DNA from: Thiobacillus sp. 0-1251
GTDB lineage: Bacteria > Pseudomonadota > Gammaproteobacteria > Burkholderiales > Thiobacillaceae
Direction: 5' to 3'
Assembly (NCBI GenBank): GCA_001899305.1
Contig: MKWL01000001.1
Coordinates: 434,001-498,000 of the forward strand
DNA: 64,000 nt
Position 1 is the stretch's first letter, and each line of letters opens with the position of its first letter. The translations under genes and the position numbers were made by a program. Under the pieces are notes generated by a model. The model did not search any database and was not told the origin of the DNA. It saw only the letters and a list, made by a program, of their open reading frames with translations. Shown here one piece after another: positions 1-64,000 of this stretch.

Positions 1-571
1 CGTTCTTGAACAGCGCCGCCATTTCACTCGCGCTCGCATGCTCGGCGAGCGCGTCGTAGCGGAACAGGCGCTGGTTCAGATAGGCCGCGGCCGCGAAAGG
101 TACGAGCACGCCGACGCCGATGAGCCACAGCGGCAGCGTCACCACCCACAGGACGACGAACACGATCATCGCGATCAGCGCATTCCACAGGCTGCCGACG
201 AAGCTGCCGCCGCTTTCTCGCTTGAGTTCCGGGTAATGGCGTTCGGCCACGATGCGGATCAGCGCGGTCATGCCGAACAAGGCCGTGATGACGAGGGCGG
301 TGAGATAGACCAGGGGGACGTAGAACAGCACATGCAGCAGGGCCTGGATGCCGTTGGCGATCCATACCGGCTCGAGACCGGTCAGCCAGGTCTGGATGCC
401 GAGCTTGTCGAGCCCCAGCGCAATCCAGCCGGAAAAGGTGGTCCAGAACGTCACGGCCAGCACCAGCCAGAGCAGGCCGGCCGCCAGCATCGGCCAGATC
501 ACCACCCACAGCACTCGCGGCTGGAACAGGTCGCGCAGGGCGCGCGCCAATGCTTCGAGCACGGTCGTCAT
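1..571 (-). CDS. EI24/CysZ-like integral membrane protein (C-terminus cut by window edge)
   Basis: The reading frame is open from an ATG at 571 to the window edge with no stop, giving 190 residues of an incomplete protein. Hydrophobic segments lie at about residues 20-43, 80-107 and 130-168, an arrangement typical of the EI24 domain family (Pfam EI24, which includes the sulfate permease CysZ). Family membership is recognised from composition and the charged loop before the last hydrophobic block. The start ATG overlaps the mogA stop as ATGA, so translation is probably coupled to mogA. Transport of sulfate is possible by analogy with CysZ but is not shown by the sequence. Confidence 0.75.
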   Translation of the reverse strand, partial: MTTVLEALARALRDLFQPRVLWVVIWPMLAAGLLWLVLAVTFWTTFSGWIALGLDKLGIQTWLTGLEPVWIANGIQALLHVLFYVPLVYLTALVITALFGMTALIRIVAERHYPELKRESGGSFVGSLWNALIAMIVFVVLWVVTLPLWLIGVGVLVPFAAAAYLNQRLFRYDALAEHASASEMAALFKN

Positions 572-1122
572 GCCGATATCCGCAAGGCCGACTTGGGACG
601 GAATACGTCGATCGTCCCCGCCCGGGTGTCGAGATACGGCCCGCCGATGAGATCGATGCAATAGGGCACGGCGGCGAAGATGCCGTCGAGCGTCTCCTTG
701 ATCGCCTTGGGTTGCCCCGGCAGGTTGAGGATCAGGCTGCCGCCGCGCGTGACGCCGACCTGGCGCGACAGAATTGCGGTGGGGACATACTTCAGTGACA
801 CTGCGCGCATCGCCTCGCCGAAGCCGGGCAGCACCTTGTGCGCCACGGCGAGCGTGGCTTCGGGTGTGACGTCGCGTGGCGCGGGTCCGGTGCCGCCGGT
901 GGTGAGGATGAGCGAACATGTTTCGGCATCGGCCAGTTCGATCAGCGTCGCCTCGATCAGCGCCTGCTCGTCGGGAATCAGCCGGGTGATGAATTCGACG
1001 GAATTGAGCAGCACGTCGCCGAACCAGGCTTCGAGTGCGGGCAGGCCCTTGTCTTCGTAGACGCCGCTGCTGGCGCGGTCGCTGATGGAAACCAGGCCGA
1101 TGCGGACGGGATCGTGGGTCAT
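568..1122 (-). CDS. mogA: Molybdopterin adenylyltransferase MogA
   Basis: The 184-residue product belongs to the MoaB/Mog family, which adenylates molybdopterin before molybdate insertion in Mo-cofactor synthesis in the cytoplasm. The signature TTGGTG lies at residues 74-79, followed by APRDVTPEAT, and the C-terminal part carries the NLPGQPKAIKE segment common to MogA proteins. The length fits E. coli MogA (about 195). The ATG at 1122 is chosen because it starts directly at the conserved VRIGLVSISDRAS core; the longer open frame upstream runs antisense to the next gene and is not family-like. It is divergent from the thioredoxin-fold gene and overlaps the EI24 gene by four bases. Confidence 0.93.
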   Translation of the reverse strand: MTHDPVRIGLVSISDRASSGVYEDKGLPALEAWFGDVLLNSVEFITRLIPDEQALIEATLIELADAETCSLILTTGGTGPAPRDVTPEATLAVAHKVLPGFGEAMRAVSLKYVPTAILSRQVGVTRGGSLILNLPGQPKAIKETLDGIFAAVPYCIDLIGGPYLDTRAGTIDVFRPKSALRISA

Positions 1123-1194
1123 GTGGTCATAAAAGAGGGTTGCGTGAGTTCCTGAATTTATCAGAATGCTGGAATGAAGATAAAGGAGACCAGG

Positions 1195-1686
1195 ATGAAT
1201 CTGATCAGGATGGTGGTGGCGGCAGGCTGTTTGTGGGCGACTGCGGTACTGGCCGACCCGCCCCCGGGTTACCCGTTTGTCGATTTCGATGCCGGCCTGA
1301 AGGCGGCGCATGCGAGCGGCAAGCCGATATTCCTCTATTTCGGGCGCTATGGTTGCGCCTGGTGCGAACACACCAACAAGACGACCTTTTCCGACGCGGC
1401 GCTGAAAAAGTTGTACAGCGACAACTATGAGCTGGTGTATGTCGATGCCGAATCGGGCAAGCGGTTGACGCTGCCCTCCGGCGAGCGCATCACCGAGGCC
1501 GAGCTGGGTGCGCGCCTGCAGGCATTCGCCACCCCCTTGTTCGTGTACATGACGCCGCAAGGCGACAAGATCATGCAGGTTCCCGGCTTCAAGACCGTGC
1601 AGGATTTCCGCGACTTCGACCGCTACGTGCGCGGTGGTTTTTACAAGCAGAAGACCCTGCTGCAGTTCCTGGACGGCAAGTCGTGA
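1195..1686 (+). CDS. Secreted thioredoxin-fold protein with CAWC motif
   Basis: This is a 163-residue protein with a signal peptide (hydrophobic residues 3-19, likely cleavage after VLA at about 20) and a thioredoxin-like domain. The redox motif CAWC is at 54-57, in a GKPIFLYFGRYGCAWC context typical of thioredoxin_7/DUF255-type periplasmic oxidoreductases, and the cis-proline segment ATPLFVY follows near residue 112. The start at 1195 is preceded by AAAGGAG at good spacing; an upstream in-frame ATG at 1174 lacks this. The stop overlaps the GTG of the next gene (GTGA), so the two are translationally coupled. The substrate is unknown; the coupled secreted beta-propeller is the obvious candidate partner. 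Confidence 0.8.
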   Translation: MNLIRMVVAAGCLWATAVLADPPPGYPFVDFDAGLKAAHASGKPIFLYFGRYGCAWCEHTNKTTFSDAALKKLYSDNYELVYVDAESGKRLTLPSGERITEAELGARLQAFATPLFVYMTPQGDKIMQVPGFKTVQDFRDFDRYVRGGFYKQKTLLQFLDGKS

Positions 1687-2873
1687 GGTCGGCGTTCCTG
1701 CTGCTGGCCGTCCTGGCGGGCAGCGCGCATGCAGCCTGGCAATGGAGCGAGCCGCTGACCGTCAACTCGGTGCGCGGCGCAAAGATCTACCCCCATATGG
1801 AATCGGCCAACCGCCACAACGTGGCGGTATCGGGCACGACCGTCGGCGTGGTGTGGGAAGACAACCGCAGCGGCACTTCGCAATGCTATCTGGCGATGAA
1901 ACCGGCGGCCGCGGCAGATTTCCAGCCCGAGATCCAGCTGAGCCAGACCGAGTGCTACGAGCCGGTCGTGGTCGCATTGGACGGCGGGCGCTTCGTGGCG
2001 GCCTGGGAAGAGGCGGGCAAGGTGCATGCGCGACTGCTGCCCGGCGGCGCGACCTTGAACTTGTCGGATGCCGAAGCGGGGCAGGTCACGCTGGCAACCG
2101 GGGCGGACAAGCTCTATGCCGCCTGGGCCGAAAAGGCTGGACGGTTCCGGCGCATCGTCGTGTCCCGGCTTGACGTGACGGCGGGCACGCTGCGGACGGA
2201 ACCTGCGCAGCCGGTCGAGGCAGCCATGCCGACCGACGAGCAAGGTTGGCCCGCGCTGGCCGTTGCGGGCGACGGCAGCGTGACTGTGGCGTGGGAGGAC
2301 CGTCGCGATCACCACACCGTGCCGCTGACCAGCCACAGCCGCGATGGCCACAGCTTTTCGTCGCCGGTTCGCCTGAGCGACCTCCCCAAGGGCGGTGGCA
2401 TGGGCCGCTCGCTGGGACTGGGTGCGGGCACGGGCGCGATGCGGCCGACGCTGACGGCCTGGGGCAAACAGGGTGTCGTCGCCGTCTGGCTCGACAAACG
2501 CGACTTCCTGTCCGGCTACGATGTCTACGCCGCGTTCGATCCGGGCACGCGCCAATTCGGCGCCAACATCAAGGTGCAGGACAGTTTCGGCGACAACATG
2601 GCGCAGTGGCACGCGCAGATTGTCGGCAGCGCCGACGGGCGCCTGCTGGCGTTGTGGGACGATGCGCGCGACGGCACGCAGGACGTGTGGCTGGCAGACT
2701 GGGACGGCGAGGCATTCGGCGACAACGTGGCGGTCACGGGTGCAGCCGGCCCTGGCGTGCAGTCCGATCCGGCCGCCGCGCTGGATGCTGCTGGCGGGTT
2801 GCACGTGGTCTGGCTGGAACAGGATGAACAGGCCGGTACGCGCGTTCGTTATGCGCATGCCGAGTGGAAGTAA
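1683..2873 (+). CDS. Secreted BNR/sialidase-like beta-propeller protein
   Basis: A 396-residue protein with a clear signal peptide (MRSAFLLLAVLAGSAHA). The mature part has repeated blocks of the type VVWEDNRSG, AAWEEAG, YAAWAEKAG, VAWEDRRD, VAVWLDKRD, LALWDDARDG and VVWLEQDEQ, spaced roughly 45-60 residues apart. These resemble BNR/Asp-box-like blades, so a six- or seven-bladed propeller is likely. No sialidase arginine triad can be assigned, so enzyme activity is not claimed. The GTG start overlaps the stop of the thioredoxin-fold gene. It ends 17 bases before the convergent corA. The function is unknown; it is exported, probably to the periplasm or cell surface. Confidence 0.75.
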   Translation: MRSAFLLLAVLAGSAHAAWQWSEPLTVNSVRGAKIYPHMESANRHNVAVSGTTVGVVWEDNRSGTSQCYLAMKPAAAADFQPEIQLSQTECYEPVVVALDGGRFVAAWEEAGKVHARLLPGGATLNLSDAEAGQVTLATGADKLYAAWAEKAGRFRRIVVSRLDVTAGTLRTEPAQPVEAAMPTDEQGWPALAVAGDGSVTVAWEDRRDHHTVPLTSHSRDGHSFSSPVRLSDLPKGGGMGRSLGLGAGTGAMRPTLTAWGKQGVVAVWLDKRDFLSGYDVYAAFDPGTRQFGANIKVQDSFGDNMAQWHAQIVGSADGRLLALWDDARDGTQDVWLADWDGEAFGDNVAVTGAAGPGVQSDPAAALDAAGGLHVVWLEQDEQAGTRVRYAHAEWK

Positions 2874-2890
2874 GACGCCGGTGTGGTGCC

Positions 2891-3910
2891 CTAGATCCAG
2901 CCGCGCTGCTTGAGCCGTCGATACAGCACCAAGACCGCCGTGCCGGTCAGTGCCAGCAGCGCCGGGTAGGCCCACGGCCATTTCAGTTCGGGCATGTTGA
3001 CGAAGTTCATGCCATAGAGACTGAACACCACCGTGGGCAAGGCGAGCAGCGCGCCCCAACCGGCCAGTTTCTGCACCGATTCGTTCTGCTTCACCGACAG
3101 CGAGGCGAGATGGAACTGCATGGCGTCGGACGTCGAGGCGCGCAGGCGGTCGATGGCGGCCGACACCCGCACCGAATGGTCGTGGATGTCGCGGTAATAC
3201 GCCTTGAGTTCCTTGGTGGACAGCTCCGGATGCAGGCGGACGAGGTTCAGCGAGATTTCCTGCATCGGCTCGGTGGCGTCGCGCAGCGCGGTCAGGTCGC
3301 GCTTCATCTCGTAGAGCTGCTCCAGCATGTCGCGCCCCGACTCGACGCCGCCCATCAACTGGCTTTCCAGCGAATGGAAGCGTTCCTGCATGCCCTCGAT
3401 GACCGGCCTGAACTGGTCGACGATGAGGTCGAGCACCAGATACAGCGCGTAAGGCGTGGACGCCCTGAGACCATTGGGAAGACGCTGCAGCCGGTCGCTC
3501 ACGCGCTGGTAGCCGCCGCCGCTGTCGTGGCGGATGGCAACGACATAATTCCTGCCCACGAACACATGCGTTTCGCCGAGTTCCAGACGCGCTTCCCATA
3601 GCTGGGCCGTGCGCACCGCGATGAAAATATGCCCGTCGTACTCTTCCAGCTTGGGGCGCTGGTGCGTGGAAATCGCATCTTCCAGCGCCAGCGCATGCAG
3701 GCCGAGTTCCTGACCAAGGCGGGTGATGGTCTGGCTGTCCGGCGATTTCAGTTCGACCCAGATGAATCGGTCCGGCTGTCCGACATGGTCGCTGATGTCG
3801 TCGAATGCGATGGGCTGGGCTTTGGAATCGGCGAAGAGGAGGCAGTTGATGATGAACTCCAGCAGCGGGGGGACAGTCGTGATTCTAGGGCGTGTCCATG
3901 TGGTTGGCAC
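2891..3910 (-). CDS. corA: CorA-family magnesium/cobalt transporter
   Basis: The product (up to 339 residues) has a long cytoplasmic N-terminal domain and two C-terminal transmembrane helices. The CorA pore signature YGMNF lies between them, in VVFSLYGMNFVNMPE, followed by a second helix and a basic tail. This is the pentameric CorA channel for Mg2+ (and Co2+/Ni2+) uptake across the inner membrane. The N-terminus is uncertain: the upstream ATG at 3910 gives a non-family-like leader, and conserved sequence begins at about FIINCLLFADSK near residue 19, preceded by a GGAG. It is convergent with the beta-propeller gene. Confidence 0.9.
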   Translation of the reverse strand: MPTTWTRPRITTVPPLLEFIINCLLFADSKAQPIAFDDISDHVGQPDRFIWVELKSPDSQTITRLGQELGLHALALEDAISTHQRPKLEEYDGHIFIAVRTAQLWEARLELGETHVFVGRNYVVAIRHDSGGGYQRVSDRLQRLPNGLRASTPYALYLVLDLIVDQFRPVIEGMQERFHSLESQLMGGVESGRDMLEQLYEMKRDLTALRDATEPMQEISLNLVRLHPELSTKELKAYYRDIHDHSVRVSAAIDRLRASTSDAMQFHLASLSVKQNESVQKLAGWGALLALPTVVFSLYGMNFVNMPELKWPWAYPALLALTGTAVLVLYRRLKQRGWI

Positions 3911-3972
3911 GCGGATTCAAGATCGGCAGGCTTTGTCCGTCATTGTGGGGGGCCATGCATCTCGCCCCCGTT

Positions 3973-4016
3973 TTGTTATTGCCCGGCTCGAAGCTGCGCT
4001 CGCCACACAATAACAA
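3973..4016. repeat. 9-bp perfect inverted repeat in the leader of the PhnD-like/GGDEF-EAL operon
   Basis: TTGTTATTG at 3973-3981 is the exact reverse complement of CAATAACAA at 4008-4016, with a 26-base spacer. The AT-rich arms stand out in GC-rich surroundings and lie 34 bases upstream of the ATG at 4050. It could be an operator for a dimeric regulator or an mRNA stem; the sequence alone does not decide. Confidence 0.5.
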
Positions 4017-4049
4017 TTGCCGTTCGAATAATAAATCATGGGAGACAAC

Positions 4050-4886
4050 ATGAGGAGAACAGGGATGTGCCTGGCCTTGCTGCTGGGCACGGCATGCCAG
4101 GCTGCGCCGCCCGCACCGTATGCGTTCGGCGTGCTCAATCACCGGAGCCTGCAGGCGACCGCGGCGTACTGGAACCCCATCCTGGCGTATGTCTCGACGC
4201 GTTCGGGCGTGCCGCTGGAACTGCATATCGGGCGCACCGCGAATGAAACCACCGATCGCGTGGTCGCGGGGAAGCTGGATTTCGCCTACACCAACCATCT
4301 GTTCACGCCGAAGCGGCACAAGCTTGGTTGGCGTGTGCTGGCCCGGCAGGACACGCAGGGTATCCGTGGGCAGGTGGTGGTGCTCGACAACTCGCCGGTC
4401 GCAACGCTGCATGAACTGGCCGGCAAGCCGGTGGCGTTTGCCAATCCTTATGGCTTTACCGGCTACTACCTGCCGATGGACGCGCTGCTGCGTGCGGAGA
4501 TCAATGTCGCGCCGCTGTTTTCCGGCAATCAGGAAGCGGCAATGGGGCAGCTGGAATCGGGCCAGGTCGCGGCCGCCGGGGTCAGCGACCAGGTCATGGC
4601 GGATTTCGCCCGACGTCGCCAGTTGAAATACCGGGTGCTGGCCGAATCGAAACCTTATTTCGACCTTGCCGTGATGGCGTCGCCGCGGATCAGCACGGCG
4701 GACGGCGAAAAGGTCAGGCAGGCTTTCATCAACATGGCGGACGACCCGGTGGGACTGCGCGCGCTGCAACAGTCGGCCCAGTCGCTCGGGCTGTCCCATG
4801 TGCGGGGATTCGTCGCGGCGGACGATCGTGATTATGCCGACTACCGTGCGTTCTTCCAGCATACGCGGGTACAGCTGAATGAGTGA
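4050..4886 (+). CDS. PhnD/PtxB-like periplasmic substrate-binding protein
   Basis: This 278-residue protein has a signal peptide (about MRRTGMCLALLLGTACQAA) and the fold of PhnD-like phosphate/phosphonate-binding proteins (Pfam Phosphonate-bd). Markers include FGVLNHRS near the mature N-terminus, VVAGKLDFAYTNH, LAGKPVAFANPYGFTGYY and MGQLESGQVAAAGVSDQV. The ATG at 4050 is chosen over 4038 because GGGAG at 4040-4044 is well placed for it. No ABC permease or ATPase gene is nearby; instead the gene overlaps the following GGDEF-EAL gene by eight bases. It is therefore more likely a ligand sensor for that enzyme than part of a transporter (inference). The ligand is unknown. Confidence 0.85.
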   Translation: MRRTGMCLALLLGTACQAAPPAPYAFGVLNHRSLQATAAYWNPILAYVSTRSGVPLELHIGRTANETTDRVVAGKLDFAYTNHLFTPKRHKLGWRVLARQDTQGIRGQVVVLDNSPVATLHELAGKPVAFANPYGFTGYYLPMDALLRAEINVAPLFSGNQEAAMGQLESGQVAAAGVSDQVMADFARRRQLKYRVLAESKPYFDLAVMASPRISTADGEKVRQAFINMADDPVGLRALQQSAQSLGLSHVRGFVAADDRDYADYRAFFQHTRVQLNE

Positions 4887-7275
4887 TCCGCAGGCGTTGC
4901 GCAACACGCATGACAGCCTGCATGCGCGCATCCTGGGCACGGTGTTCGTGTTGGTGCTCGTCATGTATCTGGTGGCGTTGGCGGTGCTGGGCCTGCCGCT
5001 TACCGAACGCGCCCAGCAACAACTCGATGTGGGTGCGGAGCGCGAACTGGGCGCGATCATGACGGCGATCCAGGATCAGGCCTTGTTGCGTGATTACCCT
5101 GCGATCGAGCAGGCGATCCATGCACGCGTGGACCGTTTCCATACCCTGAATGTGCGCTTCGCCACCCGCCAGGTCGCGTTCGAGGCGGACACGCCATCCG
5201 AGCTGCACCCTTATCCGGCCTGGTTCGCCACGCTGGTGGATATCCGTGCGCCCCGCGCGCAATCCGAGCTCGTCGTCGGCGGCGCATCCTACGGTACGGT
5301 TTCGGTTGCCCTGGATGACGCGCCGACCATTCAGGGCTTGTGGGTCCTGGCGGTGCGCTTCACTGCGCTGGCAGTCGGCAGTCTGATCGGCGTCATGTTG
5401 CTGCTGCGCTGGCTGCTTCAAATCAACCTGCGCGGCCTGTACGCCCTGCGTACGGCGGCACGGGCGATCGAGTCCGGCGATTTCAACGCGCGCGCCAGCC
5501 TGGTATACGGCTCGCCGCCCGAGGTGCGCGATACCCAGCTGATGTTCAATCGCATGGCCGATCATGTCAGCCGGCTGATCGCTGCGCTAGGGCATGAGCA
5601 TGACGACCTGCTGGTCGAGAAGGAACGCCTGCGCGTGACGATCGAATCCATTGCGGATGCCGTGGTCGTCACCGATGCGGAAGGGCGGATCGAATTCCTC
5701 AACCCCAGGGCGGAAGCGCTGACCGGTTTCAGCAGTATCGATGCGCAGGGGCGGCAGGTATCCGAGGTGCTGCCGCTGGCCAATGAACAGAGTGGCGCAC
5801 CCGTGGCGAATCCGCTCGAACAGGCGTTGCGGCGCAATAGGGTGGTCGAGCTGGGCAACCATACGGTCATTCGCCGCCAGGATGGCGCACGGATTGCGAT
5901 CAGCGATACTGCGGCGCCGATCCGTTCCAGCGACGGCAAGGTGCAGGGTGGCGTGCTGGTGTTCCAGGACGAGAGTGAGCGCCGCAGTCTGATGCAGCGG
6001 CTGGCCTGGCAGGCCGAGCGCGATCCGCTCACCGGTCTGTGGAATCGCCGCATGATGGAAGACAAACTGACGGAGGCCTTGCAGAGTGTGCAGCAGGAGG
6101 CGCGGCATGGCATTTTCTGCTACATCGACCTGGATCGATTCAAGCTGGTCAACGACACCTGCGGACACCGTGCGGGCGACGCCTTGCTGCAACGCCTGAC
6201 GGCCATCATGGCACAGCGTGCGGAAGGCAAGAATCATTATCTGGCGCGGCTGGGAGGCGATGAATTCGGCCTGCTGTTCGTCGATACTGCATTGCCCGCA
6301 GCGATGGATCACATACAGGGGTTGCGCGACGAGATCGGCCGTTTCCGTTTCGAATGGGACGACAAAGTGTTCCGCCTCGGGGTGAGCTTCGGGGTAACCG
6401 AGTTGCATGGCGGCATGATCGATATCGGCGAGATCCTGGCGCAGGCCGACACGGCCTGCTATCACGCCAAGTCGCTGGGCGGCAATGCGATCCAGGTCTA
6501 TGAGAAAACCCACCCTGCCCTGCAGAAGATCAACGACGAGATGCAGTGGGTGGGCGCCATCACCAAGGCATTCGAGGCACACCGGTTCGTCCTCTATCGC
6601 CAGCAGAAGGTCGCCCTGTCGTCGGACGTCGCGACGCAGCATTATGAAATCCTGCTGCGCCTGCGCGGGGAGGACGGTACGATCATCTCGCCGGGCGAAT
6701 TCCTGCCGGCAGCCGAACGGTATGGGCTGGCGCCCAGCTTCGATCGCTGGGTGATCCGTAATTTCTTCGCCTATCTCGATACGCATCCAGAAGACGAGGC
6801 CAGTTATGCGATCAACCTGTCAGGGCGCAGCCTCAGCGATCCGGGTACGGCCGAATTCATACTCGACGAAATCGGCCAGTACCACTTCGACCCTGCGCGG
6901 ATCAGTTTCGAGGTGACCGAAACCGCTGCCATCGACAGTCTCGATTCGTGCGAGAAATTGATCCTCGCATTGAAGTCGCGCGGCATCCAGTTCGCGCTGG
7001 ACGACTTCGGCAAGGGACAGTCGTCGTTCGGCTATTTGAAGCGCTTGCCGGTGGCCTATCTCAAGATCGATGGGGATTTCGTGCGCGGCATGGACCACGA
7101 CCGCGAAAAGCTTGCCATCGTCAAGGCCATGCATACGCTGGGGCATGAGCTGGGCAAGCAGACCATTGCCGAGCAGGTCGAGACCGAAGCCGAACTGGCC
7201 AGTTTGAAAAAGATGGGGGTGGATTTCGTGCAGGGCTATCTGCTGCACCGGCCGGCACCGCTCCCGGTCGACTGA
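4879..7275 (+). CDS. Membrane-bound sensor PAS-GGDEF-EAL protein (c-di-GMP turnover)
   Basis: This is a 798-residue protein. Transmembrane helices at about residues 18-38 and 160-182 flank a periplasmic domain of about 120 residues; then follow a HAMP-like linker, a PAS domain (about 245-370), GGDEF (about 375-540) and EAL (about 550-795). The GGDEF motif is intact (RLGGDEF) with no RxxD inhibitory site at the usual place. The EAL motif reads EILLRL, with conserved NLSGRSL, EVTET, LDDFG, KIDGDFV and EQVETE. Both synthesis and hydrolysis of cyclic di-GMP remain possible. The start overlaps the binding-protein gene, which supports periplasmic ligand control. The 3' end overlaps the convergent glycosyltransferase gene by 40 bases. 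Confidence 0.93.
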   Translation: MSDPQALRNTHDSLHARILGTVFVLVLVMYLVALAVLGLPLTERAQQQLDVGAERELGAIMTAIQDQALLRDYPAIEQAIHARVDRFHTLNVRFATRQVAFEADTPSELHPYPAWFATLVDIRAPRAQSELVVGGASYGTVSVALDDAPTIQGLWVLAVRFTALAVGSLIGVMLLLRWLLQINLRGLYALRTAARAIESGDFNARASLVYGSPPEVRDTQLMFNRMADHVSRLIAALGHEHDDLLVEKERLRVTIESIADAVVVTDAEGRIEFLNPRAEALTGFSSIDAQGRQVSEVLPLANEQSGAPVANPLEQALRRNRVVELGNHTVIRRQDGARIAISDTAAPIRSSDGKVQGGVLVFQDESERRSLMQRLAWQAERDPLTGLWNRRMMEDKLTEALQSVQQEARHGIFCYIDLDRFKLVNDTCGHRAGDALLQRLTAIMAQRAEGKNHYLARLGGDEFGLLFVDTALPAAMDHIQGLRDEIGRFRFEWDDKVFRLGVSFGVTELHGGMIDIGEILAQADTACYHAKSLGGNAIQVYEKTHPALQKINDEMQWVGAITKAFEAHRFVLYRQQKVALSSDVATQHYEILLRLRGEDGTIISPGEFLPAAERYGLAPSFDRWVIRNFFAYLDTHPEDEASYAINLSGRSLSDPGTAEFILDEIGQYHFDPARISFEVTETAAIDSLDSCEKLILALKSRGIQFALDDFGKGQSSFGYLKRLPVAYLKIDGDFVRGMDHDREKLAIVKAMHTLGHELGKQTIAEQVETEAELASLKKMGVDFVQGYLLHRPAPLPVD

Positions 7276-8357
7276 TCCATCAGGCTTGCATAGAGCGCGG
7301 TATAGTCCGATAGGATCGCCGCTTCGGAATAATGGCGCGTTACTTCGGCATGGCCCGCCTCGATCAGTCGGGCCTTGTGATCGGCATCGAGCGCCAGTGC
7401 GACGCGCAATACGTCAGCCAGTCCTGCCGCATCGGCCAGCGGGGCCAGCAAGCCGTTGATGCCATTCTGCATCAGTTCCAGCGGGCCTTGCGCGCGCGTG
7501 GCGACGATCAGGGCATGGTTCGCCCAGGCCTCCAGGATGACGTTGCCGAGCGGTTCGTGCACCGACGCGCAGACGAATATATCGGCCAGCTGGTAATACG
7601 GCGCCGGGTCGTTCTTCCAGCCGATCCAGTGGACGCGCGCAGCGATTTCGAGTTGCCCCGACAAGGCTTCCAGTTCCTTGCGCAACGGTCCGTCGCCCAC
7701 CATCAGCAGATGCAGCGGCCTGCCGTCGTCGGCCTCGGCCGGCAGTCTGGCGAAGGCATGCAGCAGATCGCTCCAGCCCTTGTTGGGATGCAGCCGGCCG
7801 AGGCCGAGCAGGATACGGCAGCCATCGAGGCCGAGCTGGTGACGCAGCGCATCAAGCGCGGCGATCGACAGGCGTTCCGGTGTGTCGACGAAATTGCCGA
7901 TGCAATGCACGCGGTCGGCAGGCAGGCCATGCGCGGTCAGGTAGTCGCGAATGCCTTGTGTGTTGCCGACCCAGGTGTGGGCATGGCGATAGCCCTTGAG
8001 ATTGTAGAAACCGCCCAGCCTGGCCAAGTGCACCGGTGGCCGGTTGGCAGGCAGATGCACGATGCGCGTGGCGCGTCCCATATAAGTCTGCACCACGTCG
8101 GGCTGGAACTCCGCGATGGCGCGGTTGATCTTCCAGCGCGAGTACACGTCCCACACCCCCAGCATTGGCGCGTGATAATGGCGCACCGCCGGGGCGATGG
8201 CATGTGCGATTTCGCCGCCGGCCACGGTGACCGCGGCAACGGGCTGGCCATGGCGCGCCAGCGCGTTCACCAGCCGGATGAAGAAACGTTCCGCGCCGCC
8301 CAGATGCTTGCCGCCGATGACATGCAAGCTGCGCGGCGGATCGCCTGGACGGATCAA
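7236..8357 (-). CDS. GT4-family glycosyltransferase
   Basis: A 373-residue GT-B-fold glycosyltransferase (Pfam Glyco_transf_4 / Glycos_transf_1). The N-terminal HVIGGKHLGGAERFF is the donor-domain glycine loop. The C-terminal half has LLGLGRLHPNKGWSDLLHAF, LMVGDGPLRKELE and the EX7E-type EPLGNVILE motif of retaining nucleotide-sugar transferases. Substrates are unknown; lipopolysaccharide or exopolysaccharide assembly at the cytoplasmic face is plausible given the adjacent phosphomannomutase. It starts 10 bases downstream of that gene's stop, suggesting one transcript. Its last 40 bases are antisense to the end of the GGDEF-EAL gene. Confidence 0.88.
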   Translation of the reverse strand: MIRPGDPPRSLHVIGGKHLGGAERFFIRLVNALARHGQPVAAVTVAGGEIAHAIAPAVRHYHAPMLGVWDVYSRWKINRAIAEFQPDVVQTYMGRATRIVHLPANRPPVHLARLGGFYNLKGYRHAHTWVGNTQGIRDYLTAHGLPADRVHCIGNFVDTPERLSIAALDALRHQLGLDGCRILLGLGRLHPNKGWSDLLHAFARLPAEADDGRPLHLLMVGDGPLRKELEALSGQLEIAARVHWIGWKNDPAPYYQLADIFVCASVHEPLGNVILEAWANHALIVATRAQGPLELMQNGINGLLAPLADAAGLADVLRVALALDADHKARLIEAGHAEVTRHYSEAAILSDYTALYASLMDQSTGSGAGRCSR

Positions 8358-8367
8358 GGCCGTGCGC

Positions 8368-9741
8368 TCAAAACGGCAGTACGAGGTTGGGCGCGGATTG
8401 ATGGATCACGCGGCGGAAGTCGGCCTGGATTTTTTCCAGCGCGGCGGCATTGTCGGCCTCGAAGCGCAGCACGATCACCGGCGTGGTGTTCGACGGGCGC
8501 GCGAGGCCGAAGCCGTCGGCGTACTCGACACGCAGACCGTCGAGCGTGATGATTTCCTTGGCATCGGGGAAGCGCGCGGTTTTCTGCAGGGTGTCCATCA
8601 GCGCGTAGTGCTCGCCTTCGGCCATCTTGATGTTGAGCTCGGGTGTGTTCACCGTGTCGGGCAGGCTGTGCAGGGTGGCATTGATGTCGGGCTGTTTGCT
8701 CAGGTATTCGAGCAGGCGCGCACCGGCGTAGAGGCCGTCGTCGAAGCCGAACCAGCGCTCCTTGAAGAACACGTGGCCGGACATTTCGCCGGCCAGCAGC
8801 GCGCCGGTTTCCTTCATTTTCGCCTTGATGAAGCTGTGGCCTGTCTTCCACAGGAGCGGGCGGCCGCCGCGTTCGCGGATCCAGCCGAACAGATTGCGGG
8901 TGGACTTCACGTCGAAAATGATCTCGGCACCCGGATTGCGGCTGAGCACATCGTCGGCGAACAGCATCAACTGGCGGTCGGGGAAGATGATGCTGCCGTC
9001 CTTGGTGACCACGCCGAGGCGGTCGCCGTCGCCGTCGAAGGCGAGACCGATTTCGGCGTCGCTGGTTTTCAGCGCGGCGATCAGGTCCTGCAGATTCTTG
9101 GGCTGCGAGGGATCGGGATGATGGTTGGGAAAGTTGCCGTCGACCTCGCAGAACAGTTCCTCCACCTGGCAGCCCATGTCGCGATAGAGTTTGGGCGCGA
9201 AGGCGCCGGGTACGCCGTTGCCGCAGTCGATGATGATCTTCATCGGCCGCGCGAGTTTCACATCCGATACGATGCGCGTGAGATATTCGCCCGCGATGTC
9301 GTGCTGGCGGTAGCCTCCGTCGCCGTGTGCGAGATCGTTGTTCACCAGTCGCTCGCGCAGCTTCTGGATGGCCTCGCCCGATAGCGTCTCGCCACCGAGC
9401 ACCATTTTCAGGCCGTTGTAGTCGGGCGGGTTGTGGCTGCCGGTGACCATCACTGCGCTGTTGGTGCCGAGCTGGTAGGCGGCGAAATAGGTCATCGGCG
9501 TGGCGACCATGCCGAGGTCGACGACGCCGATGCCGGCCTTGCGGATGCCGCGCCCAAGCGCTGCGGCGAGATCGGGGCCGGACAGGCGGCCGTCGCGGCC
9601 GATGCAGATTTCGGTCTGGCCGCGCGCCACGGCCTCCGACCCGATGGCGTGGCCGATGGCCTCGACGATTTCCGGCGTGAAGGTCGTGCCGACGATGCCG
9701 CGGATGTCATAGGCCTTGAAGATTTCCTTGGGGTATTCCAC
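8368..9741 (-). CDS. Phosphomannomutase/phosphoglucomutase (AlgC type)
   Basis: The 457-residue product is a full-length alpha-D-phosphohexomutase interconverting mannose/glucose 6- and 1-phosphates for sugar-nucleotide synthesis. Seen are FKAYDIRG at residues 8-15, the phosphoserine loop TGSHNPPDYNG, the metal loop FDGDGDR and the sugar-binding GEMSGH. Length matches AlgC-type enzymes (about 460). It is followed after 10 bases by the GT4 glycosyltransferase, fitting a polysaccharide role. The symbol is left open because AlgC, ManB and Pgm names overlap in this family. Confidence 0.93.
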   Translation of the reverse strand: MEYPKEIFKAYDIRGIVGTTFTPEIVEAIGHAIGSEAVARGQTEICIGRDGRLSGPDLAAALGRGIRKAGIGVVDLGMVATPMTYFAAYQLGTNSAVMVTGSHNPPDYNGLKMVLGGETLSGEAIQKLRERLVNNDLAHGDGGYRQHDIAGEYLTRIVSDVKLARPMKIIIDCGNGVPGAFAPKLYRDMGCQVEELFCEVDGNFPNHHPDPSQPKNLQDLIAALKTSDAEIGLAFDGDGDRLGVVTKDGSIIFPDRQLMLFADDVLSRNPGAEIIFDVKSTRNLFGWIRERGGRPLLWKTGHSFIKAKMKETGALLAGEMSGHVFFKERWFGFDDGLYAGARLLEYLSKQPDINATLHSLPDTVNTPELNIKMAEGEHYALMDTLQKTARFPDAKEIITLDGLRVEYADGFGLARPSNTTPVIVLRFEADNAAALEKIQADFRRVIHQSAPNLVLPF

Positions 9742-9781
9742 AACACGCTCCCTGTTTTCAGATGGATCGATTCTACCCGGG

Positions 9782-10750
9782 CTATATGTCGAAATGCTGC
9801 ATCAATCGGCGTGGAAGCCAGTCGAGGTTGCCCGGAAACGGGCCGGAAGGGAAGGCGACGTGGCCGCCGGTGGCAGGTTGTTCGAGCGTGACGGCAGGCG
9901 AGACTTCGTCCGGCGACGGCAATGCCCACGCGGGCAGGAACGGGTCGTTTCGCGCGTTGATGACGAGTGTGGGAACGGCGATGGCGTGCAACAGGGGTTT
10001 GGAGGAGACCTTCAGCCAGTAGTCGTCGGCATCGCGAAAGCCGTGCAGCCGGGCCGTGACCAGCGTGTCGAATTCGCGGAAGGTGGTGGCGGCTGCAATC
10101 GCTTTCGCATCCAGGACGCCGGGAAAGCCTACGGCCTTGCGCAGCGCCTTCTGCTTCAGGGTGACGAGGAAACGCGCGGTATAGACGCGGCGATTGAAAC
10201 CGCGATCAAGCGTGTGGCCGGCTGCGGTGAGATCGAGAGGTGCAGACACGCCGGCGGCGCGTTCGACCAGCGTACGTGCTGCTTCGCCCTGTTCGCCCAG
10301 CCATTTCAGCAGGGCGTTGCCGCCAAGCGAGACGCCGACGGCGTAAACCGGGACACGGACGTGCAAGGATTTGACATGGCGCAGCATGCGTTCGATATCC
10401 TCACTGTCGCCAGCAAAATAGGCACGCGGCAGGCGGTTGTCCTCGCCCGAGCAGCCGCGGAAATGCGCCACCACGCCATGCCAGCCGCGTGTTCCGGCAT
10501 GAGCCATGAGGTCGCGCGCATAGTGGCTGTCGGCGCTGCCTTCCAGGCCGTGGAACAGTACCACGACGGGGGCACCGGTCTGGCCGTCCACCCAGTCGAA
10601 ATCGAGAAAGTCGCCATCCGGCAGTTCCAGTCGCTCACGCCGGTAGACTACGGGCGGAGCGTGGATGAACAGGCTGCTGTAGATCGTTTGCAGGTGGCCG
10701 CCGGGCAGCCAGACAGGGGCGCGATAAGCCATGTTTTCCGAAAAAGACAT
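9782..10750 (-). CDS. YheT-family alpha/beta hydrolase
   Basis: A 322-residue serine hydrolase of the YheT/EMB8 group. It opens with AYRAPVWLPGGHLQTIY, the family signature; then VVVLFHGLEGSADSHYARDL (oxyanion-side loop), the nucleophile elbow GVSLGGNAL, the acid region NARNDPFLP, and the histidine in GGHVAF. The ATG at 10750 is chosen; a TTG at 10768 would add six residues and has an AAGGA upstream, so it cannot be excluded. The substrate is unknown. It shares strand and close spacing with the SnoaL-like and ilvE genes. Confidence 0.88.
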   Translation of the reverse strand: MSFSENMAYRAPVWLPGGHLQTIYSSLFIHAPPVVYRRERLELPDGDFLDFDWVDGQTGAPVVVLFHGLEGSADSHYARDLMAHAGTRGWHGVVAHFRGCSGEDNRLPRAYFAGDSEDIERMLRHVKSLHVRVPVYAVGVSLGGNALLKWLGEQGEAARTLVERAAGVSAPLDLTAAGHTLDRGFNRRVYTARFLVTLKQKALRKAVGFPGVLDAKAIAAATTFREFDTLVTARLHGFRDADDYWLKVSSKPLLHAIAVPTLVINARNDPFLPAWALPSPDEVSPAVTLEQPATGGHVAFPSGPFPGNLDWLPRRLMQHFDI

Positions 10751-10785
10751 GGCGCGGGGTTTAGCCAAATCGCTGCCGATCCTTC

Positions 10786-11220
10786 TTAATGCAGGACCAC
10801 GGGCGGCGTGCGCGAGGGCGGCGTGTCGCCCACCTGGAGCGGCGAGGCGTGGTGCAGCACCATGCGCCAGCCGCCGTCGGCTTCCTTGCGGTAGACATTG
10901 GTCGCGAGTATGAGCGGGCGCGGTTCCGTCTCCTGGCCGATGACGAGGTATTCGCGAACGATACGGACGACCTGCGAGGTTTCGCGTAGCTGGTGGGCGA
11001 TTTCCACCCGTACGCTGAACTGACCCGCGGCCTCGAACATGCTGCGCCAGCCGGCCGCTACGGCGGTACGTCCATTCAGCGGCGCGGCCAGGGGATGGAT
11101 GCAGGCGATGCTGTCGTCGCTGGCCCAGACCGCCATCATGGCGTCAAGCGAGCGGGTCTCGAAAGCCGCGTAGAACGCGGCCTCGGCAGCTTCGGGAGTG
11201 GGAAACGTGGATTCGGACAT
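10786..11220 (-). CDS. SnoaL/NTF2-like protein (DUF4440 type)
   Basis: A 144-residue small cone-shaped alpha+beta protein: an N-terminal helix EAAEAAFYAAFETRSLDAMMAVW, then the DDSIACIHP segment, and terminal strands with NVYRKEADGGWRMVLHHASP. This pattern is typical of the SnoaL-like/DUF4440 branch of the NTF2 superfamily. No catalytic residues can be assigned, and the biological role is unknown. It lies between the hydrolase and zinc-finger genes on the same strand. Confidence 0.8.
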   Translation of the reverse strand: MSESTFPTPEAAEAAFYAAFETRSLDAMMAVWASDDSIACIHPLAAPLNGRTAVAAGWRSMFEAAGQFSVRVEIAHQLRETSQVVRIVREYLVIGQETEPRPLILATNVYRKEADGGWRMVLHHASPLQVGDTPPSRTPPVVLH

Positions 11221-11265
11221 GGTTCTCGAATCAGGACCTGCCGCCCCGGGCCAGGGACGACAGAC

Positions 11266-11469
11266 CTAGTGATGGCTGCCGCTGGGCTTGCCTTTCAGGC
11301 GATAGAGCGTGCCGCAATAGGGGCACAATGCATCGCCACGCGCCTCGATAGGCAGGTAGACGCGCGGGTGGGCACTCCAGTCGCTCTGCTGAGGCATTGG
11401 GCAATGCAGTGGCAGGTCGCTTTCGGTGATTTCGATGACGCGTTGGGTATTGTCGTGCCGCTCGCTCAT
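11266..11469 (-). CDS. Small zinc-finger (zf-CHCC) protein
   Basis: A 67-residue protein with a probable single Zn site: Cys in LHCP, His in SAHPRVYLPI, and the pair CPYC followed by GTLYRLKG. This matches the zf-CHCC family related to the NDUFS6/13-kDa accessory subunit of complex I, common as stand-alone small proteins in betaproteobacteria. It begins 12 bases after the ilvE stop, so it is probably co-transcribed with ilvE. Its function is not established. Confidence 0.85.
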   Translation of the reverse strand: MSERHDNTQRVIEITESDLPLHCPMPQQSDWSAHPRVYLPIEARGDALCPYCGTLYRLKGKPSGSHH

Positions 11470-11481
11470 GTCACGCCCGCT

Positions 11482-12402
11482 TCAGACCGGGCTGAGCCAG
11501 TCGGTGTGGGCTGCGGCACGGCCATGTACGCAGTCGAAATACATCGCCTGCAGCCTGGCGGTGATGGGGCCGCGCGTACCTTCGCCGATGGTGCGGTTGT
11601 CGAGTTCGCGGATTGGTGTGACCTCGGCGGCGGTGCCGGTGAAGAAGGCCTCGTCGGCGCAGTAGACCTCGTCGCGCGTGATGCGTTTTTCGACCACTTG
11701 CAGGCCGATCTCGCCGGCGAGCTGCACGATGGTGTCACGCGTGATGCCTTCCAGCGCCGCGGTGAGGTCGGGCGTGTAGAGCTTGCCGTTGCGGACCATG
11801 AAGAAGTTCTCGCCCGAGCCTTCGGCGACGAAACCGTCGACGTCCAGCAGCAGGGCTTCCTGGTAGCCGTCCATCTCGGCTTCCTTGTGGGCGAGGATCG
11901 AGTTCATGTAGTTGCCGTTGGCCTTGGCCTTGCACATCGTGATGTTGACGTGGTGGCGCGAAAACGAGCTGGTCTTCACGCGGATGCCGTTGGTGATCGC
12001 TTCGTCGCCCATGTAGGCACCCCAGGGCCAGGCGGCGACGATGACGTGCACCGACAGGTTCTTGGCCGAGATGCCCATCGCTTCGGCGCCGAAAAACGCC
12101 ATCGGGCGCAGATAGCCGGATTCGAGCTTGTTCTCGCGCACTACCGTCCGCTGCGCCTCGGAAATGGTGTCCTTGTCGAAGGGCAGCTTCATGCCGAGGA
12201 TATGGGCCGAGCGGAACAGGCGGTCGGTGTGCTCCTGCAGGCGGAAGATCGCCGTGCCCTGTTCGGCCTTGTAGGCGCGCACGCCCTCGAAGACACCCAT
12301 GCCGTAGTGCAGGGTGTGGGTCAGGACGTGGGTGGTGGCGTCGCGCCAGGGGACGAGCTTGCCGTCGTACCAGATGACGCCGTCGCGGTCGGCCATGGAC
12401 AT
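11482..12402 (-). CDS. ilvE: Branched-chain amino acid aminotransferase
   Basis: The 306-residue fold-type IV PLP enzyme performs the last transamination of leucine, isoleucine and valine synthesis. It shows HYGMGVFEGVRAY near residue 32, the PLP lysine region in CKAKANGNYMNS, the phosphate-binding GSGENFF, and EVYCADEAFFTGTAAEVTPI. Length equals E. coli IlvE (309). The start at 12402 has a second in-frame ATG two codons in; neither has a strong ribosome site. Confidence 0.96.
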   Translation of the reverse strand: MSMADRDGVIWYDGKLVPWRDATTHVLTHTLHYGMGVFEGVRAYKAEQGTAIFRLQEHTDRLFRSAHILGMKLPFDKDTISEAQRTVVRENKLESGYLRPMAFFGAEAMGISAKNLSVHVIVAAWPWGAYMGDEAITNGIRVKTSSFSRHHVNITMCKAKANGNYMNSILAHKEAEMDGYQEALLLDVDGFVAEGSGENFFMVRNGKLYTPDLTAALEGITRDTIVQLAGEIGLQVVEKRITRDEVYCADEAFFTGTAAEVTPIRELDNRTIGEGTRGPITARLQAMYFDCVHGRAAAHTDWLSPV

Positions 12403-12493
12403 GGTGAAAATTCTCTAACGAATGGAAAACGCCAATCTTACCGGATTCCGGGCGAGGAAAAGCACCCGGCACGCAGCGGATGTTGCCGTTCAG

Positions 12494-12511
12494 GCTGCCT
12501 GGCCAGGCAGC
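12494..12511. terminator. 18-bp perfect palindrome just after the DsrC-like gene
   Basis: GCTGCCTGG pairs with CCAGGCAGC without mismatch, beginning two bases beyond the stop codon of the minus-strand DsrC-like gene. There is no T-run, so it is either a hairpin that stabilises or ends the transcript by another route, or a DNA-binding palindrome. Confidence 0.4.
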
Positions 12512-12512
12512 T

Positions 12513-12836
12513 TCAGAGATAGGTTTTGGCTTCCTCGCCCGGATTGGGAAGCCCTGCCAGGCGCCAGGCCTCGCGCGGATTGGGGAACAGGTGTTGCATG
12601 CAGTCGGCTTCTTGCCCAATGAGGTGGCAGACATGGCTGAGCGCGGTGACGGTGTTGAACTTGGAGAACTCGCTCCGCAAGGCCTGCAGCAGGGCAAATT
12701 GCGCCTTGCTGAGGGGACCGATGCCGTCAGTTTGGGCGATACGGTCGGCCAGGCTTTCATTCCACATGGCGGGATCGATCAGGAAACCGTCGAGATCGAA
12801 GACGGCGGTGCTGGATGAATCGAGCCGTGTATTCAT
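12513..12836 (-). CDS. DsrC/TusE-family protein lacking the C-terminal cysteines
   Basis: This 107-residue protein matches the DsrC/TusE fold: DLDGFLIDPAMWNESLA, then SKAQFALLQALRSEF and the terminal signature LFPNPREAWRLAGLPNP. Canonical DsrC and TusE end in Cys-Val (CysA), and DsrC also has CysB about ten residues earlier. Here the tail reads GEEAKTYL and CysB is replaced, so persulfide relay as in DsrC is not expected. Cys-less homologues are known as a distinct group (called RspA in some literature, proposed regulatory). A perfect AGGAGG lies six bases before the ATG. The two remaining cysteines lie in the middle of the protein. Confidence 0.88.
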   Translation of the reverse strand: MNTRLDSSSTAVFDLDGFLIDPAMWNESLADRIAQTDGIGPLSKAQFALLQALRSEFSKFNTVTALSHVCHLIGQEADCMQHLFPNPREAWRLAGLPNPGEEAKTYL

Positions 12837-12890
12837 GGCAACCTCCTGGTGTGGGGCGTGAGAATGTTAGGTATAGCACCCTGTCCGCAA

Positions 12891-15635
12891 TCAGCCAGGC
12901 TTGAGCGGAAGTACCGATTCGGCCGGCTGAGGTCGGCCGAAGTGATAGCCCTGGGCATAGTCCACGCCAAGTTCCGTCACCCACCGAAGAATGGCCTCGG
13001 TCTCGACGTATTCCGCAATCGCCAGCTTGCCATAGCCGTGTATGGCCTCGACCAGGGCTCTTACGAACAGGCGATCGTCCTCGCTGTGATCCAGCGTGCG
13101 AATGAATGAGCCGTCGATTTTGACGAAATCCACCGGCAGATGTTTCAGGTACTGGAAGGTGGAAAAGCCCACGCCGAAATCGTCCAGCGCCAGCTTGCAG
13201 CCGAGCGTTCGAATGCCGGTGAGCAGGATTTCGGCATGCGTCATCTGGTTCAGGGTCGCTGTTTCGGTGATTTCCAGGATCAGCTGATGCGGCTGGACGC
13301 CTTGCTGCTCCAGCATGGCTTGCAACAGGGCAGGCAACTCGGGGTTGTCGAGGCTGCGGGCGGACAGGTTGACCGCAAGGTGCAGACCGGGCCGGCTTGC
13401 GATCAGAGAGATGGCATGCTGCAGCACCCACTGATCGATCTCCCGGATCAGCCCCGAGGCTTCGGCCGCAGCGATCAGCGGAGCGGGCGGCAGAATCTGC
13501 CCGTCCGGCGCCCGGACCCGCAGCAGCGCCTCATAGTGCACGGCCCGTCCGGCTTGGATCGACATGATGGGCTGGAGGAACAACGCCAGCCGGTTGTCGT
13601 GCAGCGCGTCGGTGATCAATGCAAGCTGCGACGTGCGGTCCAGCAGGCTTTCGCGGGTGCCGTCCCCCGGGTTGTAGAGATGCCAGTTGGAGCGGCCTTT
13701 GGCACGCGCCTGGGATAGTGCCAGATCGGCATGGCCCAGCAGGCTTTCCGTGGTGCAGTCGGGCTGGACTACGGCGATGCCGACGCAGGCGGTGGCGATG
13801 TGCTGGTCGCGGTCGCCCTTGCACAGAAAACGCGCAGTCTGCAGCAACTGGGCGTCCGGCAGGGGTTCGAAATACAGGGCAAACTCGTCGCCGCCCAGCC
13901 GTGCGGCCAGCTTGGGTGCCGGCTGGAGTTCGCGCAGCCGTTCGGCCATGTTCTGGATCACGGCATCGCCGGCGCTGTGGCCGGCCAGGTCGTTGATCGC
14001 CTTGAAATCATCCAGGTCGATCAGCAGGAGGGCGCCGCTCTTCAGTTCGGTCAGGGCGTGGGCCAGCCGCCGCTGGAAGCCCTGGCGGTTGTAGAGTCCG
14101 GTCAGCGTGTCGTAGTCGGACAGATAGCTGGCGCGTGCCTGCGCGCTCTTGAGTTCGGTCAGGTCCAGTCCCACCGAGAGGATCAGGGGTTCGCTGTCGC
14201 CTTTTGGGCCGATCAGCGAATGCACCCAGGTGATGTTGCGCAGGCCGTCGGGAGTGGCGAGCAGCGCCTCGAATCGCAGCGGCGCGGGGTCGTTGAGGAA
14301 ATGAACGAGAAGCCGCGAACGCCAGTCGCGGCTTTCCTGTGGCGCGATCATCTGCTTGAAGTAGTCCTGCCCGATCAGCTGCTGCTCGGTGAGGCCGGTC
14401 AGGGTTTCCACGTAATGGTTGGCCATGCGGATCACGCCCTGGCGATCCTGGGTCAGGATCAGCGCCTGCGCCGTGTCCAGCAGGCCGGAGATGAAGTCGC
14501 GTTCGTGCGACAGGGTGTCGACCAGCTTGGCGAGATCGTTCTGCTGGCTGCGTGCGGCGGTGTCGAGCGATTCAAGCTGGCTGGCGAGCGTGAGCGCCGC
14601 TTTTTCCAGGGTGGAGAGTTCGTCGCCCGGTGCGATGTCGCGGAACTGCAGATGCTGGCGTGCGTCGCGCCAGCGGCCGTCGCCCAGCAATGGCAGGCCG
14701 GTGCTGACCCGGTTCATCCGCCGCATCAGCCAGGCGAGCGAAACCAGCAGCACGCCTTCGGCGAGGATGAAAACGGTCAGCCCCGTGACCAGATTGGTCA
14801 GGAAGGATTGCCTGATGGCGCGCTCGGCATCGGTTACGTCCTTGCGCGCGATGAAATACGGGGTGTCGGGCGTGCTCGCAAGCGGCTTCAGCTTTTGCCA
14901 TACATAGGCCTTGCCTTTGCTGTGGGTCAGCGCCGATTCGATCTGCAGCCGTTGTGGATAAGGAACGAAATCCGCCTGGCCCACCATTGCCCCGATGTCC
15001 GGGGTGGTGGCGGCGATCAGCGCGGTTTTCTGCTGACGGTCGACTGCGACCGCCAGGTCATGCCCGCTGCTTTGGCCAAACGTGCTCAGCAGGTTGGACA
15101 GGTCCATCGAGACTACCACCACGCCGGCGGTGCGGCCCTGGCGTAGCACCGGCGCCATGCCGTAAAACAGGCAGCGTTCGGCACAGTACAGGCCGCTGGC
15201 CGGATGTTCGTTCGAGAGCACCTCACCGAGCCGGGACGCGATCAATACGTCGGGCGCCGGCATGCTGCCGAAACCGGTCAGCAATCGTTGACCGGCATCG
15301 TACAGGCGCAGGCTTTCGAATCCCTGGTTGAGGCTGAGCTGTTCCCAGTAAGGCTGCAGGGCGAAGCCGGCATCCAGATCGGGTGGGCCGCCATGACTGG
15401 CCACCAGAAAATCGGCCAGTGCCGATCCTGCATCCACCAGCTGACGTTCGTTTTGCTGGATCAGGAAGCGTAGCAGCGCCTCGTTGCGGGTTGCGCTATC
15501 GAGGCGTGTCTGCTGGACTTCGCGGCGCAGGTTGGCGTCGTTGATCCAGGTGAGCGCCATCGTACCGATCGCCATGGCCAGCGTGAGCGGCAGCAGCAGC
15601 TTCCATTTCAGGCTGAGAAAGACGGGCGATCGCAT
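12891..15635 (-). CDS. Membrane sensor PAS-GGDEF-EAL protein (c-di-GMP turnover)
   Basis: This is a 914-residue protein. Transmembrane helices at about 10-30 and 285-312 enclose a large periplasmic region of about 250 residues with Cache-like features. Then come a linker, a PAS domain (about 380-500), GGDEF (about 510-650) and EAL (about 665-905). GGDEF is intact (ARLGGDEF) without an RxxD I-site. The EAL side has YEALLRV, NLSARSL, EITET, LDDFGVGFSTF, KIDGSFI and EYVETE, so phosphodiesterase activity is expected. It starts three bases after the stop of the outer-membrane gene and is the last gene of a three-gene operon with a PstS-like binding protein. Confidence 0.92.
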   Translation of the reverse strand: MRSPVFLSLKWKLLLPLTLAMAIGTMALTWINDANLRREVQQTRLDSATRNEALLRFLIQQNERQLVDAGSALADFLVASHGGPPDLDAGFALQPYWEQLSLNQGFESLRLYDAGQRLLTGFGSMPAPDVLIASRLGEVLSNEHPASGLYCAERCLFYGMAPVLRQGRTAGVVVVSMDLSNLLSTFGQSSGHDLAVAVDRQQKTALIAATTPDIGAMVGQADFVPYPQRLQIESALTHSKGKAYVWQKLKPLASTPDTPYFIARKDVTDAERAIRQSFLTNLVTGLTVFILAEGVLLVSLAWLMRRMNRVSTGLPLLGDGRWRDARQHLQFRDIAPGDELSTLEKAALTLASQLESLDTAARSQQNDLAKLVDTLSHERDFISGLLDTAQALILTQDRQGVIRMANHYVETLTGLTEQQLIGQDYFKQMIAPQESRDWRSRLLVHFLNDPAPLRFEALLATPDGLRNITWVHSLIGPKGDSEPLILSVGLDLTELKSAQARASYLSDYDTLTGLYNRQGFQRRLAHALTELKSGALLLIDLDDFKAINDLAGHSAGDAVIQNMAERLRELQPAPKLAARLGGDEFALYFEPLPDAQLLQTARFLCKGDRDQHIATACVGIAVVQPDCTTESLLGHADLALSQARAKGRSNWHLYNPGDGTRESLLDRTSQLALITDALHDNRLALFLQPIMSIQAGRAVHYEALLRVRAPDGQILPPAPLIAAAEASGLIREIDQWVLQHAISLIASRPGLHLAVNLSARSLDNPELPALLQAMLEQQGVQPHQLILEITETATLNQMTHAEILLTGIRTLGCKLALDDFGVGFSTFQYLKHLPVDFVKIDGSFIRTLDHSEDDRLFVRALVEAIHGYGKLAIAEYVETEAILRWVTELGVDYAQGYHFGRPQPAESVLPLKPG

Positions 15636-15638
15636 GGC

Positions 15639-16835
15639 CTAGAACCGATAGGCTGCCTGCAGGAGCCACATGTTCCAGCGTTGTTCGCGGCTGAGAAAGA
15701 CAGGGTTGTCCGGGCCCGGCAGCCAGCCGGTGCCATCGACATGGTGGAACTCTGCACGCAGCATCAGGTTCGGCGTGGTGTCCCAGCGCAGTCCCAGCGT
15801 CGTGTCGCGGGCAAACATGCTGTGGGCCGGCAGACCGGTGGCGGCGGCAAACAGACGACCGTCCTTGTCGTGCTTGTCCCGGTAGAAGACGTCATGGCGC
15901 AGCATCAGTTCCCAGGCTGGCAGGAAACGCCATTCGCCCTGGAGATACCCCGCCTGGATGACCCGGTGGCTGTTGGGCAGGAACGGGCCGAAGCCTGCGG
16001 TATCGAAGCGGGGCTCGCCATACTCGGCCGTCAATGTGACGGTATCGAGGCGTTGCTGGGCCGTGAAGAGGATATTGCGGAACTGCACCTTGCCTGCTGC
16101 CAGCGTGTCGCTGCTGCCGGGCGCATACTCGGCCCTGGCATTGGCATAGGTCAGCATCAACGTGGTATCGGTCGGCAGATCCCAGCGCAGGCGGGCGCCC
16201 AGTGCGCCCTTGCCTTCCAGCTTGCCCGGCCGCGTGTTGCCAAGAAAACTGTAATCGACGGAGGGGCTGTCGAAATTGGGACGCACCCAGCCCAGCAGGA
16301 AATCGAACGCGCCGTATTCCTGCACGCTGGCACCATGCAGGAAGGCTCCGGGCGCGGCGAGTAGCAAGTCGCGGCTGTTGTCGACATAGACCGACTGCGG
16401 CAACAGGATGCCGGAACGCGTGAACGGTACGTCGCGCGTTTCGTTATACAGGCCGTAGGGAAGCTTGACCTTGCCGAACTTGAGTCCGAGCTGGCTGACA
16501 TCGGTCTGGTAAAATTGCCAGTCCGCTTGGGCATAATCCACGCGCAGGCCATCCCGATCGCTTTCGCCCGCACGCCGATACAGGATCTGGCCGGACAGCC
16601 GCACCGCGTCGAGCGCCTGCCAGGTCCCATGGAGGCCGGCTTCGGTGAACTCGGTGCTGACGCCGTTCCGGCTGTCGCCGAAGAAACGGTTGTTGGTGCT
16701 GCCGATCAGCCCCTGGGCGGCGAACCCCTGGATCTGGTAGCGGGGGCCGGCCAGTTCGTCAGCCCGGACGGGCGACACTGCCAGCAGGCTGCCCAACAGC
16801 AGGCTATTCCAGCCTAAGCGTCTTGATGCCGTCAT
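15639..16835 (-). CDS. Outer-membrane beta-barrel (porin-like) protein
   Basis: A 398-residue exported protein: signal peptide to about residue 25 (LLLGSLLAVSPVRA), then alternating amphipathic strands rich in aromatic and charged residues, and a C-terminal Phe (LLQAAYRF), the recognition signal for the Bam complex. FGKVKLPYGLYNETRD resembles trimeric porin-like families. It is not a recognised classical porin and the solute is unknown. The start overlaps the PstS-like gene by 32 bases and the stop is three bases before the GGDEF-EAL gene, suggesting one transcript and a joint function in sensing an extracellular ligand. Confidence 0.8.
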   Translation of the reverse strand: MTASRRLGWNSLLLGSLLAVSPVRADELAGPRYQIQGFAAQGLIGSTNNRFFGDSRNGVSTEFTEAGLHGTWQALDAVRLSGQILYRRAGESDRDGLRVDYAQADWQFYQTDVSQLGLKFGKVKLPYGLYNETRDVPFTRSGILLPQSVYVDNSRDLLLAAPGAFLHGASVQEYGAFDFLLGWVRPNFDSPSVDYSFLGNTRPGKLEGKGALGARLRWDLPTDTTLMLTYANARAEYAPGSSDTLAAGKVQFRNILFTAQQRLDTVTLTAEYGEPRFDTAGFGPFLPNSHRVIQAGYLQGEWRFLPAWELMLRHDVFYRDKHDKDGRLFAAATGLPAHSMFARDTTLGLRWDTTPNLMLRAEFHHVDGTGWLPGPDNPVFLSREQRWNMWLLQAAYRF

Positions 16836-17229
16836 AAACCATGTCCTTGCTTGTATAACCGATTGCGCCCGGTGTGGCTCGAACGCGTGCCCGCATTTCG
16901 TTCTCGTCCTTTACCTGAATCGGCGCACTGGCCATTCCGCTGAAGCTCATCCGGTCCCAGGTCTGGCGCAGACGATAGGGATACAGGCCGAGCTTCTCCT
17001 TGGCGAAGGCCACGTGCGCCGGATGGTCATCCGGCAGGACGAAAACCACGATGGGTTGGTGGTTGGGCCACAACGTCTGGCGCAGAGTGTAAATGTTGCG
17101 CAGGGAGGTGATGCTGATGCTGTGGCCTTCAACGTCGGGATTGACGATGATTCCGGCTGATGCGGTAAGCGGGCTGAGCAGACATGTCAGCAACACCAGC
17201 CGCCAGAAAAAGAAATACGCTTGAGCCAC
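16804..17229 (-). CDS. PstS-like (PBP_like_2) small periplasmic binding protein
   Basis: The 141-residue product has a signal peptide (FFFWRLVLLTCLLSPLTASA) and a mature domain like half of a PstS phosphate-binding fold: DVEGHSISITSLRNIYTL, WPNHQPIVVFVLPDD, FAKEKLGLYPYRLRQTWDRMSFSG and TPGAIGYTSKDM. No ATG is available, and the GTG at 17229 is the first start that gives a sensible signal peptide. The open frame continues far upstream antisense to mutY and is not real there. There are no ABC transporter genes nearby. It is the first gene of an operon with an outer-membrane barrel and a GGDEF-EAL sensor. Confidence 0.82.
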   Translation of the reverse strand: MAQAYFFFWRLVLLTCLLSPLTASAGIIVNPDVEGHSISITSLRNIYTLRQTLWPNHQPIVVFVLPDDHPAHVAFAKEKLGLYPYRLRQTWDRMSFSGMASAPIQVKDENEMRARVRATPGAIGYTSKDMVYDGIKTLRLE

Positions 17230-17296
17230 TGGGCGTCGGAAGTTTGTTTTATCAGGTTGCCGCTTTATAGCATGGCAAATGCAGCACGGGCAGTAC

Positions 17297-18343
17297 TCAG
17301 AGGATTCGTTTGTGGTCGAGTTGTCTGACCAGCGTACGTACGGGGGCGGGGAGCGCTGCATCGAGTGCATCGGCCAGAGGGAGCCAGATCTGGCCGGGTG
17401 GCGTGTCGTGGCGTGGCGCCAACTGGAGCCGAACCGGCTGGATGTGCAGTTTGAAGTGGGTGAAGCTGTGTGTGAACTGCGGGAGAGCCTGCTGGGCCAG
17501 CGCGGTGAAGCCGAAGCGCTCGCGGCAATGGCTGGCGGCGTCGACGTCGGGAGCCAGTTCGGGCAGGCTCCACAAGCCGCCCCAAATACCCTGCGAGGGA
17601 CGCTTTTCAAGCATGAGTTCGCCGCGGTCGAGCAGCAGCAGCATCTGTACCTGCTTTTCCGGCAGTGCTTTTTTGGGGCGTGGTGCTGGCAATTCCTGGA
17701 CGCGGCCTTGCGCATGGGCGACGCAGTCGGCATTGACCGGGCAGACCGCACAATTTGGCTGGCTACGGGTACAGACGAGTGCGCCAAGATCCATCATGCC
17801 CTGGGTGTAGGTCTCGATGGCCGTGTCCGGCAGCAGCGACTCGGCCCGCGTCCACAACGCCGACTCGACTGTCTTGTCGCCGGGCCAGCCAGCGATGCCG
17901 CCATGGCGTGCCAGGACGCGCTTGACGTTGCCATCGAGAATGGCGCAGCGCTGGCTGAATGCCAGCGCTGCAATGGCCGCAGCGGTCGAGCGCCCCACGC
18001 CCGGCAGTTGTGCGATGGCGTCGGGCCGGGCCGGAAATATCCCGCCATGTCGGGTCACGACGGCGCGTGCCGCCGCGTGCAGATTGCGCGCGCGACTGTA
18101 GTAGCCAAGCCCGCTCCACAACGCGAGCACGTCGTCTTCCTGGGCGGCGGCCAGGGCCGGCAGATCGGGGAAACGGGCGACAAAACGCTCGAAATAGGGG
18201 ATGACCGTGGCAACCTGGGTCTGCTGCAGCATGATTTCCGACAGCCAGATACGGTAGGGATCGCGTGTGCCCTGCCATGGCAGGGTATGGCGACCGTGGT
18301 GCAACTGCCAGTGGATGATGCGGGACGCAAATGATTTTTTCAC
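17297..18343 (-). CDS. mutY: A/G-specific adenine glycosylase MutY
   Basis: The 348-residue DNA-repair enzyme removes adenine mispaired with 8-oxoguanine. Seen are PWQGTRDPYRIWLSEIMLQQ with the catalytic Glu, the helix-hairpin-helix LPGVGRSTAAAIAALAF followed by the catalytic Asp in ILDGNVKRVL, and the 4Fe-4S ligands in a C-x6-C-x2-C-x5-C pattern near residues 185-205. A C-terminal NUDIX-like domain recognises 8-oxoG. The GTG at 18343 is preferred; a TTG at 18373 would add ten residues without better support. Confidence 0.95.
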   Translation of the reverse strand: MKKSFASRIIHWQLHHGRHTLPWQGTRDPYRIWLSEIMLQQTQVATVIPYFERFVARFPDLPALAAAQEDDVLALWSGLGYYSRARNLHAAARAVVTRHGGIFPARPDAIAQLPGVGRSTAAAIAALAFSQRCAILDGNVKRVLARHGGIAGWPGDKTVESALWTRAESLLPDTAIETYTQGMMDLGALVCTRSQPNCAVCPVNADCVAHAQGRVQELPAPRPKKALPEKQVQMLLLLDRGELMLEKRPSQGIWGGLWSLPELAPDVDAASHCRERFGFTALAQQALPQFTHSFTHFKLHIQPVRLQLAPRHDTPPGQIWLPLADALDAALPAPVRTLVRQLDHKRIL

Positions 18344-18421
18344 CCCGGCAGGGTAGCACCGTTTAGGGTACAAGCCGTGGCGAAAGGAGGGGCAAGCGAA
18401 GCCCGCGAGTCAGTTGCCTGC

Positions 18422-20650
18422 TCAGGCGTGACCGAGTTTCTGGCGGAACAGGTTCATCAGCTTGCCGAACGCCGATTCGGTGATCGACTTGCGTTCGACC
18501 AGTACGGCTTCGCCGCGGCGCAGCTTGTCGGCCAGGCGATGCAGGCCGATGGAAAAGCTGTTCATGCCATCCTGATCCGAGAACAGGTAGGTGTTCTTGA
18601 TGCTGCTGACCCAGCCCAGTCGTGCCCAGCGGAACGTGCCGTCATCGTAGTGGAATTCCACCCAGTCGCCCTTGTTCAGGGCAAGGGCGCGCTGGGTGAA
18701 TTCGTCTTCCACTTCAGGCGTGGCCGGCTCGGCTTCGGCTGCCACGATCGGGGGGGCTTCCGGTACGGCAGGCGCGAGCGCTTCGATTTCTTCGGGGGTG
18801 ATGTCGGGCAACGGAACCGGCTGGGCATTGGGCCGTACCGCGTTGGCGTGCAGGATGACCAGGGTGGCGAAGAAACGATCGGAGAGTTTCTGCGGCAGGT
18901 CGATTTCTGCCGTACCTTCACGCAGGCGCTTCAGCAGCCCGGGCAGAATGCGCACCAGCATCAGGCGTGCATCCATATCCGCCTTGGGTTGCACGCTCCA
19001 GACCAGTTCGCGCATGGTTTCGACATGGCTGTTGAAATGCGCGCCCTGCTCACCTTCGCTGATGTAATCCTGGGTAAGCAACTGCGCCCAGTCGCGGCGC
19101 AGGAATTCGCGCACCGCATCGCCTGCCTGTTGGTCCTTTAGCGCGCGATTGATGAAATCATGCACGATGACCGGCGCGAGTTCGGCACGTTCGCTTTGCT
19201 TGATCTGGGCGATATCCGGTTGCAGGCTGACATCCACCGTCTCCTCGAGCGTTTCTTCCAGAGTGGAGGCCATGGCCTCCAGCTCGATGGCAGCGGATTC
19301 GAATACGGCAATGTCCTGCTCGAAACTGTCCAGCACCCGGCTGACCACTTGCGAGATGGCATCGAGACGGGCATTGCCCGTCTCGTTGTCGGGCAGGTGC
19401 ACGGAAAGCGTGGCGATCGCATCCAGCATGCGGCGCACCGGATGATTCGACTGCGAGAAGAAATTGCGGTCCAGCATCGCCGCCTTCAGCACCGGAATCT
19501 GCAGGCGCGCAATTTGGGCCTTGAGGCGATCGGGGATGGAGGCTTCGTCGAACACCACGTCGAACAGCATGGCCACGGCGTCCACCAGCACCGCATCGAG
19601 CGGGCTGGCTGCCTGCATGACCGGGCTTTGCTGCAAGCTGCGCAGCACGTTGCTGACATTGGTGGCTTCCAGCAGGGGCAGTTCGAAGCGTCCGCCGCCG
19701 GGCAGCATGAGGGCGCCGGATTGAAGTTGGCTGAGCGAATCAAGCAGGCTGAAGCCGGCAAGCCCGGCCGCCGCACTGCCGCCGCCCGCACCGGTACCGG
19801 CGGCATATCCGCCTGTGGCCGGCGCGCCGCCATGCGCGAGCTGCTCGAACAGCCTGAACATGTCGCCGCCGGTTTGTCCCTGCATGGCAGGGCCCGTACC
19901 GGCAGAGGGCGTGCCGTGTTGGGCGGGGCCAGAGCTTTGTGCCCGGTTCTTCGCGCCGACTTTCAGGTCAGGCAGGATGCCGCGGTCGATCAGATGGCGG
20001 TTGATGGCCTGGTAGATGTGGGCGAGTTCGGTGGTGAGCACCAGATCGAACTGGTTCAGGAGAACGATTCGCACATCCTGTTCCAGCTGCATGCGGGTGA
20101 TGCCGTCGAGCATCGCTTCGCACAGCGCGCGCGGGCCCAGCGGGTTGTCGTTCTCGGCGAGATCGCTGCGGCCCAGCAGATGGGCAATACGAGCATCCAG
20201 GGCAACCAGTTCCTCGGCGCAGTTGAAGCGCAGTCGCGAGGTGGCTTTATCGACCGCCAGCGTGATTTCGAAATCCTGGTCGTCCACCAGGGACAGTTCG
20301 AGCAATTCGCTGCCAGTCGTTTTCTCGCGATTGAGCGCAAAATCGCTGAAGTTCTGGCAGTAGGCGTCCTTGCAGGCACTCAGTAATTCGTTGGCCTGCT
20401 TGTTGAGGATACCCTGGGCGCCGTAATACGTATTGCGCGTGTCCAGCAAAGGCGAACGGTCGGCCATTGCCAGCAGGGTGTTTTCCATGGCCTCGGTCTG
20501 CCGGGTCAGCACACGGGTCGCACCTTCGATCAGCAGGTCGCGGCAGCCGTGCAGGACGGACAAAGTCTCGGCGGAGACCTGCGCACGGCGCGCTCGCTCG
20601 AATTGATTGAGGTTAACTACGACTGAATTGTCTGGCATCTCGCGCTCCAT
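18422..20650 (-). CDS. DUF1631 family protein, downstream of a c-di-GMP riboswitch
   Basis: This 742-residue protein belongs to the DUF1631 family (often misnamed thymidine phosphorylase). The N-terminal helical region is followed by a Gly/Ala-rich linker at about 235-290, a long helical middle, and a C-terminal beta domain starting at LNKGDWVEFHYDD and including RLGWVSSIKNTYLFSDQDG. That last domain resembles a PilZ-like barrel but lacks a clear RxxxR motif. The ATG at 20650 is chosen because GAGGTGATC lies eight bases upstream; 20638 also has a GGAG. A GEMM-I riboswitch sits in the leader, so expression should respond to cyclic di-GMP. The biochemical role is unknown. Confidence 0.88.
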   Translation of the reverse strand: MEREMPDNSVVVNLNQFERARRAQVSAETLSVLHGCRDLLIEGATRVLTRQTEAMENTLLAMADRSPLLDTRNTYYGAQGILNKQANELLSACKDAYCQNFSDFALNREKTTGSELLELSLVDDQDFEITLAVDKATSRLRFNCAEELVALDARIAHLLGRSDLAENDNPLGPRALCEAMLDGITRMQLEQDVRIVLLNQFDLVLTTELAHIYQAINRHLIDRGILPDLKVGAKNRAQSSGPAQHGTPSAGTGPAMQGQTGGDMFRLFEQLAHGGAPATGGYAAGTGAGGGSAAAGLAGFSLLDSLSQLQSGALMLPGGGRFELPLLEATNVSNVLRSLQQSPVMQAASPLDAVLVDAVAMLFDVVFDEASIPDRLKAQIARLQIPVLKAAMLDRNFFSQSNHPVRRMLDAIATLSVHLPDNETGNARLDAISQVVSRVLDSFEQDIAVFESAAIELEAMASTLEETLEETVDVSLQPDIAQIKQSERAELAPVIVHDFINRALKDQQAGDAVREFLRRDWAQLLTQDYISEGEQGAHFNSHVETMRELVWSVQPKADMDARLMLVRILPGLLKRLREGTAEIDLPQKLSDRFFATLVILHANAVRPNAQPVPLPDITPEEIEALAPAVPEAPPIVAAEAEPATPEVEDEFTQRALALNKGDWVEFHYDDGTFRWARLGWVSSIKNTYLFSDQDGMNSFSIGLHRLADKLRRGEAVLVERKSITESAFGKLMNLFRQKLGHA

Positions 20651-20711
20651 GGGGATCACCTCGCGGTATCGGCGGCTGGCCGGCCAACGGAGGGTGTACG
20701 CGTGACAGGAG

Positions 20712-20815
20712 TACTGCCGGCGGCCCCGCTATCTCGTCAGCCGGATGTGGCGGGCGAGACCGGTAACTTTGCGTCCCTGCCTCGCGGCGGGTTTGCCCTG
20801 TTCGGTGGTCGGCGA
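20712..20815 (-). ncRNA. Cyclic-di-GMP-I (GEMM-I) riboswitch
   Basis: Read on the minus strand, the leader contains ACAGGGCAAACC (around 20801-20790), a P2 stem capped by a GCGA GNRA tetraloop (around 20782-20788), GGGACGCAAAG (20777-20767), a P3 stem with TCTCG pairing to CGAGA, and ATAGCGGGG (20732-20724). These are the conserved core elements of the GEMM-I aptamer in the right order and spacing, nearly identical in the core to the Vibrio cholerae Vc2 element. Outer limits (P1) are approximate. About 60 bases separate it from the DUF1631 start. No U-tract terminator is seen, so control may act on translation or through Rho; the strong GAGGTGATC ribosome site is a possible target. Confidence 0.93.
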
Positions 20816-20899
20816 TTGCGCCGAAAAATCGACACACAACCGCATAACTGACCTATCGGCCAAGCTGAACGAAACTTGAGTGTAGTCGAAGCCGAAATA

Positions 20900-22954
20900 T
20901 TAAGCGCGACCGTTTACCAAGCTGTCCTTAAGGCGCAGCATGGCATTTCGGGTTAGTGACTGCTCCGGAATCCGAGCCCGGCCGGTCCGGATTTCCACCG
21001 CGAGTCCCTCGCAATCCAGTGAAAAGCGCTGCTCGCCTTCGCTGTCACAAAACAGCAGGTAGCCACGTACGCCGACCCAGGCCACGCGGGCAGTCGCAAG
21101 ACCCTCGTAAGGCGGGTCGAAATCCACCCAGTCGCCCTCGATCAATTGTTGCGCCTGCAGCAGGGCGGGATCGTTTTCCTGTGGGGCCGGCACCTGGTCG
21201 GCCAACGATTCGATTTGCGCTTGCGAGATGCGCTTCGGGGTAAATGTGCTCACCAGCGCTTCGCGATGTCCCAGGGCAGGGCGGATCCAGCATTCCTGAG
21301 TGGCCGTGATGGCGCTGAAGAAATCTTTCAATTGCGCCGGTTCGGCCCCCTGGGCCAGGAGGCCCTGCCGCAATGCGGCATTGATGGCGGGGATCGATTG
21401 CAGTCGGGTTTCGCGCGTGGTATCGCTGTCGGGCGTCTGCAGGCTGAGGAAAAGATTCTGCAGGGTCTGGCAGGCCGCCCGCCAGTCGGGGCCTTCGCCG
21501 GATTCGGCCATGTACAGGGAGGCCATATGCGGAACCCAGGCGGTTTCCAGCCGCCGCAGGACGGATTCCGGGGCGGGATAGCGTTCGGTCAGGTCATTCA
21601 GGTTTTCCAGCGCCAGCAGCGTGCCCAGTTCCTGCCGCTCGATCTGCTCCAGATGCGCGACTTCAGCATTCAGTGCGACTTCCGTGCGCGCATCCTCGCC
21701 CGCCAGCCAGACGGCGAGTGCGCTGTGTGCCCGGGCAAAAGCCTCGTTCGGGTGATCGGCGTCGTCGAGAACGGTGGCGCAGGCGGTATGGATTTGCTCG
21801 AGCGCGCTGTGGTGCGTCGCGTCGCCTTCGGGAAAGCGTCGGGAGAACTGGCCCATCAGGTCGATCAGTTGGCGTGCCGGGTGCTGGTCGTCGCTGAAAA
21901 ACTCGGGCGAAATGAGCGCCACCCTGAGGGCCGGGATCTGCAGGTGCGCGATCTCGACCTTGTAGTTCGGCGAGACGGCGGGATCGTCGAGGATGAATTC
22001 GAACAGGCCCGCCAAGGCATCCAGTATGGCGAGATCGAATGCACCGGTGCCGGCTTGGCGTGCATCCTGCTGCAGTTGTCGCAGGACCAAGGACGGTGTT
22101 TCGCCGCCGGCGCTTGTGGGTCCGGGGGGGAAGGCATGCCAGTCGGCCAGGCTGTCGACCAGGCTGCGCGGCGGGGCACCCTGTAGCAGCCCGATTGAAG
22201 ACCCGCCGCTTGCCGGGCCTGTTCCTCCGGCGGCGGAGGCGGACTGGATATGCGCCAGCACAGTGTGTCCTACGTCAGGCTCGCTTCGTCGGGACGGGGA
22301 TGGGCGGGGGGCATCCGGCACCGGAAGGTCGGAAAGATCGACCATGCTGAGAAATTGATTGAGCGCCGTGTAAGTGTGTTTCAGCGTATCGAGCAGCGGC
22401 GCGCGTACGCATTCGAGCAAAAAGGTACCGCATGCCGAACTCATGCCTTGCGAATCAAGTGCGCGTGAGAGGGCGCGAACGACCGGAAGCGGGCCGTAGG
22501 CATCGGGATGGTTGGTGTTTTTTTCCTGCTTGGCCCGTTGCACCGCCTGGATGCGGCGGAACAGCGGCAGCATGTCGGCGCGCAGCGTTTCGGTCATGTC
22601 GGCAGCAAGCTTCTCTTCGGCCAGTTGACGCTTGAGCGTGTCGTCGTCCACCAGCTGCAGTTCGGGCGCAGGATCGCCGTGGTGACGGGGAAATGTCTCG
22701 GGCCGGGCGAGGTGGCGGCGAAACTGGTCGGCAAACGCGGCGGACAAGGCTTCCGGACTGGTGTTGAGCAGGTCGAGACAGGTTTGTCCAGTGGTGACGT
22801 GCGGGGTGTCCATCCGGTCGGCCAGCACCCGGAAGATGGTGTCCTGGATCGCGGTGCGACTGCGCTGGAAGAAATTGTCCAACGCCTGCGTCATGCGCGC
22901 ATCGACCTCGCGCAGCAAGGCGTCGGGGGAGGACGGGGCGGGCTTGGTATTCAT
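20900..22954 (-). CDS. DUF1631 family protein (second, tandem copy)
   Basis: The 684-residue product has the DUF1631 layout: N-terminal helical region with ALDNFFQRSRTAIQDTIFRVL, a low-complexity linker near 220-260, a helical middle with LDALAGLFEFILDDP and IAHLQIPALRVALI (similar to IARLQIPVLKAAML in the neighbour), and a C-terminal beta domain IEGDWVDFDPP...TARVAWVGVRGYLLFCDSEG. The ATG at 22954 is chosen because a longer frame would run through the tRNA-Gly gene. It is divergent enough from the downstream copy to be an old duplication. No riboswitch is seen ahead of it. The role is unknown. Confidence 0.87.
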   Translation of the reverse strand: MNTKPAPSSPDALLREVDARMTQALDNFFQRSRTAIQDTIFRVLADRMDTPHVTTGQTCLDLLNTSPEALSAAFADQFRRHLARPETFPRHHGDPAPELQLVDDDTLKRQLAEEKLAADMTETLRADMLPLFRRIQAVQRAKQEKNTNHPDAYGPLPVVRALSRALDSQGMSSACGTFLLECVRAPLLDTLKHTYTALNQFLSMVDLSDLPVPDAPRPSPSRRSEPDVGHTVLAHIQSASAAGGTGPASGGSSIGLLQGAPPRSLVDSLADWHAFPPGPTSAGGETPSLVLRQLQQDARQAGTGAFDLAILDALAGLFEFILDDPAVSPNYKVEIAHLQIPALRVALISPEFFSDDQHPARQLIDLMGQFSRRFPEGDATHHSALEQIHTACATVLDDADHPNEAFARAHSALAVWLAGEDARTEVALNAEVAHLEQIERQELGTLLALENLNDLTERYPAPESVLRRLETAWVPHMASLYMAESGEGPDWRAACQTLQNLFLSLQTPDSDTTRETRLQSIPAINAALRQGLLAQGAEPAQLKDFFSAITATQECWIRPALGHREALVSTFTPKRISQAQIESLADQVPAPQENDPALLQAQQLIEGDWVDFDPPYEGLATARVAWVGVRGYLLFCDSEGEQRFSLDCEGLAVEIRTGRARIPEQSLTRNAMLRLKDSLVNGRA

Positions 22955-23005
22955 GGCCTTAACACTATCAGGAGTGACCCCAATCAATCGGCGGCAAGCC
23001 ATATC

Positions 23006-23079
23006 TGGAGCGGGCGAAGGGAATCGAACCCTCCTCATGAGCTTGGGAAGCTCAGGTAATGCCACTATACGACGCCCGC
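23006..23079 (-). tRNA. tRNA-Gly (anticodon CCC)
   Basis: A 74-base gene read on the minus strand with encoded CCA. The acceptor stem GCGGGCG pairs with CGCCCGC, the anticodon stem TGAGC/GCTCA encloses the loop TTCCCAA (anticodon CCC), and the T arm has GGTTCGATTCC. The 5' end is at 23079. Confidence 0.96.
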
Positions 23080-23154
23080 GCGGTATCGGTACCCTTCAGG
23101 GTAGAATCCGTCATGATACTGAAACTTGCACACCTCCGATAGAAGAAGCGCTTT

Positions 23155-23358
23155 GTGATTGAACTGCTCATCAACGGCGAATCCCGCAGCTTTCCAGCTC
23201 CGCTTTCACTTGCCCGGCTCGTCGAGACCCTCGACCTGGCTGGCAAGCGCATCGCGATCGAGCGCAACGGCGCGATCGTGCCTAAGAGCCAGCACGTGGA
23301 TACGCAGCTTGTATCTGGCGACCGGCTCGAAATCGTGGTCGCGGTCGGCGGCGGTTGA
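23155..23358 (+). CDS. thiS: Sulfur carrier protein ThiS
   Basis: The 67-residue ubiquitin-fold carrier delivers sulfur as a C-terminal thiocarboxylate for thiazole synthesis in thiamine biosynthesis. It has IELLINGES at the N-terminus and the required terminal Gly-Gly (VVAVGGG). It uses a GTG start. thiG follows 48 bases later. No TPP riboswitch is visible upstream. Confidence 0.95.
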   Translation: MIELLINGESRSFPAPLSLARLVETLDLAGKRIAIERNGAIVPKSQHVDTQLVSGDRLEIVVAVGGG

Positions 23359-23406
23359 GCCAGCCGGCACGCCACCATTTACCCCTCACCTCTCACCTCT
23401 CACCCC

Positions 23407-24195
23407 ATGGAACCTCTCGTCATCGCCGGACAACCCTATGCCTCCCGTCTGCTGGTCGGCACAGGAAAATACAAGGATTTCGAACAGACGCGTCTCGCGG
23501 TCGAGGCCTCGGGCGCGCAGATCGTCACCGTCGCGATCCGCCGTACCAACATCGGCCAGGACGCCAGCCAGCCCAGCCTGCTGGATGCGCTGCCGCCGTC
23601 GAAATACACGTATCTGCCCAATACCGCGGGCTGCTACACGGCAGACGATGCGATCCGTACCCTGCGCCTGGCGCGCGAGCTGCTCGACGGCCATTCCTTG
23701 GTCAAGCTCGAAGTGCTGGGTGACGCCGAGTCGCTGTATCCCAACGTGTCCGAAACGATCCGGGCCGCCGAGGTGCTGGTCAAGGATGGCTTCCAGGTCA
23801 TGGTCTACACGTCCGACGACCCCATCGCCGCCAAACAGCTGGAGGACATCGGCTGTGTCGCGGTGATGCCGCTGGCAAGCCTGATCGGCTCCGGCATGGG
23901 CATTCTCAATCCGTGGAATTTGCAGATCATCATCGATCGGCTGTCGGTGCCGGTGATCGTCGATGCCGGTGTGGGGACAGCGAGCGACGCCACCATCGCG
24001 ATGGAACTGGGCTGCGATGCCGTATTGATGAACACTGCGATTGCAGGCGCGGGCAATCCCGTGCTGATGGCCTCGGCGATGAAGAAGGCGGTGGAGGCCG
24101 GGCGCGAGGCCTTCCTCGCCGGCCGCATGCCGAAGAAGATCTACCAAGCGAGCCCGAGCTCGCCGACCAGCGGCCTCATTACAGGCAGCAAATGA
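23407..24195 (+). CDS. thiG: Thiazole synthase ThiG
   Basis: The 262-residue TIM-barrel enzyme forms the thiazole phosphate moiety from deoxyxylulose 5-phosphate, dehydroglycine and ThiS thiocarboxylate. It has RLLVGTGKY near residue 14, the Schiff-base lysine K100 in LVKLEVLGD, and the phosphate loop region [10 protein letters not shown] and [10 protein letters not shown]. The ATG at 23407 follows a pyrimidine-rich tract rather than a ribosome site. It is co-directional with thiS and trmB. Confidence 0.96.
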
Positions 24196-24199
24196 CAGC

Positions 24200-24883
24200 A
24201 TGACGAGCGAAACCGGCGCGCATCCGCGCATCCGCTCCTACGTGCTGCGTGCCGGGCGCGTCGGTTCCGGCCAGGCGCGTGCGCTGGCCGAGATCGGACC
24301 ACGGTTCATGCTGCCCTACCAGCCCGGCGTGATCGATCTCGACGCCGTGTTCGGCCGGTCGGCCCCCCGCATTCTGGAAATCGGTTTCGGCATGGGCGAG
24401 GGGCTGGCCGAGATTGCCGCCGCTCACCCCGAAAACGATTACCTTGGTGTGGAAGTCCACACGCCGGGTGTCGGTGCGCTGCTGAAGCAGGTCGGCGAAC
24501 ACGGTCTCGCCAACGTGCGCGTCATCCAGCACGATGCTGTCGAGGTGCTGACCCACATGCTGGCGCCCGACGGTCTGACCGGCGTCCATATTTTTTTCCC
24601 CGATCCCTGGCACAAGAAGCGTCACCACAAGCGGCGTCTGATCCAACCGCCATTGGTACGACTGCTTGCCAGCCGCCTCCGCCCTGGCGGTTATATTCAC
24701 CTGGCGACCGACTGGCAGGATTACGCCGAACAGATGCTCGCGGTGCTCTCCAGCGAACAGCTGCTCGCCAACACCGTGGCAGACTACGCGCCGCGTCCCG
24801 ATACCCGCCCCCTGACCAAGTTCGAGCAGCGCGGCATCCGCCTGGGACATGGCGTGTGGGACCTGCTATTCCGCCGGTCTTAG
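24200..24883 (+). CDS. trmB: tRNA (guanine-N7)-methyltransferase TrmB
   Basis: The 227-residue class I SAM methyltransferase makes m7G46 in tRNA. It has the SAM loop [15 protein letters not shown], the acidic [10 protein letters not shown], the catalytic-site signature [16 protein letters not shown], and [11 protein letters not shown] near the end. It starts four bases after thiG. Confidence 0.96.
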
Positions 24884-24905
24884 AAATCCGTCAGGGCATG
24901 CGGCT

Positions 24906-25553
24906 ATGATGCAGGCCATGGACATCCTCGAACTTGCCAAGGCCGCACTCGCGCTGTTTGCCATCGTCGATCCTGTCGGCGTGATTCCGATGTTTCTTCT
25001 GGCCACCCAGGGTTACACGCTTGCGCAGAGCCATGCAGCAGCACGGATCGCCGCATTGACCGTGCTGGGGGTGCTGACGCTGTTCGCCTTTCTGGGTGAG
25101 CCGCTGCTCACGTTCTTCGGCATTCGCCTGGCTGCGTTTGCGGTGGCGGGCGGTTTGCTGCTGTTGCTGCTGGCCTTGTCGATGGTGCAGGCCCGCGTCA
25201 GCCCACAACGGCAAACCCAGGATGAAGCGGTCGAGGCTGAGGAGCGGGATGCAGTGGGCGTGGTGCCGCTGGGTATTCCCCTGCTGGCCGGACCAGGTGC
25301 GATCACCCACGTGATCGTGGCGGCTTCCGCTGCCAAGGGCGAAGTGCTGCATCAGACGGCCCTGCTGATCCCGATCGGACTGGTTGCGCTGTCGGTCTGG
25401 CTGTCATTTCGCGCCGCACCCGTGATTTCACGGCGGCTGGGAAAAACCGGGATTCATGTCGTCACCCGCTTGATGGGATTGATCATCGCGGCGATTTCAG
25501 TCGAGATGATCGCGGACGGACTCGGCAAGCTGTTCCCCGGCCTGCTGACCTGA
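24906..25553 (+). CDS. MarC family (UPF0056) membrane protein
   Basis: The 215-residue product has about six hydrophobic helices. The family signatures are FAIVDPVGVIPMFL near the N-terminus and GIPLLAGPGAITHVIV in the middle, followed by the terminal LMGLIIAAISVEMIADGL. MarC proteins are inner-membrane proteins of unsettled function; the older link to multiple antibiotic resistance is not supported. Start choice between 24906 and 24918 is open. Confidence 0.9.
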   Translation: MMQAMDILELAKAALALFAIVDPVGVIPMFLLATQGYTLAQSHAAARIAALTVLGVLTLFAFLGEPLLTFFGIRLAAFAVAGGLLLLLLALSMVQARVSPQRQTQDEAVEAEERDAVGVVPLGIPLLAGPGAITHVIVAASAAKGEVLHQTALLIPIGLVALSVWLSFRAAPVISRRLGKTGIHVVTRLMGLIIAAISVEMIADGLGKLFPGLLT

Positions 25554-25683
25554 TTGGGTGCGTGGTGCACCGGCAAGGTGCGCAGTCAGGCAACTTGTCC
25601 GTCATTCAGGCGTCCTATCATGCGATTGCGCGGGCGCGATTGATGCGCCATGCAAGCCATCCACTACAAATAAGGAGCCAGGT

Positions 25684-26592
25684 ATGGAATTCGGAATTGT
25701 CGGACTCGGTCGCATGGGCGGCAACATGGCGCGGCGGCTGGCGCGCAAGGGGATCAGGATCGCAGTCACCAATCGCAGCCATGACGTGAGCGAGGCCATC
25801 GCAGCTGAAACCGGGCATCTCGCCTGTGTCTCCCTCCAGGACATGGTGGCGGCCTTGCAGACGCCGCGCATCGTCTGGCTGATGCTGCCGGCGGGCGAGG
25901 CCACCGAGACAGCGCTGGATACCCTCGCCCCACTGCTGTCGCCGGGCGATCTCGTGGTCGACGGCGCCAATGCCTATTACAAGGACGACCAGCGCCGCGC
26001 CGGACAACTGGCGAAACAGGCGATCGAGTTTGCCGATGCCGGCGTATCCGGCGGCGTGTGGGGCCTGGAGAACGGCTACTGCATCATGTTCGGCGGCAGC
26101 GATGCGGCCGCCGCGCGGCTCAAGCCCTACATGGAGGCGCTCGCGCCCACCCCGACGGAGGGCTGGCTGCATACCGGGCCGGTCGGGTCCGGTCATTTCG
26201 TCAAGATGGTACACAACGGCATCGAGTACGGCATGATGCAGGCCTTCGCCGAAGGCTTCGCGCTGATGAAGAACAAGCCGGGCTTCGATCTCGACATCGG
26301 TGAAATCGCTGAGCTGTGGCGGCATGGCAGCGTGGTGCGTTCCTGGCTGCTGGATCTGTCGGCCGATTTCCTGGCGAAGGATCAATCATTGGAATCCATT
26401 GAACCCTTCGTCGCCGATTCGGGCGAAGGGCGCTGGACGGCGCTGGAATCGGTGGAGCAGGGCATCCCCACGCCGGCGATGTCGCTGGCCCTGATGATGC
26501 GGTTCGCCAGCCAGGGCAAAAACGACTACGCCGCGAAAATGCTGGCGAAAATGCGTCAGGGATTCGGCGGCCATGCAGTGAAGGAGGGCTGA
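25684..26592 (+). CDS. gnd: 6-phosphogluconate dehydrogenase, short (GndA/YqeC-like) form
   Basis: The 302-residue oxidative decarboxylase converts 6-phosphogluconate to ribulose 5-phosphate. It has the Rossmann motif GIVGLGRMGGNMARRL at residue 4, VDGANAYYKDD, the substrate loop DAGVSGGVWGLENGYC and the catalytic lysine in FVKMVHNGIEYGM. It is of the short class (about 300 residues, versus about 470 for E. coli Gnd), which often prefers NAD+. A GGAG precedes the ATG at 25684. It is the first gene of the gnd-zwf-pgl operon. Confidence 0.94.
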   Translation: MEFGIVGLGRMGGNMARRLARKGIRIAVTNRSHDVSEAIAAETGHLACVSLQDMVAALQTPRIVWLMLPAGEATETALDTLAPLLSPGDLVVDGANAYYKDDQRRAGQLAKQAIEFADAGVSGGVWGLENGYCIMFGGSDAAAARLKPYMEALAPTPTEGWLHTGPVGSGHFVKMVHNGIEYGMMQAFAEGFALMKNKPGFDLDIGEIAELWRHGSVVRSWLLDLSADFLAKDQSLESIEPFVADSGEGRWTALESVEQGIPTPAMSLALMMRFASQGKNDYAAKMLAKMRQGFGGHAVKEG

Positions 26593-26593
26593 G

Positions 26594-28084
26594 ATGAATC
26601 TGGCCAAGAATGCGAGTTCCGACAATCTGCCGTGTTCGTTCGTCATCTTCGGCGCGACCGGCAACCTCGCGTCGAACAAGCTGTTGCCTGCGCTGTATCA
26701 CCTCGAGGCGGCGGCCCGATTGGCCGAATCGCTGACCATCATCGCGTTCTCGCGGCGCGACTGGACGACCGACAGCTGGCGCGAGCACATGCGCGAAGTC
26801 CTCAAGGACAGGATCAAGGGATCGCTCGATACACCGGTGTTCGAGCGCTTCATCGCCCGTTTTTCCTATCACAAGGGCGACCTTAACGACGTCGAGTCCT
26901 TCCATGCACTGGCCAACCGTCTGCCGCCAGAGTCGGCGTGCTCAAGCACCGTGTTCTACCTGGCGATCAAGCCGGCCGAATTCAGTGCGGTGATCCAGAA
27001 CCTCGAGGCCGTTGGCCTCAACAAGCCGCGCGGGCTGAACCGGGTGGTGATCGAAAAGCCCTTCGGCGAGGATCTCGAATCGGCCCAGATGCTGAACCGC
27101 CTGTTGCACCAGCACTTCGACGAGGAGCAGGTCTATCGCATCGATCATTTCCTCGGCAAGGAAACGGTGCAGAACCTGCTGGTGTTCCGCTTCGCCAACA
27201 CGCTGATCGAGCCCTTGTGGAACCGTAATTTCATCGACCACGTGCAGATCACGGTGGCCGAGTCGATCGGCATCGAGCAGCGCGCCGACTACTACGACCG
27301 CGCGGGCGCGCTGCGCGACATGCTGCAGAACCACCTGATGCAATTGCTCACGGTCGTTGCGATGGAACCGCCGCCGGCGCTCGAGGCCGATGCGCTGCGC
27401 GACGAGAAGGTCAAGGTGCTGCGCTCGATCCGGCCGATCGCCAAGCGCGCGGTCCATGCCCACGCTGTGCGGGCGCAATATGCGCGCGGCAACATCGACG
27501 GCCAGTCGGTCATGGGCTACCAGCAGGAAGACGGCGTCGAGTCGAATTCGATTACCGAAACCTTCGTCGCGGCCAAGTTCTACATCGACAACTGGCGCTG
27601 GCGCGGCGTGCCGTTCTATCTGCGCACCGGAAAACGACTGGAGAAGCAGACGTCGATTATCGCAATCCGTTTTCGCCACCCGCCGCAACAGCTGTTCCGT
27701 GAAACGCCCGTTGAAACTTTGGCGCCGAACTGGGTGCTGCTGTCGATCCAGCCCGAGGAATCGATGCGCATGGAAATCCATGTGAAACAGCCTGGCCTCG
27801 ACATGGATACGCGCGTGATGCAGATGAACGCAAGCTTTCTGAAAACCGACGAGCAGACGCTCGATGCCTACGAGACCCTGCTGCTCGACGTGATCGAGGG
27901 TGATCGGTCGCTGTTCATCCGCTTCGACGAGGTCGAATGGGCCTGGCGGGTAGTCGATCCCATTCTCCGGAACTGGACCGTCGAGCGCGAGTTCATCCCG
28001 ACCTATCCCGCCGGGTCCTGGGGGCCGGCCGAGGCGAATCGGCTGTTCGACAGCGACGACCAGACCTGGCGCGACGAACTGTGA
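26594..28084 (+). CDS. zwf: Glucose-6-phosphate 1-dehydrogenase
   Basis: The 496-residue enzyme oxidises glucose 6-phosphate to 6-phosphoglucono-lactone. It shows the dinucleotide-binding FGATGNLASNKLLPALY, the EKPFGEDL segment and the active-site signature RIDHFLGKE. A strong AAGGAGGG lies just before the ATG, one base after the gnd stop. Its stop overlaps the pgl start (TGATG). Confidence 0.96.
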   Translation: MNLAKNASSDNLPCSFVIFGATGNLASNKLLPALYHLEAAARLAESLTIIAFSRRDWTTDSWREHMREVLKDRIKGSLDTPVFERFIARFSYHKGDLNDVESFHALANRLPPESACSSTVFYLAIKPAEFSAVIQNLEAVGLNKPRGLNRVVIEKPFGEDLESAQMLNRLLHQHFDEEQVYRIDHFLGKETVQNLLVFRFANTLIEPLWNRNFIDHVQITVAESIGIEQRADYYDRAGALRDMLQNHLMQLLTVVAMEPPPALEADALRDEKVKVLRSIRPIAKRAVHAHAVRAQYARGNIDGQSVMGYQQEDGVESNSITETFVAAKFYIDNWRWRGVPFYLRTGKRLEKQTSIIAIRFRHPPQQLFRETPVETLAPNWVLLSIQPEESMRMEIHVKQPGLDMDTRVMQMNASFLKTDEQTLDAYETLLLDVIEGDRSLFIRFDEVEWAWRVVDPILRNWTVEREFIPTYPAGSWGPAEANRLFDSDDQTWRDEL

Positions 28085-28776
28085 TGACGACCCAGTGGCG
28101 GGTGTTCGCCGATGCCGATTCGCTGGTGCGGGCGCTGGCCGACGCCCTGTGCGCCGAGGCCGCTGCGGCGATTGCCGCGCGTGGCGCGTTCCACCTGGTC
28201 CTGGCCGGCGGTACCACGCCGCGCACCTTGTATACCGAGCTCGCGCGGCGTGGTGCCGGCGATGCGTGCTGGCATATCTGGTATGGCGACGAGCGCTGCC
28301 TTCCAGCCAATGATGCCGAGCGCAACAGCGCCATGGCCGAGGCCGCCTGGCTAGCGGCGTCGAACATTCCCGAGGAACAACGCTGGCCGATCCCTGCCGA
28401 GTTTGGTGCCGACGAAGCGGCAGCGGTATATGCGGATTGGCTGGAGCGCGTGGGCGATTTCGATGTCGTGCTGCTCGGCATGGGCGAGGACGGCCATACG
28501 GCGAGTCTTTTCCCCGGCCACCACTGGGGAACAGCGGCGGACAGTCCAGATGCGCTGGCCGTATCCGATGCGCCGAAGCCACCACCCCAGCGCGTGAGCC
28601 TGTCGGCGGCGCGGTTGAATCGCAGTATGAAGCTGTGGGTCGTGGTCACGGGCGCCGGCAAGCATGCGGCGTTGCAGCGCTGGCGCCGTGGCGAGACGCT
28701 GCCAATCTCGGCCGTCAAGGGCAGGCAGGAGACGGTCGCCTGGCTCGATGCCGCCGCATCGGCGCAGAGCGGCTGA
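28084..28776 (+). CDS. pgl: 6-phosphogluconolactonase
   Basis: The 230-residue DevB/SOL-type lactonase hydrolyses 6-phosphogluconolactone, completing the oxidative pentose phosphate branch with zwf and gnd. It has LAGGTTPRTLYTEL, YGDERCLP and GMGEDGHTASLFPGH. The ATG overlaps the zwf stop by one base. Its stop directly abuts the stop of the convergent rbgA gene with no intervening base. Confidence 0.95.
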   Translation: MTTQWRVFADADSLVRALADALCAEAAAAIAARGAFHLVLAGGTTPRTLYTELARRGAGDACWHIWYGDERCLPANDAERNSAMAEAAWLAASNIPEEQRWPIPAEFGADEAAAVYADWLERVGDFDVVLLGMGEDGHTASLFPGHHWGTAADSPDALAVSDAPKPPPQRVSLSAARLNRSMKLWVVVTGAGKHAALQRWRRGETLPISAVKGRQETVAWLDAAASAQSG

Positions 28777-29691
28777 TCAGTCGCCGCTCGCGTCGGGTTC
28801 GGGCGCGGCTGTCTTTTTGGGCTTTTCCGCCGCGGCCAGCATCGCCTGCCGTGTCGCCGGCGTCTCCAGGCTGATGCGACCGAGCGTGCCGCTGCGGTAA
28901 TCGGTCAGCAGGATCATCGCGGCCTTTTCCAGGTCGAGTTCGCCGCCGCGCCCCTTGAGGATGCAGCCGCGTTTCTTCGCCACCGCCTCCAGCACGCCGG
29001 TCGCATCCAGCCCTTCAAGCGCGAAGCCATAGCGTGCCTTCAGCAGCTCCGGGTAGCGTTCGAGCAGGATGCCCGCCAGAAATACCGCCACTTCCTCGTC
29101 GATCACCGCGTTGCGGCCGATGGCGTGGCTGGCGGCCAGCATGAAGCCGTCGGCGTCGTGTTCGATCTTCGGCCAGGTCATTCCCGGCGTGTCGACCAGG
29201 ATCAGCCGCGGCGACAGGTTGATGCGCTGCTGCGACTTGGTCACCGCCGGCTCGTCGCCCACCGCCGCCACCTTGCGCTTGACCCAGGTGTTCATCAGCG
29301 TCGACTTGCCGACGTTGGGAATGCCCATGATCATCAGCCGCAGCGGCTTGAAGGCATCGTCGCGATGTGGTGCAAGCTTCTGTGCCAGGCCCGGCAGCTT
29401 CGCCACGTCGCCGGGCTTCTTCGCCGAGATCGCCACTGCCATCACGCCGGGCTGCCTGTTGAAATAGTCGATCCAGGCGCGCGTTGCCTCGGGATCGGCC
29501 AGATCGACCTTGTTCAGCACCTTGAGGCAGGGGCGTTGCCTGAAGTGGCGCAGCTCGTGGATCATGGGGTTGCTGCCGGCCTCGGGCAGGCGCGCGTCGA
29601 GCACCTCGACCACCACGTCGATCTGCGCCATCGTCTCCGCGGCCTTCTTGCGCGCGGTGGTCATGTGACCGGGGAACCACTGGATCGCCAT
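28777..29691 (-). CDS. ylqF: Ribosome biogenesis GTPase YlqF/RbgA
   Basis: The 304-residue circularly permuted GTPase assists large-subunit assembly. The G4 motif NKVDLAD (about residue 60) comes before G1 GIPNVGKST (about 123) and G3 DTPG (about 167), the defining permuted order. The N-terminal IQWFPGHMTTARK is the family signature. The C-terminus ends in a Lys/Pro/Ala-rich tail. Confidence 0.95.
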   Translation of the reverse strand: MAIQWFPGHMTTARKKAAETMAQIDVVVEVLDARLPEAGSNPMIHELRHFRQRPCLKVLNKVDLADPEATRAWIDYFNRQPGVMAVAISAKKPGDVAKLPGLAQKLAPHRDDAFKPLRLMIMGIPNVGKSTLMNTWVKRKVAAVGDEPAVTKSQQRINLSPRLILVDTPGMTWPKIEHDADGFMLAASHAIGRNAVIDEEVAVFLAGILLERYPELLKARYGFALEGLDATGVLEAVAKKRGCILKGRGGELDLEKAAMILLTDYRSGTLGRISLETPATRQAMLAAAEKPKKTAAPEPDASGD

Positions 29692-29739
29692 GGGGTGGGG
29701 GCTCGGCTAAAGGGCCGTGATTATCGCATCAGTGCGGCA

Positions 29740-31155
29740 TCAGCCCGCGCCGCCGCCGCTTCCCACGCCATGCGCGGCCTGCAACACCAGCGCGTCGAAG
29801 TCGGCGGCGCTCATCAGGCCGCGCTCGGCGACGATGTCGCGTACCGGACGGCCGGACTTCTCCGATTCCTTGGCGACTTCGGCGGCCTGGTTGTAGCCGA
29901 TCTGCGTGTTGAGCAGGGTGGCGAGCGCGACGCTCTGGTGGATGAAGAAGGCGCAGCGCTCCCTGTTTACAACAATCCCCTTGAGATTCTTTTCGGTGGC
30001 GGCGTTCATCGCGTGGGTCAGCCAGTCCATGGCGTCGAACAGCGCGCTGCCCAGGGCCGGCATCATCACGTTCAATTCCATCTGCCCGGCCTGCACCATG
30101 TAGGAGACGGCGGCGTCCTGCCCCAGCACCTGGAAGCACACTTGGTTCAGCATCTCGAACATCACCGGGTTGACCTTGCCCGGCATGATGCTGGAACCGG
30201 GCTGCACCGGCGGCAACTGGATTTCGCCCAGACCGGTGCGCGGGCCGGAGGCGAGCAGCCGCAGGTCGTTGGAAATGCGCGTGAGTTCCAAAGCCAGATT
30301 GCGGATCTCGCCCGACAGGCGCGCGAGGTCGTTCATCGACTGCATCTGCGCGACCAGTTGGCCGACGCGGATCGGCTCCCCGGTGAGCCTGGCGAGTTCG
30401 GCCGCCACGCGGGCCGGGTAGTCGGGCGAGGTGTTCAGGCCGGTGCCGGCGGCGGAACCGCCCAGGCCGATTTCGCACAATGCCGGGCGCACGGCTTCGA
30501 GCGCGGCGGCACAGCGGGACAGCGTCCATGCGTACCCGGCGAATTCCTGCCCCAGCGTGGTCGGCACCGCGTCCTGCAGGTGCGTGCGGCCGGATTTCAC
30601 GGTGTCCTTCTCGCGCTCGGCGAGGCGCGAGAATTCCGCTGCCATAGCATGCACCGCAGCGACCAGGTGCGGCAGCTTGGCCAGCACGGCGAGGCGGATC
30701 GCGGTGGGGATGGTGTCGTTGGTCGACTGCCCCATGTTGACGTCGTCGTTGGGGTTGACCGGCTTGTACGCGCCCTTTTCGCCGCCCAGCGCGACGTTGG
30801 CGAGGTTGGCAATGACCTCGTTGCTGTTCATGTTGTGGCTGGTGCCGGCGCCGGCCTGGAAGCGGTCGACCACGAACTGCTCGATGTGCCGGCCGGCCAG
30901 GATCTGTTCGCAGGCGGCGACGATGGCGTCGCGTTTCTGTTCGCTCAGCCAGTCCGGCTGGCAGTTGGCGCGCGCGGCGGCGAGCTTGATGCGAACGTGG
31001 GCTAGTACGAAATCCTTATCCGCGCGGCGGCCCGAAATGGGAAAATTGGCGACGGCGCGCGCCGTTTGTGCGCCATACCAGGCGTCCACGGGAACCTGGA
31101 CTTCGCCCAGCGAGTCCTTCTCGGTACGAAATTGATTCGTGGCGAATTCATTCAT
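29740..31155 (-). CDS. aspA: Aspartate ammonia-lyase type member of the fumarase/aspartase superfamily
   Basis: The 471-residue protein has the superfamily signature GSSIMPGKVNP and TSHNMNSNEV, with QSTNDTIPTA in the active site. The residues after the signature read VMFEMLNQVCFQV, closer to aspartases (VVPEVVNQVCF) than to class II fumarases (which have a QCE segment), and the N-terminal ANFPISG also resembles aspartases. It therefore probably interconverts aspartate and fumarate plus ammonia. Fumarase activity is the main alternative. The start codon is only 13 bases from the divergent TlpA-like start. Confidence 0.75.
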   Translation of the reverse strand: MNEFATNQFRTEKDSLGEVQVPVDAWYGAQTARAVANFPISGRRADKDFVLAHVRIKLAAARANCQPDWLSEQKRDAIVAACEQILAGRHIEQFVVDRFQAGAGTSHNMNSNEVIANLANVALGGEKGAYKPVNPNDDVNMGQSTNDTIPTAIRLAVLAKLPHLVAAVHAMAAEFSRLAEREKDTVKSGRTHLQDAVPTTLGQEFAGYAWTLSRCAAALEAVRPALCEIGLGGSAAGTGLNTSPDYPARVAAELARLTGEPIRVGQLVAQMQSMNDLARLSGEIRNLALELTRISNDLRLLASGPRTGLGEIQLPPVQPGSSIMPGKVNPVMFEMLNQVCFQVLGQDAAVSYMVQAGQMELNVMMPALGSALFDAMDWLTHAMNAATEKNLKGIVVNRERCAFFIHQSVALATLLNTQIGYNQAAEVAKESEKSGRPVRDIVAERGLMSAADFDALVLQAAHGVGSGGGAG

Positions 31156-31168
31156 GATGGTAAAACCA

Positions 31169-31663
31169 ATGCAGACATTACAAGGTGGTCGATTTTATCC
31201 GATATGGCTGGCCGGGCTATTACTGGCACTGCTCGCCTCCTGGGCCCATGCGGGCGGATTCACGCTGACCGATACCAACGGCAAGACCCATACGCTGGAC
31301 GGCTACAAGGGCAAGTGGGTGCTGGTGAATTTCTGGGCAACCTGGTGTCCGCCCTGCCAGGAGGAGATTCCAGACCTGATCGCGCTGCACGGCGAGAAGA
31401 AGAACAACCTCGTCGTCATCGGTATCGCCATGGATTATCGCAATGCCAAGCAGGTGACCGATTTCGCGGACGGACTGCTGGTCGATTACCCGATCGTGCT
31501 GGGAAATGCCCAGGTAGCCAGCCAGATCGGGCCGGTTCAAGGCTTGCCGACTACCTATCTATACAACCCGGACGGTAAAATGGTTGCCCAGCAAGTGGGC
31601 GCGATTACCCGTGAATCGGTGGAAAGCTTCATTGCCAAGAAAAGTGCACGTACCAAGAAATAA
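31169..31663 (+). CDS. TlpA/ResA-like periplasmic thioredoxin-fold protein
   Basis: A 164-residue protein with an N-terminal signal anchor or signal peptide (IWLAGLLLALLASWAHA) and a TlpA-like domain: NFWATWCPPCQEEIP with CxxC at 60-63, and the cis-Pro GLPTTYLYNPDG near 125. Such proteins reduce disulfides in the periplasm, for example in cytochrome c maturation. Starts at 31154 or 31157 are also possible and would overlap aspA. It is followed by a second thioredoxin-fold gene 24 bases later. Confidence 0.88.
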   Translation: MQTLQGGRFYPIWLAGLLLALLASWAHAGGFTLTDTNGKTHTLDGYKGKWVLVNFWATWCPPCQEEIPDLIALHGEKKNNLVVIGIAMDYRNAKQVTDFADGLLVDYPIVLGNAQVASQIGPVQGLPTTYLYNPDGKMVAQQVGAITRESVESFIAKKSARTKK

Positions 31664-31687
31664 GCCACTGCATAACGAGGAGACACC

Positions 31688-32194
31688 ATGCGCCAACTGT
31701 TTATCGCGTTCCTGATGGTATTCGCCGTATCCGCGCAGGCGGAGACGCGTGACCCCCTCAGCTATTTCTTCCAGCCCAAGTTCGGCGATTTCCACGCCGA
31801 ACTCCAGACCGCCCGTGAGCAGGGCAAGAAAGGGATCTTCCTGTTCTTTGAAATGGACGACTGTCCGTTTTGCGAACGCATGAGAAGTACCATCCTCAAC
31901 CAGTCCGACGTCCAGGATGCCTATCGTGCGAAGTTCCTGCTGTATCCGATCGACGTCAATGGTGATACGCAGATGACCGATTTCCAGGGCAAGCAAACCA
32001 CTGAAAAGGCATTCGCGCTCGCCAACCGCGTGCGTGCCACGCCGACGATGTTGTTTATCGATCTCGACGGCAAACTGGTTACGCGCTATGTCGGTCCCAC
32101 CAAGGACAAGGCCGAATTCCTGTTGCTCGGCAAGTATGTGGCCGAGGGCAGCTACGCGAGCGAACCCTTCACCAAATACAAGCAAGGTAAATGA
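31688..32194 (+). CDS. Periplasmic thioredoxin-fold (SoxW-like) protein
   Basis: A 168-residue protein with a clean signal peptide (MRQLFIAFLMVFAVSAQA) and a thioredoxin fold with CPFC at 59-62 in GIFLFFEMDDCPFCERM. RVRATPTMLFIDLDG provides the cis-proline. It resembles SoxW/DUF255-like proteins that work with sulfur-oxidation systems, but no sox genes are in view. A good ribosome site (GAGGAG) precedes the ATG. It overlaps the TolC-type gene by four bases (ATGA). Confidence 0.82.
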   Translation: MRQLFIAFLMVFAVSAQAETRDPLSYFFQPKFGDFHAELQTAREQGKKGIFLFFEMDDCPFCERMRSTILNQSDVQDAYRAKFLLYPIDVNGDTQMTDFQGKQTTEKAFALANRVRATPTMLFIDLDGKLVTRYVGPTKDKAEFLLLGKYVAEGSYASEPFTKYKQGK

Positions 32195-33459
32195 GGCGCA
32201 CGGCGTGGGGCGCGTTGCTGGCGTGCGCGCTGTCCGCCACGGCGGCTGCAGAACAACTGACGCTGGATGAGGCGCTGGCGAGTGTGGCCGCGCCCCATCC
32301 CGATCGGCGGGTTGCAGAAAGTGAACTGGCCTTGGCGCGCGCCAACCGTGTGGAGGCGGACAGCCGCCAGGATTTCAGCCTCTTCCTGGACGGAAGCCTG
32401 CGCACGGGACGGCGGCCCGATGGCGACTGGAAACCCGACAACATCGGCCGCATCGTTGCGCGCAAGCCGCTGTTCGACTTCGGCCGCAGCAGTCAGGCGA
32501 TCGCTGCAGCGGACCAGGAAGTCACCGCCCGGCAGGAGGCGCTCTACAACGTCGAGAGCCTGCGCCGTATCGACATCATGGCGCGCTATTTCGACGTCCT
32601 CATGGCCGACAGGCAGTATGCCGCCGACAACGAATTCATGGCGGTCGCGTATGTGGCCTGGGACAACGCGAAGGATCGTTTCAAAGTGGGACAAATCAGC
32701 CAGCCCGCTCTGTTGAAGCTGGAAACCGAGTACCAGGATGTTCGCGAGCGCCGCAACGCCAGCGAGCAGCGCATGCGCAGTGCACGACAGCGGCTTGCCC
32801 AGGCTATTTACCGCCCAGATACCTTGCCTGAAGAGCTGGCCGAGCCCGAACTCAAGGGCAATGCCCGTCCGGTCCCCGAATACGAAGCCATGCTGCCATG
32901 GGTCATGGCGAAGAACCCGCGCATTCTCGCGCTGCAGGCCCAGTTGGCTGCAGCAGATGCGCGCCTGGCAGCGATACGCGCGGATCGCAACCCGACGCTT
33001 GATGCCGAGGTCATCGGCGGCGGCTACAGCCGGGAATCGACCACGCGCGACGAAGCGAGTGCCGGGCTGGTGTTCACCATTCCGCTTTACCAGGGCGGGC
33101 GCGTGGATGCCCGGATTGCGCGTGAGCTGGCACAGAAGGAGCGCATAGCCGCCGAGCTGGAAAAACTCAAGTTCGACCTGTCCGACACCCTGCTCGCGAC
33201 CCTGCAGGAGATCGAATGGCTGCGTGGCAGCAGCCGCGCGGCGGCCGACAAGCAGATCGAGTATCGCGACTGGGCGCTGGAACGTGCGCGTGCGGAATAT
33301 GAACTGGAACTGAAAACCAACCTGGGCACCAGCATGGCGGAAACCCAGATGGCGCAGATACGCCGCAAGCAAGTGGAATACCGGCTGGCGCTGGCGCTGG
33401 CGCGGCTGCAGGCATTGTCCGGTGGCAATCTGCCGCCTGTTGAGGGAGCACGAAAATGA
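32191..33459 (+). CDS. TolC-family outer-membrane efflux/export factor
   Basis: A 422-residue outer-membrane factor with a signal peptide (LLACALSATAAA), the OEP-family opening LTLDEALASVA and two repeated helical halves. The second half includes AGLVFTIPLYQGGRVDARIA, the classic OEP turn. It would form the trimeric outer-membrane channel of a tripartite exporter. It is coupled to the upstream thioredoxin-fold gene and overlaps the adaptor gene by four bases. No inner-membrane pump follows. Confidence 0.9.
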   Translation: MRRTAWGALLACALSATAAAEQLTLDEALASVAAPHPDRRVAESELALARANRVEADSRQDFSLFLDGSLRTGRRPDGDWKPDNIGRIVARKPLFDFGRSSQAIAAADQEVTARQEALYNVESLRRIDIMARYFDVLMADRQYAADNEFMAVAYVAWDNAKDRFKVGQISQPALLKLETEYQDVRERRNASEQRMRSARQRLAQAIYRPDTLPEELAEPELKGNARPVPEYEAMLPWVMAKNPRILALQAQLAAADARLAAIRADRNPTLDAEVIGGGYSRESTTRDEASAGLVFTIPLYQGGRVDARIARELAQKERIAAELEKLKFDLSDTLLATLQEIEWLRGSSRAAADKQIEYRDWALERARAEYELELKTNLGTSMAETQMAQIRRKQVEYRLALALARLQALSGGNLPPVEGARK

Positions 33460-33968
33460 ATCAGCGCATGGCGGCCATTGCACTGGCCGGATTGAGCCTG
33501 CTGGGTACCCACCCGCTATGGGCCGCGGATAAGGTTGAACTTACCACCCGCGTGTCCGGCGTGGTGGAGTCGGTGTTGGTCAAGCCCGGCCAGCGCGTGA
33601 AGAAAGGCGCCGTCCTGCTGCGTCTGGACAGGACCATCCTGCAGGCGCGCCTTGAGGAAGCCACGGCGGACCATGCGCGCGCGCAGGCTGATGAGGCCGA
33701 CGCCAAGCGCGAGCAGGGACGGGCACAGGAACTGTACGATCGGACGGTGTCGTCGACCAGCGAACTGGAAGCCGCCGAATTGCGCTACGCGCGTGCCCAG
33801 GCTGCGCTGTCGGCGGCCCAGGCGCGTCGGGTGATCGCGCAGAAAAATCTGGCGGATGCCGAGCTGAAAGCGCCGTTCGATGGCGTGGTGAGCGCGATAC
33901 CGGGCGGCTCCGGTACCGTCGTGGTCGCGGATTGCCAGCCGAAGCCGCTGATCGTCCTGTCGCGCTAA
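33456..33968 (+). CDS. Short HlyD/RND-type periplasmic adaptor protein
   Basis: A 170-residue exported protein (signal MNQRMAAIALAGLSLLGTHPLWA) with a lipoyl-like half VSGVVESVLVKPGQRVKKGAVLLRLD, an alpha-helical hairpin (about residues 60-125) and the second lipoyl half AELKAPFDGVVSAIPGG. It ends soon after, so the beta-barrel and membrane-proximal domains found in usual adaptors (about 350-400 residues) are absent. The frame is intact, so this looks like a natural short form rather than a frameshift. The partner pump is not encoded here. Confidence 0.85.
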   Translation: MNQRMAAIALAGLSLLGTHPLWAADKVELTTRVSGVVESVLVKPGQRVKKGAVLLRLDRTILQARLEEATADHARAQADEADAKREQGRAQELYDRTVSSTSELEAAELRYARAQAALSAAQARRVIAQKNLADAELKAPFDGVVSAIPGGSGTVVVADCQPKPLIVLSR

Positions 33969-34019
33969 GTATCGAACCCGATCGACCCGGCCTGGCGTGT
34001 CCGTGGCCTGCCAGCCGCG

Positions 34020-34523
34020 TCAGGCCATGCGCCGGGCGATTTCGGTTTCCATTTCAGCCGCCTGATGTGGCGACGCGACTGCAGCGATCACCTTGTAGCA
34101 CATCGGCAGGACGGCGTTGAAACCAGCCAGATCCTGTACTTCGCTCATTTTCCGGTAGGCCGGGGACTTGGTTCCCACCAGGGCGGACAGGAATTCCAGC
34201 GCATAGGTGCGGGTGCTTTCCAGGTTGGCGGCGGAGTGCGCAGGAGTGGCCGCTGCGGGAACCGGGCTGCGGGAAGCGGCCGGCGCGGGCTGCGAAGGTG
34301 ATGCCATGTTGCGCAAGGCCTGAATGAACCCGCTTTGCAGCAAGTCGTTCACCATCGCTTCCAGCTCGGCGCAGTGGGGCATCTTCTTGCAGAGTTCGTC
34401 AAACGAAATGCCATTTCCCACGCTGAACAGGATTTGTCGGTGTCGGGGCCGCAAGGTATGGCCGAGGTTGAAGATTTCTTCCTGTCCCTTAACCGTGCGG
34501 GACAATTGCATTGTCATGTCCAT
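34020..34523 (-). CDS. Hypothetical protein with winged-helix-like N-terminus
   Basis: A 167-residue protein I cannot place in a named family with certainty. The N-terminal part (about 1-65) contains TLRPRHRQILFSVGNGISFDEL and LEAMVNDLLQSGFIQ, a pattern suggesting a small helix-turn-helix or winged-helix fold. A Pro/Ala/Ser-rich linker (about 70-100) separates it from a C-terminal helical domain (about 105-165). The ATG at 34523 is chosen for its GGAGG; an ATG at 34553 lacks one. No signal peptide, so probably cytoplasmic. It is convergent with the adaptor gene. Confidence 0.7.
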   Translation of the reverse strand: MDMTMQLSRTVKGQEEIFNLGHTLRPRHRQILFSVGNGISFDELCKKMPHCAELEAMVNDLLQSGFIQALRNMASPSQPAPAASRSPVPAAATPAHSAANLESTRTYALEFLSALVGTKSPAYRKMSEVQDLAGFNAVLPMCYKVIAAVASPHQAAEMETEIARRMA

Positions 34524-34787
34524 GGTCGCCTCCGTTGTTGTGATTGCAGGCATTTAGCCTGTGGCGGACATACTGCATGGCTTGTGCCAGGTGACAAAAT
34601 GCCCCGGACGCCTTGTTTGACAAGGCACGCGGCGCAGGAGGCCGGGGAGGAAACGGCTGAAAAGTGTCGATGGCGTGACGGCCGGTTGAGATTTCGTCAG
34701 CGGACAAGGCGGGTGGGGCAAGGCATGCCCGGAACGGGTGTTCAGGCTAGGTGCTTTTGGCGTGCGGCATGTCCCTGCAAGGGGACG
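34524..34787. other. Intergenic stretch with two small hairpins
   Basis: These 264 bases between two minus-strand genes contain no convincing gene. Two short hairpins are visible: GCCTTG/CAAGGC near 34612-34628 and GTCCCT/GGGGAC with a GCAA loop at 34771-34786, the latter just beyond the transglycosylase stop. Neither has a T-run. The promoter of the hypothetical gene at 34523 is presumably here. Confidence 0.4.
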
Positions 34788-35429
34788 TCAACTGCGCGGG
34801 TCGGAGTCGGTGCGATTGTCGGCCGATTGGGTGCGAGGGGTGTAATCCCAGTAACGTTTCCAGGCGTTGACGACGAGCGTCGGATATTCCGGCTGGCCCA
34901 GGCTGCCGTTGTAGCGGCCCAGCGCACGGAATAAGTCACCGTGCTCGATGTCGATGTAATAGCGCAGGATCAGCGCGCCGTATCTCAAATTGGTGCGGAG
35001 CTGGAACAGGTTGTGGTTGGGGTTGCCGATGGTTTTGACCCAGAAGGGCATGACTTGCGTGTAGCCGCGCGCACCGACTGGCGACACGGCATATTTGCGG
35101 AAACCGCTTTCCACCTGGATCAATCCCAGCATCAATTGCGGATCGACGCCGGCGCGCGAAGCCTCCCAGTGCAGCGTGGTCAGGAATTCGAGCCGTTCGT
35201 CCTCGTCGGGCATGCGTTTGGCCAGCCGGCGTGACATTTCCTTCAGCCAAGCGGCGCCATCGGCCGGGTTGCGGAATGCCGTACGGGTGACCGGCGTGTC
35301 CGCCAGGGCGCGCTGCAGGGATGAACGCACATTGGCCGACATCGCTTCTTCGAGCTGCCCCCCCGCGTGCGCGGGCTGGGCAAGCAGCAAAGCGGCGATC
35401 AGCAGCCCGATGTGCGTCCGTTTGTTCAT
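34788..35429 (-). CDS. Periplasmic lytic transglycosylase (SLT domain)
   Basis: A 213-residue exported protein (signal IGLLIAALLLAQPAHA) with a C-terminal SLT domain. The catalytic Glu is in GLIQVESGFRKYAVSP, followed by GARGYTQVMPFW (the usual GLMQ block reads GYTQ) and later ALGRYNGSLGQPEY with the conserved AYN-like turn. It cleaves peptidoglycan glycan strands with 1,6-anhydro product formation. The start lies one base beyond the proS stop, so the two genes are probably co-transcribed. Confidence 0.9.
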   Translation of the reverse strand: MNKRTHIGLLIAALLLAQPAHAGGQLEEAMSANVRSSLQRALADTPVTRTAFRNPADGAAWLKEMSRRLAKRMPDEDERLEFLTTLHWEASRAGVDPQLMLGLIQVESGFRKYAVSPVGARGYTQVMPFWVKTIGNPNHNLFQLRTNLRYGALILRYYIDIEHGDLFRALGRYNGSLGQPEYPTLVVNAWKRYWDYTPRTQSADNRTDSDPRS

Positions 35430-35430
35430 G

Positions 35431-37161
35431 TCAGCGTTCCAGCAATCCCGTCAAAAATTCCCTTGCATCGGCGAGCGCGATTTTTTGCGCTTCGCCGCTT
35501 TGCCCCGGCGCGGCGCGCCGAGCCTGGTATTCGATCACACCCTCTTTCAATCCGCGCTCGCCCACGGTGATGCGGTGGGGGATGCCGATCAGCTCGGCAT
35601 CAGCAAACATTACGCCGGGACGTTCGTCGCGGTCGTCCAGCAACACGTCGAAACCGGCGGCAGTGAGTTCAGCATACAACGACTCGGCGGCGGTTTTAAC
35701 CATCTCGCTCTTGCCATAGCCGATCGCCACGATCACCAGCAAGAACGGTGCCATCGCCTTCGGCCAAATGATGCCGCGCTCGTCGTGATGTTGCTCGATG
35801 GCCGAGGCCACGATGCGCGATACGCCGATGCCGTAGCAGCCCATTTCCATGACCTGTGCCTTGCCAGACTCGTCGAGGTAGGTCGCATTCATCGCCTGCG
35901 AGTACTTGCTGCCGAGCTGGAACACATGGCCGACCTCGATGCCGCGGCACAGCGCGAGCGATCCCTTGCCGTCCGGGCTGGGGTCGCCGGAGGCGACATT
36001 CCGTATATCGGCCACAACCTCCGGTTCCTGCAGGTCGCGCCCGAAATTGACGCCAGCCAGGTGGAATTTGGGCTTGTTGGCGCCGCAGACGAAGTCGCTC
36101 ATCGCGGCGACCGTGCGGTCGGCGATGACCTTGATCCTGGCGCGATCGATCCCGACTGGCCCGAGAAAGCCGGGCGGGCAGTCGAAGGCGGCACGGATCT
36201 CCGCTTCGTTCGCCAGGCGGAAATCAGCCATGCCCTCCAGCTTGCCAAGCTTGACCTCGTTCAGCATGTGATCGCCGCGCAGCAGCAGCGCGACCATCTG
36301 TTCGCCCACCATGACCGCGATGAGCTTCAGGGTACGGGCGAGCGGAATATCGAGCAGGGCGGCGACGTCCTCGCAGGTGGTCTGTTTCGGCGTATTCACC
36401 TCGCGCAGCGTTTCCTGCGGCGCGGCGCGCGGCGTCGCCGGGGCGAGCGCCTCGGCGAGTTCGACGTTGGCGGCGTAGCCGGAATCCGGGCAGTAGGCGA
36501 TCAGATCTTCGCCGGACTCGGCCAGTACATGGAACTCGTGCGAGGCCGAGCCCCCGATGGCGCCCGTGTCGGCGGCCACGGGGCGGAAGGTCAGCCCCAG
36601 CCGGGTGAAGATGCGCGTATAGGCGTCGTACATCGTCTGGTAGGTGGCCGCGAGGCTGTCCTTGCTGGCGTGGAAGGAATAGGCGTCCTTCATCAGGAAT
36701 TCGCGCGCGCGCATGACGCCGAAACGCGGGCGGATCTCGTCGCGAAACTTCATCTGGATCTGGTAGAAGTTGACCGGCAGCTGACGGTAGCTCTTGATCT
36801 CGCGGCGCGCAACGTCGGTGATGACTTCCTCGTGGGTGGGGCCAAAGCAGAAGTCGCGCTGGTGGCGGTCCTTGATCTTCAGCATCTGCGGGCCGAACAC
36901 GGCCCAGCGCCCGGTTTCCTCCCACAGTTCGGCCGGCTGCACCGCCGGCATCAGCAGTTCAATCGCGCCGGCGCGGTTCATTTCCTCGCGCACCACGGCC
37001 TCGACCCGGCGCAGCACGCGCAGGCCCAGCGGCATCCAGGTATAGAGCCCCGACCCCAGCCGCTTGATGAGGCCGGCGCGCAGCATCAGCTTGTGGCTGA
37101 CGAGTTCGGCCTCGGACGGGGCTTCCTTGGTGGTGGAAATGAAGAACTGGGTGGCGCGCAT
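35431..37161 (-). CDS. proS: Prolyl-tRNA synthetase
   Basis: The 576-residue enzyme is a bacterial-type class II synthetase. It has the N-terminal class II motifs (motif 2 region [30 protein letters not shown]), an inserted YbaK-like editing domain at about residues 230-380, motif 3 [22 protein letters not shown], and a C-terminal anticodon-binding domain. Length matches E. coli ProS (572). Confidence 0.97.
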
Positions 37162-37236
37162 GGTGGAATAATCGGGACGAAAATGCGCATTTTAGCGTGC
37201 AGACGGGTAATCTTTCGCGCTCGATTTTTGGATGGG

Positions 37237-38013
37237 ATGGCCATGCGCTTGAAGTTTGGTAAACGTCGGGCAGGCGACGAGGGACTGGAAGTGACCGAGG
37301 AACGCGGCACGCGTACGCTGCATCTGGGCAGTCGAGCCATCCAGAGCGCGATGCGGGTGAATCGGCCGTGGGACCTGGAACTGGCGTACACGCGAGCCAT
37401 GATGGGGTTTCTGATGTTCAACCCGATGCCGCAGGACGTGCTGATGATCGGTCTGGGCGGCGGTTCACTTGCCAAGTTCATCCGCAAGCAGCGGCCGCAG
37501 ACACATGTCATCGCAGTGGAAATCGATCCGCGGGTGGTCGCTGCCGCGCGTACGCACTTCGAATTGCCGCCTGACGATGCCACGCTCAGCGTGGTGGAAG
37601 CCGACGGCGCCGTGTATGTGCGCCAGCACCCTGGCAGCGCGGACGTCATCCTGCTCGACGGTTTCGATGCCGGCAATCAGGTCGAGGCGCTGGCGACGCA
37701 GACGTTTTATGCCGCCTGCCGCCGCGTGCTGAAGCCGGGTGGCATTCTGGTGGTGAATCTGTGGGGGCGTGACAGTGAATTCGCCGAGTACTTCGCGCGG
37801 CTGACGCGTGCATTCGACGGTGAGGTCGGCTGGATTTCGGTACAGAACAAGACCAACGTCATCGTGTTTGCCTTTGCCGAACCGGGCGCTTCGGCCCGGC
37901 TCGAAGCGGCTCGGCCGCAGCTGGCCGATCTGTCCAAACGCTACGGCCTCGATCTGCGCGGTTTTGCACGTGATTTTCAGTGGGCCGAAGGGATTGCGCC
38001 GTTGCTTGAATAG
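37237..38013 (+). CDS. Spermidine-synthase-like Rossmann-fold protein
   Basis: A 258-residue protein of the spermine/spermidine synthase family. It shows DVLMIGLGGGSLAKFIRK (nucleotide loop), HVIAVEIDPRV, the acidic VVEADGAVYV and VILLDGFDAG, then KPGGILVVNLW. The catalytic DxxDP-like motif of true spermidine synthases is replaced by LLDGFDAG, so polyamine synthesis is not assured. The long open frame upstream is antisense to proS and is not coding. Start 37237 is chosen over 37243. It overlaps the WD40 gene by 37 bases at the 3' ends. Confidence 0.82.
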   Translation: MAMRLKFGKRRAGDEGLEVTEERGTRTLHLGSRAIQSAMRVNRPWDLELAYTRAMMGFLMFNPMPQDVLMIGLGGGSLAKFIRKQRPQTHVIAVEIDPRVVAAARTHFELPPDDATLSVVEADGAVYVRQHPGSADVILLDGFDAGNQVEALATQTFYAACRRVLKPGGILVVNLWGRDSEFAEYFARLTRAFDGEVGWISVQNKTNVIVFAFAEPGASARLEAARPQLADLSKRYGLDLRGFARDFQWAEGIAPLLE

Positions 38014-38939
38014 GCGGGGCGATGGAAGCGGTACAACCGAACGCTTTCGTCGTCCGAGCCGGAAGCCAGGGTCTGTCCGTCGGGGCTGAAGCGGATGACG
38101 GCGCCGCATAGTTCATGGGCCTGGTAACGCTGCATGACCCTGAAATCCGTGGTGTCGACGATGCGGATGGCGGAATCGGTATGGCGCCCCAGGGTGGCCA
38201 GATAGCGGCCATCGGGGCTGAAGGCGATCGAGGTCAGCAAACCGTTGTGCTCGGTCGGGATACTGTGCATTTCGCCGCTGGCGACGTCCCATTCGAGCAG
38301 GCGGAACCAGGTGCCTGCCGCCAGGATGCGGCCATCCGGACTGAATTGCAGGTCGTGCGGGGTATGTGGCGTGCGGATCGTCCGTCGCGTTTTGTAATCC
38401 GCATCGAGGAGCAGGATGGCGTGATCGAGGCCGACGGCCAGCCGGGTGCCATGCGTCGCCAGCGCGACGACATCATCGGACAACTGAATTTCCCGCACAG
38501 GCTGTAGCGTGTCCGCAGACCAGACGCGCAAGTGGCCATCGCGCTGACCGCTCACCACCTGACCTTGGAAGATGGCCAGCGCAGTCACCTTCGCGCCCTG
38601 GGTTTGTTGCTTGATGCGTCCTTCATGCCACAGGATCAGGCGGCCATCGTCCCCGCCGCTGACAAAGTCGCCCGAGGCCAGCGGCAGAATCGCGCGCACC
38701 GCCCGCCGATGCCCGTGGTACTCGCCGAGCGGGCGCAGGGTGGCCGCATCCCACACTCGCAACTCGCCACGGAAGCCGCCGCTGATGAATTGCCGGCCAT
38801 CCGGCGTAAAGGCGAGCGCCGTGGTCCCGAATTCATGGATTCCCGCCAATACCCGGTCGGGCGGAGCGGCTGACATCAAATTGGAACATCCGCTCAAAAT
38901 TCCAATTAAAACAATGCTTAACAGCAGGCTTCGAATCAT
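37977..38939 (-). CDS. WD40-repeat lipoprotein
   Basis: A 320-residue protein with a lipoprotein signal (lipobox LSGC at about residues 15-18) and about six to seven WD40-type repeats: ALAFTPDGRQFISGGFRGELRVWD, DFVSGGDDGRLILW, VVSGQRDGHLRVWS, LQFSPDGRILAAGT, IAFSPDGRYLATLG and IRFSPDGQTLASGSDDESVRLY. It should be a lipid-anchored beta-propeller in the periplasm. The function is unknown. Its last 37 bases overlap the convergent spermidine-synthase-like gene. Confidence 0.88.
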   Translation of the reverse strand: MIRSLLLSIVLIGILSGCSNLMSAAPPDRVLAGIHEFGTTALAFTPDGRQFISGGFRGELRVWDAATLRPLGEYHGHRRAVRAILPLASGDFVSGGDDGRLILWHEGRIKQQTQGAKVTALAIFQGQVVSGQRDGHLRVWSADTLQPVREIQLSDDVVALATHGTRLAVGLDHAILLLDADYKTRRTIRTPHTPHDLQFSPDGRILAAGTWFRLLEWDVASGEMHSIPTEHNGLLTSIAFSPDGRYLATLGRHTDSAIRIVDTTDFRVMQRYQAHELCGAVIRFSPDGQTLASGSDDESVRLYRFHRPAYSSNGAIPSAH

Positions 38940-39007
38940 GGAAGGTTTGCAATTTTCGGCGGGTATGAAAGAATGGAGCTAATCGAACTTTATTGATGGT
39001 GGCGGCC

Positions 39008-39559
39008 ATGATCGACCGAGAAGGGTACCGCCCGAACGTAGGCATTATATTGTGCAACGCGAGCAACCAGGTCTTCTGGGGCAAGCGCGTCAATCAGCAC
39101 GCCTGGCAGTTTCCCCAGGGCGGTATCAACGCGGGGGAGACGCCGGAACAGGCCATGTTCCGGGAACTGGAAGAGGAAGTGGGCTTGCTGCCCGCGCATG
39201 TACGCATCCTGGGCCGCACGCGCGAATGGTTGCGCTACGACGTGCCTCCCCACTGGACGCGGCGCGACAGCCGTGGCTTGTATCGCGGCCAGAAGCAGAT
39301 CTGGTTTCTGCTGCGCCTGACCGGGCGCGATTGCGATGTTTCGCTGCGCGCCAGCAGCCACCCGGAATTCGACGCCTGGCGCTGGAACGAATACTGGGTG
39401 CCGATGGATGCGGTGGTCGACTTCAAGCGCGAGGTCTACCGCCTGGCGCTCGAGGAGCTTGAACGCTTCCTGCACAAGGATGCACGCCATTTGCGCCAGC
39501 GTGCGCCACGCCTGTGCGGACGGCGCAGTGCGGCGCCGGATCTGCTACTCAAGTCCTGA
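39008..39559 (+). CDS. rppH: RNA pyrophosphohydrolase RppH
   Basis: The 183-residue Nudix hydrolase removes pyrophosphate from mRNA 5' ends to start decay. The start [15 protein letters not shown] is the family N-terminus, which fixes the ATG at 39008. The Nudix box [20 protein letters not shown] is intact, and [20 protein letters not shown] follows as in E. coli RppH. Confidence 0.95.
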
Positions 39560-39577
39560 TACAGGGTCGGAGGCGTG

Positions 39578-39937
39578 ATGAAGATACAAATCCATGCTTC
39601 AAGTACGCTGACGACTGTTGTTGAAACCGGACCGGGGTTGCCCTTGTGGCAGGTTGCGCCCACGCGCGATCTGGCCGGCAAGCGGCTGACCGATTTCATG
39701 ATGCTGATCCCGCGTTTGCGCAGTCGCCCGCGCGTCGAGATCGAACGGGCGTCGCGCGAAATTCAGGCGGTGCTGTCGCTGCATCAGGATGTGGTGTTCG
39801 CTGATCTCAACCTGAAACTCAACTTGCTGTGGGTGTCCCTGCGCCCGCGTCCGGGGGCGATCAGCGAGCTTGTCGCAGCGATTCGTTTACGCGTGCCTGA
39901 AGCCGTGCTGGTGGCGCATCACGCCGAGCCTCGTTAG
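39578..39937 (+). CDS. Small conserved-type hypothetical protein
   Basis: This is a 119-residue cytoplasmic protein with no family I recognise. It has no signal peptide, no cysteines and no obvious catalytic motif. A strand-rich first half (IQIHASSTLTTVVETG) leads to a helix ERASREIQAVLSLHQD and strands LNLKLNLLWVSLRPRPG. A GGAGGCG precedes the GTG-ATG, favouring ATG 39578. It is 18 bases after rppH and probably shares its transcript. It ends 185 bases before apbC. Confidence 0.65.
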   Translation: MKIQIHASSTLTTVVETGPGLPLWQVAPTRDLAGKRLTDFMMLIPRLRSRPRVEIERASREIQAVLSLHQDVVFADLNLKLNLLWVSLRPRPGAISELVAAIRLRVPEAVLVAHHAEPR

Positions 39938-40014
39938 GCCGGCTTCAAGGGATGGCGCGGGATCTCGTGCCGCATATCACAAGGCCCCCCGATCGCGCCG
40001 GATGATCGGCAATA

Positions 40015-40033
40015 TCCCTGCGAATGGCAGGGA
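40015..40033. repeat. Small inverted repeat between two plus-strand genes
   Basis: TCCCTGC pairs with GCAGGGA across a five-base loop in the 185-base gap before apbC. No T-run follows, so its role as a terminator is doubtful. An AT-rich patch just downstream (around 40080-40110) is a plausible apbC promoter area but without clear boxes. Confidence 0.3.
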
Positions 40034-40122
40034 ATCCCGCGCCGTTTCTGCGTTTCCGTTCACCCAAAGCGACAGAATTCGTTAAAATGAGCAATTGCTA
40101 ATTTAACTTTGCTGGAGCAAAT

Positions 40123-41211
40123 ATGGCCGTTTCTGAACTTCAGGTGCAGACCGCACTAAAAGAGTTGGTCGATCCCAACACCCACAAGGACTATGTCTCG
40201 ACCAAATCCGCCCGCAACATCAAGATCGACGGCGGCGCCGTGTCGGTCGACATCCTGCTGAGCTATCCGGCACAGAGCCAGCTGCCGGTCATCAAGCAGC
40301 AGGTTGAAGACAAGCTCAAATCCATCGATGGCGTCACGGGCGCCACCGCCAACGTCAGCTTCAAGATCGTGTCCCACAGCGTCCAGCGCGGCGTCAAGCT
40401 GATTCCCAACGTCAAGAACATCATCGCCGTGGCCTCCGGCAAGGGCGGCGTCGGCAAGTCCACCACCGCCGTCAACCTGGCGCTGGCGCTGTCCGCCGAA
40501 GGCGCGCGTGTCGGCATGCTGGACGCTGACATCTACGGTCCGTCGCAACCGACCATGCTCGGTATCACCGACAAGCCCGAGTCCAACGACGGCAAGAACC
40601 TCGAGCCGCTGATCGGCCACGGCATCCAGGCGATGTCGATCGGCTTCCTGATCGACGTCGAAACGCCCATGGTCTGGCGTGGCCCGATGGTCACCCAAGC
40701 GCTGGAGCAGTTGCTGAACAACACCAACTGGAACGACCTCGACTACCTGGTGGTCGACCTGCCGCCCGGCACCGGCGACATCCAGCTGACGCTGGCACAG
40801 CGCGTGCCGGTGACGGGCGCGGTGATCGTCACCACGCCGCAGGACATCGCGCTGATCGACGCGCGCAAGGGTCTCAAGATGTTCGAGAAGGTCGGCATCC
40901 CCATCATCGGGGTGGTCGAGAACATGAGCCTGCATATCTGTTCGAACTGCGGCCACGAGGAGCGCATCTTCGGCGAAGGCGGCGGCGAGCGCATGTGCAA
41001 GGACTACAGCGTCGAATTCTTGGGCGCGCTGCCGCTCGACGGCGCGATCCGTGCCGATACCGATTCCGGCAAGCCGTCGGTGGTGTCCGACCCGAACGGC
41101 CGCGTGACCGAGATCTACAAGCAGATTGCGCGTCGCGTTGCTGTTAAGATTGGCGAAACGGCGGTGGATCACTCCGCCAAGTTCCCCAATATCGTCATTT
41201 CCAATACCTGA
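40123..41211 (+). CDS. apbC: Fe-S cluster carrier ATPase ApbC/Mrp
   Basis: The 362-residue protein has an N-terminal DUF59/MIP18 domain (about 1-80) and a deviant Walker A P-loop ATPase domain with [13 protein letters not shown] at about 106-118. The CxxC in [21 protein letters not shown] is the pair that bridges a 4Fe-4S cluster between monomers. It acts in Fe-S protein maturation in the cytoplasm. The ATG has GGAG upstream, and the stop overlaps the dcd start (TGATG). Confidence 0.95.
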
Positions 41212-41777
41212 TGAGCATCAAGTCCGACCGATGGATCCGCCGCATGGCGGAAGAGCATGGCATGATCGACCCGTTCGAACCGGGGCAGATCAAACAGGCC
41301 GGCGGCAAGTCCATCGTGTCGTACGGCACGTCGAGCTATGGCTACGACGTGCGATGCGCCAACGAATTCAAGCTGTTCACCGACATCAATACGACGATCG
41401 TCGACCCCAAGGCGTTCGACCCGAATTCCTTCGTCGAGGTGAAAGGTGATTCCTGCATCATCCCGCCGAATTCCTTTGCACTTGCGCGTACCGTGGAGTA
41501 TTTCCGCATCCCGCGTAGCGTGCTGACCATCTGTTTGGGTAAAAGTACCTATGCGCGCTGCGGCATCATCGTCAACGTGACGCCCCTGGAACCCGAATGG
41601 GAAGGCCACGTGACGCTGGAGTTTTCCAACACTACGCCGCTGCCCGCTCGAATCTACGCCAACGAAGGCGTGGCGCAGATGCTGTTCCTCGAATCTGACG
41701 AGGTGTGCGAAACCTCGTACAAGGACCGCGGCGGCAAATACCAGGGTCAGGTCGGGGTCACGCTTCCCAAGATCTGA
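41211..41777 (+). CDS. dcd: dCTP deaminase
   Basis: The 188-residue enzyme deaminates dCTP to dUTP in pyrimidine deoxynucleotide supply. It has [10 protein letters not shown] near residue 38, the nucleotide motif [20 protein letters not shown] and [18 protein letters not shown]. Length is the same as typical Dcd. It is translationally coupled to apbC. Confidence 0.96.
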
Positions 41778-41874
41778 ACGGCGCGATTTCAGCACACGCG
41801 CAAAATTTCATCCTGCCGCCGCGCACGCGACGTACAATCCGCGTTTTTCTCCCGCCCCTCACTGAGGAGTCGCC

Positions 41875-44118
41875 ATGCGTTTTCGCTTTCCCATTGTCAT
41901 CATCGACGAAGATTTCCGTTCCGAAAACGCGTCCGGGCTGGGTATCCGCACCCTGGCCGAAGCGATCGAAAAGGAAGGCATGGAGGTGCTGGGCGTCACC
42001 AACTATGGTGACCTGACCTCGTTTGCCCAACAGCAGGCCCGGGCGTCGGCCTTTGTACTGTCGATCGATGACGAGGAACTCGCTGGCAGCGACGAGGATA
42101 CGAGCAAGGCGCTGCAAAAGCTCCGCGGATTCGTCGAGGAAGTGCGCTTCCGCAATGCCGAGATCCCGATTTTCCTGCACGGCGAAACCCGCACTGCACG
42201 TCACATTCCCAATGACATCCTGCGCGAGCTCAACGGTTTCATCCACATGCTGGAAGACACGCCGGAGTTCCTTGCGCGTTACATCGGTCGCGAGGCGCGC
42301 GCCTATCTCGATTCCCTGGTGCCGCCGTTCTTCCGCGCGCTGACCCATTATGCGGCGGACGGTTCGTATTCCTGGCACTGCCCTGGCCATTCGGGCGGCG
42401 TCGCCTTCCTGAAGTCGCCGATCGGCCAGATGTTCCATCAGTTCTTTGGTGAAAACCTGCTGCGCGCTGACGTTTGCAATGCAGTGGACGAGCTGGGCCA
42501 ACTGCTTGATCACACCGGCCCGGTCGGCTCGTCGGAGCGCAACGCGGCGCGCATCTTCAACTGTGATCACCTGTTTTTCGTCACCAACGGTACGTCGTCG
42601 TCCAACAAGATGGTGTGGCATGCGACGGTGGCACCGGGCGATATCGTGGTGGTTGACCGCAACTGCCACAAGTCGATCCTGCACGCCATCATGATGTGCG
42701 GGGCGATCCCGATCTTCCTGACGCCGACGCGCAATCACTACGGCATCATCGGGCCGATTCCACTCGACGAGTTCCGCCCGGAGAATATCGAGAAAAAGAT
42801 CGCGGCCCATCCGTTCGCCAAGGACGTGAAGCGCAAGCCGCGCATCCTCACCATCACCCAGTCGACCTACGACGGCATCCTGTACAACGTCGACATGATC
42901 AAGGAACTGCTCGGCGACTATATCGACACCTTGCATTTTGACGAAGCCTGGTTGCCGCACGCAACTTTCCATGACTTCTATCGCGGCATGCACGCCATCG
43001 GCAAGAACCGGCCGCGGGCGAAGGATGCGCTGGTATTCGCCACGCAATCCACGCACAAGCTGTTAGCGGGCCTCTCCCAGGCTTCGCAGATCCTGGTGCA
43101 GGATTCGGAGACGCGCAAGCTCGACTTCCACCGCTTCAACGAAGCCTATCTGATGCACACTTCAACGTCGCCGCAGTACGCGATCATCGCCTCGTGCGAT
43201 GTGGCGGCGGCGATGATGGAGCCACCCAGCGGTCCTGCGCTGGTCGAGGAATCGATCCGCGAGGCCTTGGATTTCCGTCGTGCCATGCGCAAGGTCGACG
43301 AGGAATTCGGCGATTCCTGGTGGTTCAAGGTGTGGGGGCCGCAAAAGCTGGCCGATGAGGGTGTGGGCGATCGCGAAGACTGGATGCTGGAGACGGGTGC
43401 GCGCTGGCACGAGTTCGGGAAAATCGCGCCAGGTTTCAATATGCTCGACCCGATCAAGGCTACGGTCATCACGCCGGGACTGGATGTGGACGGTTCGTTT
43501 GCCGACTGGGGCATCCCTGCGGCGATCGTTACCAAATACCTGGCCGAGCATGGCGTCATCGTGGAAAAGACCGGCCTGTATTCCTTCTTCATCATGTTCA
43601 CCATCGGCATCACCAAGGGGCGCTGGAATACCCTGGTGACTGCGCTGCAGCAGTTCAAGGCCGATTACGACGAGAACCAGCCGCTGTGGCGCGTGCTGCC
43701 CGAGTTCATCGAGAAACATCCGCGCTATGAGAAAACCGGTCTCAAGGATCTGTGCGACCAGATCCATGCCATCTACAAGGCCAAGGATGTGGCGCGCCTG
43801 ACCACCGAAATGTACTTATCGGAAATGGCGCCGGCGATGAAGCCCGCGGACGCTTTTGCCAAGATGGCGCACCGCGAGATCGAGCGGGTCGAGATCGATA
43901 AGCTCGAAGGGCGCATCACTGCCATGCTGGTCACGCCCTACCCGCCGGGCATTCCGCTGTTGATCCCGGGCGAGCGCTTCAATGCCACCATCGTCCGTTA
44001 TCTGCAGTTCACCCGCGAATTCAATGACAAGTTTCCGGGCTTCGAGACCGACGTACACGGCCTGGTCGAAGACGTGGTCGATGGCAAGGCGCGCTATTAC
44101 GTCGATTGCGTCATCTGA
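41875..44118 (+). CDS. Orn/Lys/Arg decarboxylase (fold type I PLP, AdiA/LdcI-like)
   Basis: A 747-residue enzyme with the N-terminal wing (response-regulator-like, about 1-125), the PLP-dependent core with WHCPGHSGG, TNGTSSSNKMV and the Schiff-base lysine K395 in STHKLLAGLSQ, and a C-terminal domain. Length is close to E. coli AdiA (755) and LdcC (713). The specific substrate (arginine, lysine or ornithine) cannot be settled here. It may serve acid stress or polyamine/cadaverine supply. TGAGGAG lies upstream of the ATG; a hairpin with a T-tract follows. Confidence 0.9.
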   Translation: MRFRFPIVIIDEDFRSENASGLGIRTLAEAIEKEGMEVLGVTNYGDLTSFAQQQARASAFVLSIDDEELAGSDEDTSKALQKLRGFVEEVRFRNAEIPIFLHGETRTARHIPNDILRELNGFIHMLEDTPEFLARYIGREARAYLDSLVPPFFRALTHYAADGSYSWHCPGHSGGVAFLKSPIGQMFHQFFGENLLRADVCNAVDELGQLLDHTGPVGSSERNAARIFNCDHLFFVTNGTSSSNKMVWHATVAPGDIVVVDRNCHKSILHAIMMCGAIPIFLTPTRNHYGIIGPIPLDEFRPENIEKKIAAHPFAKDVKRKPRILTITQSTYDGILYNVDMIKELLGDYIDTLHFDEAWLPHATFHDFYRGMHAIGKNRPRAKDALVFATQSTHKLLAGLSQASQILVQDSETRKLDFHRFNEAYLMHTSTSPQYAIIASCDVAAAMMEPPSGPALVEESIREALDFRRAMRKVDEEFGDSWWFKVWGPQKLADEGVGDREDWMLETGARWHEFGKIAPGFNMLDPIKATVITPGLDVDGSFADWGIPAAIVTKYLAEHGVIVEKTGLYSFFIMFTIGITKGRWNTLVTALQQFKADYDENQPLWRVLPEFIEKHPRYEKTGLKDLCDQIHAIYKAKDVARLTTEMYLSEMAPAMKPADAFAKMAHREIERVEIDKLEGRITAMLVTPYPPGIPLLIPGERFNATIVRYLQFTREFNDKFPGFETDVHGLVEDVVDGKARYYVDCVI

Positions 44119-44180
44119 GCCTGCCGCCGCGAAGGCGGTCGAGGCTTGATTTGTCAGGCAAAAAGCGTATGATTCGCAGT

Positions 44181-44206
44181 CCCCGGTTTGCCGGGGATTG
44201 TTTTTA
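44181..44206 (+). terminator. Rho-independent terminator after the decarboxylase gene
   Basis: TCCCCGG and CCGGGGA form a seven-base-pair stem with a TTTG loop, followed by TTGTTTTT. It lies 62 bases beyond the decarboxylase stop and ahead of rpsF. Confidence 0.75.
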
Positions 44207-44240
44207 CTTGGCTGTTTAAACCTTGGCCATTTTTAACCTT

Positions 44241-44265
44241 GCTCCACCGCACCGCAGCGGGGGGC
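44241..44265 (+). promoter_or_regulatory. Candidate S6:S18 autoregulatory leader of rpsF
   Basis: GCTCC at 44241-44245 can pair with GGGGC at 44261-44265. Inside, CCG-CAG-CGG forms a short hairpin, leaving ACCGCA on the 5' side as a bulge containing CCG. This resembles the described S6:S18 leader motif, where a bulged CCG binds the S6-S18 complex to repress the operon. It sits 18 bases before the rpsF ATG, and AAAGGAAC is the ribosome site. The assignment rests on shape by eye. Confidence 0.5.
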
Positions 44266-44283
44266 TAAACCGAAAGGAACAAG

Positions 44284-44682
44284 ATGCGGCATTACGAAAT
44301 CGTATTTATCGTTCATCCCGATCAGAGTGAGCAGGTGCCCGCCATGATCGAGCGCTATCGCGCCAATATCACTTCACGTGGCGGCAGCGTCCATCGTCTG
44401 GAAGATTGGGGCCGCCGTCAGATGGCCTACCCGATCCAGAAAGTCCACAAGGCTCACTACGTGCTGATGAACATCGAGTGCGACCAGGAAACGCTGGAAG
44501 AACTCGAGCATGGCTTCAAGTTCAACGATGCCGTGCTGCGTCATCTGACCATCAAGCGTGACGATGCCGTGACCACGGCTTCGCCCATGATGAAGGAAGA
44601 AAAGTCGCGCGACATGCTGGACAGCGCCAAGGCAGAAGGCGCCAAGCCGGAAGCGGCAGCCGAGCAGCCCGCCGCAGCCTGA
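44284..44682 (+). CDS. rpsF: Small ribosomal subunit protein bS6
   Basis: The 132-residue bS6 begins [21 protein letters not shown] and contains [21 protein letters not shown], both hallmarks of the family. It has an Ala/Glu-rich C-terminal tail. It is the first gene of rpsF-priB-rpsR-rplI. Confidence 0.98.
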
Positions 44683-44686
44683 GTGA

Positions 44687-44977
44687 GTGAACCGGCTGGT
44701 CATCAGCGGAGTCCTCATCCAGGTTGATCCTGTGCGTTACAGTCCGGCCGGCGTACCGATAGCGGAAGCGGTGATTCTGCACCGCAGCAGTCAGACGGTG
44801 GCAGCCCAGGGCCGGCAGGTGGAATGCGAGTTGACAATACAGGCGAGCGGGTCGCTCGCTGCACAACTGGCACAACTGGCCACCGGGGCGCAGGTGAAAC
44901 TGGAAGGCGCGTTGAACCGACGCAGCGTGAACAGCCGACAACTGATCTTGATATTGAACCGAATCGAAAAGGAATAA
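44687..44977 (+). CDS. priB: Primosomal replication protein N (PriB)
   Basis: The 96-residue OB-fold single-strand DNA-binding protein helps PriA reload DnaB at stalled forks. It has LVISGVLIQVDPVRYSPAGVP, the family start, and ends SRQLILILNRIEKE. It uses a GTG start four bases after rpsF. The position between rpsF and rpsR is the conserved one. Confidence 0.95.
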   Translation: MNRLVISGVLIQVDPVRYSPAGVPIAEAVILHRSSQTVAAQGRQVECELTIQASGSLAAQLAQLATGAQVKLEGALNRRSVNSRQLILILNRIEKE

Positions 44978-44980
44978 ATC

Positions 44981-45268
44981 ATGGCACGTCCCATGGGTGG
45001 AAAATCTGGCGGCAAGTTCGCCAACAAACGCCGCGACAGCGGCAACCGCGGCCTCTTCAAGCGTCGCAAGTTCTGCCGCTTCACCGCTGAAAAAGTGGTC
45101 GAAGTCGACTACAAGGACATCGAAGTGCTGAAGGAATTCATCGCCGAGAACGGGCGCATCATCCCGGCCCGCATTACCGGCACCAAGGCGCACTACCAGC
45201 GCCAGCTGGGCACCGCGATCAAGCGTGCGCGCTTCCTGGCGCTCATGCCTTACACCGACCTGCATTGA
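44981..45268 (+). CDS. rpsR: Small ribosomal subunit protein bS18
   Basis: The 95-residue bS18 carries [20 protein letters not shown] and [19 protein letters not shown], both diagnostic. The N-terminus is Gly/Lys/Arg-rich. Confidence 0.98.
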
Positions 45269-45278
45269 GGAGACGACC

Positions 45279-45728
45279 ATGCAAGTGATTCTGATGGACA
45301 AAGTCGTCAACCTGGGCAATCTGGGTGACGTGGTCAAAGTGAAAGACGGCTATGCCCGCAACTTTCTGATTCCCACTGGCCGTGCACGTCGTGCCACGCA
45401 GGCCAACATGGACGCATTTGCCGCCCAGAAGGCCGAACTGGAACGTGTCGCAGCCGAGAAACTGGCCGATGCGCAGACTCGCGCCGGCAAGCTCGAAGGC
45501 ATGAGTGTGACGATCAGCCAGAAGGCTGGCGTCGATGGCCGTCTGTTCGGCTCCATTACCAATGCCGACATCGCCGATGCGCTGAAAGCGCAGGGCCACG
45601 ACGTGGTCAAGGCGGAAATCCGCCTGCCCGAAGGCCCGTTCAAGGCCATTGGCGAATACCCGGTGGTGCTGGGACTGCACCATGACGTCACCGCTAACAT
45701 CACGGTGGTGGTGGTCGGCGAGCAGTAA
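45279..45728 (+). CDS. rplI: Large ribosomal subunit protein bL9
   Basis: The 149-residue bL9 starts [32 protein letters not shown], the family signature in its N-terminal rRNA-binding domain, and has the usual C-terminal domain with [20 protein letters not shown] precedes the ATG, and a strong terminator follows 18 bases after the stop. Confidence 0.98.
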
Positions 45729-45746
45729 TCCGCCGGCCTTTCCTGG

Positions 45747-45772
45747 AAAGGGAGCCATCGGCTCCCTTTTTT
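45747..45772 (+). terminator. Rho-independent terminator of the rpsF operon
   Basis: AAAGGGAGCC pairs with GGCTCCCTTT across an ATC loop and runs into a T-tract. It ends the ribosomal-protein transcript before dnaB. Confidence 0.92.
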
Positions 45773-45806
45773 ATTTGTCCTCAAGACATACCCGGCTGTC
45801 CACGGC

Positions 45807-45815
45807 TTATCCACA
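45807..45815 (+). promoter_or_regulatory. Perfect DnaA box (TTATCCACA) upstream of dnaB
   Basis: TTATCCACA matches the high-affinity DnaA box consensus exactly. It lies in the 87-base gap between the rplI terminator and the dnaB ATG (45860), where the dnaB promoter must be. A looser relative, TGTCCACGG, is just upstream. Confidence 0.5.
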
Positions 45816-45859
45816 GCTTTTCCATTGTTGGGCCTGAGGCTGAAGACTAGAATCCTGCC

Positions 45860-47251
45860 ATGGCCGCCATCCACTCCCTGACTGCAAATTCCGATCCCCA
45901 GCTAGCGCAGATGCGCCTGCCGCCACACTCGCTGGAAGCCGAGCAGGCAGTGTTAGGCGGTCTGCTGCTCGACAACAGCGCCTGGGACCGCATCGGCGAC
46001 GTGGTATCGGAAAGCGATTTCTACCGCCAGGACCATCGCCAGATCCTGCGCGCCATCGTGCGGCAGATCGCCGAGAACCGGCCGGCCGATGCCGTGACGG
46101 TTTCCGAGGCACTACAGTCCATGGCGCAACTCGAAAACGTTGGCGGGCTGGCCTACATCGTTGCGCTGGCGAGCAACACGCCGTCGGCCGCCAACATTCG
46201 CCGCTATGCCGAGATCGTGCGCGAGCGCTCGGTGATGCGGCGACTTGCCGAGGTGGCCACCGGGATTGCCGATACCGCCTATGCGCCGGCAGGACGCAGT
46301 GCTTCGCAACTGCTCGACGAAGCCGAAGCCAAGGTGTTCGAGATCGCCGAATCCGGCAGCCGCGGGCAGGCGGGCTTCACAGAAATCAAGCCTTTGCTGA
46401 AGGAAGTGGTCGAGCGCATCGACGAACTCTATCACCGCGACAACGACTCCGGTGTCACTGGCGTGCCCACCGGCTTTCACGATCTCGATCAGAAAACTTC
46501 GGGTTTGCAGCCGGGTGACCTGGTCATCGTTGCCGGCCGTCCGTCGATGGGCAAGACCGCGTTCTCGATCAACATCGCCGAGAATGTCGCACTCGACACC
46601 GGCCTGCCGGTGGCAGTGTTCTCGATGGAAATGGGCGGCGCCCAGCTGGTGATGCGGATGATCGGTTCGGTCGGCAAGCTCGACCAGCACCGTCTGCGTA
46701 CCGGCAAGCTGGGCGAGGACGATTGGCAGCGCCTCACCTACGCGCTCGGCAAGCTCAACGAGGCGCCGGTGTTCATCGACGAGACACCGGGACTCAATGT
46801 GCTCGAACTGCGCGCGCGCGCGCGCCGGCTGATGCGCCAGTGCGGCAAGCTCGGCCTGATCGTGATCGACTATTTGCAATTGATGGCGGGCAGCGGCACC
46901 GGTGAGAACCGCGCTACCGAAATATCAGAAATCTCGCGTGCGCTGAAAGGGCTGGCGAAGGAGCTGCACGTGCCGGTGATCGCGCTGTCGCAGTTGAACC
47001 GCGGTCTGGAACAACGTCCCAACAAGCGTCCGGTGATGTCCGATCTGCGCGAATCGGGCGCCATCGAACAGGATGCCGACGTCATCCTGTTCATTTACCG
47101 CGACGAGGTCTACAACCCCGATACCCAGGACAAGGGCACGGCGGAAATCATCATCAGCAAACAGCGTAACGGCCCCATCGGCACGGTGCGACTGGCCTTC
47201 CTCGGCGAATACACGCGCTTCGAAACCCTCGCGCAGCCGGGCAGCTACTGA
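45860..47251 (+). CDS. dnaB: Replicative DNA helicase DnaB
   Basis: The 463-residue hexameric helicase has the N-terminal DnaB domain with LPPHSLEAEQAVLGGLLLDN, and the RecA-like motor with Walker A GRPSMGKTAF at about 225-235, IDYLQLM (Walker B) and LSQLNRGLEQRPNKRP. No intein interrupts the usual insertion sites. A run of alternating CG (46810-46823) encodes part of LRARARRL. Confidence 0.98.
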   Translation: MAAIHSLTANSDPQLAQMRLPPHSLEAEQAVLGGLLLDNSAWDRIGDVVSESDFYRQDHRQILRAIVRQIAENRPADAVTVSEALQSMAQLENVGGLAYIVALASNTPSAANIRRYAEIVRERSVMRRLAEVATGIADTAYAPAGRSASQLLDEAEAKVFEIAESGSRGQAGFTEIKPLLKEVVERIDELYHRDNDSGVTGVPTGFHDLDQKTSGLQPGDLVIVAGRPSMGKTAFSINIAENVALDTGLPVAVFSMEMGGAQLVMRMIGSVGKLDQHRLRTGKLGEDDWQRLTYALGKLNEAPVFIDETPGLNVLELRARARRLMRQCGKLGLIVIDYLQLMAGSGTGENRATEISEISRALKGLAKELHVPVIALSQLNRGLEQRPNKRPVMSDLRESGAIEQDADVILFIYRDEVYNPDTQDKGTAEIIISKQRNGPIGTVRLAFLGEYTRFETLAQPGSY

Positions 47252-47254
47252 GCC

Positions 47255-48322
47255 ATGCGGCCCATCCAGGCGCGAATCTCCATCGGCGCGATGGCACACA
47301 ACCTGCGTGTGGCACGTAGTCATGCAGGCGCAACGCGCGTGTTTGCCGTAGTCAAGGCCAATGCCTACGGTCACGGGCTGTCGCGTGCACGGCGCGCATT
47401 GGCGGCCGCCGACGGCTTTGCCGTGCTGACGCTGGAAGAGGCCGCCAACCTGAGATTGATGGGGGTCGACCAGCCCATCCTGCTACTGGAAGGGTTCTTC
47501 GGGGTAGACGAAATCGCCACCTGCGCCGAACTGGACCTGTGGCCGGTGTTGCATCATCCTGCCCATCTCGACTGGCTGCAGCAGCAACCGCCTGCGCGGC
47601 CCCTGCAGGTTTTCCTCAAATTCGACAGCGGCATGCACCGGCTGGGATTTCCACTGGCCGATCATGCCGCCATCGTCGCGCGGGCGAGAAGCCTCAGCGC
47701 AGTGGCCGGCATCACGCTGATGACGCATTTTGCCCAGGCGGATGAAACGGTCGGCGTGGACTGGCAGTTGCACCCTTTCCTGCGCGAACTGTCGGCCTAC
47801 GGTCTACCATGGAGCAGCGCCAATTCGGCCGCGCTGTTGCGTTACCCGGAGACCCTTGGCGCCTGGGCGCGCCCGGGACTGATGCTCTATGGCGCGTCGC
47901 CGTTTGCCGACCTGTCGGCCGAGCAATTGGGTTTGAGGCCAGCCATGACCCTGCGGTCGGAAATCATCAGCGTGCAGACCCTGCAAGCGGGCGAGGGTGT
48001 GGGATATGGGCAGTTGTTTCGTGCCGACCGCCCCATGCGGGTGGGTGTGGTTGCCTGCGGCTATGCGGATGGTTACCCGCGCCATGCGCTGACCGGTACG
48101 CCGGTTCTTGTCGATGGACACCTCAGCCGAACCTTGGGCCGGGTGTCGATGGACATGCTGTGTGTCGATCTGGGCGAATGCCCCGAAGCCGGCGTGGGGA
48201 GCCCGGTCGTGCTGTGGGGCGAGGGCTTACCCGTGGATACGGTAGCCGCAGCCGCAGGCACCAGCAGTTATGAACTGCTGTGCGCGCTGGCCGCGCGGGT
48301 CCCCGTGGACGAAACCGACTAA
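47255..48322 (+). CDS. alr: Alanine racemase
   Basis: The 355-residue fold-type III PLP enzyme makes D-alanine for peptidoglycan. The PLP lysine is K34 in AVVKANAYGHG, and the second catalytic residue, a tyrosine, is in EGVGYGQLF; CGYADGYPR follows. It starts three bases after the dnaB stop. Confidence 0.97.
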   Translation: MRPIQARISIGAMAHNLRVARSHAGATRVFAVVKANAYGHGLSRARRALAAADGFAVLTLEEAANLRLMGVDQPILLLEGFFGVDEIATCAELDLWPVLHHPAHLDWLQQQPPARPLQVFLKFDSGMHRLGFPLADHAAIVARARSLSAVAGITLMTHFAQADETVGVDWQLHPFLRELSAYGLPWSSANSAALLRYPETLGAWARPGLMLYGASPFADLSAEQLGLRPAMTLRSEIISVQTLQAGEGVGYGQLFRADRPMRVGVVACGYADGYPRHALTGTPVLVDGHLSRTLGRVSMDMLCVDLGECPEAGVGSPVVLWGEGLPVDTVAAAAGTSSYELLCALAARVPVDETD

Positions 48323-48329
48323 AGCTTAG

Positions 48330-48692
48330 TTAGTGCGTCGTGCCAAATGAGGGATCGCGGGTGCCAGGCGGCATCGGCAGGCCGGCATAGTGGCTGGCCT
48401 GGGCGATGGGCCCTAGTGGAAACAGCTTGTACAGGAACTTGTGTCCGCCCTGGCCCGCAAATTCTTCTTCCAGCGAATGCACCAGCATGCGCGCATTGAT
48501 AGTGCCACCATGATCGGCGTAACAGTCGCGCAGATAGCGAATAATGGCCAGATGGTCGTCGGTCAATTCCAGTCCATCCCGGCGCGCACTCTCGATTGCC
48601 TGTTCTTCCGTCCAGGGTTCCAGGTCGATGAGATAGCCGCGGACCGTCGGGCCCGAATGCTCCTGTTCCACCATTTTGTTGATGTCCAGCAT
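48330..48692 (-). CDS. DsrC/TusE-family protein lacking the C-terminal cysteines (second copy)
   Basis: A 120-residue protein that follows the DsrC/TusE pattern closely: RGYLIDLEPWTEEQAIESA, GLELTDDHLAIIRYLRDCYADHG, KFLYKLFPLGPIAQASHYAGLPMP. After AGLPMP, the canonical TGCV is replaced by PGTRDPSFGTTH, so CysA is missing, and CysB is replaced too. It therefore cannot carry sulfur the way DsrC does and may be regulatory. A GGAG precedes the ATG. It is convergent with alr, seven bases apart. Confidence 0.88.
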   Translation of the reverse strand: MLDINKMVEQEHSGPTVRGYLIDLEPWTEEQAIESARRDGLELTDDHLAIIRYLRDCYADHGGTINARMLVHSLEEEFAGQGGHKFLYKLFPLGPIAQASHYAGLPMPPGTRDPSFGTTH

Positions 48693-48786
48693 GATGATCT
48701 CCTTGTGACATGCGTGCCTTGTTTATAGAACGTGCATGTCGGAAACCAAGGCATTTTGTATGCGTCTGGATGACGCTTGAAATGGA

Positions 48787-48792
48787 TATAAT
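48787..48792 (+). promoter_or_regulatory. Possible -10 element (TATAAT) of the CsgG-like gene
   Basis: A perfect TATAAT lies 28 bases upstream of the ATG at 48821. No good -35 hexamer is found 16-18 bases further upstream, so the promoter call is tentative. Confidence 0.4.
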
Positions 48793-48820
48793 CGTTTTAA
48801 ATCAACCAAGGGAGACAACA

Positions 48821-49855
48821 ATGACAGCCATTGCGCGCGCACTCGTTACCGGCTTGTTTTTGACGCAGGCGATCAATCCGGTCTATGCCGGCCTCTTCGA
48901 TTTCAAACTGGGGGGCGGCGATAAAAAAGAGGCCGGTCAGCCGTCCGGTTCTGCGGGGCCAGACGGGGCACAAGGGGAAGCCAAGGAACTTGAGAAATGC
49001 GACAAGCCCTACGGCACGCTGGCCGTGGTTGAGCCGCAGGATGCCGTGATTTCCCATCTGCTCCAATACGGCCTGCAATCACCGACAGGCCTGATTCGCA
49101 TGATGGTGCAGCAATCCAATTGCTTTGTTCTGGTGGAGCGTGGCCGCGCCATGCAGAACCTGATGCAGGAGCGTCAACTGGCCGAGTCCGGCGAATTGCG
49201 CAAGGGTTCCAACATGGGCAAGGGCCAGATGGTCACGGCCGACTATGTGCTGACCCCCGACGCGGTATTCTCCAGCAAGGATTCGGGCGGCGTGGGCGGC
49301 GCACTGGGCGGCCTGGGCGTGTTTGGCGCCGTTGCGGGCCTGGTCGCGGCCGGCCTCAAGTTCAAGTCGGCGCAAACCACCATGATCCTCTCGGATTCGC
49401 GTACTTCGTTGCAGCTTGCTTCGGCCACCGGCAATGCCGAGAAAACGGACTGGAGCGTGGGCGGATTACTGGTCGGTGGCGGCGCGGCAGGCGGACTCGG
49501 CGCCTACACCAATACGCCGGAAGGGAAGGTCATCGCGGCCAGCTACCTGGACAACTGGAACAACATCGTCCGTTCCATCCGCAACAATCCGGAGATGGCA
49601 CGCCAGGAGATCAACCTCAAGGGCAAATCCGGCCAGCCGACCAAGGCTGGCATCGTGTTCGAGGAAGGCGACACGGTAACCGGAAAAATTGCCGGGTTGA
49701 GGATCTACGCCCAGCCCAAGAAAACCTCCAAAGTGGTCTCGACCCTCGCGCGAGGTGAGGAAGTCATTTATACCGGCCATGACCAGGGCGGATTTATTTC
49801 CGTCCAAGGCCAGGATGGCGAAGGCTGGGTGGAAAAGGTGATGGTGAAGAAATAG
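48821..49855 (+). CDS. CsgG-like secreted protein with C-terminal SH3-like domain
   Basis: A 344-residue protein with a signal peptide (ALVTGLFLTQAINPVYA). The middle part (about 60-225) follows the CsgG/HfaB family: TLAVVEPQD, GLIRMMVQQSNCFVLVERGRAMQNLMQERQLAESGELR, VTADYVLTPDAVF. The C-terminal about 70 residues are an SH3-like domain (GLRIYAQPKKTSKVVSTLARGEEVIY). CsgG itself is a lipoprotein; here no lipobox cysteine is present. A Gly-rich segment follows near 160-180, possibly membrane-inserting. No curli genes are adjacent. A GGGAG ribosome site precedes the ATG, and a strong terminator follows. Confidence 0.8.
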   Translation: MTAIARALVTGLFLTQAINPVYAGLFDFKLGGGDKKEAGQPSGSAGPDGAQGEAKELEKCDKPYGTLAVVEPQDAVISHLLQYGLQSPTGLIRMMVQQSNCFVLVERGRAMQNLMQERQLAESGELRKGSNMGKGQMVTADYVLTPDAVFSSKDSGGVGGALGGLGVFGAVAGLVAAGLKFKSAQTTMILSDSRTSLQLASATGNAEKTDWSVGGLLVGGGAAGGLGAYTNTPEGKVIAASYLDNWNNIVRSIRNNPEMARQEINLKGKSGQPTKAGIVFEEGDTVTGKIAGLRIYAQPKKTSKVVSTLARGEEVIYTGHDQGGFISVQGQDGEGWVEKVMVKK

Positions 49856-49877
49856 GCGACTGTTTCTGTACACCGCC

Positions 49878-49905
49878 AAAAAAGCCGGGCAAGCCCGGCT
49901 TTTTT
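49878..49905. terminator. Bidirectional rho-independent terminator
   Basis: AAAAAAGCCGGGC pairs with GCCCGGCTTTTTT across an AA loop, giving a near-perfect symmetric hairpin with A- and T-tracts. It serves the CsgG-like gene and, read the other way, the convergent DUF4936 gene whose stop lies at its edge. Confidence 0.92.
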
Positions 49906-50191
49906 ATGGGGCCGGGTCGGGCGCCGAGAAGCACTCCAGATGGCGTTCGCCCACAGTGGCCCCGGCACAGTCCAGGTCAAGCACGGCCCGGTCCAGCGCG
50001 GCGGAAAATGCCGAAAAATCGGCAATGCCTTCGTAGATCTCCATCCATGTCGACGGATCGTCGCAGCGTCGCAACCGACGTGGCGGCTGGCTGCAATACC
50101 GGGCCAGCGCGTCCAGCAATGCATCGATACGGGGGGCTACCAGACTGGTTTGCGCAGGATCGATACGGTAATAGACGTAGGCGTGCTTCAC
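49904..50191 (-). CDS. DUF4936 family protein
   Basis: The 95-residue cytoplasmic protein begins MKHAYVYYRIDPAQ and contains TWMEIYEGI and the terminal RHLECFSAPDP, the pattern of DUF4936, a small family seen mainly in betaproteobacteria. The predicted fold is a ferredoxin-like alpha/beta unit. It starts one base after the ygfZ stop on the same strand, so it is probably co-transcribed. The function is unknown. Confidence 0.8.
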   Translation of the reverse strand: MKHAYVYYRIDPAQTSLVAPRIDALLDALARYCSQPPRRLRRCDDPSTWMEIYEGIADFSAFSAALDRAVLDLDCAGATVGERHLECFSAPDPAP

Positions 50192-51220
50192 CTATTCGGG
50201 TAGCGCGTAGGGCAAGGGTTTCAGCGTCAGCACGGCGCCGTCGCCCGCTTTCAGGTGCAGGGTTTGCGTCGCCGCACTTTCGACCTGGGCCACGGCCAGC
50301 ACATCGAAGCCGCCCGCCGGCGCCGGTGCCGCATTGACTACCGTGCCGGTGGCCTGGCCCTCGATGTCGGCGCTGTACAGGCTATCGCCAGGTACGGCTT
50401 CGATATCCACGTGCGCAAGGAACATGCGGCGTTTGAGTTTGCCCAGATACTGGCTGCGGGCGACGATTTCCTGGCCGGGGTAGCAGCCTTTCTGGAAGCT
50501 GACGCCGCCGATGACCTCGAAATTGACCATTTGCGGGACGAACTGCTCCTGGGTGGCGGCAACGATCATCGGAATGCCGGCGTTGAGCCGCAGCCAGTCC
50601 CATACCGGTGCGCCGACCGGGGTGGCCGTTTCGCGCAATCCCTGCCAGACCGTGGTGGCGCGTTCGGGGAGGATCGACAGAACGAATTTGTCGTCGCCGA
50701 CGCGGATGACCTGGCCGGCTTCCCCGTTGATGGTATGCATGGTGGTATTCGGAAGGACGCCCATCGTGGCGCTCACCCTGGCCGCCGCCTGCTTGCCGGC
50801 GACGACCAGCCGGACGTGTTCATCGCTGGCGTCACGTCCTTGTACCTTGGCGCGCATGATGAACATGGATAGCCGCTTCAATACGCTGGGCAGGATGTCG
50901 CCCGATAGTTGCAGGCAGTAATCCTCGCCCTGCCGCCATACCAGAAAATTTCCGAGCAGGCGTCCCTTGGGGCTGCAATAGCCATTCCACTGGGCGGCGT
51001 CGGCCTGCAGGCCGCGAACGTCGTTGGTGAGTTGGCTTTGCAGGAAGCTGGCGGCTTCGTCGCCGTGAAAAGCGATGACGCCGAGTTGCGACAAATCCGC
51101 GACAATGGTGCCGCCAGCGGCGGCGGCACGTTCGGCCGCCGGATCGCCATAATGCAGAACCGCGCTGTCTTCGATGTGCGCACCTTGGGATTGCAGAAAG
51201 TTTTTCCAGGAATCAATCAC
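50192..51220 (-). CDS. ygfZ: Folate-binding Fe-S cluster assembly protein YgfZ
   Basis: The 342-residue GcvT-like protein supports Fe-S cluster enzymes (for example MiaB) in the cytoplasm. It has the diagnostic KGCYPGQEIVARSQY with the conserved cysteine, and LNAGIPMI upstream. It uses a GTG start. It is divergent from the ygfX-like gene with a gap of about 50 bases. Confidence 0.93.
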   Translation of the reverse strand: MIDSWKNFLQSQGAHIEDSAVLHYGDPAAERAAAAGGTIVADLSQLGVIAFHGDEAASFLQSQLTNDVRGLQADAAQWNGYCSPKGRLLGNFLVWRQGEDYCLQLSGDILPSVLKRLSMFIMRAKVQGRDASDEHVRLVVAGKQAAARVSATMGVLPNTTMHTINGEAGQVIRVGDDKFVLSILPERATTVWQGLRETATPVGAPVWDWLRLNAGIPMIVAATQEQFVPQMVNFEVIGGVSFQKGCYPGQEIVARSQYLGKLKRRMFLAHVDIEAVPGDSLYSADIEGQATGTVVNAAPAPAGGFDVLAVAQVESAATQTLHLKAGDGAVLTLKPLPYALPE

Positions 51221-51272
51221 GTTGCGTTCCAGTCAAAAAGGGATGTCATGAAGTCCAAAAGTGTACACGCTG

Positions 51273-51704
51273 ATGCACGAGATTGAACTCAAACCCTCGC
51301 GCCGACTGGGGCTGTTGCTGCTGGGCATGACCGTGCTGGCAGGGGTTGCCCTGCTGCTGACGGATGTCTCTGCAGGCGTTGCATTTGCGCTGGGAAGCGC
51401 CGTGATTGGCCTGGGCGTATGGGGTTGGCGGCAAGCCGCGCCGATGACGCATCTGCGTATTGCGGCAGACGGCCGTCTGCAAAACCTGGATGGCCGGGCC
51501 GAGTGGTGCGACGTCGAGGTGCTGGATGACAGTTTTGTCTCGCCCGGGTTGATCGTGTTGCGTTATCGTGCCGCCGACCGTCGCGTGCATGCCCTGACGC
51601 TGCTGCCAGATAGCGCGGATGCCGACAGCTTGCGGCGCCTCAGGATGTCGCTTCGCTGGGCACGCCGCACACGCTCGGACACAGTGTTCCCGGACGCGGG
51701 TTAA
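51273..51704 (+). CDS. YgfX-like small membrane protein
   Basis: A 143-residue protein starting [12 protein letters not shown], with two transmembrane helices at about 13-30 and 33-52 and a soluble C-terminal domain ([19 protein letters not shown] and [11 protein letters not shown]). This layout matches YgfX/CptA proteins, which in enterobacteria sit beside ygfZ. An upstream GTG at 51261 is an alternative start. The last 65 bases overlap the convergent nadB gene. Confidence 0.75.
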
Positions 51705-53265
51705 GCACGGTGTTGCCGGCGATCGGCAGAATTTCCGGATAGTCGCGGCTGAAATGCAGGCCGCGGCTTTCCTGCCGCAACTGGGCCGAGCGGATGATGA
51801 GATCGGCGCTCTGCACCAGATTGCGCAGTTCGATCAGGTCGTTGGAGACCCGGAAGTTCCGGTAAAACTCGTCGATTTCAGCGCGCAGCAGGCGGATCCG
51901 GTGCGACGCGCGTGCCAGCCGCTTGTTGGTGCGCACGATGCCTACGTAGTCCCACATGAAGCGCCGCAGTTCGTCCCAGTTGTGCGAGATCACCACCTCC
52001 TCGTCGGGGTCGGTGACGCGCGACGCATCCCAGGGCGGCAGGCTGAGCGACGGGGCGGGCGGCGTGGCCAGAATGTCGGCGGCGGCGGCATGGCCGAACA
52101 CCAAGCACTCCAGCAGAGAATTCGACGCCAGCCGGTTGGCGCCGTGCAGTCCGGTGAAGGTGACTTCGCCGACGGCATGCAGGTTGCACAGGTCGGTACG
52201 CGCATTCATGTCGGTGATGACGCCGCCGCAGGTATAGTGCGCGGCCGGCACCACCGGGATCGGCTGGCGCGTGATGTCGATGCCGAGTTCCAGACAGCGG
52301 CCGTAGATCGTCGGGAAATGCTCACGCACGAAGTCGGCCGGCTTGTGGCTGATGTCGAGATAGACGCAGTCGATGCCGCGTTTCTTCATCTCGAAGTCGA
52401 TTGCGCGGGCGACCACGTCGCGGGGTGCGAGTTCGGCGCGCTCGTCATGAAACTGCATGAAGCGACTGCCGTCGGGCAGCAGCAGGCGGCCGCCTTCGCC
52501 GCGTACCGCCTCGCTGATGAGAAAGGATTTGGCGTGCGGGTGGTATAGGCAGGTCGGGTGGAACTGCACGAACTCCAGATTGGCCACCCGGCAGCCGGCG
52601 CGCCAGGCCATCGCGATGCCGTCGCCGGTCGAGGTGTCGGGGTTGGTCGTGTAAAGATAGACCTTGCCGGCGCCACCGGTGGCGAGCACGGTGTGCCCGG
52701 CGGCAAAGGTCTCGACCTCGCCGGTGCCTTTGTTCAGCGCATAGGCGCCGTGGATCTGCCGTTCCTGGCCGCCGGCGCGCTTGCCGGTGATGAGGTCGAT
52801 GGCGACATGCTGCTCGAAGGTGTCGATATTGGGATGGGCACGTACCCGGTCGAGCAGGCTGGTCTGTACTGCGTGTCCGGTAGCGTCCGCCGCGTGCACG
52901 ACCCGGCGTTTGGAATGTCCGCCTTCGCGGGTGAGGTGCAGGCCGCCCGGCGCTTGTGGGTCGGGGGTGAAGGCGACGCCGTTGGCGGTCAGCCAGGCGA
53001 TCATTTCGCGCGCCTGGCTGGCGACCAGCCGGGTGACGGCCTCGTCGCACAGACCGGCCCCGGCAACCAGGGTGTCATGGACGTGGGCCTCGACCGAATC
53101 GCCGCTGTCGACCGCTGCGGCAATGCCGCCTTGCGCCCAGTCGCTGGCCCCGTCGGTCATCTGGCGCTTGGTCACAATGGCGACGCGGCGCTGGTCGGCA
53201 AGCTTGAGCGCGGTGGTCAACGCGGCGAGGCCGCTGCCGAGGATGAGGACGTCGTGTCTGTGCAT
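51640..53265 (-). CDS. nadB: L-aspartate oxidase
   Basis: The 541-residue flavoprotein oxidises aspartate to iminoaspartate, the first step of NAD synthesis. It has the FAD motif [17 protein letters not shown] at the N-terminus, [23 protein letters not shown] and [10 protein letters not shown], the succinate-dehydrogenase-like core, and the C-terminal helical domain. Length matches E. coli NadB (540). It is divergent from rpoE. Confidence 0.96.
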
Positions 53266-53321
53266 GGTGGTCGGGGGATGATAGCAGGCTTGGGCCGTGT
53301 CCGAATAACCCTGTTTAGGGT

Positions 53322-53348
53322 GAACTTTTTTACCCTGACCCGCTCACA
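53322..53348 (+). promoter_or_regulatory. Candidate sigma-E-type promoter of rpoE
   Basis: GAACTT at 53322-53327 and TCACA at 53344-53348 are 16 bases apart, resembling the RpoE consensus (GGAACTT-N16-TCTRA). It lies 59 bases upstream of the rpoE ATG, which fits autoregulation known for this family. The -10 is imperfect. An ACCCT-GTTT-AGGGT inverted repeat (53308-53321) abuts the -35. Confidence 0.45.
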
Positions 53349-53406
53349 TGTTCCGGAAGGTGCGGTCACGTATACTTTCAACACAAACAAGAAGCAGCAG
53401 GGAGAT

Positions 53407-54003
53407 ATGTCGGACCGCGAACTGGATCAGGTGTTGGTCGAACGCGCCCAGCAGGGCGACAAGCGCGCTTTCGAGCTGTTGGTGAGCAAGTATCACCGCA
53501 AGCTCGGGCGGCTGTTGTCGCGCATGGTGCGGGATGCTGCGGAGGTGGAAGATATTACGCAGGAAGCTTTTATCAAGGCCTACCGTGCGTTGCCGGGGTT
53601 TCGTGGTGAGAGCGCCTTCTACACCTGGCTGTATCGTATCGCCGTGAATACCGCCAAGAATTATCTGGTGGCGCACAAGCGCATGCCGGTGGCGAGCGAC
53701 GTGCAGGCGGAAGATGCGGAGAATTACGAGGACGGCGACCTGTTGCGCGATATTGCGACGCCGGAAGCGGAACTCCAGACCAAACAGATCGCCAAAGCAG
53801 TCAATGAGGCGGTCGATGCGCTGCCCGAGGAATTGAGGACGGCCATCACGCTGCGCGAGATCGAAGGCATGAGCTACGAGGAAATCGCGCAAATGATGGA
53901 CTGCCCGATCGGTACTGTGCGCTCGCGGATTTTCCGCGCGCGCGAGGCCATAGCGGAAAAGATACGCCCGATGCTGGGCACCAGTCAGGACAAAAGGTGG
54001 TAA
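53407..54003 (+). CDS. rpoE: RNA polymerase sigma factor RpoE (sigma-E)
   Basis: The 198-residue ECF sigma factor has region 2 ([36 protein letters not shown]) and region 4 ([27 protein letters not shown]). GGGAGAT precedes the ATG. It is followed by its anti-sigma factor gene rseA and by rseB, rseC and mucD, the envelope-stress operon. The long frame upstream is antisense to nadB. Confidence 0.97.
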
Positions 54004-54005
54004 CC

Positions 54006-54554
54006 ATGTCAGCACTTCTTAAAACCCATGCCCATCCCCAGAGTGAATCGGCCGACGACGACTGGCGTCTGTTGCTTTCGGCCGCGCTTGATGGCGAGAC
54101 GGAGCGTACCGAAACGGAAGCCTGCCTCGCGGCCCTGAAACGCGATGGCGAACTGCGACAAAGCTGGTCGGACTACCATCTGATCGGCGACCTGATGCGA
54201 GGCGAAGCCCCGGCGCAGGAGGGCTTCATGGCACGTTTCTCGGCGCAGTTGTCCACCGAGCCGACCGTGCTCGCACCGCGCCGAAGCGTGTGGCCACAGC
54301 GGGTTGCCGTGGCCTCGTTTGCCTCCCTCGCGGTGTGGGGTGCGATTTCGCTCACCCGGATGATGTCGGATGAACCGGCCACGCTGCCCATGGCGACAGC
54401 CCCGGGATTTCAGCAAGCCTCGCTGTCGTCGGAGCCGGCAAGCGAAGACGCCCGGTTTGCGCCTTATCTGGTGGCGCATCAGGAATTTGCCCCGATGACG
54501 GTGGTTTCTTCCCCTTACCAGCCGGCGGTGGCCGTAGCGGTGGAGCCGCGCTGA
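54006..54554 (+). CDS. rseA: Anti-sigma-E factor RseA
   Basis: The 182-residue protein has an N-terminal cytoplasmic RseA domain ([32 protein letters not shown]), one transmembrane helix at about 99-116 and a periplasmic tail. It binds RpoE until cut by regulated proteolysis. An AAAGGTGG lies upstream of the ATG two bases after the rpoE stop. The stop overlaps the rseB start (TGATG). Confidence 0.92.
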
Positions 54555-55501
54555 TGCGGTCGCTGGCTGGATGGCGGCAGGGCTGGCTGGTTGCAGGGTT
54601 CGCTGGGCTGGTCTTACTGTCCGGCGGGGCGCGAGCCGATGCTGCGGCCGATTGGCTCAATCGTGCGGCTACGGCCGCCAAACAGCAGAATTACAGCGGT
54701 ATTTATGTTTATCACCACGGTGAGCACGTCGAGGTCTTGCGTGTACAGCACCGTGCCGACGCGAATGGCGAGCAGGAAAAAGTCGAAGTCATGGATGGCA
54801 CCTCGCGCCAGTTCATGCGCATCAATAACGATGTGTACTGCCACTTGCCGGATGGCAAGCACGTTCGGCTGGAGCGCAATGCGCTGCGCCGTTTCTTCCC
54901 GGCCTTGTTGCCTGCGCAGCCGGCCAGCCTGCTCGATTTCTACGAGGCGAAGCTGGGCGGGGTCGAGCGCGTTGCGGGACGCACCTGCCAGGTGGTGACG
55001 CTGGCGCCGCGCGACGGATACCGATATACCTACAATTTCTGGCTGGACACCCGGACAGGCTTGCCGCTCAAGGCACGCATCGTCAACGATAGCGGCAATG
55101 TGATCTCGATCCTCGTATTCTCGGAAATCCAGATCGGCAAGGCTCCGGACATCCGCAATGACATGGCAGGAAAGATCATCCAGAAAACACAGCCGGGCAA
55201 ACCGGTCTTGAACGACTGGAACGTGACCCCGCCCCCCGGATACGAACAGGTGCAGGAAGCAGTACGTGTACTGCCCGGCAAGCGGGCGCCGGTCACGCAT
55301 CTGGTTTTTTCGGACGGTTTGAGCGTGTTGTCGATGTTTGTCGAGCCGGCGGATCCGCAGGTGCAAAGCCTGCATGGCCTGTCGGCTGAAGGCGCGATCG
55401 GCATCTATGCCCGCGAGGTGGATGGCTACATCGTGACGACGCTGGGTGAAGTGCCGAACATGGCACTCATCGAAACCGGCAATTCGGCAACCCGGAAGTA
55501 G
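54554..55501 (+). CDS. rseB: Sigma-E regulatory protein RseB/MucB
   Basis: The 315-residue periplasmic protein protects RseA from cleavage. It has a signal peptide, then the LolA-like N-terminal domain (NYSGIYVYHHGEHVEVLRVQHR) and the smaller C-terminal MucB_RseB domain (THLVFSDGLSVLSMFVEP). It is coupled to rseA and followed eight bases later by rseC. Confidence 0.95.
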   Translation: MRSLAGWRQGWLVAGFAGLVLLSGGARADAAADWLNRAATAAKQQNYSGIYVYHHGEHVEVLRVQHRADANGEQEKVEVMDGTSRQFMRINNDVYCHLPDGKHVRLERNALRRFFPALLPAQPASLLDFYEAKLGGVERVAGRTCQVVTLAPRDGYRYTYNFWLDTRTGLPLKARIVNDSGNVISILVFSEIQIGKAPDIRNDMAGKIIQKTQPGKPVLNDWNVTPPPGYEQVQEAVRVLPGKRAPVTHLVFSDGLSVLSMFVEPADPQVQSLHGLSAEGAIGIYAREVDGYIVTTLGEVPNMALIETGNSATRK

Positions 55502-55509
55502 GGCCGGGC

Positions 55510-55950
55510 ATGCTGGAGCAGACAGCCGAAGTCATCCACACCGCATCCGACGGCGTCTGGGTGCAGGCCGTCGAGCCATCGGGCTGCGGCACCTGCGGTG
55601 GACAGGGATGTTCGTCGCGGCGCATCGCAGAACTGTTCCAGCGCAAGCCCCGGAATTTCCTGGTCGACTGCGACCTGTCCCTGGCACCCGGAGACCGCGT
55701 GGTGATCGGGATTGCCCATGGCAGCGTACTCAAGAGTGCAATGCGCGCCTATGGCCTGCCGTTGGGCCTGATGCTGGCGGGTGCGTTGCTGGCGCAGGCC
55801 ATCCAGCCCGGCGACGGCGCGGCGCTTGCCGGCATGCTGATCGGAGGGGCAGCGGGCTGGCTCCTGGCACGTGGCGGCCGGACGGCCCGTCCGGTGGTGC
55901 TCAGACGCGAAAACCAAATCCCGTTTCAAGTAATGAAAGGACAGTCATGA
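55510..55950 (+). CDS. rseC: RseC/MucC-like inner-membrane protein
   Basis: The 146-residue protein has an N-terminal Cys cluster (C26, C29, C34 in GCGTCGGQGCSS), a beta-rich section and two transmembrane helices at about 82-98 and 103-119. RseC proteins modulate sigma-E and SoxR reduction. The stop overlaps the mucD start (ATGA). Confidence 0.92.
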   Translation: MLEQTAEVIHTASDGVWVQAVEPSGCGTCGGQGCSSRRIAELFQRKPRNFLVDCDLSLAPGDRVVIGIAHGSVLKSAMRAYGLPLGLMLAGALLAQAIQPGDGAALAGMLIGGAAGWLLARGGRTARPVVLRRENQIPFQVMKGQS

Positions 55951-57344
55951 TGAAAAACGCTTTGGCGGCGATCGCGTTGGTGTTTGCCGTGTCGGTACCT
56001 GCATTGGCGAAGGATGTGGTGGATGTGGCCGATCTGGTCGAGAAAGAAGGGCCGGCCGTGGTCAATATCAGTACCACCAAGATGGTGAAGCGTGGCCAGG
56101 AGTTTGGTGACGAAGGCATGCAGGAATTCTTCCGCCGCTTCTTCCCGGGCATGCCGGGCATGCCCGGCGGGCAGGAAGGCGGACAGGGACCCGGTCCCAT
56201 GCAGGAAATTCCGGCGCGCGGTGAAGGCTCGGGTTTTATCGTCAGCAACGATGGCTACATCCTGACCAATGCGCATGTGGTCAAAGGCGCGGATGAGGTG
56301 GTGGTCAAGCTCATCGACAAACGAACCTTCACGGCCAAGGTGGTGGGGGCGGACGCGCGCACCGATGTGGCCGTCATCAAGATCACTGCCAACAATCTGC
56401 CAGTCGTCAAACTGGGCGACCCCACCAAACTGCGGGTGGGCGAGGCGGTTGCAGCCATCGGTTCGCCCTTCGGTTTCGAGAACTCGGTCACCGCGGGTAT
56501 CGTTTCCGCCAAGGGGCGCTCGCTGCCGTCGGAGACCTACGTCCCGTTCATCCAGACCGATGTACCGATCAACCCCGGTAATTCAGGCGGGCCCTTGTTC
56601 AATATGAAGGGCGAAGTGGTCGGCATCAATTCGCAGATTTACAGCCGCAGCGGCGGCTATCAGGGCGTATCGTTCGCGATCCCGATCGATGTGGCGATGG
56701 AGGCGGCGAAGCAGCTCGAGAGCGGCGGCAAGGTGTCGCGCGGCTGGCTGGGCGTGGTGATCCAGGAAGTGACCGCCGATCTGGCCGACTCCTTCGGCCT
56801 GGATCGTCCGCGCGGGGCGCTGGTGTCGCAGGTTCAGGAAGACAGTCCGGCGCAGAAAGCGGGACTCCAGGCGGCCGACGTCATTCTGGAGTTCAATGGC
56901 AAGGCCGTGGAAAACTCCAGCGACCTGCCGCGCATCGTCGGCATGGCCAAGCCGGGCACCAAGATCCCGCTGCAAGTCTGGCGTAAGGGGAAAGTCCAGC
57001 AATTGAACGTGGTGCTGGGCGAATTGCCCACTGAAAGCCAGCAGGCGAGCAATGACGGCAAGGCTATTTTGCGCGGCGGGCTGGCCCTGACTGAACTGGG
57101 GGCGGACCAGCGGCGGGCGCTCGACCTCGATTATGGCGTGCTGGTCGCGGATGCAACGGGCGATGCGGCACGTGCCGGCATCCGGACGGGAGATGTCATC
57201 CTGGCGGTCAACAATACCAAGATCACCAGCGTGGCGGTTTATCGCAAGGCCATCGCCGCGATTCCCGCCGGCAAGAGCGCAGCGATCCTGGTGCGTCGCG
57301 GCGACGGCTCGCTCTACATCCCGTTGAAAATTTCGGGTGGGTAA
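55947..57344 (+). CDS. mucD: Periplasmic serine protease MucD/DegP-like
   Basis: The 465-residue HtrA protease has a signal peptide (ALAAIALVFAVSVPALA), the trypsin-like domain with triad H110, D140 and S213 (GNSGGPL), and two PDZ domains (about 260-345 and 370-460). A GMPGMPGG stretch lies in the LA loop at about 68-75. It degrades misfolded envelope proteins as part of the sigma-E response. The ATG overlaps rseC; a following ATG at 55950 is equally possible. Confidence 0.95.
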   Translation: MMKNALAAIALVFAVSVPALAKDVVDVADLVEKEGPAVVNISTTKMVKRGQEFGDEGMQEFFRRFFPGMPGMPGGQEGGQGPGPMQEIPARGEGSGFIVSNDGYILTNAHVVKGADEVVVKLIDKRTFTAKVVGADARTDVAVIKITANNLPVVKLGDPTKLRVGEAVAAIGSPFGFENSVTAGIVSAKGRSLPSETYVPFIQTDVPINPGNSGGPLFNMKGEVVGINSQIYSRSGGYQGVSFAIPIDVAMEAAKQLESGGKVSRGWLGVVIQEVTADLADSFGLDRPRGALVSQVQEDSPAQKAGLQAADVILEFNGKAVENSSDLPRIVGMAKPGTKIPLQVWRKGKVQQLNVVLGELPTESQQASNDGKAILRGGLALTELGADQRRALDLDYGVLVADATGDAARAGIRTGDVILAVNNTKITSVAVYRKAIAAIPAGKSAAILVRRGDGSLYIPLKISGG

Positions 57345-57582
57345 AACGCTCACGCTCTATACGCGGAAAGGCTGTCCGCTCTGCGATGAACTGGCAGCCG
57401 AGGTCCGCGCCCTGCTTGCAGGGACGGGGCACGCCCTGGTTCCTGTGGATGTGGATGCCGATCCGGCACTCAAGGCCGAATACGGCTGGGAGGTTCCGCT
57501 GTTGTTTGACGGCGACACCGAGATTTGCCGCCATCAGCTCAATCTACCTGCGTTTCAGGAATGGCTGCGCTTCAACCCTTGA
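57337..57582 (+). CDS. Glutaredoxin-family protein (DUF836 type)
   Basis: The 81-residue thioredoxin-fold protein has CPLC at 13-16 (LYTRKGCPLCDEL) and the cis-proline WEVPLLFDGD near 52. It starts with GTG, overlapping the mucD stop by eight bases. This small gene commonly sits between mucD and lepA in betaproteobacteria. The substrate is unknown. Confidence 0.88.
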   Translation: MGKTLTLYTRKGCPLCDELAAEVRALLAGTGHALVPVDVDADPALKAEYGWEVPLLFDGDTEICRHQLNLPAFQEWLRFNP

Positions 57583-57619
57583 AATCCGTTAAAATCCGGG
57601 GTCTTATCGAATCCCTGAT

Positions 57620-57645
57620 CGGGCACGGAAGCGTGCCCGTTTTGT
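57620..57645 (+). terminator. Hairpin with T-tract immediately before lepA
   Basis: CGGGCACG pairs with CGTGCCCG across a GAAG loop, followed by TTTTGTT. It looks like a rho-independent terminator ending the rpoE-mucD-glutaredoxin transcript, yet its 3' end is about seven bases before the lepA GTG, where a ribosome site would be expected. Confidence 0.75.
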
Positions 57646-57646
57646 T

Positions 57647-59446
57647 GTGTCCCAGAATCTGATCCGCAATTTTTCCATCATTGCCCATATCGACCACGGC
57701 AAGTCCACGCTGGCGGACCGCCTGATCCAGTTTTGCGGCGGCCTGTCCGAGCGCGAGATGGAGGCGCAGGTGCTCGATTCCATGGATCTGGAGAAGGAAC
57801 GCGGCATCACCATCAAGGCGCAGACCGCTGCGCTGACCTACAAGGCGCAGGATGGCCAGGTTTACCGCCTGAACCTGATCGACACCCCGGGCCACGTCGA
57901 TTTTTCCTACGAAGTCAGCCGCTCGCTGTCCGCCTGCGAGGGTGCGCTGCTGGTGGTCGACGCCTCGCAGGGCGTCGAGGCGCAGACCGTGGCCAACTGC
58001 TACACCGCGATCGACCTTGGCGTCGAGGTGATCCCTGTGCTGAACAAGATCGACCTGCCAGCCGCCGATCCCGACCGGGTGGCGGAAGAGATCGAGGATA
58101 TCGTCGGCCTCGACGCCACCGACGCGGTGCGTGCCTCGGCCAAGACCGGCATCGGCATTTCCGAAATCCTCGAGGTGGTGGTGAAGCAGGTGCCACCGCC
58201 GCGCGGAGACGAGTCTGCGCCGCTGAAGGCGCTGATCATCGATTCGTGGTTCGACAACTACGTCGGCGTGGTGATGCTGGTGCGTGTGGTCGACGGCGTG
58301 CTACGCCCGAAGGACAAGATCCGCTTCATGGCGAGCGGTGCGCAACATCTGACCGAACACGTCGGCGTGTTCACGCCCAAGTCGGTCGACAAGCCCCAGC
58401 TTTCGGCGGGTGAAGTCGGTTTCGTGATCGCCGGCATCAAGGAGCTCAAATCCGCCCAGGTGGGAGACACCATCACGCTGATCGACCGTCCCGCCAGCGA
58501 ACCCCTGCCGGGTTTCAAGAAGGTGCAGTCGCAGGTGTTTGCCGGCTTGTATCCGGTTGAATCCCACGACTTCGAGGCGCTGCGCGACGCATTGACCAAG
58601 CTGCAGCTGAACGATGCCGCGCTGCAGTTCGAGCCCGAGGTGTCGCAGGCGCTGGGATTCGGCTTCCGCTGTGGCTTCCTCGGCCTGTTGCACATGGATA
58701 TCGTGCAGGAACGGCTCGAGCGTGAGTACGACATGGATCTCATCACCACCGCGCCGACGGTGGTGTATGAAGTGGTGCTGAAGGATGGCACCACCATCAA
58801 CGTCGAGAACCCGTCCAAGCTGCCCGAGCCGTCCAAGATCGAGGAAATCCGCGAACCCATCATTACCGCGACCATCTTCGTGCCGGAGGAATTCGTCGGC
58901 AACGTCATCACCCTGTGCAACCAGAAGCGCGGCATGCAGCTCGACATGCAGTACCACGGCAAGCAGGTCATGTTGCGCTACGACCTGCCCATGAACGAAG
59001 TGGTGATGGACTTCTTCGACAAGCTGAAATCGACCAGCCGCGGCTATGCCTCGCTCGACTATGAATTCAAGGAATTCCGCGCCGGCGATCTGGTCAAGCT
59101 CGACATCCTGGTCAACAACGAGAAAGTCGATGCGCTGTCCCTCATCGTGCACCGTGCCACCAGTGTGTACCGCGGGCGCGAGCTCGCCGCCAAGATGCGC
59201 GAACTGATCCCGCGCCAGATGTTCGACGTCGCCGTACAGGCGGCGATCGGCGCCAATATCATTGCGCGTGAGAATGTGAAAGCCATGCGCAAGAACGTGC
59301 TCGCCAAGTGTTACGGCGGCGACATCACGCGCAAGAAGAAGCTCCTGGAAAAGCAGAAGGCCGGCAAACGCCGCATGAAGCAGGTCGGCAACGTGGAAAT
59401 CCCGCAGGAAGCCTTTCTTGCGATCCTCCAGGTCTCCGATAAATAA
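57647..59446 (+). CDS. lepA: Elongation factor 4 (LepA)
   Basis: The 599-residue translational GTPase starts at the conserved [23 protein letters not shown] (G1 near residue 14), with DTPGHVDF (G3) and NKIDLPAA (G4), EF-G-like domains and the LepA-specific C-terminal domain ([23 protein letters not shown]). The GTG at 57647 is the only start matching the family N-terminus. It has no Shine-Dalgarno sequence because the space is taken by a hairpin. Confidence 0.97.
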
Positions 59447-59463
59447 GAAACGGACCCCCCGAC

Positions 59464-60273
59464 ATGAACTTTGCCCTCATACTCTTCGTCGCCCTGGTGG
59501 TCACCGGCGCCATCTGGCTGCTCGACGTGCTGTTCCTCAAGCGTGGCCGCGACAGGGACGCCAAGGAGCCGATGCTGGTCGAGTACGCCAAGAGCTTCTT
59601 CCCGGTGATCCTCGTCGTGTTCGCGCTGCGCTCCTTCCTGGTCGAGCCGTTCAAGATTCCATCCGGTTCGATGATGCCCACGCTCCTGGTCGGCGATTTC
59701 ATCCTGGTCAACAAATTCACCTACGGCATCCGCCTGCCGGTCATCAATACGAAGGTGGTCAAACTGAACAATCCCAAGCGGGGGGACGTGATGGTATTCC
59801 GCTATCCGGGCGACCCCAGTCTCGACTACATCAAACGGGTGATCGGCGTCCCGGGCGACGTGGTCGAATATCGTGACAAGAAGCTCACCATCAACGGCAA
59901 GCCCGTGCCATCAACCAACACGGGCACCTACAGCTACGTGGGTAATGGCCTGAATTACATTACCGCGATGGTGTACAAGGAACGCCTCAACGGCACCGAC
60001 CACACCATGATGACGGAGCCGGACAAGCCCTCGGTCTATCCGACCCAGGTGGTGGACTTCCCTTACCGCGAGAACTGCTCCTACAATGCCGAGGGCGAAG
60101 GCTTCGTCTGCAAGGTGCCGCAGGGGCAGTATTTCATGATGGGCGACAACCGCGACGCCAGCAACGACAGCCGCTACTGGGGATTCGTTCCGGACAGGAA
60201 CATCGTCGGCAAGGCTTTCTTCATCTGGATGAATTTCGACGAATTCGGCCGCATCGGCACTACCATTCGATAA
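59464..60273 (+). CDS. lepB: Signal peptidase I
   Basis: The 269-residue inner-membrane protease removes signal peptides. Two N-terminal transmembrane segments (about 3-23 and 44-60) precede the catalytic serine S69 in SGSMMPTL and the general base K124 in YIKRVIGVPGD. GDNRDASNDSRYWG is the conserved box E. It lies 17 bases after lepA. Confidence 0.96.
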   Translation: MNFALILFVALVVTGAIWLLDVLFLKRGRDRDAKEPMLVEYAKSFFPVILVVFALRSFLVEPFKIPSGSMMPTLLVGDFILVNKFTYGIRLPVINTKVVKLNNPKRGDVMVFRYPGDPSLDYIKRVIGVPGDVVEYRDKKLTINGKPVPSTNTGTYSYVGNGLNYITAMVYKERLNGTDHTMMTEPDKPSVYPTQVVDFPYRENCSYNAEGEGFVCKVPQGQYFMMGDNRDASNDSRYWGFVPDRNIVGKAFFIWMNFDEFGRIGTTIR

Positions 60274-60282
60274 GGAGACAGC

Positions 60283-60684
60283 ATGTATCGCACGCGCGCC
60301 ATGAAATCCAAACAACGCGGACTGACCATGTTCGGCTTCCTGTTCGTCGCCGTCGTGCTGGTCATGCTGGCCATGCTGGCGATGAAACTGGTGCCGGCCT
60401 ATATCGAGTATTTCTCGGTGAAGAAGATCCTCACCACGATGGGGCAGGAATCCGACCTCAAATCCAAGAGCAATGCCGATATCCGCAGTGATTTTGAGCG
60501 GCGCGCCAGTGTCGGTTATGTGACCGTGGTCAAGCCCGAGGACATCGCCATCGACCGTCACGGCGCCGTTCCGGTCATTTCCACCGACTACACCTTCCGT
60601 ACCAAGCTCGTCGGCAATGTCAGCCTGGTGGTCGACTTCAGTGCCAGTTCCGACCCCAACGCGGTCCCGGTCGAGGTTGAATAA
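60283..60684 (+). CDS. DUF4845 family membrane protein
   Basis: A 133-residue protein with one N-terminal transmembrane helix ([20 protein letters not shown], about 13-33) and an extracytoplasmic domain ([16 protein letters not shown]...[19 protein letters not shown]). This is DUF4845, regularly found between lepB and rnc. The N-terminus looks like a type IV pilin leader but is not clearly processed. AAGGAG precedes the ATG. The function is unknown. Confidence 0.88.
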
Positions 60685-61357
60685 CACCCTGTTGAACCAG
60701 CGCCTGCAACAGGCGCTGGGTTATACCTTTGTCCGCTCCGATCTTCTGACCCAGGCGCTGACGCACCGCAGCTACGGCGCGCTCAACAACGAACGGCTCG
60801 AATTTCTCGGCGACTCGGTCTTGAACTGCACGGTCGCCCGGGCCTTGTACGATGCGTTTCCCGAGTTGCCGGAAGGTAGCCTGTCGCGCCTGCGCGCCAA
60901 CCTGGTGCGGCAGGAAACGTTGGCCGACATTGCCGTTACCCTGAAACTGGGCGACAGCCTGCGCCTGGGGGAAGGTGAACTCAAGAGCGGCGGTTTTCGC
61001 CGTCCCTCGATCCTGGCCGATGCGCTGGAATCGCTGTTCGGTGCCATTTTTCTCGATGCCGGGTTCGAGGCCGCGCAATGCGTGGTGCGTGGATTGTTCG
61101 ATCCGTTGGTGGCAAAAATCGATCCGCGGGCCTCGGGCAAGGATGCCAAGACCGAACTGCAGGAAATGCTGCAGTCACGACGGCTTCCGCTACCGGATTA
61201 CCGCCTGGTCGGTACCCAGGGCGAAGCGCATGACCAGAGTTTCATTGTCGAGTGCGTGCTGGCCAAGCCCGTGCTCAGCACGCGTGGCGTCGGCAAGAGC
61301 CGCCGCGCTGCCGAACAGGAGGCTGCACGCCTGGCGTGTGCCGCATTACAGAAATGA
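60677..61357 (+). CDS. rnc: Ribonuclease III
   Basis: The 226-residue double-strand RNA nuclease has the catalytic signature [12 protein letters not shown] at about 38-49 and the second acidic cluster [14 protein letters not shown], plus a C-terminal dsRNA-binding domain with [13 protein letters not shown]. No ATG fits; TTG at 60677, right after GAGG and overlapping the DUF4845 stop by eight bases, gives the usual N-terminal length. Confidence 0.95.
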
Positions 61358-61369
61358 AAGGCTGCAGAC

Positions 61370-62254
61370 ATGAGTGAATTCAAGTGCGGCCTCATCGCCA
61401 TTGTCGGGCGTCCCAACGTCGGCAAGTCGACGCTGCTCAACCGTATCGTCGGGCAGAAAATCAGCATCACCTCACGCAAGGCGCAGACCACGCGCCACCG
61501 GGTGATGGGCATCCACACCACCGACGAAGCGCAATTCGTGTTCGTCGACACGCCGGGGTTCCAGACCCGCCATGCCAGCACCATGAACCGCGCGATGAAC
61601 AAGCGGGTCCGTGAAACGCTGTCGGACACCGACGTGGTGATGATGCTGGTGGAGGCGGGACGGCTGAGGAAAGAGGATCGCCAGGTAATGGACCTGCTGC
61701 CCAAAGATCGGCCGCTGATCCTGGTCGTGAACAAGATCGATCACGTCAAGGACCGGGCCGAACTGATGGCGTCTCTGCAGGAAGCGGCCGCCGCGCATGC
61801 ATTCACCGAGATCGTGCCGGTGTCGGCCAAGCAGGGCAGCAATCTGGACGAGCTCTTGAAGACCCTGCAAGCCCATCTGCCGGAGAATCCGCCGCTGTTC
61901 GGCGAGGATGATGTCACCGACCAGACCGAGCGCCAGCTGGCGGCAGAATTGATCCGCGAGAAAGTGTTCCGCCTGTGCGGCGAGGAAATTCCCTATGCCG
62001 TGGCGGTGACCATCGACAAATTCGAGGAAGAGGGCAATCTGCGCCGCATCTTCGCCACCATCCTGGTCGACCGCGACAGCCACAAGGCCATCGTCATCGG
62101 CAAGGGCGGCGAGAAGCTCAAGGCCATCTCCACCCAGGCGCGCCTCGACATGGAGCGCGCTTTCGACAGCAAGGTATATCTGGAGGTCTGGGTCAAGGTC
62201 AAGGGCGGCTGGGCCGACGATGTGCGCATGCTGAAATCGCTCGGACTGGATTGA
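61370..62254 (+). CDS. era: GTPase Era
   Basis: The 294-residue GTPase matures the small ribosomal subunit by binding 16S rRNA 3' end. It has G1 [12 protein letters not shown] (about 13-24), DTPGF (G3), NKIDHVKD (G4) and a C-terminal KH domain with [11 protein letters not shown]. It follows rnc as usual. Confidence 0.97.
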
Positions 62255-62261
62255 GTGGGCG

Positions 62262-63029
62262 ATGTCCGCAGACGCGCGCGTCAACAACGAACCCGGTTTC
62301 GTCCTCCACACGTATCCTTTCAAGGAAACCAGCGTGGTGGCGGAAGTGTTCACGCGCGACCATGGGCGCGTGGCACTGATTGCGCGCGGCGCGCGGCGCC
62401 CGACGTCGACCCTGCGCGGACTGATGCAGCCGTTCACCCCGCTGCTGCTGTCGTGGTTCGGCAAGTCCGAACTGAAAACCCTGCACGCCGCTGAATGGCA
62501 GGGCGGTTTGAAGGCCCCTGAGGGACGGGCGCTGATGTGCGGGTTTTATCTCAATGAATTGCTGCTGCGTCTGTTGGCGCGTGGCGATGCGCACGAGACG
62601 TTGTATGACCGTTACCTCGCGACCCTCGAGCAGTTGGCCGGCGAGCATGACTGCACTTCCGATCACGAACGTACTGCTTACTTTGAGCGGATCCTGCGGC
62701 GCTTCGAAAAGAATCTGCTGGGTGAGATCGGCTATGGCGCCACCTTCGATGTCGAGGCGGGCAGCGGCGCGACTATCCAGGCACAGGCCCGTTATGTGTT
62801 CCAGCCAGAGCGTGGCGCACTGCTCACCCTGGATGACTCGGCAGCGGGGCAGCCGGGCTGTCCGGTGTCCGGCCAGACGCTGATCGACTTGGCCGGCGAC
62901 CGCTTCGAGCGGCCGACGACGATGGTCGAAGCCAAGGCACTGATGCGCACCTTGATCAATCACACGCTGGGCGCCAAGCCGCTTTATACTCGCCAGCTGT
63001 TACGCGACCTCACCGAACTCACACAATGA
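62262..63029 (+). CDS. recO: DNA repair protein RecO
   Basis: The 255-residue recombination mediator has the N-terminal OB fold ([34 protein letters not shown]) and the helical C-terminal domain with [16 protein letters not shown]. It loads RecA with RecR in gap repair. The stop overlaps the pdxJ start (ATGA). Confidence 0.95.
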
Positions 63030-63754
63030 GCATCTTTCTCGGCGTCAACATCGACCATATCGCCACCTTGCGCCAGGCACGCAAGACCCGCTACCCCAGC
63101 CCGGTCGAGGCGGCGCTTGCCGCGGAAACCGCTGGCGCCGATTCGATCACCCTGCACCTGCGCGAAGATCGCCGCCACATCCAGGATGCCGACGTGGCGA
63201 TCCTGCGCCAGGTGCTGAAAACCAAGATGAACCTGGAGATGGCGGTGACCGAGGAGATGCTCGCGATCGCCGTCGCTACCCGGCCGCAGGACGTCTGTCT
63301 GGTTCCGGAAAAGCGCGAGGAACTCACGACCGAAGGCGGGCTCGACGTCAAGGGCCAGATGCAGAAAATGACCGCTGCCTGCAAACGGCTCGGCGATGCC
63401 GGTATCCGTGTCTCACTGTTCATCGACGCCGATTTCGCCCAGCTTGACGCGGCCCATGCGGCCGGCGCGCCGGTGGTCGAAATCCATACCGGCCATTATG
63501 CCGACGCGGAGGCGGACGAAGCGCGCATCGCAGAATTCGAGCGTATTCGCATGGCCGTTGCCTATGGCCGTAGCCTCGGGCTGACGGTGAACGCCGGCCA
63601 CGGTCTCACCTATCACAATGTCCAGCCTGTTGCCGCCCTGCCCGGCATCCACGAACTCAACATCGGCCACGCGATCGTGGCGCAGGCACTGTTTGTCGGC
63701 TGGAAGGAGGCGGTGGCCGAGATGAAGCGATTGATGGTGGAGGCTGCAGGCTGA
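63026..63754 (+). CDS. pdxJ: Pyridoxine 5'-phosphate synthase
   Basis: The 242-residue TIM-barrel enzyme condenses deoxyxylulose phosphate and aminoacetone phosphate in vitamin B6 synthesis. It has [44 protein letters not shown] and [11 protein letters not shown]. The usual next gene, acpS, is absent at this point. Confidence 0.97.
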
Positions 63755-63826
63755 TGGCGTCGTCGGCCCCGCATGATCGTGGGCGCAGAGGGTGACAGGC
63801 GAACAGGCTACAGGATCGTTTGACCG

Positions 63827-64000
63827 ATGAACGAACTGGAACAACGCATAGGCATCGAACAGGTAAGAGTGGGGCTGTACATCCGGCTGGACTCCTGGAC
63901 GGATCATCCCTTTCTTTTCAGCAGCTTCAAGATTCGCAGCGAAAAACAAGTGCAGCAGTTGCGTTCCCTCGGGATTTCGCATGTGCTCTACGACAGCAGC
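63827..64000 (+). CDS. DUF3391 protein, probable HD-GYP phosphodiesterase (cut by window edge)
   Basis: The visible 58 residues (from MNELEQRIGIEQ) match the DUF3391 domain: VRVGLYIRLDSW, HPFLFSSFKIRSEKQVQQL, GISHVLYD. DUF3391 almost always precedes an HD-GYP domain that degrades cyclic di-GMP, but that part lies outside the window. The gene begins 72 bases after pdxJ with no strong ribosome site. Confidence 0.75.
   Translation, partial: MNELEQRIGIEQVRVGLYIRLDSWTDHPFLFSSFKIRSEKQVQQLRSLGISHVLYDSS

Follow-up and report, generated by a model that had tools for sequence, protein, structure and literature searches.

The window, the whole stretch of 64,000 nucleotides that was analysed, carries on its minus strand a gene for a 742-residue DUF1631 protein, with a cyclic-di-GMP-I (GEMM-I) aptamer in the leader ahead of it (Table 1). 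The protein matched the DUF1631 profile at 583.4 bits, compared to a curated cut-off of 33.7, over residues 29-735 of a 745-aa open reading frame (ORF), which is nearly the whole model. ATG 20638 is an alternative start for this gene, as the first ATG is absent in 2 of 23 aligned close relatives (L097 and L102). The closest named relatives of the protein belong to Thiobacillus: over the best segment it is 99% identical to that of a MAG filed as T. denitrificans UBA2410, and it is 96% identical to that of T. thioparus DSM 505. Of 72,556 plasmid records, 2 matched it, both at less than 60% identity. The next gene downstream is MutY-like and, by Pfam, not a c-di-GMP gene. Upstream, in tandem, lies a divergent DUF1631 paralogue with its stop at 20900, which the initial annotation had not mentioned; this paralogue (window 20900-23079, minus strand) starts shortly after a tRNA-Gly(CCC) gene. 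The genome contains four DUF1631 matches.

Table 1. Features of the riboswitch-linked DUF1631 locus, in positions of the window.
Feature	Position	Strand	Basis
c-di-GMP-I (GEMM-I, RF01051) aptamer	20716..20807	-	cmscan of the whole window
Ligand-contact positions G20 (20797), A47 (20770) and C92 (20720)	20720..20797	-	read from the sequence, in what we take to be Vc2 numbering
Presumed expression platform, between the aptamer and the start codon	20651..20715	-	position
Riboswitch-linked DUF1631 gene, 742 aa	18422..20650	-	PF07793 profile match
C-terminal Tudor/SH3-like beta-barrel of the DUF1631 protein	18491..18682	-	model residues 655-718
Divergent upstream DUF1631 paralogue (likely ATG 22954; longest ORF from 23065)	20900..22954	-	PF07793, 264.3 bits

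Two Rfam families, RF01051 and a tRNA, exceeded their thresholds in a cmscan of the whole window. The initial annotation had placed a GEMM-I core on the minus strand ahead of the 742-residue DUF1631 protein, and its coordinates and motif list were right: the RF01051 scan that it had proposed gave 49.9 bits (gathering score 35, E 8.9e-7), with a match that spans model positions 1-87 of 87 and is not truncated. The aptamer is flanked by the two DUF1631 genes, beginning 92 nt past the stop of the upstream one and ending 65 nt before ATG 20650. Vc1 and Vc2 of Vibrio cholerae are the archetypes of the c-di-GMP-I class. The window aptamer shares with this class a full-length match, P2 with a GNRA loop, P3, the residues G20, A47 and C92, and a location in a 5' leader, but differs in that its target is a DUF1631 gene and its platform lacks a general terminator. 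Its P1 is only a short GCCG/CGGC stem, and two non-standard pairs were flagged in comparison with the Rfam model. One other RF01051 site was found in the same genome, on contig C20 (48410-48501, 63.5 bits). GEMM-I riboswitches are well known and the window aptamer is an ordinary member of the class; its significance rests on its partner gene.

We surveyed 300 genomes of the same order, with RF01051 in 115 and DUF1631 in 126, and matched pairs among 151 aptamer and 151 DUF1631 places, made up of the matches listed plus one own place of each kind. Among the matches listed, an aptamer lay within 3 kb upstream and on the same strand at 42 of the 151 DUF1631 places, and DUF1631 lay within 3 kb downstream of 42 of the 151 aptamers, more than a quarter. 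At 38 DUF1631 places the distance was 135-391 nt, and these close pairs, likewise among the matches listed, span eleven family codes. Three of the four pairs outside this range (L068-L070) are partial matches whose genes begin a short way past the aptamer. The fourth (L073) has a shortened DUF1631 ORF in between: two consecutive DUF1631 ORFs follow the single aptamer at L073:1348-5260, and the first of them (451 aa) matches only model positions 319-731. A linked GEMM-I was present at 33 of 45 DUF1631 places scoring at least 550 bits, compared to a listed aptamer upstream at none of 20 places scoring less than 300 bits (both among the matches listed), which indicates an association of the riboswitch with the strong-scoring, free-standing DUF1631 group. 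Twelve strong places had no listed aptamer. One of these (L077) has an aptamer in its sequence and another (L079) starts at a contig edge; our own covariance model gave no aptamer match at eight (L050, L052, L053, L054, L058, L065, L078, and L080), with the remaining two, G021 and G068, outside that check.

A named set of 80 loci was retained out of 562 confirmed relatives, and an aptamer lay on the gene's strand in 53 of them. The survey of other genomes for GEMM-I upstream of DUF1631 that had been suggested at the outset thus found the pair both in the order sample (38 of 151 listed places) and in the named set (53 of 80), although the two surveys overlap in part, at least six named loci having the same sequence as unnamed ones. 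In 51 of the 53 aptamer-bearing loci the leader could be parsed to a start codon downstream of the aptamer (L104 and L154 were left out). Fourteen named loci have another long DUF1631-like ORF on the gene's strand, and all of them carry the aptamer. The 27 named loci without an aptamer include L095 and two that have no upstream sequence (L113 and L135), as well as loci filed as Thiocystis, Thiocapsa, Marichromatium, Chromatium, and Thiohalobacter. Together with the eight strong relatives above, these 27 loci indicate that the switch is not essential to a DUF1631 gene.

When presence of the riboswitch was mapped onto a protein tree of 83 rows, it changed 8 times, compared to 25.3 times in shuffles, with 0 of 500 shuffles as low; this was a quick tree with long-branch warnings, for the upstream paralogue above all, and was made without L113, L104, and L105. 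We also inspected by eye a class sample of 274 genomes, in which DUF1631 occurred in 94, and among the matches listed for the 91 of these outside the order there was no aptamer directly upstream of DUF1631. In one class-sample genome (G511) an aptamer lies approximately 306 nt downstream of DUF1631, and another (G465) has 15 GEMM-I matches. At L095 (3830-4010), a Thiobacillus-like locus with a 79% identical protein, the ends of the leader are kept and the aptamer core is lost; judged by eye, this is a natural loss of the riboswitch.

The domain architecture of other DUF1631 proteins provided a second line of evidence. Two DUF1631 proteins of the same genome, of 1353 and 1253 aa, carry GGDEF and EAL domains after DUF1631, and their N-termini score as PilZ at 30.2 bits (over the cut-off of 22.5) and 19.4 bits (under it). 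Among the lower-scoring DUF1631 matches of the order and class samples, eight more long frames were picked, of which seven were scanned and L168 was left out. The order DUF1631-GGDEF-EAL was found in all seven; PilZ exceeded the cut-off in four, fell just short of it in two, and was absent in one, so that the fusions with PilZ over the cut-off are those of L067, L167, L171, L172, and L173. A third line of evidence came from gene neighbours. An EAL-HDOD-like gene directly follows free-standing DUF1631 in at least 11 of 137 loci, whose flanks differ in length, and at L126 this neighbour is split into pieces. Pfam scans of three of these neighbours placed HDOD over the cut-off in every case and EAL in a single one; in L037 and L121 the EAL motifs have a degenerate look by eye. 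The window gene differs from both groups, as no EAL-HDOD gene adjoins it and its protein lacks the GGDEF, EAL, and often PilZ domains that some relatives carry in the same chain.

These observations bear on whether DUF1631 belongs to the c-di-GMP signalling machinery at all. GEMM-I commonly sits ahead of output genes, and a real aptamer in the window could therefore control a protein, for example a surface or division protein, that is a mere output of c-di-GMP. In keeping with this, Pfam gave the free-standing window protein no catalytic domain and, at E up to 1, no PilZ domain, three long riboswitch-linked proteins (L068, L071, and L072) contain DUF1631 without any c-di-GMP domain, and fold searches of the DUF1631 protein returned no match naming a function. 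The PilZ fusions had prompted a look for a PilZ fold in the C-terminal barrel, for which the matches listed were TraI, Tudor, and SH3-like folds, with no PilZ among them; the central helical part, modelled at pLDDT 90.9, had no informative match; and a profile search of solved-structure sequences with DUF1631 found none at E up to 1. However, a mere output protein would not be expected to form part of GGDEF-EAL proteins, as DUF1631 does in this genome and in others, or to have EAL-HDOD-like genes next to some of its free-standing copies, and we consider this explanation unlikely. A network role for DUF1631 is the reading that we prefer. The initial annotation had called the riboswitch direct evidence that DUF1631 belongs to the c-di-GMP regulon and a first functional handle on the family. 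The riboswitch does stand ahead of the gene and does provide a link, but "direct" is too strong, as we infer regulon membership from it. Nor is it the sole handle, since the GGDEF-EAL fusions, several with PilZ and two in this genome, are independent of it and the EAL-HDOD-like neighbour is a third link in some lineages. In the literature searched, which took in few subscription papers, we found no functional study of DUF1631, and no title or abstract start pointed to the GEMM-I/DUF1631 pairing. In the excerpts available, mentions of DUF1631 were table entries, one of them a Jeongeupia transcript with a log2 fold change of 3.04 in the table of a chitin transcriptome.

To assess selection on the RNA, we aligned 37 DUF1631-linked aptamers and derived a structure with RNAalifold. 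In this set 97.8% of 766 cells were paired, compared to 33-45% in slid controls, a comparison that favours the structure because it was derived from the same alignment. In P2 and P3, two-sided changes were seen at 13 of 21 pairs, none of 500 shuffles scored as high, and the number of cells with such changes was 60, compared to 12.3 in shuffles. The arms of P1 scored a mean of 10.93 across 88 leaders, compared to 9.75 (sd 0.23) for mismatched arms, with 0 of 200 shuffles as high, and P1 varies between lineages. Taken with the E-value of the window match and the recurrence of the aptamer/DUF1631 pair, the covariation excludes a chance origin of the match.

A further alternative is that the window copy itself is a decaying riboswitch that no longer switches. 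Its 49.9 bits are below the scores of all order-sample aptamers among the matches listed (55.6-88.2 bits), it has the two non-standard pairs noted above, and L095, despite its 79% identical protein, gives no aptamer match, only a remnant recognised by eye. We nevertheless regard decay as quite improbable, given that the core residues of the window aptamer are intact, that the aptamer region is kept in aligned close relatives, and that, by eye, P3 shows a compensatory change between the window and L077.

The ligand-contact positions, placed with what we presume to be Vc2 numbering, are nearly invariant in the linked aptamers: A47 and C92 are present in all 37, G20 is present in 36, and none has A at position 20. 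RF01051 does not tell c-di-GMP aptamers from those of the cGAMP class (GEMM-Ib), and the latter have A20. A GEMM-Ib type aptamer sensing 3',3'-cGAMP would accord with the Rfam match, and one linked aptamer (L059) lacks G20 and has C in its place, but with G20 in the window and in 36 of 37 linked aptamers, and A20 in none, we judge this alternative highly improbable. By these residues, the ligand of the linked aptamers is probably c-di-GMP rather than cGAMP. L059 (1260-1369) is the sole leader among the 37 with C replacing G20, and its ligand specificity has perhaps been changed or lost. An apparent loss of the contact C92 in L059 and L060 was rejected, as the column in question is a P3 pair with a compensatory change from G-C to A-U in two sequences, and C92 is present in all 37.

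In the window leader, a conserved GAGGTGA precedes ATG 20650 and no terminator-like site was listed. Terminator-like stems occurred in 8 of 89 leaders, compared to 4.1-4.2 expected from simple shuffles. A terminator was thus rejected as the general mechanism, and the rarity of such stems makes translation initiation or Rho a likelier point of control. We compared access to the Shine-Dalgarno sequence with and without the 3' strand of P1 in 82 of 89 leaders, having dropped seven (five with a weak Shine-Dalgarno or N, and two with an overlap). The mean change was -0.013, and changes greater than 0.1 went up in three leaders and down in eight, at most a faint lean to OFF. Enforcing the aptamer in the folding of 24 Thiobacillus-like leaders gave no consistent direction of Shine-Dalgarno access. 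These predicted folds give no verdict on ON or OFF. A candidate pairing of CACC in the leader with GGTG in the start region, suggested by RNAalifold on the same 24 leaders, was rejected because only 2 of 26 pairs had two-sided changes. The unconstrained fold of the GC-rich window leader breaks the aptamer, and forming the aptamer costs 7.7 kcal/mol, which we count against the interpretation given next, along with the inconsistent Shine-Dalgarno results, the DUF1631 loci lacking an aptamer match, and the MutY-like downstream neighbour.

Collectively, the Rfam match, the ligand-site residues, the covariation, and the recurrence within the order support riboswitch control of DUF1631, and we consider it highly likely that the leader in the window is a genuine c-di-GMP-I riboswitch through which c-di-GMP sets the dose of a protein of its own signalling network. 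In this scheme, c-di-GMP would bind the aptamer, as its conserved contact residues suggest, and stabilise P1, P2, and P3. The stabilised aptamer would then alter access to the start region of DUF1631, most likely at translation initiation or via Rho, and judged from sequence comparison the riboswitch probably controls this gene. The DUF1631 protein would act as a module of the c-di-GMP network, a role that we infer from the other proteins of the same genome in which the domain precedes GGDEF-EAL, often after PilZ; the EAL-HDOD-like gene directly after free-standing DUF1631 in some lineages fits such a module. The dose of one c-di-GMP signalling protein would thus be set by c-di-GMP itself, and the sequence evidence makes it very probable that DUF1631 works within the c-di-GMP network and is subject to feedback from c-di-GMP. 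The riboswitch, the domain fusions, and the neighbours are three separate kinds of evidence that converge on one uncharacterised family, which is where the value of the finding lies, and their convergence on the c-di-GMP network makes the function of DUF1631 directly testable. A broader proposal, to which we give somewhat less than even credence, is that c-di-GMP signalling in proteobacteria has an unrecognised core component in DUF1631. The family would be a helical scaffold, its C-terminal barrel Tudor-like, that serves as adaptor or receptor: in cis within PilZ-DUF1631-GGDEF-EAL enzymes, and in trans where the protein stands free, its dose then set by a c-di-GMP riboswitch fixed early in the betaproteobacterial lineage.

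Several further observations concern other aptamers and genes. By eye, the second aptamer of this genome (L067:2911-3283, on contig C20 from 48410) stands ahead of a 72-aa ORF that has an AGGAGG site and a hydrophobic stretch, and a stem-loop with a T-run comes after this ORF; the product is possibly a small exported protein under c-di-GMP. Two other aptamers of the order (L036 and L017) precede short ORFs that, by eye, have prepilin-like starts. In the window itself, a dCache-PAS-GGDEF-EAL gene (12891-15635) follows a porin-like and a PBP-like ORF, the Pfam matches in this porin-like/PBP-like stretch being weak and under the cut-off. The whole segment (12891-17787, minus strand) is a possible envelope c-di-GMP sensor cassette, for which a likeness to vpvABC is a lead only.
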